Assembly (NCBI GenBank): GCA_944322175.1
Contig: CALUOB010000006.1
Location: forward strand, 1-41,985
DNA length: 41,985 bases
Source of the DNA: an uncultured Coriobacteriaceae bacterium
Lineage (GTDB): Bacteria; Actinomycetota; Coriobacteriia; Coriobacteriales; Coriobacteriaceae
Direction of reading: 5' to 3'
Below are positions 1-41,985 of the stretch, piece by piece. Made by a program: the position numbers and the translations under genes. The notes beneath the pieces were generated by a model, which saw only the letters and a program-made list of their open reading frames with translations, made no database searches and was not told the origin of the DNA. Positions within the stretch are counted from its first letter, which is position 1. Each line of letters begins with the position of its first letter.

Positions 1-6
1 ATTTGC

Positions 7-36
7 AAGAGACCTCCACGATGGTGAAGGTCTCTT
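7..36 (-). terminator. hairpin after the MerR-type gene
   Basis: A perfect 9-bp inverted repeat (positions 7-15 and 28-36, loop of 12) lies 10 bases past the stop of the MerR-type gene. There is no run of T after it on the minus strand, so it may be an imperfect terminator, an attenuator or an mRNA-end stabiliser. Confidence 0.45.
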
Positions 37-46
37 CAATAAATCG

Positions 47-775
47 TTAAGCCCTTTGATCGCCCTTGGCGTTCAGTGCATCAAAAACGCGGTGCTTGAG
101 AAGCGATACGTGCACCGATTCGGTGAGGTTGTGCAGCCGATCGAAAGCCTTCTCGAGCTTCTTCTGCCGCTCGTCGTCGGAATCGTCGCGGCTGAGCATA
201 GCGATGAGCACCTGCTCGTACATGGCAGACTCGCGGTTGGCAGCGCTTACGTACTGGCGCAGGTTGCGCGGCTCGATGCCAAAACGTCCGAGCTCGGCGC
301 ACGCCCGTATGATGGCAAAATCACGGCTGTCGACAAGCTCGCGGTTCTGCGGGCTTCTAACCAACGAGATCAGATCGTTGGCAATGAGCTGCCTGACAAA
401 GCTGATGTCGACACCGAGAAGGTCGGGGATCTCGTCTATTGAATGCAGCTTGGCAACCGACTCCTGGGGAGAGTCCTTGATGGGCTCGTTGGAGAGCAGT
501 CCGACCTCGATGGCGAGCGCGTCGAGAGACTCTGCGTTGTCGAGCTTGGTCTTAATGACGTTGAGGGGCATGTACCGCGTTTTCTGGAGGTGCAAAATGA
601 CCTCAAGGCGGCTCACGTCCTCCTTGGAATACTGTCGGTATCCCTTGGGGGTGCGGTGCGGCGTTATGAGCCCCTCGTCTTCGAGGAAGCGAATTTTAGA
701 GTTGGACAGGTCTGGGTACGTGTTTCTGAGTAAGTTGACGACCTGACCGATGCTGAGATAACTCCGCTCCGACAC
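47..775 (-). CDS. MerR-family regulator, FtsR/Rv1828-like
   Basis: A 242-residue putative DNA-binding transcription regulator. Residues about 7-80 form a MerR-type winged helix: an SIGQVV helix, then FLEDEGLI, then GYRQYSKEDV, the usual wing of the family. The rest has a second helix-turn-helix-like stretch (about 115-145) and a helical C-terminal part typical of the actinobacterial Rv1828/FtsR group rather than of metal- or drug-sensing MerR proteins; no cysteine cluster for metal binding is seen. The start is a GTG two bases after the stop of the FHA gene, with a GGTGA-type ribosome site inside that gene, so the two are translationally close. In mycobacteria and corynebacteria the same FHA-MerR pair exists, and FtsR there activates ftsZ; a cell-division role here is inference. 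Confidence 0.85.
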   Translation of the reverse strand: MSERSYLSIGQVVNLLRNTYPDLSNSKIRFLEDEGLITPHRTPKGYRQYSKEDVSRLEVILHLQKTRYMPLNVIKTKLDNAESLDALAIEVGLLSNEPIKDSPQESVAKLHSIDEIPDLLGVDISFVRQLIANDLISLVRSPQNRELVDSRDFAIIRACAELGRFGIEPRNLRQYVSAANRESAMYEQVLIAMLSRDDSDDERQKKLEKAFDRLHNLTESVHVSLLKHRVFDALNAKGDQRA

Positions 776-777
776 GC

Positions 778-1203
778 TTATTCACCGGTTTCGATGCGCG
801 CCTTAGGCTGTTTCTCGTGGTACACGAGCGTGAACGTGCCGATCTGGAGGGTGGAGCCGTCGTGCAGAGGCGCAGCGTTAACAATGGCGCCGTCGACCCA
901 GGTGCCGTTGAGCGAGCCAAGGTCCTCCACCATGGCGCCCTTGCCGTTTACGACGATCTTGGCGTGCGAGCGCGAAACGGTCATGTCGTTGAGGAAGATG
1001 GAGCTGTTGGGATCACGGCCGAGGGAGATCTCGGGCCCCTCGAGCTCGAAGGAGGCTCCGACCTGCGGGCCCTTCACGATGGAAAGAACAGGAGCGTTGA
1101 TCGTGACGCTCTTCATCAGATCGGGCGCGGTGGCGTCGTCGGCGGGCATGCGAAAGACGCGCGTCGAATCAGAGGCAGGAACGCTGTTCGCAGAGTCAAA
1201 CAT
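778..1203 (-). CDS. FHA-domain protein, GarA/OdhI-like
   Basis: A 141-residue cytoplasmic protein made of a short N-terminal tail and one FHA (phosphothreonine-binding) domain, residues about 45-130. The domain shows the core GR, SRSHA and GSLNGTWV motifs. The tail carries S13-T14-R-V-F-R, which lines up with the TTSVFR segment of mycobacterial GarA, whose threonines are phosphorylated by Ser/Thr kinases and then bind the FHA domain of the same molecule. The start at 1203 is chosen because GAGGAG stands 8 bases before it; an upstream in-frame start at 1254 lacks such a site. It is followed directly by the MerR-type gene, as garA is by Rv1828. Known GarA/OdhI controls 2-oxoglutarate metabolism; the partner here is unknown. 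Confidence 0.85.
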   Translation of the reverse strand: MFDSANSVPASDSTRVFRMPADDATAPDLMKSVTINAPVLSIVKGPQVGASFELEGPEISLGRDPNSSIFLNDMTVSRSHAKIVVNGKGAMVEDLGSLNGTWVDGAIVNAAPLHDGSTLQIGTFTLVYHEKQPKARIETGE

Positions 1204-1262
1204 AAGATCTCCTCGGATATGCTCGGGTATCGAGGCGGCGAAAGCCGCCAGCACATTCGACC

Positions 1263-1292
1263 ATTATTGTACCTTGAGTGGGGTCTTGCCAA
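1263..1292 (-). promoter_or_regulatory. candidate promoter of the FHA-MerR pair
   Basis: Minus-strand TTGGCA (1292-1287) and an AT-rich -10 region reading TACAATAAT (1271-1263). The spacing to CAATAA is about 17 bases. It sits 60-90 bases before the FHA start, between it and pgsA. Seen by eye only. Confidence 0.45.
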
Positions 1293-1329
1293 ACAAAAAA
1301 GCGCAGGCCATTTGAAGCGGGTGCAACGG

Positions 1330-2091
1330 TTAACGAAGGGATGAAGGAGCAGCCGCACCGTTAGGAACAGTCTGGCCATCTTCGTCGTCGATCTCGGGGT
1401 TGAGGAAGTCCTCATCCTCCTCCTCGGGATGCGCGACCGCCCTTCTGATGGCAAGAGCGCCTTTGATCGTGTACACGACGGCCGTGATCATAGAGCAGAC
1501 AACGCCGGCGTACACTAGGAACATGCCAAGAGGGGCAGACATGCCGTTGAGGCCAGGAAACAAAGTCCAAGAGGCAGGCAGCAAATGGATGCCATCAAGG
1601 ACGGGAATTCCAAGAAGCATGAACGAGAAGCCCGTCAGAAGCAGCGCTGTGGCCGCCTTGCCAACGTAGACGACGTCGATGGGACGACGATGGAACCGCC
1701 TCACCACAAAGCCACCCGCAGCGAGATACACGTCGCGGCCGATGATGAGGGCGCACGTCCAGGCAGGGAGTTCGCCGCGGGCAACGAGGCCAACGACACC
1801 GGTAAAGAGAAGCGCGCGGTCAACGACAGGGTCCATCACCTTGCCGAGCCAGCTAACCGTTTTGGTTGCGCGCGCGATCTGTCCGTCAAGCCAGTCGGTA
1901 GAGGCGGCAATGGCATAAACGGCAAGCGCGACATAGCGGCTATGGTCGGTAACGAACAAGTAGAGAAAGACGCCGGTAAGGATCAGGCGGATGAACGTGA
2001 TGAAGTTCGAGATCGTAAAGATCTTGTTAGAGGGATACTCGGAGGTCCCGTAAAGCTCCCGCTTGATCCGTATACGCTTTCTGAGGCCCAC
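1330..2091 (-). CDS. pgsA: CDP-alcohol phosphatidyltransferase, PgsA-type
   Basis: A 253-residue integral membrane enzyme that most likely makes phosphatidylglycerol phosphate from CDP-diacylglycerol and glycerol 3-phosphate, the first step to phosphatidylglycerol and cardiolipin. The full CDP-alcohol transferase signature is present: D69-G70, A73-R74, G83, D87 and D91, with D66 before it. About five or six hydrophobic segments follow from residue 28 to about 218. The C-terminal 30 residues are strongly acidic and probably cytoplasmic. The start is GTG with GGGAGG about five bases before it. pgsA2 lies a few genes before garA in mycobacteria, so the order pgsA-FHA-MerR is an actinobacterial theme. 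Another alcohol acceptor (inositol or serine) cannot be excluded from sequence alone. Confidence 0.85.
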   Translation of the reverse strand: MGLRKRIRIKRELYGTSEYPSNKIFTISNFITFIRLILTGVFLYLFVTDHSRYVALAVYAIAASTDWLDGQIARATKTVSWLGKVMDPVVDRALLFTGVVGLVARGELPAWTCALIIGRDVYLAAGGFVVRRFHRRPIDVVYVGKAATALLLTGFSFMLLGIPVLDGIHLLPASWTLFPGLNGMSAPLGMFLVYAGVVCSMITAVVYTIKGALAIRRAVAHPEEEDEDFLNPEIDDEDGQTVPNGAAAPSSLR

Positions 2092-2327
2092 ACTGCCTCC
2101 CTACTGGTCTCGATTCACGCATCTGCTTATGGTATGCGAATGCGCGGCGGCGCGTTCCTGCAACATCGAGGAAAACAAACGATACGCACGACTTTGCAAC
2201 GCAAAAGATCGTACCCGCGCTCAAAGTACGTAATCGTTTATGGTCCAAAATAGTATACGGATGTATGAGCTAAGTCCGTCAAACACTCATTCCGCTTTAC
2301 GCGATTGTACGATTTTGAAATTCCCCC

Positions 2328-2354
2328 TTGCAAAGTTGACCCATCTTGTATAAA
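2328..2354 (+). promoter_or_regulatory. candidate promoter of tRNA-Pro
   Basis: Plus-strand TTGCAA (2328-2333) and TATAAA (2349-2354), 15 bases apart, with a second -35-like TTGACC at 2336-2341. The start of transcription would fall about 25 bases before the tRNA. The rest of the 2092-2386 gap shows no gene or repeat that I can support. Confidence 0.5.
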
Positions 2355-2386
2355 GTATCTTTTGCTGTTCGGGAGAACGGCCTAAA

Positions 2387-2463
<77 letters not shown>

Positions 2464-2470
2464 GAACTTT

Positions 2471-2496
2471 AAAGGGTCCTTAAGGACCCTTTTTTC
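2471..2496 (+). terminator. terminator of tRNA-Pro
   Basis: Hairpin AAGGGTCC-TTAA-GGACCCTT followed by a T run, eight bases after the tRNA CCA end; a textbook intrinsic terminator. Confidence 0.9.
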
Positions 2497-2520
2497 TTAT
2501 CTCAGCCAAGTATTGCAAGA

Positions 2521-2556
2521 AAAAAAACAGCCCCGCTCTCACGGGGCTGTTTTTCT
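2521..2556 (-). terminator. terminator of the der-coaBC unit
   Basis: A 9-bp stem (ACAGCCCCG with CGGGGCTGT) flanked by A and T runs on both sides, so it can stop transcription in either direction. It lies 29 bases past the coaBC stop and ends the long minus-strand unit; it could also catch read-through from tRNA-Pro. Confidence 0.9.
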
Positions 2557-2584
2557 GTGCTGAGATGCTTCTTATGCGAGCGCA

Positions 2585-3784
2585 TTAAGCCAACAGGCGG
2601 CTAGCGCGTTCGATGATCATATGCGCCACCTCGCGTTTGGAAGCGAGCGGGAGCTCTTCCTCCCCTGCTGCGGTTATCCATGAAACCTTGTTGGTGTCGG
2701 ACCCAAACGTAGAGACCGGGTTCGAAACGTCGTTGGCAACGATGGCGTCGCAACCCTTTCGCTTCAGCTTCTGGCGGGCGTACTCGGCAACGTCGTTCGT
2801 CTCTGCCGCAAATCCGATCACAACGCGATCGCGCTTCTCAGCAGAGAGCGTCTGCAAAATGTCTGCAGTCTCAACAAGCTCGAGCGTGTCGAGACGCTCG
2901 ACGGTCTTCTTGAGCTTATGATCTGCCGGATGCGCGGGGGTGTAGTCGGCTACGGCAGCGGCGCAGACGAGAAGATCGGCATCCGCAAAGGCCGCCCGGG
3001 TCTTCTCGAGCATGTCGGCAGCCGTGGTAGCACGGACGACGTCAACGCCGTAAGGGGGCTCGAGAGCGGTGGGGCCGCTGACGAGCGTGACGTCTGCCCC
3101 CCATGCATGCGCCGCTCGGGCGATCTCGTAACCCATCTTTCCGCTCGATCGGTTGGCAATGTAGCGAACAGCGTCAATGGGTTCCTGCGTGGGTCCGGCT
3201 GTTACCACAACCCGCTTGCCCTTGAGAACCTCTTTGCGATCGAGAACCTCGAGCGTACGCGCAACGATCTCGTCGACGTCAGCGAGTTTGCCGGCTGCGA
3301 CATCGCCGCAGGCAAGGTAACCCGATGCGGGGCCGACGACAATGGCGCCGCGATCGCGCAGGATCTTGAGATTGTCCTGCGTCGCGGCCGCTTGCCACAT
3401 ACCGACGTTCATCGCCGGTGCGATGACGAGCGGTGCCTGCGTTGCGAGCACCGTTGTAGAAAAGAGGTCGTCTGCGATGCCGTGCGCGATCTTCGCCATG
3501 GCGTTGGCCGTAAGCGGCGCAAGAAGCATGACGTCGGCCTCGTGCGCAACCGAGATGTGCGGGATAGGATCGTTGGGGTCGTCAAAATTGCTGACGGCGA
3601 CCTCTTCGTGAGACAAGGCCCTGAACGTGGCCGTGCCCACGAACTGAGTGGCATGCTCGGTCATGAGCACCTTGACGCGCACGCCGGCCTTCTGGAGACC
3701 GCGGAGGATCTCGCAGGCTTTGTACGCGGCAATACATCCCGAAACGCCGAGGACGACCGTTTTCTGAGCACGTTCGTCAGCCAT
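2585..3784 (-). CDS. coaBC: bifunctional phosphopantothenoylcysteine decarboxylase / phosphopantothenate-cysteine ligase
   Basis: A 399-residue cytoplasmic flavoprotein for two steps of coenzyme A synthesis: CoaB joins cysteine to 4'-phosphopantothenate and CoaC decarboxylates the product. The N-terminal half (about 1-180) is the FMN-binding decarboxylase: GVSGCIAAYK at the start, H75 in the HISVAH segment, and the PAMN motif with M and N of the active site, followed by the GYLACGD substrate loop. The C-terminal half (about 190-399) is the ligase, with VVTAGPTQEPIDAVR, NRSSGKMGYE and the KLKK segment. The length is normal for fused proteins. The ribosome site GAGGAG runs into the TAG stop of the previous gene, two bases before this ATG, so translation is probably coupled. 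Confidence 0.97.
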   Translation of the reverse strand: MADERAQKTVVLGVSGCIAAYKACEILRGLQKAGVRVKVLMTEHATQFVGTATFRALSHEEVAVSNFDDPNDPIPHISVAHEADVMLLAPLTANAMAKIAHGIADDLFSTTVLATQAPLVIAPAMNVGMWQAAATQDNLKILRDRGAIVVGPASGYLACGDVAAGKLADVDEIVARTLEVLDRKEVLKGKRVVVTAGPTQEPIDAVRYIANRSSGKMGYEIARAAHAWGADVTLVSGPTALEPPYGVDVVRATTAADMLEKTRAAFADADLLVCAAAVADYTPAHPADHKLKKTVERLDTLELVETADILQTLSAEKRDRVVIGFAAETNDVAEYARQKLKRKGCDAIVANDVSNPVSTFGSDTNKVSWITAAGEEELPLASKREVAHMIIERASRLLA

Positions 3785-3786
3785 GG

Positions 3787-4512
3787 CTACTCCTCGCTGT
3801 CCGAGCTACTTTCGAGCACAAGCATGCGGTGGCAGTACGGGCACTCGGTGATAGAGCCAGCATGCTTGAGATCGCCCATCGAGCTCGGCTGCAAAGCGAT
3901 GCGGCAGACCGTGGGATGGTTGCCCACGAGCTTCTCCACCGCAAGGCCCTTGAACTGCTTGCGAGCACGTTCGTAGCGCTCCACAACGTCGGCGGGAAGG
4001 GCGCCGGCAAGGTTCTCGCGTCGCTTCTCGAGCTTTTCGCGCTCCGAGAGCAGATCGCCCGCGTGTTCGCGCACCTGGGCGGTCTCAGCCTTGAAGGCAG
4101 CCTCGAACTTCTTCATGTAAGCCAGAACCTTACGCTCCTGCTTTTGAGCCTCATCGAGCTCCGGCCGCTTTTTTGCAAGTGCGAAATCGATTTTGTCGAG
4201 TTCCTTGCCCAGGTCCGAGAGACGCGTCTCAAAATCCTGGACAGCGCGGTAGTCCGTGAGGTTCTGCGCACCGGTCTGGGTCTCGGTGACCATGTCCTCG
4301 GTGTGTGTACGACGTGCCTCGAGGTCGGCGATCTCGATCTCGAGATCTTTGCGGGCGCCGAGAAGCTTCTGCGCCTCAGCGCGGAGCGTGCGGTACTGTG
4401 CGCGCTTCTTGGCAAGCTCGCGCACGCCGGGCATGGTGTCGAGGGTGTTTTTGTTGCGCATCAGGGCAATATCGATGTCCTGAAGCTCTAGCAAGGTGTC
4501 TCCCGTGGTCAT
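3787..4512 (-). CDS. coiled-coil zinc-ribbon protein (DUF164/CT398 family)
   Basis: A 241-residue protein of the CT398-like family: a long antiparallel coiled coil (about 10-180, rich in K, E, L and A) followed by a C-terminal zinc ribbon. Normally four cysteines bind zinc; here C224-x2-C227 is intact, but the first pair has only C203, with proline where the other cysteine is expected and H199 four residues before. The biochemical role of the family is not settled; it is often found beside NIF3-like genes, as here. The start at 4512 is chosen for the AGGAG six bases before it. It sits 11 bases after the NIF3-like gene and 2 before coaBC. Confidence 0.85.
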   Translation of the reverse strand: MTTGDTLLELQDIDIALMRNKNTLDTMPGVRELAKKRAQYRTLRAEAQKLLGARKDLEIEIADLEARRTHTEDMVTETQTGAQNLTDYRAVQDFETRLSDLGKELDKIDFALAKKRPELDEAQKQERKVLAYMKKFEAAFKAETAQVREHAGDLLSEREKLEKRRENLAGALPADVVERYERARKQFKGLAVEKLVGNHPTVCRIALQPSSMGDLKHAGSITECPYCHRMLVLESSSDSEE

Positions 4513-4523
4513 TGCCTCTCCTT

Positions 4524-5318
4524 TTATTGAGCAGTCCACCAGGGACGCTCGTCCTCGACTTCAGTAATGCACGCACGCTCGACGCCGCACTTCTCGGCCG
4601 CTTGCATGAGAAGAGCGCAGAAGGGCTCCTCCGAACGATCGTGCCCGAGAAGTATAAGTGAAACACCCCGTGCGCAGGCATCCTGAGCTTTATGATAGCC
4701 CGCTTCGCCCGTAATAATCACATCTGCTGCCGCGTCGAGCGCCATATGCGCGCAGTCTCCCAGCGATCCTCCGAGAACAGCAACGCGCCGACAGGGATGA
4801 TCGGGCTTTCCCCATACGCGCGGCTCGGACTGCCAGGCAATTCCTGCTCGTTGCGCGATGGAATGCAGTGTTTCGGCTTCATCGAGTATGCAGATCGCAC
4901 CGAGACCGGGCGCGGCGGGGTCCTGCGCATTCTCAAGGGAGGACACGGCGGTGCTGCCGATGAGCTCTGCCTGAAGCTTGCGCGCGACATGGCTCCGATC
5001 GAGGTTGGTGTGCAGTGAGATCACGCTCACGCCGAGCCGCGCGGCCTCGTATACGCTGGAGCCTGCTTGCGAGGAATCGCTCGGAAGCGGCGTCAGCGTA
5101 TCGGGCGGCTCGATCGAAATGGGATGGTGCGTGAGAAGCACGTTGGCGCCTGCGCGGTGAGCAAGACGCACCGTGCGCTCGTTGGCATCAAGCGCGACGG
5201 CGACACCTGCGACTTTGGCATGAGGATCCCCCACCATCATGCCCACTCGGTCCCAGGGTTCGGCCGTCTCGCGCGGAAACATCTTGAGAAGCGAGGATTC
5301 TAGCTCAGCTACATACAT
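4524..5318 (-). CDS. NIF3-like dinuclear metal centre protein
   Basis: A 264-residue protein of the NIF3/YbgI family, which form toroidal hexamers with two metal ions per subunit. Metal-ligand motifs are seen: LLTHHP (about 61-66), HTNLDRSHVA (about 103) and the C-terminal GHDRSEE segment (about 225). The usual D-N-x-G near the N-terminus reads D-R-V-G. The protein lacks the middle insertion of the longer Firmicutes members. Its reaction is not established; a GTP cyclohydrolase I type 2 label in some databases has weak support. It lies between mnmA and the coiled-coil zinc-ribbon gene, a common neighbour. Confidence 0.85.
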   Translation of the reverse strand: MYVAELESSLLKMFPRETAEPWDRVGMMVGDPHAKVAGVAVALDANERTVRLAHRAGANVLLTHHPISIEPPDTLTPLPSDSSQAGSSVYEAARLGVSVISLHTNLDRSHVARKLQAELIGSTAVSSLENAQDPAAPGLGAICILDEAETLHSIAQRAGIAWQSEPRVWGKPDHPCRRVAVLGGSLGDCAHMALDAAADVIITGEAGYHKAQDACARGVSLILLGHDRSEEPFCALLMQAAEKCGVERACITEVEDERPWWTAQ

Positions 5319-5353
5319 GGCGCTCCCCTATCTTGGCTGTCGATGCTGCTAGC

Positions 5354-6397
5354 TTACGCCTGAAGTCTTATGTACCCGCCGCCGATGACCGTATTGTTTC
5401 GATATAGAACGCAAGACTGTCCGTCCGCAGCGAGCGTACTGCCCTCATCCAACTCTACAAGTGCGCTCGATCCAACAATCGTCACATGGGCGGGTCTCGC
5501 CTTGGCACGATAATGCGTCTGGACAAGGCAACCCCCATCGCGATCGAGCTCGTCCCAGAGTACGACATCGCTCAGATCAAACGATCGCGCGTGAGGCTGA
5601 GTACCGTGTGCCACCGTGATGACGCGTGTCACAGGATCGATGTGCGTAATGAACCAAGGGCCACCGGAAAGGCCGAGGCCTTTTCGCTGACCGATCGTGT
5701 AGCAAGCTATGCCAGCGTGCTCGCCGAGCAGCTCGCCTTCTTCCGATACGATCGGGCCGGGCTCGAGCAGCTCGGGCCGCAGCAGGCGTATGATCTCATG
5801 ATAATCACCGCCCGGCGCAAAGCACACGCCCGTAGAGTCTTTGGCCTCAGCTGCCGAAAGCTTGCGCTGACTTGCGTAAGCGCGCGTGTCCGCTTTGTTC
5901 ACGGAAGCCAACGGAAAGCGGCAGCGGGAAAGAACGCGCGGATCCACACGGTACAAGAAGTAACTTTGATCCTTGATCGGATCGTCTCCGCGAACAGCGA
6001 GGGAGCGATGCGGCGAGATGCGGGTGCATCCGACGTAATGACCTGTTGCGATGCAGTCGCAGCCGAGCTCTGCGGCTACGTGGTCGAGAGCCGCAAATTT
6101 GATCGATGCGTTGCATACGATGCAGGGGTTGGGCGTTCTACCGCATGCGTACTCGTCGACAAACTGCGACACCACCGAGCGCGCGAACAATTCGGACACG
6201 TCGCGCTCCACAAGCGTGATGCCCAGAGCCTGGCTCAGGGTGCGCGCACGCTCGAGCGCCTTCCGGCCGGGCACGCAGCAGGGCTCGTGCTGCATCGTGA
6301 GGACGCAGGCGTACACCTCGTGACCTTCCTCGAGAAGAAGGCTGCAAACCGCCGAGGAGTCTACCCCGCCTGACAGGCCGACGATATAGCGAGCCAT
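5354..6397 (-). CDS. mnmA: tRNA-specific 2-thiouridylase MnmA
   Basis: A 347-residue cytoplasmic enzyme that thiolates U34 of tRNA-Lys, -Glu and -Gln with ATP. The N-terminal PP-loop SGGVDSS (9-15) binds ATP. The two catalytic cysteines are C95 in NPCIVCN and C192 in STGVCF; the DQSYFLYR segment (143-150) and the C-terminal beta-barrel part (YTIGQRKGLG, then YRAKA) are typical. The start at 6397 overlaps the TAA stop of the cysteine desulfurase by one base (TAATG), so the sulfur donor and the thiolase are translated together. Three further cysteines (C31, C40, C41) near the N-terminus are not part of the known mechanism. Confidence 0.95.
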   Translation of the reverse strand: MARYIVGLSGGVDSSAVCSLLLEEGHEVYACVLTMQHEPCCVPGRKALERARTLSQALGITLVERDVSELFARSVVSQFVDEYACGRTPNPCIVCNASIKFAALDHVAAELGCDCIATGHYVGCTRISPHRSLAVRGDDPIKDQSYFLYRVDPRVLSRCRFPLASVNKADTRAYASQRKLSAAEAKDSTGVCFAPGGDYHEIIRLLRPELLEPGPIVSEEGELLGEHAGIACYTIGQRKGLGLSGGPWFITHIDPVTRVITVAHGTQPHARSFDLSDVVLWDELDRDGGCLVQTHYRAKARPAHVTIVGSSALVELDEGSTLAADGQSCVLYRNNTVIGGGYIRLQA

Positions 6398-7560
6398 TAG
6401 GCACACGCCAAAGAGCAGAGGGCCTCGGCGAACGCATCGAGATCGCGACTGTCTACGCGATCGTCGAACGAGATGCGCAGGGCTCCGAGCGCCTTGTTTC
6501 TCGGGAGACCCATGGCGCTCAGCACATGGCTCGGATCAAGTGAGGCGCTCGAGCAGGCGGAACCGGCGGAAACCGCGAAGCCGGCCGCGTCGAGCTTTAG
6601 GATGAGGTCTTCGCTCTCGGCTCCCTCGACGTAGATCGACACGATGCCGGGCAAACGATCCATAGAAAACGGGTCCCCCATCGTTGCGTGGATACGCGGG
6701 CATGCGAGAAGATCGCGGTACAGCTTGTCGGAAAGCCGCTGCACGCGAACACGGTCTTGTGCGACGTGCGGAGAGAGAGCTTCAGCAACCGCAGCGAAAG
6801 CCATGGCGCTGCGAACGTCTTGGGTGCCGGCCCTTCTCCCTGACTCTTGCCCGCCGCCGTATACCTGCGGCGTGAGAGGCGTGCGCGCGGACAGATAGAG
6901 TGCACCGATGCTTACCGGAGCGCCGACTTTGTGCCCGGCGATGCTGAGAGCGTCCACGCCAAGTACGCTTACGTCGAAGGGAATGTGCAGATAGCCCTGA
7001 ATCGCATCGCTGTGAAACTTGGCGCCGCACCCATGGGCAAGAGCCGCAAGCTCTTTCACGGGTTGTACAACGCCGGTTTCGTTGTTGGCGATCTGGCAGG
7101 AGACCAAAGCGACGTGCTCGTCGAGCACCTTGGCCAGCGCGTCTGGAGAGACGATGCCGTCTCGTTGTGGTGCGACATGGGTGACCGAAAAGCCCATGCG
7201 CTTGAGCACGGCAACGTTGTCGAGCACGGAATCGTGCTCGATGGCCGATAGCACTACGCGGTTGCGATTTCCATCGCGCGTGCGCACGCCTTCGGCAATG
7301 CCGACGAGCGCGAGCAGGTTGGCCTCGGTGCCGCCGCCGGTAAAGACGAGCTGGTCAGGTCGCACGCGGGCTCCCAAAGATCTGGCAACGCTGCGGCGAG
7401 CCGCTTCGAGCTGGCGTGCGGCCTGACGACCAAGCGAGTGCAGAGAGTTTGGGTTGGCTCCGGCGTATGGCGCGGCGTCATAGTCTTGCAGCGCCTTAAG
7501 CGCCTCAGATCTGAGAGGTGTAGAGGCAGCGTAGTCCAGATTGACCATGTTGCGTATCAC
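6397..7560 (-). CDS. cysteine desulfurase (NifS/IscS class)
   Basis: A 387-residue PLP enzyme that takes sulfur from cysteine and hands it on as persulfide. The PLP lysine is K211 in SIAGHKVGAP; the active cysteine is C336 in the loop SAGSACSSAS; the NNETG motif (159-163) and H109 fit the family. The loop length matches the IscS-like class I. It is most likely the sulfur donor of MnmA, with which it overlaps by one base, and may also feed Fe-S assembly. The GTG start overlaps the rpe stop by four bases; an ATG four codons later is also possible, and neither has a strong ribosome site, which suggests coupling to rpe. Confidence 0.92.
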   Translation of the reverse strand: MIRNMVNLDYAASTPLRSEALKALQDYDAAPYAGANPNSLHSLGRQAARQLEAARRSVARSLGARVRPDQLVFTGGGTEANLLALVGIAEGVRTRDGNRNRVVLSAIEHDSVLDNVAVLKRMGFSVTHVAPQRDGIVSPDALAKVLDEHVALVSCQIANNETGVVQPVKELAALAHGCGAKFHSDAIQGYLHIPFDVSVLGVDALSIAGHKVGAPVSIGALYLSARTPLTPQVYGGGQESGRRAGTQDVRSAMAFAAVAEALSPHVAQDRVRVQRLSDKLYRDLLACPRIHATMGDPFSMDRLPGIVSIYVEGAESEDLILKLDAAGFAVSAGSACSSASLDPSHVLSAMGLPRNKALGALRISFDDRVDSRDLDAFAEALCSLACA

Positions 7561-8234
7561 GCCCGGGAAGCGAGGCCCGCCAGGGCGTTGGCGCGGATGG
7601 CTGCAATCTCGGCAGCGGGATCGTCGGCGCCGAACACAGCGGATCCGGCAACGAGGACGTTCGCGCCGGCGCGACCGAGCGCCTCGGCGTTCTTACTCGA
7701 AACGCCGCCGTCGATCTCGATGAGCGGGCTCGCCCCGCGCTCGGCGCACAACGCCGTGAGGTCATTAAGCTTACTGAACGTGTTCTCAATGAACTTCTGA
7801 CCGCCGAACCCGGGGTTGACGCTCATGAGCAGCACCATGTCGAGATCGCAAACAATGTCGCGCAGAACCGATACGGGCGTTGCGGGATTGAGGACGACGC
7901 CTGCCTTGCGTCCGGCATCCTTGATGCGCCAGATGACGCGGTGCAGGTGCGTGGCAGCCTCGTAGTGCACCGTCACAAAGTCAGCGCCCGCATCGAGATA
8001 CCAATCAACGGTGTCGTCGGGGTTGGAGACCATGAGATGAGCGTCAACGGGGAGCGACGAGACGGATTTAACCGCCTCGATCATCCCTGCGCCAAACGTC
8101 AGGTTCTTCGTGAAGTGTCCATCCATAACGTCGAAGTGCAGGATGTCGGCGGACGCAACCGCATCCATGCTCTTCTGAAGGTTGCCGAGATCGGCGGCGA
8201 GCAGCGAGGGTGCAACGAGCATAACCTGGTCCAT
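7557..8234 (-). CDS. rpe: ribulose-phosphate 3-epimerase
   Basis: A 225-residue cytoplasmic TIM-barrel enzyme of the pentose phosphate pathway that interconverts ribulose 5-phosphate and xylulose 5-phosphate. Motifs: APSLLAADLGNL near the start, HFDVMDGHF (metal-binding H and catalytic D), DAHLMV, VTVHYEA, LMSVNPGFGGQKF and EIDGGVS with the second catalytic D. The start at 8234 follows AGGAG by six bases; an upstream in-frame start at 8252 has no such site. It lies 17 bases after gpsA and overlaps the cysteine desulfurase start. Confidence 0.95.
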   Translation of the reverse strand: MDQVMLVAPSLLAADLGNLQKSMDAVASADILHFDVMDGHFTKNLTFGAGMIEAVKSVSSLPVDAHLMVSNPDDTVDWYLDAGADFVTVHYEAATHLHRVIWRIKDAGRKAGVVLNPATPVSVLRDIVCDLDMVLLMSVNPGFGGQKFIENTFSKLNDLTALCAERGASPLIEIDGGVSSKNAEALGRAGANVLVAGSAVFGADDPAAEIAAIRANALAGLASRA

Positions 8235-8251
8235 GGGTCTCCTATCAGACA

Positions 8252-9256
8252 TTACAGGCCGTAGAACTCTTCGTTGGGAATGCGGTCGACGAGCCCTTTG
8301 AGAACCTCGTCCTTAGAGGCGCCTTCCCAAAGCACAGCGTTAACGGCAAAGGTGATCGGCAGGTCGACGCCGAGCTCGCGAGCAAGGCGCGTGATGCTGC
8401 GCGCCGCCTGCGCACCCTCAACAACCATGTGCGTCTCGGCTTGGTACTCGTCGAGCGAGATGCCGCGGCGCGCAAACGCCTCGCCGAAGGTGCGGTTACG
8501 AGAGAACGGAGACGTGCAGGTAACGATGAGGTCGCCCATGCCCGCAAGACCCATGCAGGTGAGCGGGTTTCCGTTGCGGGCGGCTACGAGACGGCTGATC
8601 TCGGCGAGACCGCGCGTCATGAGAAGCGCGAGCGTGTTGTCGCCGTAGCCGTAGCCCACTGCCATGCCGCACATGAGGGCGATGACGTTCTTGGAGGCAC
8701 CGCAGGTCTCGATGCCGACCATGTCGTCAGTTACGTAAACACGGAAGTTTTTGGTGAGGAGAAGCTGCTTGAAGAACTCGGCAACATCGGCGTCGAGAGC
8801 GGCAACCACCGATGCGGAAAGGCAATCGCGACAGACCTCCTCGGCGTGGTTGGGGCCCGAGAGGGCCGCCACGCGGCTCTCGTTACCCACCTCGTCGGCG
8901 ATGACTTCACTCATCAGCTTGCCCGTCTCGAACTCGATGCCCTTTGCCAGGCAGAGAATCGGCGTATCGGGGCCAATGTGCTCCGCAACCTGATGGGCAA
9001 CCGAGCGGATGAAGGTCGAAGGCGATGCGATGATGACGCCGTCGGCTCCCCCGAGGGCCTCTGCCATGTTGTTGGTGGCTGTGATGTTGTGCGGAAGCTC
9101 GTACTCCTTGAGATAGAGGCAGTTCACATGGCGCTGGTTCACGCTCTGGACGATGTTCTCCTCGAGCGCCCACATCTGAACGGTATCCGCCTGAGGCGCC
9201 ACATGGCCCGCCATCGCCGTGCCCCACGAACCCGAACCGATAAGTGCGATCTTCAT
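8252..9256 (-). CDS. gpsA: glycerol-3-phosphate dehydrogenase [NAD(P)+]
   Basis: A 334-residue cytoplasmic enzyme that reduces dihydroxyacetone phosphate to sn-glycerol 3-phosphate, the backbone for phospholipids. The N-terminal Rossmann motif GSGSWGTAMA (7-16) binds the cofactor; KGIEFETG and SGPNHAEEV are in the middle, and the helical C-terminal domain holds the catalytic-lysine segment CGASKNVIAL and GLAGMGDLIVTC. The length is normal. It lies 33 bases after plsY, which uses its product after acyl transfer, a common pairing. Confidence 0.96.
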   Translation of the reverse strand: MKIALIGSGSWGTAMAGHVAPQADTVQMWALEENIVQSVNQRHVNCLYLKEYELPHNITATNNMAEALGGADGVIIASPSTFIRSVAHQVAEHIGPDTPILCLAKGIEFETGKLMSEVIADEVGNESRVAALSGPNHAEEVCRDCLSASVVAALDADVAEFFKQLLLTKNFRVYVTDDMVGIETCGASKNVIALMCGMAVGYGYGDNTLALLMTRGLAEISRLVAARNGNPLTCMGLAGMGDLIVTCTSPFSRNRTFGEAFARRGISLDEYQAETHMVVEGAQAARSITRLARELGVDLPITFAVNAVLWEGASKDEVLKGLVDRIPNEEFYGL

Positions 9257-9289
9257 AAGATTCTCCTTGCAAAAGGGCCTTAAAGAGCC

Positions 9290-9958
9290 CTACTGATTCC
9301 TCTTTGACTTAGAGAACGAGAGCTTCGATTCCTTGTGGTGGGCAAGCTTGACGATGTTGGAGCGATGCGCCCAAATAACGAGAACAGACAACAGCACGAA
9401 GACACCGATAAAGCCTGGCGTTGCCTGCGGATAGTAGACGAGAACCCATACCGGCAGCGAGGCAGCGGCCGCGATGGATCCTACCGAGACATAGCGCGTG
9501 AGCACCACGCCGACGAGGAACGGAATCCAGAGCGAGAGGCCCACCGGCCACACCCACGCAACGCATACGCCGAAGCCGACGGCAATGCCCTTGCCGCCCT
9601 TGAAGCCAAGGTAGGGCGAGTACATGTGACCGGCAACAGCGGCAAACGCCACGAGTGCCAAGTACAGGTCGTGTTCGCCGCCAGGAGCGAGCAAGTCCGC
9701 TCCCCCATTCCCGAGCACCCATGTCAGAGCCGCACGCGAAAGGCAAACGGCGATGATGCCCTTGAGACAGTCAAAGAGCAGCGTGAGCGCACCGGCGAGC
9801 GGACCCAGCACGCGCAGCGCGTTCGTAGTGCCGATATTGCCCGAACCCTCGGTGCGAATATCCTCGTTCGCCATGATTTTGCCAACGATAAGCCCGAAAG
9901 GCACGCCGCCAAGCAAAAACGAGAGAATCAGGCATACGATCAGAACGACGGTCGTCAT
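9290..9958 (-). CDS. plsY: glycerol-3-phosphate acyltransferase PlsY
   Basis: A 222-residue inner-membrane enzyme that moves an acyl group from acyl phosphate to glycerol 3-phosphate, making lysophosphatidic acid. Family motifs are clear: PFGLIVGK near the start, GSGNIGTTNALR (about 37-48), and GKGIAVGFG after HMYSPYLGFKG. Five to six membrane helices fit the known fold. The ATG overlaps the der stop by four bases (ATGA). The plsC-type gene further upstream would do the next acylation. Confidence 0.96.
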   Translation of the reverse strand: MTTVVLIVCLILSFLLGGVPFGLIVGKIMANEDIRTEGSGNIGTTNALRVLGPLAGALTLLFDCLKGIIAVCLSRAALTWVLGNGGADLLAPGGEHDLYLALVAFAAVAGHMYSPYLGFKGGKGIAVGFGVCVAWVWPVGLSLWIPFLVGVVLTRYVSVGSIAAAASLPVWVLVYYPQATPGFIGVFVLLSVLVIWAHRSNIVKLAHHKESKLSFSKSKRNQ

Positions 9959-11295
9959 GCGTCCTCACCGTCCTCCTTCTTCTTGTTGCGGAAGCGCAGA
10001 CGAATAGGCGTGCCGGCCAGGTCAAACGCTTCGCGCATGCGGTTCTCGATATAGCGTCGGTACGTGTCGTCAACAAGGTCAGTGTGGTTGACGAAGAACG
10101 TAAACGCGGGAGGATTCTTGCCCGTTTGCGTAACGTAGTGCATGCGCAGACGGCGACGGTTCTTGGTAACGGTGTGTCCGAACTCGCGCATCTGCGTAAG
10201 CAGCCGGTTGAGCGCGCTGGTAGAAACCGCGAGCCCGCGATGAGCGGCGGCGGTGTCGATCATGTTCCAGATCTTAGTGACCGCGCGTCCCGTGAGCGCC
10301 GAAATGCGCAGGTACGGAATCCACGAAGCGTAGCTGAAGCGGGTCTCAAACGAGTCGAGCACGTTGTCTCGCTCGCGATCAGAGTTGAGAAGATCCCACT
10401 TATTGAGCAGCGCCACGACGGCGCAGCCGCGCTCGATGGCGAGGTTCACGATTTTCTGATCCTGCTCGGTCACGCCGATGGTGGAGTCGATCACGAGAAG
10501 CGCCACGTCGGCGCGCTCCATAACGCGCAACCCGCGTACGATGGAGTAGTACTCAACGTCCTCCCGCACCACGCTCTTCTTGCGCATACCCGCCGTGTCG
10601 ACGAAACGATAGCGGCGCCCGTCGTGCTCGATGACCGTGTCGATGGCGTCACGCGTGGTGCCAGCCACATCGGACACGATGGAGCGCTCCTGACCGATAA
10701 TCTTGTTGAAAAGCGACGACTTGCCCGCGTTCGGGCGACCGACGATGGCAACGTTGAGAGCGTCGTCATCGGTCGCCTCCTCGTCAAAGGGATCCTCCGG
10801 CGGGAACTTCTCGACCACGAGGTCGAGAACATCGCCGGTACCGTGGCCGTGGGCCGCCGAGATCGGGTACGGCTCGCCAACGCCCAGCGAGTAAAACTCC
10901 CAAAGCGGGTCGGTGTTGGCGGGGTTATCGAGTTTGTTCACGAGCAAAAAGACCGGCGCCTTGGCACGCTTGAGCATCCGCGCGACACTCTCGTCCTCCT
11001 CGGTGATGCCCGTTGAGCCGTCAACCACAAAGAGAATGACATCGGCCTCCTCGCTCGCGAGAAGCGCCTGATCGCGGATGGGCGTGGCAAATACGTCGTC
11101 GCTCTTAAGCGGTTCGATACCGCCCGTGTCGACGAGGATGAAGGAACGTCCGGCCCAGTCGGCCTCGTGGTACGAGCGGTCGCGGGTTACGCCACGGCTC
11201 TCGTGCACAATGGCGTTGCCTTCTTCGGCAACGCGGTTGACCAGCGTGGACTTACCGACATTAGGCCGGCCGACCACAGCTACGATAGGTTTCAT
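9955..11295 (-). CDS. der: ribosome-assembly GTPase Der (EngA)
   Basis: A 446-residue GTPase with two G domains in tandem, needed for maturation of the 50S subunit. The first P-loop is GRPNVGKST (9-17) with DTGG and NKLD; the second is GRPNAGKSS (about 185) with DTAGMR and NKWD. The C-terminal KH-like domain ends in a basic tail. The start is ATG, with AGGAG seven bases before it. It opens a nine-gene unit that runs to coaBC. Confidence 0.97.
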   Translation of the reverse strand: MKPIVAVVGRPNVGKSTLVNRVAEEGNAIVHESRGVTRDRSYHEADWAGRSFILVDTGGIEPLKSDDVFATPIRDQALLASEEADVILFVVDGSTGITEEDESVARMLKRAKAPVFLLVNKLDNPANTDPLWEFYSLGVGEPYPISAAHGHGTGDVLDLVVEKFPPEDPFDEEATDDDALNVAIVGRPNAGKSSLFNKIIGQERSIVSDVAGTTRDAIDTVIEHDGRRYRFVDTAGMRKKSVVREDVEYYSIVRGLRVMERADVALLVIDSTIGVTEQDQKIVNLAIERGCAVVALLNKWDLLNSDRERDNVLDSFETRFSYASWIPYLRISALTGRAVTKIWNMIDTAAAHRGLAVSTSALNRLLTQMREFGHTVTKNRRRLRMHYVTQTGKNPPAFTFFVNHTDLVDDTYRRYIENRMREAFDLAGTPIRLRFRNKKKEDGEDA

Positions 11296-11341
11296 ACATC
11301 AGCTCCTGAAGCGGTGCATCATTCTTTGCATACAGAGAAAT

Positions 11342-11350
11342 TTTATACCA
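11342..11350 (-). promoter_or_regulatory. extended -10 promoter before der
   Basis: Minus strand TGGTATAAA: a TATAAA hexamer (11347-11342) with an upstream TGn, 47 bases before der. No good -35 hexamer is visible 17 bases further up. The 175-base gap also holds a small GAAGC/GCTTC hairpin near 11425. Confidence 0.5.
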
Positions 11351-11470
11351 GGCCACCTGCTCGGCCCCAGCATTCACAGCATGTGCACGCAGAGTCTATC
11401 AATCTGGCAAGCTGAAGCAAACGCTTCTTATGGTCATAGGCTGTGAGTAGATCGGCACTTCACGCCTCGG

Positions 11471-12865
11471 TCAAAGTGCTTCCAGCCCCTCGAGGAGATC
11501 GTACGGGAGCGTTGAGGAGACGAGGACGCGGGCACCGCGGGCGGTGAGTTGCTGTTCGAGTTCTAGCTGCGACGAGCTGTCGAGCGTGAGTCCGTCGGCG
11601 TTGAACATGACGTTGGGAACAACGATAAGCTTGCCGTCCAGACGCTCGGGCAGCTGCGCGAGGATGTCGCAGACACACATGAGGCCCGTTACGTCGACGT
11701 TGCCACCGAAGAAGTCGTTGCGAACGGGAAAGACATGTCCAGAAAGCGGCTCTTGTTCGACAAACGATGCAACTGTTCGTGCCGCCGCCTTGCCGGAGAG
11801 AACGATAAGGTCAAGATTCCCCACATCCAGTGAACGGCGAATACTTTCGAGACGCTCCACCTCATTTTCCAGACACTCCGCCGCGTCGTCGAGATAGCTC
11901 CTGAGCATGCCGATTCCGTCGTAGTACTGGGGGTATCCGTCGTACGCATCGGCCTGAGGGATGGGCAGCACCGCATCGAGGTAGAACTCGTCCGAAAGCT
12001 GAAACACCGTTCTCCCGTAACGCTTTCGCGCGCGCTTCTGGTACGGTTCAACCTGTGCGATAACCGCGCGAGCTGCGTCCGGATCGTCTGAGAAGGAGGA
12101 GTGGAAGTTGCGGGCGTATTTGGTATAGCCCAAGGGCACGACCGCGAGGCTTGTGACTTGCGGATGCTTCTCACAAAAGCTCAGCGTGCGGTCGAGTTCC
12201 TCGCCGTCGTTGATGCCCGGGCACAGTACGATCTGCGCATGAATCTCGATGCCCGCAGCAATGAACTGCTCGAGCACGTCGAGCCCGCGCTGTGCGTTCC
12301 GCCCGATGAGGCGACGGCGCACCTCTGGGGTTACGGCGTGAAGTGACACGTTCATAGGGCTCAGATGCTTGTCGATGACATTGGCAACGTCGTCATCGGT
12401 AAGGTTGGTGAGCGTGACGAAGTTTCCCTGCAAAAAGCTCAGGCGGTAGTCGTCGTCGCGAATGTAGAGCGTGGTACGCAGGTGCTTGGGAAGCATGCCC
12501 ATGAAGCAGAAGGTGCAGGCGTTCACGCAGGTGCGCATGCCGTCGAACACGGCGTCGCAAAACGAGATGCCCCAATCCTCCCCTACCTCGCGCTCGAGCG
12601 TGCAGGGGCTTGTCGTACGGTCGCGCGGATCGAAGACCTCGAGGTCCACGGTCTCGTCTCCGGTTTCCCAGAGCCACACGATCATGTCGGTAAGGGGTTT
12701 GCCGTTGACAGTAAGGACGCACATGCCGGCCACGATGCCCGCCGCCCATGCTGGTGACTCGTCGCGAACCGAGGTGACCCATGCGCCGCGGCCGCTCTCA
12801 CGAGAGGGCGCGTAGTCGGCGTTCGACTGAGCGTAGGCAGGAATGGTATGTCGGCTATCTGGCAC
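11471..12865 (-). CDS. PDZ-radical SAM protein, DUF512 family
   Basis: A 464-residue protein. Residues about 28-85 form a PDZ-like domain (ESPAWAAGI, VNGKPL). A radical SAM core follows with C113-x3-C117-x2-C120 to hold a 4Fe-4S cluster, and the C-terminal part is DUF512. This domain order is known for an uncharacterised family that lies beside der, plsY and gpsA in many anaerobes, and the same neighbours are present here. The substrate is unknown; some relatives carry an Fe-S-oxidoreductase label only. The start is GTG with GAGGAG five bases before it. The neighbourhood (ispH before, der after) hints at ribosome, membrane or Fe-S biology, but this is inference. Confidence 0.88.
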   Translation of the reverse strand: MPDSRHTIPAYAQSNADYAPSRESGRGAWVTSVRDESPAWAAGIVAGMCVLTVNGKPLTDMIVWLWETGDETVDLEVFDPRDRTTSPCTLEREVGEDWGISFCDAVFDGMRTCVNACTFCFMGMLPKHLRTTLYIRDDDYRLSFLQGNFVTLTNLTDDDVANVIDKHLSPMNVSLHAVTPEVRRRLIGRNAQRGLDVLEQFIAAGIEIHAQIVLCPGINDGEELDRTLSFCEKHPQVTSLAVVPLGYTKYARNFHSSFSDDPDAARAVIAQVEPYQKRARKRYGRTVFQLSDEFYLDAVLPIPQADAYDGYPQYYDGIGMLRSYLDDAAECLENEVERLESIRRSLDVGNLDLIVLSGKAAARTVASFVEQEPLSGHVFPVRNDFFGGNVDVTGLMCVCDILAQLPERLDGKLIVVPNVMFNADGLTLDSSSQLELEQQLTARGARVLVSSTLPYDLLEGLEAL

Positions 12866-12943
12866 AAGGTCTCCTCATCGGCGAGAAACGCGTACGCACC
12901 AGATTGTAAAGGCATCCTCGGGCAGTGAGGAAAAAACACAGAC

Positions 12944-13795
12944 TCAGCGCGAGAGCTCTTTGAGCTTGGCCACAACCCCGTCGATGTGAGCCTGGGGTGT
13001 CGAAGCGCCTGCCGTTACGCCGATCTTTGCCGCGCCGTGTACCCAGGCGGCTTCGAGCTCGGCGACGTCTTCGATATGGTGCGTATTTTCACAGGCGTCA
13101 GAGCAGATCTCGTAAAGTCTGCGCGTATTGCCGGAGTTCTTGCCCCCGATAACGATCATTGCGTCTGCTTCAGCGGCAAGCTCAGCCGCAGCCTGCTGGC
13201 GCTCCTGGGTAGCGGCACAGATCGTATTGACGACGCGTACCTCCCTGGCGTACGCGAGGAGCTCGGACGCAATCGCCTGAAGCAAGGGCAGGCGCTGGGT
13301 GGTCTGTACCACCACGCCGATCTTTTGTCCCAAGACACCGTCAGCCTCAAGAGCGCGGACGTCCTCAACGCTACCGACGACACGGGCCTTGCCGGCGTGT
13401 CCCAATATGCCCTCGACCTCGGGGTGCCCCGCCTCGCCAACGACAAGCACATCGTATCCTGCGCGAACGAGCTTCTCGGCAGCCGCGTGAACCTTTTTTA
13501 CGTACGGGCAGGTGGCGTCGAGAACTTCTAGTCCGAGTTCTTTTGCCTCGGCGATAACCTCCGGCGTGGTGCCGTGAGCTCGAATGATGAGGAGGCCGGA
13601 TCCGGCGTCCTCAGGGCAGTCTGCAACGCGCACGCCTCGTGCCTCAAGGTCACTGACCACGATGGGGTTGTGAATAAGCGGGCCGAGAGTGTGCACAGGC
13701 CCAGAGGCCCGGCTGGCGTTCTCGAGCGTCAGATTGAGCGCTCGTTCCACGCCGTAGCAGGCGCCAGCGCGGTTTGCGACGATAATCTCGGCCAT
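12944..13795 (-). CDS. ispH: 4-hydroxy-3-methylbut-2-enyl diphosphate reductase
   Basis: A 283-residue cytoplasmic iron-sulfur enzyme, the last step of the MEP pathway, which makes IPP and DMAPP from HMBPP. The three cluster cysteines are C13 (GACYGVERAL), C96 (DATCPYVKK) and C193 (NTICAATQERQ). H42, H74 and the TQERQ segment bind substrate. This is the stand-alone form, without a fused ribosomal S1 domain. The start is ATG after AGAGGG. It lies 18 bases after the plsC-type gene. Two further MEP genes, dxr and ispG, are in the window but in a different unit. Confidence 0.96.
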   Translation of the reverse strand: MAEIIVANRAGACYGVERALNLTLENASRASGPVHTLGPLIHNPIVVSDLEARGVRVADCPEDAGSGLLIIRAHGTTPEVIAEAKELGLEVLDATCPYVKKVHAAAEKLVRAGYDVLVVGEAGHPEVEGILGHAGKARVVGSVEDVRALEADGVLGQKIGVVVQTTQRLPLLQAIASELLAYAREVRVVNTICAATQERQQAAAELAAEADAMIVIGGKNSGNTRRLYEICSDACENTHHIEDVAELEAAWVHGAAKIGVTAGASTPQAHIDGVVAKLKELSR

Positions 13796-13813
13796 ACACG
13801 ACCCTCTTTCAGC

Positions 13814-14551
13814 CTAAGCGCGCCCCGGATGCTCCGCGCGCAGTTCGTCCTTCATGGCAACCATGCGTCCTATGGCCTCGTTCTCGAGCCAATCGGTGCG
13901 CTCGCGCCGCTTGAGCCCGCTCGGAACCGAGTCGGCGTCAACGGGCTCAGCCGTGCGCAGCCAGACGCGCAGGAAGAAGCGCGGCATCTTGCCCTTCTTC
14001 TTGATGTCGCGAGCACCCACCACGGCCATGGGGCAGATGTCTGCCTTTGCCATGCTCGCGATAAGCGCAGCCCCGCCGTGCATCTTGACAGGCTGGTCAT
14101 CGGATTTGACGCGCGTGCCCTCCGGGAAAATGAGGATGTCCTCGCCGCGCTTGAGACAGGCCGCGGCACGCTTGACCGCCTTGAGGTCGGCGGTGTTGCG
14201 CGCGAGCGGGATGCCGCCGACGCGCGAGAAGAACCAGTCGATTACCTTGTTCTTGGCAAACTCGGATTTGAAGAGCGGCCGCACGCGCCTATGACGCGTC
14301 CAACCGTCAACGACGATGACGATGATCTCCAGCATCGAAGTATGATTGCAGATGATCACATGGCCCTTCTCGCCATCTCCGGGACGATCGGCGCCGAGGC
14401 GCTCGCGCCCTTCGATGCGCCAAGGCCAGACGATCTTGGTAAAAACCAGGAGCACTCCGAGCACGAGATAGTAAAACCAGCGTGCCGTTATGGGGTACGA
14501 GCGCATGGGGTTGTCGAAATACTCGTCGACAGTTGAGACAAACGGCTTCAT
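13814..14551 (-). CDS. 1-acyl-glycerol-3-phosphate acyltransferase, PlsC family
   Basis: A 245-residue membrane-bound acyltransferase expected to turn lysophosphatidic acid into phosphatidic acid. A hydrophobic anchor (about 24-42) precedes the catalytic block. The usual H-x4-D reads H70-T-S-M-L-E75, with glutamate in place of aspartate; FPEGTR (about 143-148) is intact. The gene starts immediately after the cmk stop (TAGATG), a known cmk-plsC arrangement. Activity on a different lyso-lipid cannot be ruled out. Confidence 0.88.
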   Translation of the reverse strand: MKPFVSTVDEYFDNPMRSYPITARWFYYLVLGVLLVFTKIVWPWRIEGRERLGADRPGDGEKGHVIICNHTSMLEIIVIVVDGWTRHRRVRPLFKSEFAKNKVIDWFFSRVGGIPLARNTADLKAVKRAAACLKRGEDILIFPEGTRVKSDDQPVKMHGGAALIASMAKADICPMAVVGARDIKKKGKMPRFFLRVWLRTAEPVDADSVPSGLKRRERTDWLENEAIGRMVAMKDELRAEHPGRA

Positions 14552-15241
14552 CTAGGCGTCTTTCTGAACAGATTGGACAAGGGCGGCAATGGCATCGAGG
14601 ACCTCGTCGATGGTCTGGCTCGAGGAATCGATGAGATGCGCATCTTCGGCGGCCTTGAGCGGAGCCTCGGCGCGGTTGGAATCGTAAGCGTCGCGCGCTT
14701 CGATCTGAGCCTTGGTTTCGGCGATCTCAGCTTCGAGGGCCTTGGCGTCGGGGAGATGGTCACCATGGCGCTGAAGCACGCGCCGGCGCGCGCGCTCGGC
14801 AGGATCAGCCGTGAGAAACACCTTGACGTCGGCATGCGGAAAGACGACCGTGCCGATGTCGCGACCCTCGGCAACCACGTCGTGGTTCTCGGCAAAACGG
14901 CGTTGCTGGGCAACCATGCCGCTGCGCACGCCCGGAACTGCAGCCACACGAGAAACCGCAGCGTCGACGCGCGGGGTGCGAATCTCGTTCGAGACGTCCT
15001 TGCCGTTTACCGTAATGCGCACGTTCTCGCCGTCGGATGGCGGAAAGGCAATCTCCATGCGGTGGGCAAGTTCGGCGAGCGCGTCGGTATCATCGAGGTC
15101 AATGCCCTCGTCGAGTGCGCACAGGGCAACGGAGCGGTACATGGCGCCCGTGTCGAGCTTGCGCATACCAAAGCGCTTGGCAGCAAGCGCCGCGATGGTA
15201 GATTTGCCTGAGCCCGCGGGCCCGTCGATAGCTACGATCAT
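14552..15241 (-). CDS. cmk: cytidylate kinase
   Basis: A 229-residue cytoplasmic kinase that phosphorylates CMP and dCMP with ATP. The P-loop is GPAGSGKS (7-14); LDTGAMYR (about 31-38) and the AEGRDIGTVVFP motif bind the nucleotide, and KVFLTADPAERARRR is the lid region. The length is typical. It lies 14 bases after the histidine phosphatase gene, with AAGGGG before its ATG. Confidence 0.96.
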   Translation of the reverse strand: MIVAIDGPAGSGKSTIAALAAKRFGMRKLDTGAMYRSVALCALDEGIDLDDTDALAELAHRMEIAFPPSDGENVRITVNGKDVSNEIRTPRVDAAVSRVAAVPGVRSGMVAQQRRFAENHDVVAEGRDIGTVVFPHADVKVFLTADPAERARRRVLQRHGDHLPDAKALEAEIAETKAQIEARDAYDSNRAEAPLKAAEDAHLIDSSSQTIDEVLDAIAALVQSVQKDA

Positions 15242-15255
15242 CCGAATATCCCCTT

Positions 15256-15930
15256 CTATTTTACGGGCACGTCGACCGCGCCCGAGCTGCGCGCGATGAT
15301 CTCCTCGGGCGTTAGATTAAACGCTTCGAGGCAATAACGGTCGTCGTCTTTGATCGAGAACAGCACGCCGCACACGTTGTGCAGCTTCATATTGAACCAG
15401 ATGTCGGCGGTATGCGTCTTGAAGATGTGCGAGAAGAACGGGCGCGCCACACCGCCGTGGGCAACAACGGCGACCTTGCCCTGAGCCGTCTGAGACAGCT
15501 CGCGCACGGCCCCCTGAACGCGCGCCTCGAAGTCGGCGATAGACTCAGCGCCGCGCACCGGCCAACCCTCGTCGAACTGTGACGGTAGGCCGCGCTCGCG
15601 CGCCTCCTCATGGGTCAGTCCCTCGATCTCGCCGAATGCAAGTTCCTTGAGCCTGGGGTCGACCTCGCAGCAGATGCCGAGCTCCTTGGCCGCGGGTTCC
15701 GCGATGCCGAGGCAGCGCTCAAGCGGGCTCGCGATGATGCGCTCGGGCTTCCAGGCAACCAGAGCGCGCACTGCGCGCTGACGCTGGAGCTCGCCCTTCT
15801 CGGACAAGGGCGGGTTTACCTGTCCGCAGATAGCGTCGGTCTCGTTGAACGCGGTCTCGGAATGCCGCAGGTACAGAATCTGGGCGCGCTCTGCCGCGTA
15901 GTAGGTGCGCTCAGTATGAGATTGCCCCAT
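15256..15930 (-). CDS. histidine phosphatase family protein
   Basis: A 224-residue protein of the phosphoglycerate mutase-like phosphatase superfamily. The phosphohistidine motif reads L-R-H-S-E-T (about 22-27; RHGE is more usual), and the second catalytic histidine is in VVAHGGVARPFF (about 156). A CobC- or PhoE-like substrate (small phosphate ester) is possible, but sequence does not decide. The start at 15930 is chosen because GGAGGAG precedes it; an in-frame start five codons earlier lacks this. It sits between rluB and cmk in the scp-cmk unit. Confidence 0.85.
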   Translation of the reverse strand: MGQSHTERTYYAAERAQILYLRHSETAFNETDAICGQVNPPLSEKGELQRQRAVRALVAWKPERIIASPLERCLGIAEPAAKELGICCEVDPRLKELAFGEIEGLTHEEARERGLPSQFDEGWPVRGAESIADFEARVQGAVRELSQTAQGKVAVVAHGGVARPFFSHIFKTHTADIWFNMKLHNVCGVLFSIKDDDRYCLEAFNLTPEEIIARSSGAVDVPVK

Positions 15931-15978
15931 GCTCTCCTCCGTCAAAAACTCAGTCCATCATAGCGTACGACGAGGCTC

Positions 15979-16737
15979 TTAGAGCGATCCGGCCTTAAGC
16001 AGGGCCGTCGTCTCCTCGTCGTTTAGGTAGCGCCAACTGCCTTGCTCAACATCACAAAGCTTGAGCGGTCCGAATGTCGAGCGATGCAGGCGCAGCACCG
16101 GATGCCCGATCTTTCCGAGCATGCGCTTGACCTGGTTCTTGCGACCTTCGTGAATAATGACCTCGACGCAGGTCTTGCCGCCGGGAATACCGTAGGGGCA
16201 AACGTCAGCCGCCTCGCTCTCGTTGAGCAGACGGGTGCGCGCCGGTTGGCAGGGCCCGTCGTCGAGCTCAATGCCTCTGCGCAGGGGTTCCAGTTCGCGG
16301 TCGCGCACCACTCCGTCTACCAGTGCAACGTAGCGCTTGCTTACGTGGCGCGAGGGATGCAGAAGGTTTTGGGCGAGGGTGCCGTCAGTCGTGAAGAGAA
16401 GAAGTCCGGTCGTGTCCTTGTCGAGCCGCCCCACCGGAAAGAGCCCGGGATGCTGGGCAACCGGCGCGAGTTCTGCCACGCAATGCCTCCCTTGGGGATC
16501 GCTCATCGTGGTGAGATATCCCTTGGGCTTGTTGAGCATCACGTACACGGGCCGTTCGGCCAAGCGCACGGGCACGCCGTCAAGCGTGACTTCGTCTACG
16601 AGCGGATCCACTTTGGCGCCCAGCTCAGTCACCACAACGCCGTTGACGCGCACGCGGCCGGCAGTCATAAGGTTCTCGGAGCCGCGACGGCTCGCAGCGC
16701 CCGCGCGAGCCAGAAAACGCTGCAAGCGCATGGGCAC
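15979..16737 (-). CDS. rluB: rRNA pseudouridine synthase, RluB/RsuA family
   Basis: A 252-residue RNA-modifying enzyme. An N-terminal S4 domain (MRLQRFLARAGAASRR) is followed by the synthase domain with the catalytic aspartate in GRLDKDTTGLLLF. It most likely modifies 23S rRNA near U2605, as other RluB proteins linked to scpAB do; an RsuA role on 16S rRNA is the alternative. A GTG start at 16737 is chosen because AGGAGG lies eight bases before it; an ATG at 16788, overlapping scpB, would add 17 residues but has a poor ribosome site. Confidence 0.88.
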   Translation of the reverse strand: MPMRLQRFLARAGAASRRGSENLMTAGRVRVNGVVVTELGAKVDPLVDEVTLDGVPVRLAERPVYVMLNKPKGYLTTMSDPQGRHCVAELAPVAQHPGLFPVGRLDKDTTGLLLFTTDGTLAQNLLHPSRHVSKRYVALVDGVVRDRELEPLRRGIELDDGPCQPARTRLLNESEAADVCPYGIPGGKTCVEVIIHEGRKNQVKRMLGKIGHPVLRLHRSTFGPLKLCDVEQGSWRYLNDEETTALLKAGSL

Positions 16738-16777
16738 GATGCGCTCCTCCTGTGCTGCAGGCCTGTTCTGCCGCTCG

Positions 16778-17494
16778 TCACGCGTCATGATCGTCGCCCT
16801 GGATGTCGTTGTCGTTGGAGTCTGCGGCAGACACGTCAACGCTCGAGTCGGTGTTCGTCAAGTCGCGCTCCTCGTCAAGATCGGCTGCAGTCTCTTCGAG
16901 CGTCGACTGTATCGTGCGGCCCGAGAGTCGCTCGCGAATAAAGCGGCGGGCCTGCTCGTCAGGGGCAAATTGCTCCAGGTCGGGCAGATCCTTGGTGGAG
17001 CGGAGCCCGAACTTCTCGAGAAACGCATTTGTCGTGCCGTAGATGATCGCGCCGCCACGCTCGCGGTCACGCCCCAGCTCGCGTACGAGGCCCTTGTCGA
17101 CAAGGGACGAGATGACGCCGTCGGAGTTGACGCCACGGATGCCCTTTACCATCTCGCGCGTCACGGGCTGATGATATGCGATGACCGCAAGCGTCTCGAG
17201 CGCCGCCTGACTCAGCTTCTGAGTATCCCACGAAAGCACCAGCGCCTCGACCTGGTCGTGGTACGCCGGATGCGTAAACAGCCTCCAGCCGCCGGCGACC
17301 TCGCGGAGCTGAATGCCTCGGTTGGCTTCTTCGTACTCGCGTTTAAGCTCGTTGAGAAGAGAGGTAGCCTCGCCGGGGGCGATATCAAGCACCGTGGCTA
17401 ACGCCGACGGGCTGACCGGGTCGCTCGACACCAAGAGAAGCGCCTCGAGCGCTCCCTTGAGCGAGTTCGGTTCGAGTTGTTCAAGTTCAGCCAT
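16778..17494 (-). CDS. scpB: segregation and condensation protein ScpB
   Basis: A 238-residue protein with two winged-helix domains that dimerises and binds ScpA in the SMC condensin complex. Typical segments are KGALEALLLVSSDPVS, the AALETLAVIAYHQPVTR motif (about 108-124), IRGVNSDGVISSLVDKGLV and YGTTNAFLEKFGL. The acidic C-terminal tail (about 200-238) is longer than the core needs and looks disordered. The start is ATG after AAGGG, 16 bases after scpA. Confidence 0.95.
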   Translation of the reverse strand: MAELEQLEPNSLKGALEALLLVSSDPVSPSALATVLDIAPGEATSLLNELKREYEEANRGIQLREVAGGWRLFTHPAYHDQVEALVLSWDTQKLSQAALETLAVIAYHQPVTREMVKGIRGVNSDGVISSLVDKGLVRELGRDRERGGAIIYGTTNAFLEKFGLRSTKDLPDLEQFAPDEQARRFIRERLSGRTIQSTLEETAADLDEERDLTNTDSSVDVSAADSNDNDIQGDDHDA

Positions 17495-17510
17495 AACCGT
17501 CCCTTACCTG

Positions 17511-18320
17511 TTACGCGGTGGTCGGATCGTCGGAGTCGAGAGACGAGCCGACCACAAACGGAGCCGCGCCCTCGACGCGGTCGATGTTGATGGTGCCGAA
17601 GATCTCTGCCTGCGCAAGCGTGAGCGAACCGTGCTTGGCAAGTTCAAGGATGGCGAGAAAGGTAACGACAACCTGCTCTACCGTCGCAGAGCCGTCCAGC
17701 AGCTCGTCAAACGTCACGTGCGGCCGGTTCATGGTAAAACGATCGACCGAAGCCACGGTGAGATCGAGCGGGACCCTGCGCGGGGCCACGTGCTCCGCCT
17801 CGAGCAAAAACGAGTCGCGGCGACTGTCGATGTCGGCGCAGATGACCGCGAGGCCGCGAAGCGTGATCCCGGCAAGGTAGTCGGGCATGATGTTGAGAAA
17901 CTCAGGGTCGGGGCCGGCAACGCGCGGATGCATACGGCTCTCGGCTTCCATGCGGCTGCCCAGAGCAGAAGCTGCGTTGCGAAACTGCTTGTACGCGATG
18001 AGGCGCTGAATAAGCACTTCGCGCAGCTCGTCTCCCGTGAGGTTCGCGAGCTCTTCGTCCTCATCTTCGTCATCGCTCTTCAGAATCGGTTCGTCGGGCA
18101 CGAGCGAAGATGCCTTGATGTCGAGAAGCGTGGATGCCACGAGCAGAAAGTCGCTCGCCACGTCGAGATCGAGCGCCTGAAGACGCTCCACCTCGGCCAA
18201 GTACTGCTCGGCGACCTCGCTGATCGAAATCGAACCGATGTCGACCTTCTGGCGCGAAACGAGCTGCAGCAGGAGGTCGAACGGGCCCGAATAGACCTGC
18301 GTTGAGACGCGGTACGACAC
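17511..18320 (-). CDS. scpA: segregation and condensation protein ScpA
   Basis: A 269-residue kleisin subunit that bridges the two SMC heads. The N-terminal YSGPFDLLLQLV motif (11-22), SEVAEQYL, the SDFLLVASTLLDIKASSLVP helix and a C-terminal winged helix (FLAILELAKHGSLTLAQAEIFG) identify it. The start is GTG with a GGAGGGGAGAAG stretch before it. It heads the scpA-scpB-rluB-phosphatase-cmk-plsC-ispH row. No smc gene is in the window. Confidence 0.95.
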   Translation of the reverse strand: MSYRVSTQVYSGPFDLLLQLVSRQKVDIGSISISEVAEQYLAEVERLQALDLDVASDFLLVASTLLDIKASSLVPDEPILKSDDEDEDEELANLTGDELREVLIQRLIAYKQFRNAASALGSRMEAESRMHPRVAGPDPEFLNIMPDYLAGITLRGLAVICADIDSRRDSFLLEAEHVAPRRVPLDLTVASVDRFTMNRPHVTFDELLDGSATVEQVVVTFLAILELAKHGSLTLAQAEIFGTINIDRVEGAAPFVVGSSLDSDDPTTA

Positions 18321-18365
18321 GTTCTTCTCCCCTCCCGTTGCCTATTGCCAATGCCAACCAGCTAG

Positions 18366-18395
18366 TTTATCGCAACAACACCTGCGTTGGGACAA
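18366..18395 (-). promoter_or_regulatory. candidate promoter of the scpA unit
   Basis: Minus strand TTGTCC (18395-18390), 18-base spacer, GATAAA (18371-18366), about 46 bases before the scpA GTG. Fair match to the main sigma factor; by eye only. Confidence 0.45.
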
Positions 18396-18409
18396 AAGAG
18401 CCGGCTACA

Positions 18410-19102
18410 TCAAAGCCCTAACGCTACCCTGACGAGCAGCTCGTAGAGCGGGTACACCGTCACGTCAAAGTAAAGACCGATAAGATCGATCCCCGTAATA
18501 TACGGAAGCAGGTACAGCACGACAATGAGGATAGGCATCGCGTAGCGCTGGATCTCGTAGTACGTGCTGAGCGCCCGTCCTTTGAGAAACGGCACGAGAA
18601 TGGAGGACCCGTCGAGCGGCGGCAGCGGGATGAGGTTGAAAAACGCCAGCGAAAGATTGACCGATATAAGCGTCAGGCAGAAGTCGAAGATCTCCGATGC
18701 GGGAAACGTCGCACCTACAACGGGAACCGGGCTGTTGAACAGGACGGCGAGAAGCGCCGCACCGAGGCAAGCGAGAACGATGTTGGAGGCAGGTCCCGCC
18801 AGCGCCACAAGGAGCTCGTCGCGCTTGGGATGCTTGAGATTGCGCAGGTTCACGGGCACCGGCTTGGCAAAGGCAAAAACCGGGCCGCCGGCGGCAAGCA
18901 TCAAGAGCGGAAGCAGTACGGTACCGAACGGGTCGATATGATGCAGCGGGTTGAAAGAAACACGCCCGCGCGAACGCGCCGTGCGGTCACCGAGAAGGTA
19001 CGCCACAAGCGCATGCGCCGACTCATGCACGACGATGCCTGCGATAACCGCAAGCGCCTGCATGACGAGGCTCATGATGTAATAGGAGGGATTTACGCTC
19101 AC
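18410..19102 (-). CDS. M50 site-2 protease family protein (YwhC/Rip3-like)
   Basis: A 230-residue integral membrane zinc metalloprotease of the short S2P group without a PDZ domain. The zinc motif is H-E-S-A-H in GIVVHESAHALVAYLLGD, and the third ligand lies in NLIPLPPLDGS. About five to six membrane helices are seen. Substrates of this short group are largely unknown. A GTG start at 19102 is chosen because GAAAGG precedes it; a longer reading back to 19255 would run through the small membrane protein gene. It often stands near scpA in actinobacteria and Firmicutes, as here (90 bases away). Confidence 0.85.
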   Translation of the reverse strand: MSVNPSYYIMSLVMQALAVIAGIVVHESAHALVAYLLGDRTARSRGRVSFNPLHHIDPFGTVLLPLLMLAAGGPVFAFAKPVPVNLRNLKHPKRDELLVALAGPASNIVLACLGAALLAVLFNSPVPVVGATFPASEIFDFCLTLISVNLSLAFFNLIPLPPLDGSSILVPFLKGRALSTYYEIQRYAMPILIVVLYLLPYITGIDLIGLYFDVTVYPLYELLVRVALGL

Positions 19103-19121
19103 GATACGCCTTTCGATCGCG

Positions 19122-19433
19122 TTAGCGACGCAAGCGCGCCGCAATCCGGCAGCAGAGATAATCCAAAACGAACAAAGCCACGGCGCACAGCGCAAAATCG
19201 AGGCGGAACACCCCACCGAAAGGCGTTGCCACAACTCCGTAGCCCGATATGACATCGGGCAGCGCGCGCGTCAGATCCACCACGAAGCTCACGAGATTGA
19301 GCTTTGCCGATATGCCGCTGAAGCACAAAAGCACGGTGAGGGCGCACATGAGAACGGCGAGTATGCGCAGCGCATAGGCAAGCAACTTCAAGGCAACTGC
19401 CGCAGGCTGCGCGGCACGGTTAGGACTGGGCAT
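19122..19433 (-). CDS. small two-helix membrane protein, function unknown
   Basis: A 103-residue protein that I do not recognise. It has two hydrophobic segments (about 14-39 and 78-97), joined by a mildly polar loop of about 38 residues, and a basic C-terminus (RIAARLRR) that predicts a cytoplasmic tail. A good ribosome site (GGAGGT, six bases before ATG) lies in the end of the ABC-F gene, which it overlaps by 14 bases, and the M50 protease gene starts 19 bases later. The overlap and ribosome site support a real gene; its job is unknown. Confidence 0.65.
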
Positions 19434-21417
19434 CGGCCACCTCCTGTTCGATCTCCTCCGAAAGCGAGAGCCATTCCTCCTCGATCGCAGGGATCTTCTT
19501 CTTAAGCGCCGTGTACTCCTTCATCGCGGCGTCAAACTTGTCGGGCTGCGCATAGAGCTCTTCGGAAGCCATGAGCGCCATGAGCTCGTCGTAGCGCGCC
19601 TGAGAGACCTCGAGCGAGGATTCAAGGTCTTTAAGGCGCTGACGGCGCTTCTTGAGGCGCTTGTTGAGCTCGGCGCGCGCTTGGGCTTCGGCACGGCGCT
19701 GCTCCTTGGTCTTCTTCTCGCGCGGCGCCGCCGCAGGAGCTGAGACGCGCTCCTGTCGAGCCGGCGTAGGGGCGGAAGCGGCTGCGTCTGCGGCGCGCTG
19801 CGCGAGATCCTCGCGCTTCCAGAGGTAGTAATCGTAGTCACCGTCGATCACGGTCATGCGTCCGTCGCGAATATCGATCACGCGGTTGGCCACGGCGCGC
19901 ACCAGGTGCTCGTCATGGCTGATGAGCACGATCGTGCCCGGGAAGTTCTTAAGGGCGTTCTCGAGCATGTCGACAGAGTCGATGTCGAGATGGTTCGTGG
20001 GCTCGTCAAGGCAAAGAAGAGCCTCGGGACTCACGAGCATCTTCGCAAGCGCCAAGCGCGCTCGTTCTCCGCCTGAGAGAACACCGACACGCTTCTCGAT
20101 ATCGTCACCCGAGAAGAGGAACGCGCCGAGCAGGCTGCGCTCCTGGGGGGTCGTCCAGCCCGGCGCCACCGAGTCGATCTCCTGGAGTACCGTTCGGCTT
20201 TCGTTAAGGCCCTCAAGCTGATGCTGCGCATAGTAGGCAACGCCGACGTTTACGCCGAGTTCGCGCGATCCGCGCGTGGGCTTCTCGATACCGGCAAGCA
20301 TCTTCATGAGCGTCGACTTGCCCGCGCCGTTGGGACCGACGAGGGCAACGTGGTCGCCGCGATACAGGGTCAGATCGATGCCGTCGTATACAGCCTTGCT
20401 GCCGTATGCCTTGGCCACGCCTTCGAGCTTAACGACCATGTCACCCGAACGCGGAGGCTCGGGAAACTTGAAGTCCACGTGCTTATGGCCTTCGGGCAAA
20501 ATGACAAGCTCGCTCTTGATCTGCTCGATACGCCGCATGCGCTCCTGGGCCTGAGCGGCCTTGGTCGGCTTATAGCGGAACTTGTCGACAAACACCTGCA
20601 TGTGAGCGATCTCGCGCTCCTGAGCAGCACGTTTGGCGCGCATCTGCTCCAGATTGTCCTCGCGCTGCTTGAGGTAAGAGCTGTAGTTGCCCGTGTACAC
20701 CGTAATGCGACGGTTCTCGAGAGCGGCGACGTGGTCGACGCACGCATCCATAAACGCGCGGTCGTGGCTGACGAGAAGCACGGCCCCCTCGTACGAGGCT
20801 ATGAATCCGCGAAGCCACTGCACGCTTTCGAGGTCGAGGTGGTTCGTAGGCTCGTCGAGCAGCAGCAGGTCGGGGCGACGCAGGAAAAGCTTGGCGAGCG
20901 CAATGCGCATCTGCCACCCGCCCGAGAACTCTCGGCAGGGTTTGTTGAATTCGCTGACCGGAAAACCGAGGCCGGCGAGGATCTGCCGTGCGCTGCTTTC
21001 GAGCTCATAACCCCCGAGGCGTTCAAAACGGTCCTGTACCTGTCCGTACTCCTTTAGAAGCTGGTCGGGGGCATTGCCGTTCTCGCCTGCCTCGGCTATG
21101 GCGAGCTGCAGCTCCTCGGCGCGCTTGCCAAGATCCTGAATCTCGTGCGCCGAGTGCATGACCTCGTCGATAACCGATACGTCGGAGGCGAGTTTAGCCT
21201 CTTGCTCGAGGTAGCCGACCTTAACGTCCTTTGCATACGTTACGGTTCCGTTGTCAGCGGATTCAAGCCCCATGATGATCTTAAGCAATGTGGTCTTGCC
21301 CGCTCCGTTGGGCCCCACCAGGGCGTAACGCTCCCCTGCGTTCACTTGAAGGGTCGCAGCAGAAAAGAGCGTTCGCGCGCCGAAGCTCTTTTCGATCTTG
21401 TCTACCTGAAGGATCAT
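19420..21417 (-). CDS. ABC-F family ATPase
   Basis: A 665-residue soluble protein with two ABC domains and no membrane part. Walker A motifs are GPNGAGKTT (35-43) and a second GPNGAGKST (about 355); signatures FSGGWQMR and [13 protein letters not shown], and two LDEPTNHLD Walker B stretches. The linker between domains is rich in R, K and Q, as in ribosome E-site factors. After residue about 540 comes an A/P-rich segment and a long charged coiled coil, as in YdiF- or Uup-type members. ABC-F proteins act on stalled ribosomes or give antibiotic resistance; nothing here marks it as a resistance type. The start at 21417 follows a GAGG stretch. Confidence 0.92.
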
Positions 21418-21491
21418 GACGCCTCGCTTGCACACGTAAAGAAGGTCGGGATAGAACAGAGCCTACGACGAAGACGCAGGTCCCTTGGTAT

Positions 21492-21519
21492 AAAAAAAGG
21501 CCCCACAAAGTGGGACCTT
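21492..21519 (-). terminator. terminator of tRNA-Val
   Basis: Minus strand: an 8-bp stem GGTCCCAC/GTGGGGCC with a TTT loop, then seven T. It follows the tRNA CCA end by about ten bases. Confidence 0.88.
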
Positions 21520-21528
21520 AACAATCGA

Positions 21529-21603
21529 TGGTGGGCGTTGCTGGATTTGAACCAGCGACCCCTTCCGTGTGAAGGAAGTGCTCTACCCCTGAGCCAAACG
21601 CCC
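21529..21603 (-). tRNA. tRNA-Val (anticodon CAC)
   Basis: Cloverleaf on the minus strand: acceptor GGGCGTT/AACGCCC, D arm with GGGGTAGA, anticodon stem CTTCC/GGAAG and loop TTCACAC (anticodon CAC), T arm GCTGGTTCAAATCCAGC, discriminator A and encoded CCA. It reads GTG valine codons. Confidence 0.97.
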
Positions 21604-21623
21604 GTGCTTTCGCAGCGAAGAAG

Positions 21624-21652
21624 ATAATAGCAGACTTATACCGCACAGCCAA
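21624..21652 (-). promoter_or_regulatory. promoter of tRNA-Val
   Basis: Minus strand TTGGCT (21652-21647), exactly 17 bases, then TATTAT (21629-21624) with an upstream TGC, giving an extended -10. Transcription would start a few bases before the tRNA. Confidence 0.75.
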
Positions 21653-21662
21653 GAGTATTTTC

Positions 21663-22244
21663 CTATTTGCGTGAAGAAGATGAGGAGGCAGCGAGCGTCC
21701 CCTCTTGAATGGCGCGCTGAAGCTTGCGTTCGGTCGCGATGCGCTTGCCATAGACCGTCTTGGGAAGATCGCTCTTGTCCACCGCCTCTCCGGCGGCAAA
21801 GTCTTCGCGAATCTGCGAGGCAAGCCAAAACAGCATGCCGGAGATCACGAGACTGTAGAAGCTCGAGATGAAGTCGGGGAATTGCCTGAAATAGCAGTCG
21901 GAGACGATGCCCAGCACGTTGATTACCACGAGAACGAGCGCAACGATGCGGAAGCGACGAGCGTATCGCGGATGTACGGCGGCATAGTAGGCGAACCATG
22001 CCACGAAGAAATTGCACGCCGCCGAAACGCCGAGCAAGGCGAGATCGGTGATGCGGAGAACGGAGTCTCCGGCCGTAGCGCCCACGATCCCGAGGGGGTC
22101 AAAACCGAAGAGCAACGCAAGGAGAACGAGCACGATGTTGCTTCCGTAGCGAATGGCGCACCACGCGAGATACAGCACGCCCATGAAGCGCAGCACGCGC
22201 TGCGGCCCGGTATATACCCGCGGGACGGAACTCTCTGGCTGCAT
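21663..22244 (-). CDS. four-helix membrane protein, function unknown
   Basis: A 193-residue protein that I do not recognise. Four hydrophobic segments are seen (about 19-47, 66-88, 99-118 and 125-143), followed by a charged cytoplasmic-looking tail of 50 residues that ends in a run of six serines, then R-K. No signal peptide, cysteine pair or catalytic motif stands out. The start at 22244 is chosen because GGAGGT is seven bases before it; a GTG six bases earlier would be too close to that site. It has its own likely promoter and stands alone between tRNA genes. Confidence 0.7.
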   Translation of the reverse strand: MQPESSVPRVYTGPQRVLRFMGVLYLAWCAIRYGSNIVLVLLALLFGFDPLGIVGATAGDSVLRITDLALLGVSAACNFFVAWFAYYAAVHPRYARRFRIVALVLVVINVLGIVSDCYFRQFPDFISSFYSLVISGMLFWLASQIREDFAAGEAVDKSDLPKTVYGKRIATERKLQRAIQEGTLAASSSSSRK

Positions 22245-22271
22245 CGGCACAACCTCCCCTCACTGTCCCAA

Positions 22272-22280
22272 ATTGTAGCA
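22272..22280 (-). promoter_or_regulatory. extended -10 promoter of the four-helix membrane protein gene
   Basis: Minus strand TGCTACAAT (22280-22272), 28 bases before the ATG and just past the terminator of the upstream tRNA. No clear -35 hexamer. Confidence 0.5.
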
Positions 22281-22300
22281 TCAAGCGATACGGCGCCCGT

Positions 22301-22333
22301 AAAAAGCAAAAAGCCGGGACCTACAGTCCCGGC
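22301..22333 (-). terminator. terminator of the CAT-anticodon tRNA
   Basis: Minus strand: perfect 8-bp stem GCCGGGAC/GTCCCGGC with a five-base loop, then TTTTTGCTTTTT. A strong intrinsic terminator. Confidence 0.9.
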
Positions 22334-22344
22334 TCCTCGATTCT

Positions 22345-22420
22345 TGGTGGGCCCTGCCGGACTCGAACCAGCAACCCAGGGATTATGAGTCCCCTGCGCT
22401 AACCATTGCGCCAAGAGCCC
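22345..22420 (-). tRNA. tRNA with CAT anticodon (Ile2 or elongator Met)
   Basis: Cloverleaf on the minus strand: acceptor GGGCTCT/AGGGCCC, D stem GCGC/GCGC, anticodon stem GGGGA/TCCCT with loop CTCATAA (anticodon CAT), T arm GCTGGTTCGAGTCCGGC, A73 and encoded CCA. It is not the initiator: the first acceptor pair is G-C and the stem lacks three G-C pairs next to the loop. The anticodon arm and the following TTGCTGG resemble E. coli ileX, so it may be tRNA-Ile2, whose C34 becomes lysidine; elongator tRNA-Met is the alternative. Confidence 0.93.
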
Positions 22421-22425
22421 AGTAG

Positions 22426-22456
22426 CAAAATGGCCCACAAGCAAAGCCTGTGAGCC
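22426..22456 (-). terminator. hairpin between tRNA-Ala and the CAT-anticodon tRNA
   Basis: Minus strand: stem GGCTCACA/TGTGGGCC (one U-G pair), then ATTTT. It looks like a weak terminator of tRNA-Ala, but the next tRNA begins only about ten bases later with no room for its own promoter, so it may instead be partly read through or act as a processing site. Confidence 0.6.
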
Positions 22457-22466
22457 ATTGAGTTTC

Positions 22467-22542
22467 TGGTGGAGACAGCGGGGCTCGAACCCGCGACCTC
22501 ATGACTGCCAGTCATGCGCTCTCCCAGCTGAGCTATGCCCCC
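22467..22542 (-). tRNA. tRNA-Ala (anticodon GGC)
   Basis: Cloverleaf on the minus strand: acceptor GGGGGCA/TGTCTCC, anticodon stem CATGA/TCATG with loop CTGGCAG (anticodon GGC), T arm GCGGGTTCGAGCCCCGC, A73 and encoded CCA. The third acceptor pair is G3-U70, the identity mark of alanine tRNAs. Confidence 0.97.
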
Positions 22543-22573
22543 GGATCGCAACCGCACGTGCGGTGCGAGGAAT

Positions 22574-22602
22574 AATATACGGGAACCTCCGAGCGAATGC
22601 AA
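22574..22602 (-). promoter_or_regulatory. promoter of tRNA-Ala
   Basis: Minus strand TTGCAT (22602-22597), 17-base spacer, TATATT (22579-22574), about 32 bases before tRNA-Ala. A good match to the main sigma factor; it probably also serves the next tRNA. Confidence 0.75.
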
Positions 22603-22635
22603 GCACTTTTTCCAAAAAAGTTTTGAGTCGCCGCT

Positions 22636-23664
22636 CTAGCGCCTAAACCCCTCGTAAAGCATGCCCCGCTCAATGTCGGCGATCGTCTTGGCACCGCACA
22701 TTTCCATGACATCCTTGAGCTCGTCTACGAGCTGGTCAAAGTATCCCTTGACCCCCTCGGTGCCCGCTCCGTAAACCGTGACCACAAACGGACGGCAGAC
22801 GAGTACGGCATCGGCGCCGAGCGCCAAGGCACGGAACACGTCGAGACCGCTCCGCAGGCCCCCGTCAACCAGGACGCACACATCGTCAGGAACCGAAGCA
22901 GCAATAGAGGGCAGCACGTTTGCGGTGGGCGGCGTGCCGTCCAGCACGCGCCCGCCATGGTTTGAGACCACGATGCCGGCAGCCCCTGCCCGAACGGCCT
23001 TCTCCGCTGCCGACGGTGTCATGACGCCCTTTACGATGAAGGGCAAAGGACATGATGCGATGATTTCGGCCAGAGCTTGCTCGGACTTTGGCCCTGCGGG
23101 TGGTACGACGCCCTTCAAAAAGGGAAGGCCCGCAGAGTCGACGTCCATGGCCACGGCAGTCACACCGGCATCTGCCGCAAGCGCGAGCTTCTCGTCAACA
23201 ACGTCGCGGGACCACGGCTTGCAAACGGCCACGCCTGCCCCGTTTAGAGCCTTAAGGTCATCGCACGCATGGCGGTATATCCCGGGATCCACGCCGTCAC
23301 CCGTCCAAGCGATAGTCCCCGCTTCCACTGCTCCTGCTGTGATGTGATCGTTATAGGCATCCATTGTGAGCGCGGTGCCGTAATGACGCTGAACGTCTCC
23401 GACAGGAGCAACCATGATGGGAGCCTTGAGCTCACGTCCGAAGAACGAGAACGTTGTGTCAGCCTCAAACGGCTCATGAAAGGTGTCCATGTTCACCGAT
23501 ATGCTCTGCCAGGCGGCGTAGTTTGCTATAGCGACCGTTCCCGAGCCTTTGGCCCCCGGTCCCGGAATGGCGCCCCGGCATCCTTTGCCGTCGCATACCG
23601 CACATGCCTTGCAGTGCGGCCCCATGTGTCCGCGCGCTTTGAGCGCGCTTTCGGCATAGTTCAT
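22636..23664 (-). CDS. alpha-hydroxy-acid oxidizing protein, FMN-dependent
   Basis: A 342-residue TIM-barrel enzyme of the lactate/glycolate oxidase family, expected to oxidise a 2-hydroxy acid with FMN. The catalytic stretch VVSNHGGRVLDGTPPT carries the base histidine and the substrate-binding arginine; the lysine of FIVKGVMTP and the DGGLRSG phosphate site of FMN are present. The N-terminus holds C18, C21, C24 and C29, spaced like an iron-sulfur or zinc site, which classical oxidases lack. The start at 23664 follows AGGAGGG by six bases; a longer reading to 24024 would run antisense-free but through the proS terminator and is not credible. It stands alone between proS and the tRNAs; the true electron acceptor in an anaerobe is unknown. 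Confidence 0.87.
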   Translation of the reverse strand: MNYAESALKARGHMGPHCKACAVCDGKGCRGAIPGPGAKGSGTVAIANYAAWQSISVNMDTFHEPFEADTTFSFFGRELKAPIMVAPVGDVQRHYGTALTMDAYNDHITAGAVEAGTIAWTGDGVDPGIYRHACDDLKALNGAGVAVCKPWSRDVVDEKLALAADAGVTAVAMDVDSAGLPFLKGVVPPAGPKSEQALAEIIASCPLPFIVKGVMTPSAAEKAVRAGAAGIVVSNHGGRVLDGTPPTANVLPSIAASVPDDVCVLVDGGLRSGLDVFRALALGADAVLVCRPFVVTVYGAGTEGVKGYFDQLVDELKDVMEMCGAKTIADIERGMLYEGFRR

Positions 23665-23702
23665 CACATGCCCTCCTATACCGTATCGAGAAGAACGTCT
23701 GC

Positions 23703-23735
23703 TAAAGAAAGGGCCGCGCCAAGATGGCGCGGCCC
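23703..23735 (-). terminator. terminator of proS
   Basis: Minus strand: perfect 10-bp stem GGGCCGCGCC/GGCGCGGCCC with a five-base loop, then TTTCTTT. It lies 17 bases past the proS stop and ends the pyrH-proS row. Confidence 0.9.
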
Positions 23736-23752
23736 AAAGCAGCGAACGTGCG

Positions 23753-25480
23753 TTACCCGGCGTACGGCATACGCTCCGCGCGCACGAGGGCGGCAACCTT
23801 TGCCACGACCTCGTCGAGCGCCACGTCCTCGCGATCGCCCGTCGCACGGTTCTTGAGCTCGGCTGTACCGTTCTTAAAGCCGCGCTTGCCCACGACAATC
23901 TGATATGGGAAGCCCATGAGGTCGTTGTCGGCGAACTTAACGCCAGGACGTTCAGCGCGGTCGTCAAACACGGTCTCGATACCTTCGGCTGCAAGCTTGT
24001 CAGCGAGGTCGGATGCGGCGTCAAAAGCCTCGCCCTTCTTGTCGAGAGCTATGACGGAAACCTCGTACGGCGCGATCTGGACCGGCCAGATAATGCCGTT
24101 CTCGTCGTTGTGCTGCTCGATAACCGCCGAGAGCGTGCGCGAGACGCCGACGCCGTAGCAGCCCATGATGAGCGGGCGCTCCTTGCCGTCCTCTCCCACA
24201 AACGTAGCGCCCATGGCCTCGGAGTACTTCGTTCCAAGCTGGAAGACCTGGCTTACCTCGATGCCGCGCGCGCCCTTGAGCGGGCGGCCGCAATGCGGGC
24301 ACGGATCGCCCTCGCGCACGGTAACGAGGTCAGCCCAGACGTCAACCTCAAAGTCGCGCCCCGGGCAGGCGCCGGTAAAGTGATAGTCGACCTCGTTGGC
24401 ACCGCACGTCCAGCTCTTGGAGGCGCGCAGACTCTCGTCGCACACCAGGCGCACACCCTCGGGAAGGTTGACCGGGCCGATGAAGCCCTTATGGAGCCCC
24501 GTCTCGTTAAGCTCCTCCTCGGTCATAAGGTGGAAACTGCCGAAGGCCTTGCCGGCCTTGATCTCATTCAGCTCATGGTCGCCGGGGATGATAGCCACAA
24601 CGGGCTTGCCCTCACCGTCGATAAGGGCGAGCGACTTGCGGGTGCCGTTCTCGGGGAAGCCGAAGAACTCGGCAACCGCCTCGATAGTGCCGAGACCAGG
24701 AGTGTACACGCGCTCAAGCTCGCCAGAACCTGGGCCCTCCGAAACGGCAACGGTGGAGACGGCGGCCTCCTCGTCAGCGGCGTAGCCGCAGTCGTCGCAG
24801 TACACGAGGGCGGCCTCGCCCGCGTCGGCGAGCGCCATAAACTCAACGGAGGTGTCGCCGCCGATCTCGCCCGAATCCGCGGCAACAGGAAGCGCATGGA
24901 CTCCGCAGCGCTCGCAGATGCGCGCGTAGGCGCCCTTCATGTCGTCGTAGATCACCTGCAGCGACTCCTGCGTGGCGGAGAAGCTGTAGGCGTCCTTCAT
25001 GATGAACTCGCGGCCGCGCATAAGGCCAAAGCGCGGGCGCATCTCGTCGCGGAACTTGTCCTGAATCTGGTAAAGCGTACAGGGCAGCTGCTTGTAGCTC
25101 TTGAGCTCGTTGCGGATGAGATCGGTGAAACCCTCCTCGTGCGTGGGACCGAGGCAGAACTCACGGCCATGGCGATCAGTGACGCGCATCATCTCGGGGC
25201 CGTAGGCATCCCAGCGGCCCGACTCGTGCCAGTACTCGGCAGGAATGAGGATCGGGAGCAGGCACTCCTGAGCTCCGATGCCGTCCATCTCCTCGCGAAC
25301 GATGGCCTCGATCTTTCTGAGCGTACGCCACGCAAGAGGCAGGTAGCTGTACAGGCCCGAAGCGGCCTTGCGGATCATGCCCGCTCGAAGCATGAGCTTA
25401 TGGCTCGCAAGCTCAGCCTCCGCTGGGTCCTCCTTGAGGGTGGGCGCGTACAGGCGGCTCATCTTCATAGCTTGCGTCAT
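23753..25480 (-). CDS. proS: prolyl-tRNA synthetase
   Basis: A 575-residue class II synthetase of the bacterial type. Motif 2 is FRDEMRPRFGLMRGREF (about 139-155) and motif 3 lies near GCYGVGVSRTLSAVIE (about 440). Between them is the bacterial insertion domain (about 225-385) that edits Ala-tRNA-Pro, and the C-terminal anticodon-binding domain follows. The start is ATG after GAGG at seven bases. It closes the row pyrH-frr-uppS-cdsA-dxr-rseP-ispG-proS, the same order as in B. subtilis except for ispG. No T-box-like leader is visible in the 94 bases before it. Confidence 0.97.
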   Translation of the reverse strand: MTQAMKMSRLYAPTLKEDPAEAELASHKLMLRAGMIRKAASGLYSYLPLAWRTLRKIEAIVREEMDGIGAQECLLPILIPAEYWHESGRWDAYGPEMMRVTDRHGREFCLGPTHEEGFTDLIRNELKSYKQLPCTLYQIQDKFRDEMRPRFGLMRGREFIMKDAYSFSATQESLQVIYDDMKGAYARICERCGVHALPVAADSGEIGGDTSVEFMALADAGEAALVYCDDCGYAADEEAAVSTVAVSEGPGSGELERVYTPGLGTIEAVAEFFGFPENGTRKSLALIDGEGKPVVAIIPGDHELNEIKAGKAFGSFHLMTEEELNETGLHKGFIGPVNLPEGVRLVCDESLRASKSWTCGANEVDYHFTGACPGRDFEVDVWADLVTVREGDPCPHCGRPLKGARGIEVSQVFQLGTKYSEAMGATFVGEDGKERPLIMGCYGVGVSRTLSAVIEQHNDENGIIWPVQIAPYEVSVIALDKKGEAFDAASDLADKLAAEGIETVFDDRAERPGVKFADNDLMGFPYQIVVGKRGFKNGTAELKNRATGDREDVALDEVVAKVAALVRAERMPYAG

Positions 25481-25574
25481 GGTGTTCCTCTTCTCCTAGT
25501 TGCTAAACGGGCTATCGCAGCGCCCTGCAGGATCACGTCGATTGCGAACAGGCAGAGTACCTGCCCTCCGCTGC

Positions 25575-26642
25575 CTACAGTGCGTCGATCTCCTTGAACA
25601 ATTCGTCGATTATAGCGTCTTCCGGTACCTTGCGCAGTACCTCGCCCTTGCGGAAGAGGAGCGCGCACCCCTTGCCGCAGGCAACGCCCACGTCGGCGCC
25701 CTTGGCCTCGCCCGGGCCGTTGACAACGCAGCCCATCACGGCAACAGAGATGGGCTTATCTAGCATGCGGAGACGGCGCTCCACCTCTTGCGCAACGGGA
25801 ATGAGGTTCACCTGCGTGCGACCACACGTAGGGCATGAGACGAGCTCGGGACCGCGGCGCCTGAGCCCGAGGCTTTGCAGGATGCCCCAGGCCACCGGCA
25901 CCTCTTCGACCGGATCGGCGGTCAATGACACCCGAAGCGTATCACCGATGCCGTCGCTCAACAGAACGCCGAGGGCTACGGCGTTTTTGATCGTGCCCTG
26001 CTGAGGGGTGCCCGCCTCGGTGACCCCCAGATGCAAGGGGACCTGCGGCAGCTCTCGCGAAAGCGCGCGGTAGGTTTCGATAGTCGTCGGCACGTCGTGC
26101 GCCTTGGCAGAAAGAACAATGTTGCCAAAGCCGCGGGCCTCGAAGTGGCGAACGAACTCAACGGAGGAGGCTACGAGCTTCTCGGGCAAGGTCAGGTCTT
26201 CTCGCGCGTCGACCGCTTTGTCGAGCGAGCCGGCGTTCACGCCGATGCGGATCGCGCAGCCGTTCTCCCCTGCGGCTTCGATAACCGCGTCGACCTTGTC
26301 CCATGAACCGATGTTGCCCGGGTTGATGCGCAGCTTCGCCGCACCCGAACGCGCCGCCGCTATAGCGAGCTCGTAGTCGAAGTGAATGTCGGCGACAATG
26401 GGAACAGGGCTCTGCGCGCATATCGCGGCAAAGGAATCCACCGCGCCCTTATGCGGCAGCGTAACCCTCACGAGGTCGCAGCCTGCTTCTGCGAGCGAGC
26501 GGACTTGTGCCGCCGTCGCTTCGGTGTCCTCGGTTTTTGTGCAGGTCATCGACTGCACAACGATAGGAGCGCCTCCTCCGATCACAACGGAGCCAACATG
26601 AGCGGGACGCGTGAGAGAACGAGGCGTTTCTGTATTGGCCAT
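25575..26642 (-). CDS. ispG: 4-hydroxy-3-methylbut-2-en-1-yl diphosphate synthase
   Basis: A 355-residue iron-sulfur enzyme of the MEP pathway that opens the cyclic diphosphate MEcPP to HMBPP, the substrate of IspH. The N-terminal TIM barrel (to about 260) and the C-terminal cluster domain are both present. Cluster ligands are C270, C273 and C305, with E312 as the fourth. It is the two-domain bacterial form. It lies 12 bases after the rseP-type gene and 94 before proS. Confidence 0.96.
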   Translation of the reverse strand: MANTETPRSLTRPAHVGSVVIGGGAPIVVQSMTCTKTEDTEATAAQVRSLAEAGCDLVRVTLPHKGAVDSFAAICAQSPVPIVADIHFDYELAIAAARSGAAKLRINPGNIGSWDKVDAVIEAAGENGCAIRIGVNAGSLDKAVDAREDLTLPEKLVASSVEFVRHFEARGFGNIVLSAKAHDVPTTIETYRALSRELPQVPLHLGVTEAGTPQQGTIKNAVALGVLLSDGIGDTLRVSLTADPVEEVPVAWGILQSLGLRRRGPELVSCPTCGRTQVNLIPVAQEVERRLRMLDKPISVAVMGCVVNGPGEAKGADVGVACGKGCALLFRKGEVLRKVPEDAIIDELFKEIDAL

Positions 26643-26654
26643 AAGGCGGCTCCC

Positions 26655-28019
26655 TTAGAAGAATCTCATGAAGTCGATGCGCAGCATATAGACGAAGAGA
26701 ACGCCGATGAGCGCGAGACCGACAACCGAGAGGCCGTTTTGAACCTTGAGAGGGACGGGTCTGCGAATGACCGCCTGCACGATCTCGATGAGAAGCTTTC
26801 CGCCGTCGAGCGGGGGGATGGGCAACAGGTTCATGAAGCCCAGCGAGAACGAAATGGCAGCAGCAAAGTTGAGCAGCGTCGCCGCGCCTGCCGAGGCAGC
26901 CTCCGCAGACATTACGGCGATGCCCACCACCGAGGTCGACTGATCGAGAACGGTGAGCGTCTGAGAGGGGTTGAGCAGGCTCGCAACGGACTGGGCAGTC
27001 AAGACGATCGACGACCACGAAACCTGCGCCGCTTCGATGGGATTGAGCCGCACGAGCTCGGTCGACACGCCGATACCGAGCATCTCGCCCTCGTCGAGGT
27101 TCACAACCGCGGTCTCGGTTGCCCCATCATGGTCGAACACCAGCTCAAACTCCCCAGAACCGGCGGCCTCCTGCAACGCCGTATAGACATCGGTCCAGGT
27201 ATCAGTCTCAGAACCGTCGATCGATACGATGGCGTCACCGGGGGCAAGTCCGATCTCTTCTGCAAGGGAGCCCTGCTCAACCGAGCCGACGGTGTTGACG
27301 TCCTGGGCAACCGAGAAGCCGATGATGGAGTACACGCTCATCATGAGCATGAAGCCGACGACGATGTTGACAACGATGCCGGCAATGAGCATGAAGGCGC
27401 GCTTCCAGAAGCCCACGCCAACATAGGTGCGCGAGCGCTCGCGCGCAAAGAACTCGTCGTCCGAAAAAGGCGGCTCCCATGCGTCGCCCTCGATCGTTGC
27501 CTCGGCGCGAGCGAACGACTTGCCATCGTAGATAGTGCGACCCTTGCTGTCGCGCGGCATGGCGGCATAGGTCGTTGCGAGATACGCGCCGCCCGCACGC
27601 TCACCTTTTGCCTCGTCGTATCTCGGGGCGAGGGACCCCCATCCCTGAAGGGCCGCGCAGATGTTAAGCGCGCGGTCGGTATCGCAGCCGAGTTCCCTCG
27701 CGAGATCTTCGACACTCATAACGCCGCGGCGATGGACAAGGGCGAGCGCGCGGGGAGCCAGGTCGTCGTCAAAGGGCTCCATGCCGCAAATCATGGCGTA
27801 ACCGCCAAGCAAAAGCGGGGTCACGCCGAACTTCGTGCCGATCCGCTTTGAGACATGGCTCAGATTGAAACGGCACGGCATGCCGAGAAAGAACTCGGTA
27901 ACGCGGACGCCGCAGGCGCGTGCGGCCAAGAAGTGCCCGCCCTCGTGCACGAACACGAGAAACGAGACAACGACGACGAACCAGAATATAGGGGCGATGA
28001 TTCCGATGAGAGCGCTCAT
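26655..28019 (-). CDS. rseP: RseP-type site-2 protease with an unusual insertion
   Basis: A 454-residue membrane zinc protease that cuts substrates within the membrane, such as anti-sigma factors or leftover signal peptides. Helix 1 carries H25-E-G-G-H29; the third ligand is in NLLPIPPLDGG (397-407); a single PDZ domain lies at about 240-300. Between GGY (72-74) and the second core helix (FWKRAFMLIAG, 204-214) there is a stretch of about 120 residues, far longer than usual, and residues 88-131 look like a winged helix. The ribosome site runs into the dxr TAG stop, two bases before the ATG. The position between dxr and ispG matches RasP of Firmicutes. Confidence 0.92.
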   Translation of the reverse strand: MSALIGIIAPIFWFVVVVSFLVFVHEGGHFLAARACGVRVTEFFLGMPCRFNLSHVSKRIGTKFGVTPLLLGGYAMICGMEPFDDDLAPRALALVHRRGVMSVEDLARELGCDTDRALNICAALQGWGSLAPRYDEAKGERAGGAYLATTYAAMPRDSKGRTIYDGKSFARAEATIEGDAWEPPFSDDEFFARERSRTYVGVGFWKRAFMLIAGIVVNIVVGFMLMMSVYSIIGFSVAQDVNTVGSVEQGSLAEEIGLAPGDAIVSIDGSETDTWTDVYTALQEAAGSGEFELVFDHDGATETAVVNLDEGEMLGIGVSTELVRLNPIEAAQVSWSSIVLTAQSVASLLNPSQTLTVLDQSTSVVGIAVMSAEAASAGAATLLNFAAAISFSLGFMNLLPIPPLDGGKLLIEIVQAVIRRPVPLKVQNGLSVVGLALIGVLFVYMLRIDFMRFF

Positions 28020-28020
28020 G

Positions 28021-29217
28021 CTACCTCCTCGAGGCCACGAACGCCCGCGCCTCTTCTCGCGCCCAGCGATCGATGAGCCATAGCTGATCCAAGCTCTCTA
28101 CCCGTTCGGGCTCATGTCGCTCCATGACATGAGCGACCGTGCGATCGATATCGGTAAATCCACAGCAACCTGCGAGGAAGCTCGAGACCGCTACCTCGTT
28201 GGCCGCATTCATCGCGCACGGCATCGTGCGGCCCACTTTGCCCGCCTCTAAGGCAAGCGCCAAACACGGAAACGCCTCGGTATCCGGAGCGCCGAAGTCA
28301 AGTGAACCGAGCTGCCTGAAATCAAGGCGAGGACAGGGAGTGCCCCAGCGCTGGGGGTACGAGAGCGCGTACTGAATGGGAATGCGCATGTCGGATGCAC
28401 CTAGATGCGCCATCACCGAACCGTCGCAGTATTCCACCATCGAGTGAATCTTGGACTGACGCTGCACGACGACGTTGATGAAGTCCATATCGACGTTAAA
28501 CAAATGGTGCGCCTCGAGGCACTCGAGGCCTTTGTTCATGAGCGTGGCAGAGTCCACGGTAATCTTGGCACCCATGTTCCAGGTGGGGTGCGCGAGCGCA
28601 TCGGCAGGCGTGACCTTCTCGAGCTCGGCGCGAGAGCGCCCGTAAAAGGGACCGCCTGAGCACGTAAGCCATATGGCATGGGCCTCGGCAGGATCCTCGC
28701 CGCGATAGCACTGGAAGATAGCCGAGTGCTCGGAATCAATAGGTATAAGCTCTCCCGATCGACGGGAGAGCGGCATAATGAGATCGCCCGCGATAACGAG
28801 CGACTCCTTGTTTGCGAGGCCGACGCGCTTTCCAGCCTCCAGGGCGCGGACACACGACCATACGCCGACGGCGCCTACGAGCGCCACGACGACAACATCG
28901 ACGTCGTCCTCTACGCCGATCTCGCTCACAGCGCGCTCACCAAAGCGCACCGAGCAGTCGCCGGGAAGATCCGCGATGCGTGCGTCGCCTTTGAGGCGCT
29001 CGTCAGCAACGGCAACGCGCTTAGGCCTAAAGTCCGCGGCAGCTTTGACGAGGAAGTCGAGAGAGGTGTTGACCGAGAGCGCAACGACCTCGAGCTTATC
29101 GGCATGCTTGCGGCAGACGTCGAGCGTCTGCGCGCCGATGGAACCCGAGCAACCGAGAATAGCGACGCGGATGCGGCGGACGGCGCCGTCCACTGCATGA
29201 GTGCGAGGGGTCTCCAT
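28021..29217 (-). CDS. dxr: 1-deoxy-D-xylulose 5-phosphate reductoisomerase
   Basis: A 398-residue cytoplasmic enzyme that commits carbon to the MEP pathway, making 2-C-methyl-D-erythritol 4-phosphate with NADPH and a divalent metal. The cofactor motif is GCSGSIGAQTLDV (19-31); LANKESLV and the metal-binding IDSEHSAIFQC stretch are intact. The C-terminal helical domain is complete. The first 16 residues extend beyond the usual start and are polar. The ATG overlaps the cdsA TAA stop by one base (TAATG). Confidence 0.96.
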   Translation of the reverse strand: METPRTHAVDGAVRRIRVAILGCSGSIGAQTLDVCRKHADKLEVVALSVNTSLDFLVKAAADFRPKRVAVADERLKGDARIADLPGDCSVRFGERAVSEIGVEDDVDVVVVALVGAVGVWSCVRALEAGKRVGLANKESLVIAGDLIMPLSRRSGELIPIDSEHSAIFQCYRGEDPAEAHAIWLTCSGGPFYGRSRAELEKVTPADALAHPTWNMGAKITVDSATLMNKGLECLEAHHLFNVDMDFINVVVQRQSKIHSMVEYCDGSVMAHLGASDMRIPIQYALSYPQRWGTPCPRLDFRQLGSLDFGAPDTEAFPCLALALEAGKVGRTMPCAMNAANEVAVSSFLAGCCGFTDIDRTVAHVMERHEPERVESLDQLWLIDRWAREEARAFVASRR

Positions 29218-30125
29218 TAGATAACTCCTCCGATCGCGAGAAGGAAGTAGGCGGTGATAGCTCCGAAGATCAGCGAGTCGCTGCGATCGAGCATGCCGCC
29301 ATGGCCGGGAATCAGGTTGCCGGAATCCTTGACGCCTACACCGCGCTTAATTCGGGAAGCAATGAGGTCGCCGACGACACCAAGGACCGCAACTATCAGC
29401 CCACAGACTACGGCGTACCAGAGCGTTAGGTCGTACCAGTGCGTAGCCCACAAAATGACCCATATAAGGACCGAACCGGCAAGCCCGCCGACGAAGCCCT
29501 CCCAGGACTTTTTAGGGCTGATCTTAGGGACCATCTTGTGCTTGCCGAACCGGCTGCCAACCAAATACGCAAAGGAATCGGAGACCCACAGGGAAGCGCA
29601 GACGCCAACAGAAAGAAGCGCACCGGCGGGACCCGCGTCGACATCGCGGATGAGCACGATAGCCGAGAGCATGAAGCCGGTGTACAGGGGCCCGAGCGCA
29701 GTCAAGGCAACATCAGCAATGCGCGTTCGCGGCGATTGAACGTACCAAAGCCCAAGCGTAAGCACGAGCAAGAAAAGAAGAGCGGTGAGAAAGATCGGGC
29801 TGACGAGCGCCGAAAGCGGGAAGAGAACCGCAGCGACAAGACCAAGAAGCTCATTGGGCATCTTGCCGTCAAGCCGCATCATGCGATAGAACTCCATGCA
29901 GCACAGCAGGCTCATGAGCGCGATGAATACCGCCGTGGTAAAGCGCCCGAAAACCAAACAGGCGATGAAGAGCACCGCGTACAGTATGCCGAAACCGGCG
30001 CGTACGAAGAACTTGCTGAAACCACTTTCTGCACCCGCAGGCGAAGACTGCTGCTCCGAGCTGAGCACCGGCTCGTCAAAGCCGTGATGCGCATGGGTCG
30101 AAGGCTTCTCATCCGACAAAGCCAC
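29217..30125 (-). CDS. cdsA: phosphatidate cytidylyltransferase
   Basis: A 302-residue integral membrane enzyme that makes CDP-diacylglycerol from phosphatidate and CTP. The family signature near the C-terminus reads S-R-I-K-R ... IPGHGGMLDRSD (about 263-286), holding the metal-binding aspartates. About seven to eight hydrophobic segments are seen; the first 38 residues are polar and probably cytoplasmic. The start is GTG with GAGGT four bases before it. It lies 76 bases after uppS, and that gap has overlapping inverted repeats. Its product is the substrate of pgsA elsewhere in the window. Confidence 0.95.
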   Translation of the reverse strand: MALSDEKPSTHAHHGFDEPVLSSEQQSSPAGAESGFSKFFVRAGFGILYAVLFIACLVFGRFTTAVFIALMSLLCCMEFYRMMRLDGKMPNELLGLVAAVLFPLSALVSPIFLTALLFLLVLTLGLWYVQSPRTRIADVALTALGPLYTGFMLSAIVLIRDVDAGPAGALLSVGVCASLWVSDSFAYLVGSRFGKHKMVPKISPKKSWEGFVGGLAGSVLIWVILWATHWYDLTLWYAVVCGLIVAVLGVVGDLIASRIKRGVGVKDSGNLIPGHGGMLDRSDSLIFGAITAYFLLAIGGVI

Positions 30126-30140
30126 GTCTACCTCGCTTCA

Positions 30141-30197
30141 CCCCCGCGCATAGGCAGACCGCCATGCCTGCGGGGGTCGTTCTCGGGCATGGCGGTC
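30141..30197 (-). repeat. two interleaved inverted repeats between uppS and cdsA
   Basis: Stem A pairs 30141-30147 with 30170-30176 (7 bp, GC only). Stem B pairs 30157-30168 with 30186-30197 (12 bp, perfect). Their arms alternate, so the RNA can form one or the other, or a pseudoknot. The last arm ends about 15 bases before the cdsA start. There is no T run, so it is not a plain terminator. Confidence 0.7.
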
Positions 30198-30201
30198 GTC
30201 A

Positions 30202-30987
30202 TTATTTCTTGCTCAGGCCGCCGAAGCGGCGATCACGTTGCTGGAAAGAGCGTATGGCTCGCAAAAGGTCCCAGCGCGTAAAGTCAGGCCAATAGGTATC
30301 AGTTACGTAGAACTCGGCGTATGCTACCTGCCATAAAAGATAATTGGACAGCCTGAGTTCGCCCGACGTTCTGATCACGAGCTCCGGGTCAGGCAGTCCT
30401 GCCGTATAGAGCTTGCTCGCGACTGTATCCTGATCAATGGTCGAAGGATCGATGGCCCCGCGAGATGCCGCCTCGGCAATAAGGCGGCATGCGCGCGCGA
30501 TCTCCGCGCGTGCGCCGTAGTTCACCGCAAGGGCGAGCACCATACCGGTGTGATTCTTGCATTGCTCAACGCCGTACTCAAAGACCTCGCGCGTCTTGGT
30601 AGGCAGTGCGGATATGTCGCCGAGAAAGACGACGCGAACGTTCTCGCGCTTGAGGAGCGGTAGCTCGTCGACGAACGTCTTGGCAAAGAGATGCATGAGG
30701 ATGTTGACCTCGTGCTGAGGCCTGTTCCAGTTCTCGGTGGAGAACGCGTAAGCCGAGAGCACGTCGATGCCGAGACGAACCGAAGCGGTGATGACCTCGC
30801 GAAGGGATACGATACCCGCCTTGTGGCCCTCGCTGCGGTTGAGGCCGCGTGCAGTTGCCCAACGTCCGTTGCCGTCCATGATGACCGAGACATGACGCGG
30901 AAGCCGCGTCATGTCTATGTTCTCAAGCGAGACATCGTCTGGGCCATCGGAGAAGTACGCGCTGAGTTTCTCCTGATCTACCTGCAT
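30202..30987 (-). CDS. uppS: isoprenyl transferase (undecaprenyl diphosphate synthase)
   Basis: A 261-residue cytoplasmic cis-prenyltransferase that adds IPP units to farnesyl diphosphate to make the lipid carrier of wall synthesis. The catalytic aspartate is D38 in IMDGNGRWA; RSEGHKAG, FSTENWNRP and RTSGELRLSNYLLWQ with the following AYAEFYVTD are all typical. The residues before 30 are a lineage-type extension. The ATG follows the frr stop directly (TAAATG). Confidence 0.95.
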   Translation of the reverse strand: MQVDQEKLSAYFSDGPDDVSLENIDMTRLPRHVSVIMDGNGRWATARGLNRSEGHKAGIVSLREVITASVRLGIDVLSAYAFSTENWNRPQHEVNILMHLFAKTFVDELPLLKRENVRVVFLGDISALPTKTREVFEYGVEQCKNHTGMVLALAVNYGARAEIARACRLIAEAASRGAIDPSTIDQDTVASKLYTAGLPDPELVIRTSGELRLSNYLLWQVAYAEFYVTDTYWPDFTRWDLLRAIRSFQQRDRRFGGLSKK

Positions 30988-31521
30988 TTAGATCTCCATG
31001 ACCTCGGCTTCTTTATCCTTGAGGATCTTATCGATCTTGGCGATGTAGGAGTCGGTGGTCTTCTGCACCTGAGCCTGCGCACGGCGCTTCTCGTCTTCCG
31101 AAAGCTCCTCGTCACGGTCGATGCGGGTGTTCTGCTCGCGACGAATATTGCGGATGGAAACGCGCGCCTGCTCGGCGAGCTCACGGCACTCCTTGACGAG
31201 CTCGCGACGACGCTCCTCGGTGGGAGCCGGGAACGGAAGGCGGATGCAGATGCCGTCATTGGTAGGCGTAATGCCAAGATCCGATGCGGCGATCGCTTTC
31301 TCGACGGCACTGAGAATGGTCTTGTCCCACGGCTCGACAACGAGCATGTGAGCCTCGGGGACCTTGACGGCCGCCATCTGGTTAATGGGCGTAGCGACGC
31401 CGTAGTAATCGACCGTGATGTCGGAGAGGATGCTCGCGTTTGCGCGGCCGGTGCGGACCTTGCTGAAGTTATGGCGCAGGCTGTCGATGGTCTTGTCCAT
31501 GTGGGCGTTGATGTCGGCCAT
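30988..31521 (-). CDS. frr: ribosome recycling factor
   Basis: A 177-residue factor that, with EF-G, splits the ribosome after termination. The N-terminal part (DSLRHNFSKVRTGRANASIL) and the C-terminal helix (KIDKILKDKEAEVMEI) are typical, and the domain II hinge is present around residue 30-105. The start at 31521 is chosen for the AGAGGA before it and the usual protein length; a longer reading would overlap pyrH. Two bases separate it from pyrH. Confidence 0.96.
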   Translation of the reverse strand: MADINAHMDKTIDSLRHNFSKVRTGRANASILSDITVDYYGVATPINQMAAVKVPEAHMLVVEPWDKTILSAVEKAIAASDLGITPTNDGICIRLPFPAPTEERRRELVKECRELAEQARVSIRNIRREQNTRIDRDEELSEDEKRRAQAQVQKTTDSYIAKIDKILKDKEAEVMEI

Positions 31522-31523
31522 TG

Positions 31524-32249
31524 TTAGTCCTCTTCTCGAACGACGACTGTGCCAACGGGCTCGCCGCACAGCGCCTTACGGATATTGTCCTCGCCTTCGA
31601 TGTTGAAGACGATCATCGGCATACGGTTGTCCTGGCACAGCGCCGTTGCCGTCGTGTCCATAACATGCAGATTGCGCACGAGCACGTCGTGATAGGTGAT
31701 GCGGTCAAAACGCACGGCGTCGGGATGCTTGACCGGATCACGATCGTAGATGCCGTCGACCTTGGTAGCCTTCATAAGGCACTCGGCGTTGATCTCGCAG
31801 GCGCGCAGCGCTGCCGCAGTATCGGTCGTGAAGTAGGGGTTGCCCGACCCGGCTGCGAAGACCACGACATAGCCCTTCTCGAGATGGTGCACGGCGCGGC
31901 GACGGATGTAGGGTTCGCAGACCTCGTTCATGGCAATGGCGCTCATGACGCGGCAGAAGCAACCGGCGCGCTCGATCGCGTCCTGAAGGGCGAGCGCGTT
32001 CATAACGGTGGCGAGCATACCCATATAGTCGGCCTGCGCGCGATCCATGCCCTTTGCCGAGCCGGCGAGGCCGCGGAAGATGTTGCCGCCGCCCACAACG
32101 ATACCGACTTCGATGCCGTCCTCGTGCAGCGATTTGATCTGCTTGGCAAGTCGGTCGGTCACCGAGGGATCGATGCCGTAACCGCCCTCCCCCATCAGCG
32201 CCTCTCCGGAAAGCTTGAGAAGCACGCGCTTGTACAGGTAGTCGGACAC
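31524..32249 (-). CDS. pyrH: UMP kinase
   Basis: A 241-residue amino-acid-kinase-fold enzyme that phosphorylates UMP to UDP; bacterial forms are hexamers controlled by GTP and [12 protein letters not shown] (12-20), [11 protein letters not shown] and the [12 protein letters not shown] stretch are typical. The GTG start has GGAGG five bases before it. It begins a new transcription unit: a terminator-like hairpin after tsf and an extended -10 promoter lie in the 127 bases before it. Confidence 0.96.
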
Positions 32250-32280
32250 GAATGCCTCCTTATGTCAGAAACTTCTCCCC

Positions 32281-32289
32281 ATAATAGCA
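32281..32289 (-). promoter_or_regulatory. extended -10 promoter of pyrH
   Basis: Minus strand TGCTATTAT (32289-32281), about 32 bases before the pyrH GTG. The -35 region (TGTAAA about 18 bases up) is weak, which fits an extended -10 type. The same nine bases precede rpsB and tRNA-Val. Confidence 0.6.
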
Positions 32290-32316
32290 TTGTGGAACGA
32301 AGCCTTTACACAGCAA

Positions 32317-32347
32317 AGCAGGCTGCGGGCTAAACCCACAGCCTGCT
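32317..32347 (-). terminator. terminator-like hairpin after tsf
   Basis: A 13-bp stem (32317-32329 with 32335-32347). It is fully paired on the minus strand with one G-U pair, but has a mismatch on the plus strand. The T run is weak (TTGCTGTG). It separates tsf from pyrH. Confidence 0.7.
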
Positions 32348-32376
32348 ACTCATGCAACCAACGTCGAGAGTCTTGG

Positions 32377-33252
32377 TTAGTCGTTGTCGCCGAGAACCAT
32401 GCGGTCGAAGCCGACGACGGTGATCTTGTCGCCGAGCTCCTTGGAGACCTGCTCAGCATAGCTGCTCACGGTAAGCGAGGAATCCTTGATGAACTCCTGC
32501 TCAACGAGCACGAAGCCCTTGAAGAACTTCTCGAGGCGACCCGTGGCGATCTTCTCCTGAATGGCCTCGGGCTTACCGGAATCAGCGGCCTGCTGCTTGT
32601 AGATAGCCATCTCGTGATCGATGGTCTCCTGGGGCACGTCCTCGCGGCGAGCGCAGATCGGGTTGGTGGCAGCGACCTGCATGGCGATGTCGTGAGCAAA
32701 GGTGGTGAAGGCCTCGGCCTGAGCAGTCTCGGGCTTCTCGAAGGCAAACTCCACGATGACGCCGATCTTGCCACCGAGGTGGATGTAGGAGTTCAGAGCA
32801 CCGTTCTCGACCGAACGACGGACGAAGCGGGCGATCTTCATGTTCTCGCCGAAGACGTGGATGCGCTCGGTGAGCTCAGCCTTGACGTCGCCCTGAGCCA
32901 TGGGAGCGGCCATGAAGGCGTCGAGATCAGCAGGGTCCTCGCGAACGACAACGTCGGCGAGCTCCTTGGCGAAGCCGACGAACTTGGGGTTGGTGCCCAC
33001 GAAGTCAGTCTCGCAGTTGACCTCGACGAGAGCGCCGGTCTTGCAGTCATCGGAGATGAAGACACCGATGGTGCCCTCGTTGGTCTCGCGGCCGGCCTTC
33101 TTGGCGGCAGCGGCAAGACCGCGAGCACGAAGGACGTCGACGGCCTTCTCGATGTCGCCATCAGCCTCAACGAGAGCCTTCTTGCACTCCATCATCGGGG
33201 AGTCAGTCATCTCGCGCAGCTGCTTGACCATTGCGGCAGTAACGTTAGCCAT
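32377..33252 (-). CDS. tsf: elongation factor Ts
   Basis: A 291-residue factor that exchanges GDP for GTP on EF-Tu. The N-terminal UBA-like domain (VKQLREMTDSPMMECKKAL) is followed by the TDFVGTNPKF segment that contacts EF-Tu. The dimerisation part and C-terminal module are present, so it is the full-length form. It lies 73 bases after rpsB. The gap holds a GC-rich hairpin with a three-base loop (33290-33302) that could be a processing or attenuation site. Confidence 0.97.
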   Translation of the reverse strand: MANVTAAMVKQLREMTDSPMMECKKALVEADGDIEKAVDVLRARGLAAAAKKAGRETNEGTIGVFISDDCKTGALVEVNCETDFVGTNPKFVGFAKELADVVVREDPADLDAFMAAPMAQGDVKAELTERIHVFGENMKIARFVRRSVENGALNSYIHLGGKIGVIVEFAFEKPETAQAEAFTTFAHDIAMQVAATNPICARREDVPQETIDHEMAIYKQQAADSGKPEAIQEKIATGRLEKFFKGFVLVEQEFIKDSSLTVSSYAEQVSKELGDKITVVGFDRMVLGDND

Positions 33253-33325
33253 GATGAAACCTTCTTTCTCTCATATGAGATCATACGGAGGCCCTGAGGG
33301 CCGCCGTGAGAAGCAAACGTTGAGG

Positions 33326-34075
33326 CTACTCGGCAGCGGCCTCGGTGGCAGGAGCCTGCTCGCCGGCCATCTCGGCCTCGGAGATCTGCTCCTTACCGGA
33401 ACCAGCGAGAACGGCATCGGCCATAAGCTCGCTCATAAGTGCGATCGAGGAGATGGCATCGTCGTTGCTCGGAATGCCGTACTCGACCTCGTCGGGATCA
33501 GAATTGGTGTCGAGAAGGGCGACGACCGGAATGTGCAGGCGCTGGGCCTCCTTGATGGCGTTCTCCTCGCGCTTGGTGTCGATGACGAAGAGGGCCTGCG
33601 GAAGAGCCTTCATGTCACGGGCACCGCCGAGGTTGCGCTGCAGCTTCTCGAGCTCCTTGCCCAGAACAGCCTGCTCCTTCTTGGGAAGGGTGGCCATGGT
33701 GCCGTTCTCGATCATGGCCTCGAGCTCCTCCATGCGGTTGATGCGGGAGCGGATGGTCACGAAGTTGGTCAGCATACCGCCGAGCCAGCGCTGGTTGATG
33801 TAGGGCATGTTGCAGCGCTTGGCAGCGTTGGCAACGGCCTCCTGGGCCTGCTTCTTGGTTCCGACGAACAGAACGTTGCCGCCGTGTGCAGCAGTGTTCT
33901 TGAGGAAGGTGTAGGCCTTGTCGGCCTCCATGATGGTCTGCTTGAGGTCGAGAATGTAAATGCCGTTGCGCTCGCCGAAGATGAACGGCTTCATCTTGGG
34001 GTTCCAGCGACGGGTCTGATGACCGAAGTGGCAGCCGGCCTCGAGCAGGGTCCTCAGGGTGATCTTGGTAGCCAT
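33326..34075 (-). CDS. rpsB: 30S ribosomal protein S2
   Basis: A 249-residue ribosomal protein. The N-terminal [19 protein letters not shown] and the IYILDLKQT stretch are family hallmarks, as are [12 protein letters not shown] and the [13 protein letters not shown] region. The C-terminus is a short acidic, alanine- and glutamate-rich tail. The start is ATG after TGGAGGT. It forms a unit with tsf, with a strong promoter and a structured leader. Confidence 0.98.
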
Positions 34076-34099
34076 GAATTACCTCCATTGGTTGGCCTC

Positions 34100-34169
34100 C
34101 GCATGGGTCATCCCTCTGGGTCCCACCCGGCAGATCATCCGGGCACCGCGGGCCAAAAGTCGCCATGCG
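34100..34169 (-). promoter_or_regulatory. structured 5' leader of rpsB
   Basis: Within the leader, positions 34163-34169 and 34100-34106 form a perfect 7-bp long-range stem. It encloses a CCCGG/CCGGG hairpin (34139-34143 with 34126-34130) and a small CCC/GGG hairpin. The stem ends about 12 bases before the ribosome site, a layout that suits feedback control by S2, as is known for rpsB-tsf of E. coli. Control here is inference. Confidence 0.55.
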
Positions 34170-34208
34170 TGTGTGATAGAAACTGGTTGCCTAGAGACAA
34201 CCTCAAGC

Positions 34209-34237
34209 ATAATAGCAGGTCGATCGCAATAATCCAA
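34209..34237 (-). promoter_or_regulatory. promoter of rpsB-tsf
   Basis: Minus strand TTGGAT (34237-34232), 17-base spacer, TATTAT (34214-34209) with an upstream TGC (extended -10). It lies between xerC and rpsB and gives a leader of about 125 bases. Confidence 0.75.
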
Positions 34238-34261
34238 CAGAAAGATTGTGTGTTTCTCGCG

Positions 34262-35200
34262 CTACCCGCGCGGATGGGCCTGATGGAGCGCGCACTGAAG
34301 GCGCTCCGGCGTCAGGTGCGTGTAAATCTGCGTCGTAGCGAGCTGCGCATGGCCCAAAAGCTCCTGGACGCTCCTGAGGTCGGCACCTCCTGCGAGAAGA
34401 TCGGTAGCAAAGGTGTGCCGCATCACATGGGGCGTAACATCCGAAGAAAGGCCGCACGAGCGCGAAAGTTTCTCAAACCGATACCTGAGCGAGGCTGCGC
34501 TCATTCTGGTCCCTCGCGTCGATATGAAAAAGGCTTCGTCAGTGTTGGGAAAACCTCGCCCTGAGAGAAGCTCGGGACGCCCGTCTGCAAGGTAGGTCGA
34601 CGCCGCGCCAAGCGCGGCCGCGTACACCGGGACGATGCGCTCCTTTGAGCCCTTGCCAAAAAGGCGGACCACGCCCTCTCCGAACTGAAGGTCGGATACG
34701 TTGAGCCGCGAGAGCTCGGAGATGCGCGCCCCCGTAGCATAGAGGAGCTCGAGCATGGCTCTATCGCGAAGCCCCTCGGCAGTCGAAGGATCGGGGGTGT
34801 TGAGCAGGCGATCCATCTCTGCCCCCGTTATGGTGCGCGGCAGCGTGCCCGGAATCTTGGGGCTTTGAACAGTCGACACGACGTCGTTGGCAATACGGCC
34901 GTCGAGAAGCATCCAGCGAAACAGCGAGCGAAGAGCCGAGAGGTGAGCCGCGATGGTGCGCGGTGCATAACCGGCGCTTCGCATCTCTGCGAGATAACGC
35001 CTGAAGCTACGGGCATCCATTACGAGCGGATCGAGGTCTACGCGCTGCGCCCAACGCGCAAAAGCCGACAAATGAGCCTCGTAGGCACGAACAGTCTCGG
35101 GCGAGAAGCCTCTGAGCTTAGCGATGTAGGCTACGAACTCCTCGACGGCCTCTTCGAACTCGGTTGGCACAGACCTCTTCTCATCATCCGCATCAGACAT
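34262..35200 (-). CDS. xerC: tyrosine recombinase XerC/XerD
   Basis: A 312-residue recombinase that most likely resolves chromosome dimers at dif. The N-terminal SAM-like core-binding domain (about 14-100) is followed by the catalytic domain, with R159, K183, H258, R261, H284 and Y293 in place. The position before rpsB and after trmFO is that of chromosomal xerC in many bacteria, not of a phage integrase, and no attachment sites or cargo are seen. The ribosome site overlaps the trmFO TAG stop. Confidence 0.92.
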   Translation of the reverse strand: MSDADDEKRSVPTEFEEAVEEFVAYIAKLRGFSPETVRAYEAHLSAFARWAQRVDLDPLVMDARSFRRYLAEMRSAGYAPRTIAAHLSALRSLFRWMLLDGRIANDVVSTVQSPKIPGTLPRTITGAEMDRLLNTPDPSTAEGLRDRAMLELLYATGARISELSRLNVSDLQFGEGVVRLFGKGSKERIVPVYAAALGAASTYLADGRPELLSGRGFPNTDEAFFISTRGTRMSAASLRYRFEKLSRSCGLSSDVTPHVMRHTFATDLLAGGADLRSVQELLGHAQLATTQIYTHLTPERLQCALHQAHPRG

Positions 35201-35202
35201 CG

Positions 35203-36531
35203 CTACTCCTGAGAAAACAGCTCGGGCCTGCCGGTGATATAGTCTCTCAGCGCTGCGTGCGCACGGTCTGCATACGCGGCGTAACGTTCACGCTTCTTAC
35301 GGCGCTTGCCGTCCTCGAGCGGCGGAACGACACCAAAGTTGACATGCATCGGCTGGTAGTTCTGCGTATCGGGGTCGGTGGCGTAGGCAACAAGCGACCC
35401 AAACGCCGTGGCAGCGGGCAGCTCCACTGGATCTGCCCCGATGATCTCGGCATAGGTGTTGAGCGCTGCCAGAAGACCGGAGGCAATGGCCTCGACGTAC
35501 CCTTCGGTGCCCGTGATCTGGCCAGCGAGCCTGACGGTGGTGCCGGGGATCGCGAAAGTCTTGTCGAGCACGTGCGGCGCATCGACGAAGGTGTTGCGGT
35601 GCATGACGCCGAAACGGAAGAACTCGGCGTTCTGCAGGCCAGGCACCATCCGGAACACGCGTTTTTGCTCGCCGAAGGTCAGGTTGGTTTGGAACCCGAC
35701 GAGGTTGTAGGCCGTCCTCTCGGCATTCTCTGCCCTGAGCTGCAAAGCGGCCCAGGGCCGGCGGCCGGTACGAGGGTCGGTGAGCCCCACGGGCTTCATC
35801 GCGCCAAATCGCAGCGCATCCTTGCCGGTGCGCGCAACCTCTTCAGCAGGTTGGCAAGCCTGGAACAGATCGGCGCGCTCAAAGTCCTTAAGCACAACGC
35901 GCTCCGCGTTCACGAGCGCTTCGATAAAAGCCTCGTACTCCTCCTTGGTAAACGGTGCGTTAAGGTAATCTCCCGCTCCCTCCTCGCCGTAGCGCGACTG
36001 GGAGAAGAGTATCGAGCGATCAAGGCTCTCGGCATCGACAATAGGCGCGGCGGCGTCATAGAAGGCAAGCGCCTCGGAGCCGCATGCGGCAAGGACCTTC
36101 TCGGCAAGCGCGTCGGAGCAGAGCGGACCCGCCGCAATGACTACGCGCCCCTCGGGTATCTCCGTTACCTCGCGGTGCACGACCGTGATATTCGGTGACT
36201 GCCTGACGCGCACTTCCACCAACCTCGAGAACTCCTCGCGGTTGACGGCCAGCGCCCCGCCCGCAGGCACAGCGGCGGATTTGGCGCAATCGAGAAGCTG
36301 CGAGCCGAGCTGCTCAAGCTCCCACTTAAGCAGGCCCGCGGCAGAGTCCTCGCGCGTCGACTTCAGCGAGTTCGAGCACACGAGCTCCGCCAGGGAGCCG
36401 GTATGATGCGCCGGCGTGCTCTTCTCGGGCCTCATCTCGCAGAGGTTGACCTGCACGCCTCGCGACGCGAGGGCGAGAGCGCACTCGCACCCCGCCAGTC
36501 CGCCGCCGACAACGGTGACCACTTCGTTCAC
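35203..36531 (-). CDS. trmFO: methylenetetrahydrofolate-tRNA-(uracil-5-)-methyltransferase TrmFO
   Basis: A 442-residue flavoprotein that makes ribothymidine at U54 of tRNA with methylenetetrahydrofolate as the carbon source. The N-terminal dinucleotide fold is VVGGGLAGCECALAL, and the RPEKSTPAHHTG and ELVCSNSLKS segments are typical. The GTG start at 36531 is chosen because AGGAGG stands seven bases before it; a longer reading to 36591 would run into dprA. It lies 26 bases after dprA and directly before xerC. No topA stands between dprA and trmFO, unlike in Firmicutes. Confidence 0.93.
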   Translation of the reverse strand: MNEVVTVVGGGLAGCECALALASRGVQVNLCEMRPEKSTPAHHTGSLAELVCSNSLKSTREDSAAGLLKWELEQLGSQLLDCAKSAAVPAGGALAVNREEFSRLVEVRVRQSPNITVVHREVTEIPEGRVVIAAGPLCSDALAEKVLAACGSEALAFYDAAAPIVDAESLDRSILFSQSRYGEEGAGDYLNAPFTKEEYEAFIEALVNAERVVLKDFERADLFQACQPAEEVARTGKDALRFGAMKPVGLTDPRTGRRPWAALQLRAENAERTAYNLVGFQTNLTFGEQKRVFRMVPGLQNAEFFRFGVMHRNTFVDAPHVLDKTFAIPGTTVRLAGQITGTEGYVEAIASGLLAALNTYAEIIGADPVELPAATAFGSLVAYATDPDTQNYQPMHVNFGVVPPLEDGKRRKKRERYAAYADRAHAALRDYITGRPELFSQE

Positions 36532-36557
36532 TATGGTTCCTCCTACCCACCGATTGA

Positions 36558-37505
36558 TCACCATCCATTCTGCCCGAACGTCGTCATGCAATGCAACGCG
36601 TGCTCGGAAGTTGCATATCGTCCGTCGGGAAGCCGCGTCACCAGGCCATCTCCTTCCAAGGCGCCCATGCGCTCGAGCGCGGCAACTATACCGACGCCCA
36701 GCATATGGGCGATCGCGTCGATACGCTCGGGTGAAGATGTGAGCGCGGCGATGATCTTCTGCTCGTCCCTGCTCAGGGGCGGAAGGCCCTCACGCGCGCC
36801 CGCAGAGAATCGCAGCGTATTGAAAATCCGTGAGATTGCAACCTCGAGCGAGTCCTCGTCGACGATGCATCCCGCTCCTTCTGAGATCAGCTGGTTGGTA
36901 GCACGCGACTGCGGGGAGAAAATCGATCCAGGAGCGCAGATGAGTTCGCGCCCGAGCTCTAGGGCGGTTTCTGCCGTGCTGAACGTCCCCGAGGGAACGC
37001 CAGCCTCACTGATGAACAGGCAGCGGGAAAGAGCCGCGATGACCCTATTGCGCTTTGGGAAGAGGAACCTCAAGGGCTGCGTCCCCCACGGCGCAATAGA
37101 TAGAAGCGCCCCGCGTCCACTCGCCACAAGGCCGAACATATCGGCCCCTTGCGCGGGGTACACCACGTCGGCTCCCGTGCCTAAGACGACAACATGGTTT
37201 CCGCCGGCCTTAAGCGCGGCCCTGCCTGCGGCCTGGTCGCAGCCAATGGCCCCGCCGGACACGACCGTGATGCCTGCTTCCCCCGCTATGCGCCCAGCCA
37301 ACGAAGCCACTGCTAAACCATAGGGAGTGGCACGGCGAGAACCGATGACGGCAAGAGACGGGGATTCGATGAGCTCTCTGTTGCCAATGCCGTAGAGACA
37401 TTCTGGCGGGTCGCTGAGCTCCCTCAGGCTCTCGGGATACGCAGGATCCTCGATAGGGATCTCGAAGTGATCGCAACCACGGTATTCTTCAACGCGACTT
37501 GCCAT
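36558..37505 (-). CDS. dprA: DNA-processing protein DprA
   Basis: A 315-residue protein that loads RecA on single-stranded DNA taken up by transformation. The Rossmann core has SRRATPYG, SGGAIGCDQAAG, FPKRNRVIAALS and PSGTFSTAETALELGRE, all DprA hallmarks. A C-terminal winged helix (about 245-305) is present; the N-terminal SAM domain of longer forms is reduced. The ribosome site AGGAGG overlaps the comM TAG stop, two bases before the ATG. With comM and yraN it forms the usual dprA cluster; other competence genes are not in view. Confidence 0.93.
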   Translation of the reverse strand: MASRVEEYRGCDHFEIPIEDPAYPESLRELSDPPECLYGIGNRELIESPSLAVIGSRRATPYGLAVASLAGRIAGEAGITVVSGGAIGCDQAAGRAALKAGGNHVVVLGTGADVVYPAQGADMFGLVASGRGALLSIAPWGTQPLRFLFPKRNRVIAALSRCLFISEAGVPSGTFSTAETALELGRELICAPGSIFSPQSRATNQLISEGAGCIVDEDSLEVAISRIFNTLRFSAGAREGLPPLSRDEQKIIAALTSSPERIDAIAHMLGVGIVAALERMGALEGDGLVTRLPDGRYATSEHALHCMTTFGQNGW

Positions 37506-37507
37506 GG

Positions 37508-38986
37508 CTACCTCCTCGTTCCTCGGTACGCAACCGCTTCGAGAACATGAGCCGCTCCAACAGTCTTCTTCTCGGAAATATCAGCGATCGTGCGCGCAAT
37601 TCTTGCCAATCGGGACATGGACCTGCCGGTGAGGTTCATCCTCTGCGCGAGAGCAACCAAAGTGTCGGACGCATCATGGCTCAGCTCAAGTTCCCTAAAA
37701 GATGCTCTGGGCTCGCCATCGCTCTTGCGCTCCCTCCACGACCTGAACTCTCGCGCGCGCATGACAGTTTCGGAAAGCTCGCTGGAAGAAGCCCCTTCTT
37801 CCCCTTTGACGATGGATGCTGCATCTGGCCTTGCGATGGTGAGCACCATATCGATGCGGTCGGCTAATGGTCCGCCAAGTTTTTCTTGGTAACGCTCAAT
37901 ACGGGCGGGCGCACAGGTACAAGGCCGGTCAGGGTCGCCGTAGTTGCCGCAAGGGCAAGGGTTGCTTGCGGCGAGGAACATGAAGCGAGCAGGAAACCGA
38001 TACGCACCTTCAGCGCGGACGATGCGCACGCACCGCTCCTCAAGCGGCTGACGTAACGTCTGTAGGGCATGCGTGGGAAACTCGGCGAGTTCGTCGAGAA
38101 AGAGCACCCCTTGATGAGCAAGGCTGATCTCGCCGGGACGCACCGGTCTGCCGCCTCCCACCAAACCGGCGAGTGAAACCGTATGATGAGGACATCGCAA
38201 CGGGCGCTCGCCCCGTGCGAGGTCGCTGAGGTCCTCCCCTGCGACCGAGTGAATGAGAAGCGCCTCCTCAAGGGCTCTTCCCTCAAGCTTTGGCAAGATA
38301 GAGGGAAGTCTTTGCGCCAGCATGCTCTTGCCCGACCCCGGACTGCCAACCATAAGAAGACTGTGCTCCCCCACCGCCGCGATCACCATCGCCCGCTTAG
38401 CGAGCTCTTGGGCGACAACGTCGGAGAAGTCAAACAGAACCTTATGCCGTTCTTCGGGTGTCGGACCGTTTGGTTCCGAGAGGTTCCTCAGCCCCTTTCG
38501 GAGCTCTCCGATTGACGAGAGAGCCCTGCGCTCGACGTTTTCGAGAACGGTGCGAGGGGCATCCGCCGCTTCCACCAACGTAAGGTTATGCTGCCGGGCG
38601 TACAGCTGGTACGCTACCTCGCCCTTGACAGCCGTCAAGCGACCGTCGAGGGCCAGCTCGCCTACGAACACCGCGTCATCGAAGCCGTCGAGAGGCACTT
38701 GATGAGAGGCCGCCAGAATCCCCGCCGCGATAGGCAGATCAAAACCTGCGCCGACCTTGCGCACATCGCCCGGAGCCAGATTAACGGTGATCTGCTGCCT
38801 CGGCACATCGAAACCCGCCGCGCGCAAGGCGCATCTGATTCGCGAGCGCGCCTCCATGATCGACGTGTCAGCCATACCGACCACAGTCATTCCCGGAATA
38901 CCGCCCGAGAGGTCAACTTCCACGTTTACCGGGAGCACCTCGACGCCTCTTATGCTTGCCGCGCGCACCGTGTAGGAGTCCGCCAT
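37508..38986 (-). CDS. comM: YifB/ComM family Mg-chelatase-like ATPase
   Basis: A 492-residue AAA+ protein. The N-terminal part (to about 190) is a ribosomal S5/Lon-like fold with GAGFDLPIAAGIL. The AAA+ domain has Walker A GSPGSGKS (214-221), HHTVSLAGLVGGG, and Walker B in GVLFLDELAEF. A cysteine group (CPCGNYGDPDRPCTC) near residue 355 probably binds zinc. ComM is a helicase for branch migration in natural transformation; this is the likely role, though the family is also widespread in non-competent bacteria. The start at 38986 follows GAGGAG. Confidence 0.92.
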   Translation of the reverse strand: MADSYTVRAASIRGVEVLPVNVEVDLSGGIPGMTVVGMADTSIMEARSRIRCALRAAGFDVPRQQITVNLAPGDVRKVGAGFDLPIAAGILAASHQVPLDGFDDAVFVGELALDGRLTAVKGEVAYQLYARQHNLTLVEAADAPRTVLENVERRALSSIGELRKGLRNLSEPNGPTPEERHKVLFDFSDVVAQELAKRAMVIAAVGEHSLLMVGSPGSGKSMLAQRLPSILPKLEGRALEEALLIHSVAGEDLSDLARGERPLRCPHHTVSLAGLVGGGRPVRPGEISLAHQGVLFLDELAEFPTHALQTLRQPLEERCVRIVRAEGAYRFPARFMFLAASNPCPCGNYGDPDRPCTCAPARIERYQEKLGGPLADRIDMVLTIARPDAASIVKGEEGASSSELSETVMRAREFRSWRERKSDGEPRASFRELELSHDASDTLVALAQRMNLTGRSMSRLARIARTIADISEKKTVGAAHVLEAVAYRGTRR

Positions 38987-38987
38987 C

Positions 38988-39383
38988 TCACATCTCCTCT
39001 CCATCGAATGCGGATATGAGATGTCTCAAGCTCGCACGTTGGCCCTCGTAGACTAAGATTGCAACGACGTCGAACCGTACCTGAGCATCGGGGTGCTCGG
39101 CCAGGTAGCGGCGGCACATGAGACGGTACCGCTCGCGCTTGCGGTATCCGACCGCCTCCTCAGGATACGGACCCCTGCGCGGCTCCTTGGCAACGCGCAT
39201 CTTGACTTCTACGAGAACGGTCTCATCATCGTCCAATGCAACGATGTCGACCTCGCCGAAACGGCAGCGCCAGTTCTTGTCGAGAATCTCGTAGCCACGC
39301 GACAGAAGGTAGCTCTCGGCGATCTTCTCACCGTAGGCTCCCTTTTCGTGCGTGCTGGGTACATGGTCCAGCTTGATCTGCAT
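38988..39383 (-). CDS. YraN family putative endonuclease (UPF0102)
   Basis: A 131-residue protein with a restriction-endonuclease-like fold. The motif set E-K-I-A-E ... GEVDIVALD ... VLVEVKMR shows the metal-binding D and E-x-K of the PD-(D/E)xK group. It is linked to rnhB, comM and dprA in most bacteria, as here. The function is not proven; a role in DNA repair or recombination is likely. The start at 39383 is chosen for family length and a GGGTGG before it; a longer reading to 39464 adds an unlikely glycine- and arginine-rich head. One base separates its stop from comM. Confidence 0.85.
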   Translation of the reverse strand: MQIKLDHVPSTHEKGAYGEKIAESYLLSRGYEILDKNWRCRFGEVDIVALDDDETVLVEVKMRVAKEPRRGPYPEEAVGYRKRERYRLMCRRYLAEHPDAQVRFDVVAILVYEGQRASLRHLISAFDGEEM

Positions 39384-39469
39384 TGATCCACCCCCACGTC
39401 GACCTTCACGTGGAGGCAATACTCCCAGGCAATGCTGACCGTTTTCAGACCATATTCCAACCAAAGGCG

Positions 39470-39516
39470 GATCAGGGGCTGAGCCAGATCAAACAGTAAT
39501 CAAACAATACCTGATC
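39470..39516. repeat. clustered short repeats upstream of yraN
   Basis: Two copies of ATCAAACA (39488-39495 and 39499-39506) start 11 bases apart, one helix turn. They lie inside a 7-bp inverted pair GATCAGG (39470-39476) and CCTGATC (39510-39516). The layout suggests an operator in the 172-base gap between rnhB and yraN; no protein is known to bind here. Confidence 0.45.
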
Positions 39517-39555
39517 AAGACGTAAAGCAAGGTACGGTCAACCGAAGGGGTTTGG

Positions 39556-40344
39556 CTAAAACAGCGACTCGGTCCTCAGAAAGTTTCCACAGAAGCTCGC
39601 ACGATGAAGCGGTGAGAGGCCGTACTGCTGAATAGCGGCGATGTGCTCGGCAGAGGCGTACCCCTTCGAAGCGCCAAAATGATACTCAGGGTACTCGTCG
39701 TCGTACGAACGCATCATATCGTCGCGGGTAACCTTGGCCACAATCGAGGCTGCGGCTATGGGAGCGATGAGCGCGTCACCATGAACAACGGAGCGCTCCT
39801 TTTCATGTGCATGAAGCGGATTGCCGTCCATCAGGACACAGTCGGGCTCAAGGCCGGTGTCGGCAACCGCTTGAGCAACCGCTACGCGCAGCGCAGTGGC
39901 CATACCCATATGATCTATATCATGCGCCGGAATATGCGCCATGCCGATACAGAGCGCAACCTCGGCAATCTGCTCGGCAAGCGCCTCGCGCCGAGCAGGC
40001 GTAAGTTTCTTGGAGTCGTTGAGGCCCCAGATACGGGGTTCGGATGGAAGAGCGACGGCGGCAACCGTAAGGGGTCCCGCAACTGCGCCGCGCCCAACTT
40101 CATCCACGCCGACCACGAGCCCATCTCCCCCGTACTCAACAGCCAGGCGGTACATCTCGTCAACGCGTGCTCGCTCTGCGAGCTCTTTATCGCGGCGCTT
40201 GCGGGCGCGGTCGCAGGCCTTTTGCACCTGCGTACGCGGGTCGTCGGCAAATCTGTTGAGAAGAACGTCGATCTCGTCGAGAGGAGCGCTGCCGAGTTCG
40301 GCAGCGATCTGCGCCGCAGAATAAGAACTGTTCATATTTGCCAT
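39556..40344 (-). CDS. rnhB: ribonuclease HII
   Basis: A 262-residue enzyme that cuts RNA in RNA-DNA hybrids and at single ribonucleotides in DNA. The active site has D-E-x-G-R-G in VVGVDEVGRGAVAGP, with LNDSKKLTPARRE, the third acid in CVLMDGN, and IAAASIVAKVTRD. About 60 residues before the catalytic domain are helical and charged, as in many Gram-positive forms. The start at 40344 follows GGGAG; a start further up would read through the rplS terminator. Confidence 0.95.
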   Translation of the reverse strand: MANMNSSYSAAQIAAELGSAPLDEIDVLLNRFADDPRTQVQKACDRARKRRDKELAERARVDEMYRLAVEYGGDGLVVGVDEVGRGAVAGPLTVAAVALPSEPRIWGLNDSKKLTPARREALAEQIAEVALCIGMAHIPAHDIDHMGMATALRVAVAQAVADTGLEPDCVLMDGNPLHAHEKERSVVHGDALIAPIAAASIVAKVTRDDMMRSYDDEYPEYHFGASKGYASAEHIAAIQQYGLSPLHRASFCGNFLRTESLF

Positions 40345-40355
40345 GACGTCTCCCA

Positions 40356-40386
40356 AGAAAAAAGGCCGCCCCACATGGAGCGGCCC
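40356..40386 (-). terminator. terminator of rplS
   Basis: Minus strand: stem AGGGCCGCTCC/GGGGCGGCCTT region with an ATGT loop, then a T run. It lies 17 bases past the rplS stop, and its T run abuts the ribosome site of rnhB, so rnhB expression would depend on read-through or another promoter. Confidence 0.85.
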
Positions 40387-40403
40387 TAACGAGCGAAGAG
40401 ATG

Positions 40404-40751
40404 CTAGTGAACGCGCTTCTCGCGGATGCGAGCAGCCTTGCCCACGCGGTCGCGCAGATAGTACAGCTTGGCACGACGCACACGACCATGACGCACAACC
40501 TCGAGCTTGGCGATCTTGGGGCTGTGGACCGGGAAGGTACGCTCAACGCCAACGCCGAAGGAGATCTTGCGGACCGTGAAGGTCTCACGGGCGCCGGGGC
40601 CAGCCATGCGGATGACGTCGCCCTCGAAGACCTGAATACGCTCGCGGTCGCCTTCCTTAATGCGGTAGTGAACACGCACGTGGTCGCCGACCTGGACCTT
40701 GGGCAGGTCCTCGCGGATCTGCTGACGCTCAATAGCGCGGATGTAATCCAT
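40404..40751 (-). CDS. rplS: 50S ribosomal protein L19
   Basis: A 115-residue ribosomal protein at the 30S-50S interface. [24 protein letters not shown] and the [14 protein letters not shown] stretch with the RRAKLYYLR end are hallmarks. The start at 40751 follows AAGGAAG. It has its own promoter-like site, a leader hairpin and a terminator, so it looks like a single-gene unit. The lepB gene that often follows in actinobacteria is absent; rnhB is next. Confidence 0.97.
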
Positions 40752-40779
40752 CTTTCTTCCTTTGCTCTCTGCTCTAGAG

Positions 40780-40803
40780 GTGCCGCCGCTCACGCGAGGG
40801 CAC
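40780..40803 (-). promoter_or_regulatory. GNRA-capped hairpin in the rplS leader
   Basis: Minus-strand RNA folds as GUGCC, one C-C mismatch, U-G plus CGC/GCG pairs, capped by a GUGA tetraloop. It ends 28 bases before the rplS start. It may be a binding site for L19 in feedback control; this is inference. Confidence 0.45.
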
Positions 40804-40827
40804 ATAGGCGCTGACACACGGCAGAAC

Positions 40828-40833
40828 ACTATA
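40828..40833 (-). promoter_or_regulatory. candidate -10 of rplS
   Basis: Minus strand TATAGT, 77 bases before the rplS ATG. The -35 region is poor (TGCATC at about 16 bases). Confidence 0.4.
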
Positions 40834-40881
40834 CACGATCAGCGAGCTAGATGCACGTTTCATCAAATCGCTACACAGTAA

Positions 40882-40950
40882 GCACGGAGTAGAACCGTGC
40901 CGGTAGTACTGATGCAGCGAGGGAGATGCTGCGAACAGCGCCTCCCTCGC
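40882..40950 (-). other. two hairpins between glyS and rplS
   Basis: A 9-bp perfect inverted repeat (40917-40925 with 40942-40950) and a 6-bp one (40882-40887 with 40895-40900) lie 50-120 bases past the glyS stop. Neither has a good T run. They may end or protect the glyS message. Confidence 0.4.
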
Positions 40951-40999
40951 ACGATGTCGCACTGCATAAGCGCGCGGACACGTAAGATGCGCGTCTACC

Positions 41000-41985
41000 C
41001 TACTTCTTCTTGGCAAGCGCCCCGATATTGGCGACGCCTGCGAAGACGGACTCGAAGCGGTTCAGCAGCTTGAGCCTGTTCTCGCGAAGCGCCTGGTCGT
41101 CATCCATGACGAGCACGTCGTCGAAGAAGCGGTCGATGGGACTGCGAAGGGCGGCAAGCGCGGAGATAAGCGCGTCAAAGTCCTTGTTCTTGCGCGCAAT
41201 CTCGACCTCTTCAGCAGCGGTGTCTGCAGCCATCATGAGCGCGGTCTCAGCATCGCCCATGAGCGACGCATCGACATCGGTACCAAGCGCAGCGTCGGCA
41301 AGATGGCTGGCGCGCGCGTAGGCCGTAGCGAGGTTCTCGAACGTCTCGGGATCGCTCGAGCGGGCGCCCTGGAGCGCCTGGGCAAGCGCAAAGTAGTCGG
41401 AAGGTACGGTAACCGTGCCGTCGGAAACCGCGGCCACCACGTCAGCGGAAATCTTGGCGTCGCGTGCCATCTGCTCCATGCGACCCTTGATGAAGGCGCA
41501 GACGGCCGTCAGGACCTCGTCCTTGTCAAAAGCGATGCCCTGCTCGGCATAAGAGCCGAGCGCAACCTCTACGAGAGGCTCGTAGGCGCAGCGGAGCCTA
41601 TCGCGCAGGATGTTCAGGATGCCGATGGTGCTGCGACGCAGCGCATAAGGATCCTTGGAGCCCGTCGGCGGCTCGCCGATGGCAAACATACCCGCAACGG
41701 TATCGAGCTTGTCGGCAACGGCAACAATGCAGCCAGCAATACCCTCGGGAAGCTCGTCTCCGGCAAAACGCGGGCGATAATGATCGCGGATGGCGGCGGC
41801 AACCTCGGGAGCCTCGCCAGCAGCCGCGGCATAGTAACCGCCCATCACGCCCTGCTGGCTGGTGAACTCAATAACCGCGGAAGAGACCAGGTCCGCTTTG
41901 GCAAAGTGCGCCGCACGCTGGGCGTCGGAAGCGGTCTTGGCACCGATGCGTGCCTCGTGGGCGATCGCAAGAGCAAGGGTCTCGA
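41000..41985 (-). CDS. glyS: glycyl-tRNA synthetase beta subunit (5' part outside the window)
   Basis: The last 328 or so residues of the tRNA-binding subunit of the alpha2beta2 glycyl-tRNA synthetase. The reading frame stays open to the window edge, so the start is not in view. The stretch AKADLVSSAVIEF followed by QQGVMGGYYA, and DKLDTVAGMFAIGEPPTGSKDPYALRR, are strong family marks (HD-like region and its conserved tail). The C-terminal DALR-type anticodon-binding part ends at VANIGALAKKK. glyQ should lie just upstream, beyond the window. Confidence 0.95.
   Translation of the reverse strand, partial: ETLALAIAHEARIGAKTASDAQRAAHFAKADLVSSAVIEFTSQQGVMGGYYAAAAGEAPEVAAAIRDHYRPRFAGDELPEGIAGCIVAVADKLDTVAGMFAIGEPPTGSKDPYALRRSTIGILNILRDRLRCAYEPLVEVALGSYAEQGIAFDKDEVLTAVCAFIKGRMEQMARDAKISADVVAAVSDGTVTVPSDYFALAQALQGARSSDPETFENLATAYARASHLADAALGTDVDASLMGDAETALMMAADTAAEEVEIARKNKDFDALISALAALRSPIDRFFDDVLVMDDDQALRENRLKLLNRFESVFAGVANIGALAKKK

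Follow-up and report, generated by a model that had tools for sequence, protein, structure and literature searches.

A winged-helix domain inserted beside the active-site hairpin of RseP throughout the Coriobacteriia, with a putative role in cytoplasmic docking or gating

Regulation of the site-2 protease RseP is understood mainly from the outside, through site-1 cleavage and the size filter provided by PDZ domains. The locus studied here raises the question of what a long, folded insertion might be doing on the other side of the membrane. The window, that is, the whole 41,985-nucleotide stretch of DNA analyzed, derives from an uncultured Coriobacteriaceae bacterium (contig CALUOB010000006.1), and the RseP that it encodes had been read in an initial annotation, made from the sequence alone, as carrying a winged-helix-like insertion that could gate substrate access or bind a cytoplasmic partner or nucleic acid, thereby linking membrane proteolysis to a signal. 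Searches of the open-access literature turned up nothing relevant on site-2 proteases with a winged helix or on the RseP of Collinsella; subscription journals may contain an earlier description.

Beyond its Pfam assignment (Table 1), the gene product scored 181 bits against TIGR00054 (cut-off, 147.55), and the Foldseek matches of its model included the RseP structures 7w6x, 7w6y, and 9j82/9j83. Across 31 class sequences, the zinc-site residues H25, E26, and H29 were invariant, as were N397, P400, P403, D405, and G406 of the segment NLLPIPPLDGG (residues 397-407). The AlphaFold2 model further showed the membrane-reentrant hairpin, with strands between residues 40 and 77 and the GGY at residues 72-74; the PxGG/MRE loop is described in PMC4597795. 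The gene thus encodes a true and canonical RseP/site-2 protease, which is predicted to cleave membrane substrates within the bilayer. In common with group I site-2 proteases such as E. coli RseP (7w6x, 7w6y, 9j82), it has the HExxH and NxxPxxxLDGG motifs, the reentrant hairpin, the second core helix, a PDZ domain, and the gene order on the dxr side, but its PDZ domain is single where E. coli RseP has two. A second M50 family protease, also matching PF02163 over the cut-off but PDZ-less and of only 281 aa, is encoded elsewhere in the window (18410-19255, minus strand).

The gene order is dxr-rseP-ispG-proS, with dxr (28021-29217) and ispG (25575-26642) flanking rseP, and cdsA and proS further out. 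This gene order was common to the named relatives sampled (Collinsella, Olsenella, Tractidigestivibacter, Olegusella, and Adlercreutzia), including Eggerthellaceae genome L148. In two Adlercreutzia loci, L154 and L168, a dxr match was absent from the 4 kb upstream of rseP, while ispG and proS were present downstream; dxr may have been relocated there or may have diverged.

Table 1. Features of the rseP gene and its product, by position in the window
Feature	Position	Strand	Evidence
rseP, encoding a group I site-2 protease of 454 aa	26655..28019	-	PF02163 (E = 2e-41, Pfam); TIGR00054; Foldseek
HEGGH motif of the zinc site in the first core helix (residues 25-29)	27933..27947	-	Sequence
GGY (residues 72-74) in the membrane-reentrant beta hairpin, or MRE beta-loop	27798..27806	-	Sequence; strand E73-77 in model
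Acidic linker GMEPFDDDL (residues 79-87; GMEPGPEDPLL in the class consensus)	27759..27785	-	Alignment
Predicted winged-helix core, residues 88-133 (H1 88-98, S1 100-102, H2 103-110, H3 114-126, S2 130-133)	27621..27758	-	AlphaFold2, Foldseek, Pfam
W127 codon, near-invariant Trp ending the recognition helix	27639..27641	-	Class alignment
Second wing strand, residues 150-153	27561..27572	-	DSSP on both models
Variable polar segment, residues 137-186	27462..27611	-	Alignment
Short helix (residues 187-195) ahead of TYxGxxFWKR, through which the second core helix is entered	27435..27461	-	AlphaFold2 model
Second core helix, residues 204-233	27321..27410	-	AlphaFold2 model
One PDZ domain, extracytoplasmic (about residues 241-318)	27066..27299	-	PF17820 (3.4e-9)
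LDG catalytic motif, residues 404-406, third core helix	26802..26810	-	Sequence

The stretch between the GGY and the WKR of the second core helix spans 132 residues in the window's RseP and 96-145 residues across Coriobacteriia (n = 20), compared with medians of 28 residues in other Actinomycetota (n = 57 sequences) and 27 in other phyla (n = 32 sequences; maximum, 58). The initial annotation had thus been right in describing a long stretch where ordinary RseP has a short loop, and its boundaries were correct to the nucleotide (residue 82 at 27774-27776, residue 203 at 27411-27413, GGY at 72-74, and helix from 204). The loop of B. subtilis RasP is longer at this site than that of E. coli RseP. 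In the acidic linker, G79 was conserved in all 83 non-redundant class sequences and M80 in 82 of them. The polar stretch that had been placed after the helices is present as well, and it is variable: alignment occupancy was 0.64 over residues 133-186, compared with 1.00 for the winged helix. The window's family and a number of related ones have a long form bearing an RDxxGxTxYD motif, and the rest of the class has a short one.

The fold was approached through two AlphaFold2 runs, one of the window protein with 22 homologues and one of an 80-residue piece alone. The full-protein model had a mean pLDDT of 90.1 and a pTM of 0.83, with pLDDT of about 96 over residues 88-133 and blocks of 94-97 over residues 91-130. 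The domain modeled alone reached a mean pLDDT of 87 with its secondary-structure elements unchanged, and both models displayed the H1-S1-H2-H3-S2-S3 order of a winged helix. When the domain was compared with the PDB by Foldseek, winged-helix regulators, FtsK gamma, Z-alpha, TFE, and other proteins containing winged helices or wHTH domains came out on top, with a probability of about 1.00, TM scores of up to 0.69 (query length), and E-values no better than 4e-3, in line with the small size and commonness of the fold. The window's own insertion segment matched no Pfam or NCBIfam domain above the cut-off, and support came from its homologues: among 46 class members, 22 matched MarR_2 (best, 1.8e-6), 19 HTH_PafC, and 14 FtsK_gamma (best E, 1.2e-4). 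With AlphaFold2, Pfam, and Foldseek in agreement, residues 88-133 together with strand 150-153 are predicted to form a winged helix. The earlier reading of residues 88-131 as such, drawn from sequence, is accordingly borne out by the Pfam HTH families, both models, and Foldseek, and residues 82-203 do contain a compact domain in the predicted structure.

This domain proved to be a property of the class. Its columns were filled in 127/127 aligned Coriobacteriia loci (some genomes enter twice, and 83 sequences are left below 70% identity), while it was absent from 50 of the 57 other actinomycete sequences and from all 32 sequences of other phyla. Most RseP proteins outside Coriobacteriia therefore lack the insertion, contrary to the outcome that the initial annotation had named as fatal to its proposal, and an insertion specific to one genome or genus is rejected by its class-wide presence. 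Six of the seven long-loop actinomycete exceptions belong to a single family (L134 and L200-L204), and the seventh, L209, has a loop of 94 residues. The family's insertion measures about 100 residues, shows a conserved R/E/D-rich pattern of its own, occupies the same site in RseP, and represents an independent domain insertion; a common origin with the Coriobacteriia domain was rejected, as the sequences are unrelated (hhalign probability, 1.5%).

Within Coriobacteriia, the insertion became fixed at an early stage, and no lineage sampled has lost it. Mean pairwise identity was 0.32 for the winged helix, equal to that of the PDZ domain, versus 0.40-0.60 for the neighboring core. In nine close pairs, domain dN/dS mostly fell between 0.04 and 0.27, usually below the PDZ value, with the very close pair L020/L025 giving 0.36 from very few changes. 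The domain is thus under purifying selection, and W127 was Trp in 74/83 non-redundant class sequences. Further, all 15 Eggerthellaceae-type loci (12 distinct genomes: L050, L051, L073-L077, L112, L116, L148, L154, and L168) lack the PDZ domain and keep the winged helix, in RseP proteins of 353-376 aa. A Pfam scan of seven Eggerthellaceae-type RseP proteins found no PDZ match, and wherever neighbors could be checked, the PDZ-less gene was the syntenic orthologue of rseP.

As for where the domain came from, the only non-RseP match of the class profile in the window's genome was FtsK gamma (E = 4.7e-5), and that genome contained no other free-standing copy. The hhalign probability was 94.1% over 58 columns against FtsK gamma, whose domain is also preceded by a DDPLL lead-in, and 91.7% against a MarR set. 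The domain probably derives from a captured winged helix of the FtsK-gamma or MarR type that later lost its DNA-contact residues; the two profile matches being nearly equal, a MarR-like source is almost as well supported as FtsK gamma. The RseP domain differs from FtsK gamma in its acidic recognition helix, in a KOPS-contact position that is not basic, and in its location inside a protease. Likewise, it resembles the MarR/TrmB/PafC winged-helix regulators in fold and Pfam similarity, but is strongly acidic, forms part of a membrane protease, and, in the full proteins tested, stays below the Pfam gathering cut-offs.

Unlike the short loop of E. coli RseP, then, the loop that follows the GGY in the window's RseP spans 132 residues and contains a predicted, folded winged helix. 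This domain belongs to the first cytoplasmic loop and lies before the second core helix; it immediately follows the membrane-reentrant hairpin, by which substrate is presented to the zinc site. According to work on E. coli RseP (PMC4597795, PMC7728848), the first cytoplasmic loop and this hairpin lie along the edge of the active site where substrate binds, which suggests that the domain is tethered to a substrate-presenting element on the cytoplasmic side. Topology and sequence would place it over the active-site opening, with W127 exposed. We propose that the domain, which is acidic and specific to the class, serves in the cytoplasm as a docking site for proteins or as a gate next to the active-site hairpin, a reading that we consider probable, if by no means secure. 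Such a domain would interact with proteins and would not read DNA; it would sit where the active site opens to the cytoplasm, with the acidic face of the recognition helix and the near-invariant W127 forming its contact surface. It might dock either the cytoplasmic portion of substrates or some general partner from the cytosol; alternatively, it might act as a lid that covers the active-site opening. It may also serve as the cytoplasmic counterpart of the PDZ function outside, which could explain why the Eggerthellaceae have lost the PDZ domain and never the winged helix.

A precedent is offered by B. subtilis SpoIVFB, whose cytoplasmic CBS domain contacts the substrate pro-sigmaK, as established by crosslinking (PMC9042235). 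Both proteins place a soluble cytoplasmic domain on a site-2 protease core, but SpoIVFB belongs to group III and has a C-terminal CBS fold, whereas Coriobacteriia hold a winged helix within the first cytoplasmic loop; the window's RseP had no CBS match in Pfam and does possess a PDZ domain. By this analogy, gating and the binding of a cytoplasmic partner, two of the activities put forward in the initial annotation, appear plausible, while this analysis found no specific signal linked to membrane proteolysis. Should docking or gating be correct, a whole bacterial class, including such common gut commensals as Collinsella and Eggerthellaceae, would also control or direct RseP from the cytosol. 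The idea is directly testable, given that the domain is soluble and small with an obvious deletion boundary, and a natural experiment is provided by sister families that share the winged helix but differ in whether they have a PDZ domain. A fuller scenario can be put forward tentatively, as one that may well be wrong: an FtsK-gamma-type, DNA-reading winged helix would have been captured at the base of Coriobacteriia, acquired its acidity, and become a cytoplasmic docking or gating module that governs intramembrane proteolysis from inside, complementing the outside PDZ filter and outlasting it in the Eggerthellaceae.

These proposals have to be weighed against other uses of the same fold. Winged helices are typical of DNA-binding proteins, and the nearest relatives, FtsK gamma and MarR, bind DNA; the domain might therefore bind DNA or RNA, tethering nucleic acid to the membrane protease or sensing it, as the third of the originally suggested activities would have it. 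The charge of the domain argues against this. Its net charge had a median of -7 per 52 residues and a maximum of -2 over the 127 loci, compared with a median of 0 and values of up to +5.5 for whole MarR-type domains in the same genome (eleven hits). The recognition helix H3 averaged -3.3 and was positive in 2% of members, rather than the recognition helix and wing being basic or neutral as expected of a DNA-binding winged helix. Further, mutation of R1300 in E. coli FtsK renders KOPS recognition defective (PMC2680272), and the equivalent position 119 was basic in 4/46 RseP domains. The strong acidity and the lost contact arginine together disfavor nucleic-acid binding, which we deem improbable. 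An intramolecular lid or structural brace, which would need no external partner, would pack on the cytoplasmic face and gate access to the zinc site, either laterally or from the cytoplasm. It is in keeping with the location of the domain, which separates the substrate-presenting hairpin from the second core helix and is flanked on either side by conserved linkers, and with the pTM of the whole model. Yet the RseP of other bacteria works with a loop of 27-28 residues, and the identity of the domain, set against that of the core, is lower than expected for a tightly packed core element. We hold such a lid or brace to be unlikely on balance, and a purely structural role to be compatible with the data.

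That the insertion is a near-neutral relic without function could be argued from the unrelated insertion in the other actinomycete family, which indicates that this loop tolerates insertions; the complete lack of losses in 127 loci, the purifying selection, and its retention in Eggerthellaceae despite loss of the PDZ domain make this very improbable. For the docking reading, known RseP systems suggest candidate partners. The top Foldseek match was the integrative model of B. subtilis RasP-EcsA (9a6w), in which a site-2 protease is modeled with a cytosolic protein, but EcsB was found in 0/59 Coriobacteriia genomes searched, so that this partner system is not shared and EcsAB was rejected. A dedicated receptor for RsgI-type anti-sigma factors would accord with the cleavage of RsgI by RseP in Clostridium thermocellum (PMC12203970) and with three RsgI_M proteins in the window's genome, two of them directly beside sigma factors. 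However, RsgI_M occurred in 33/149 Coriobacteriia genomes and almost never outside Coriobacteriales, while the winged helix is universal. This distribution rejects RsgI as the sole or dedicated partner and renders such a receptor highly unlikely; with RsgI patchy and EcsB absent, neither is the general partner. RsgI_M membrane proteins are nonetheless likely RseP substrates in Coriobacteriia to which the winged helix is not tied. In the window's genome, a Sigma-70-type gene is followed by a single-pass RsgI_M membrane protein (VNPS/INPE motifs) at L195 1468-3095 and L196 1363-3011 (contigs C15 and C4), and the third RsgI_M match lies at C4:15529-15879.
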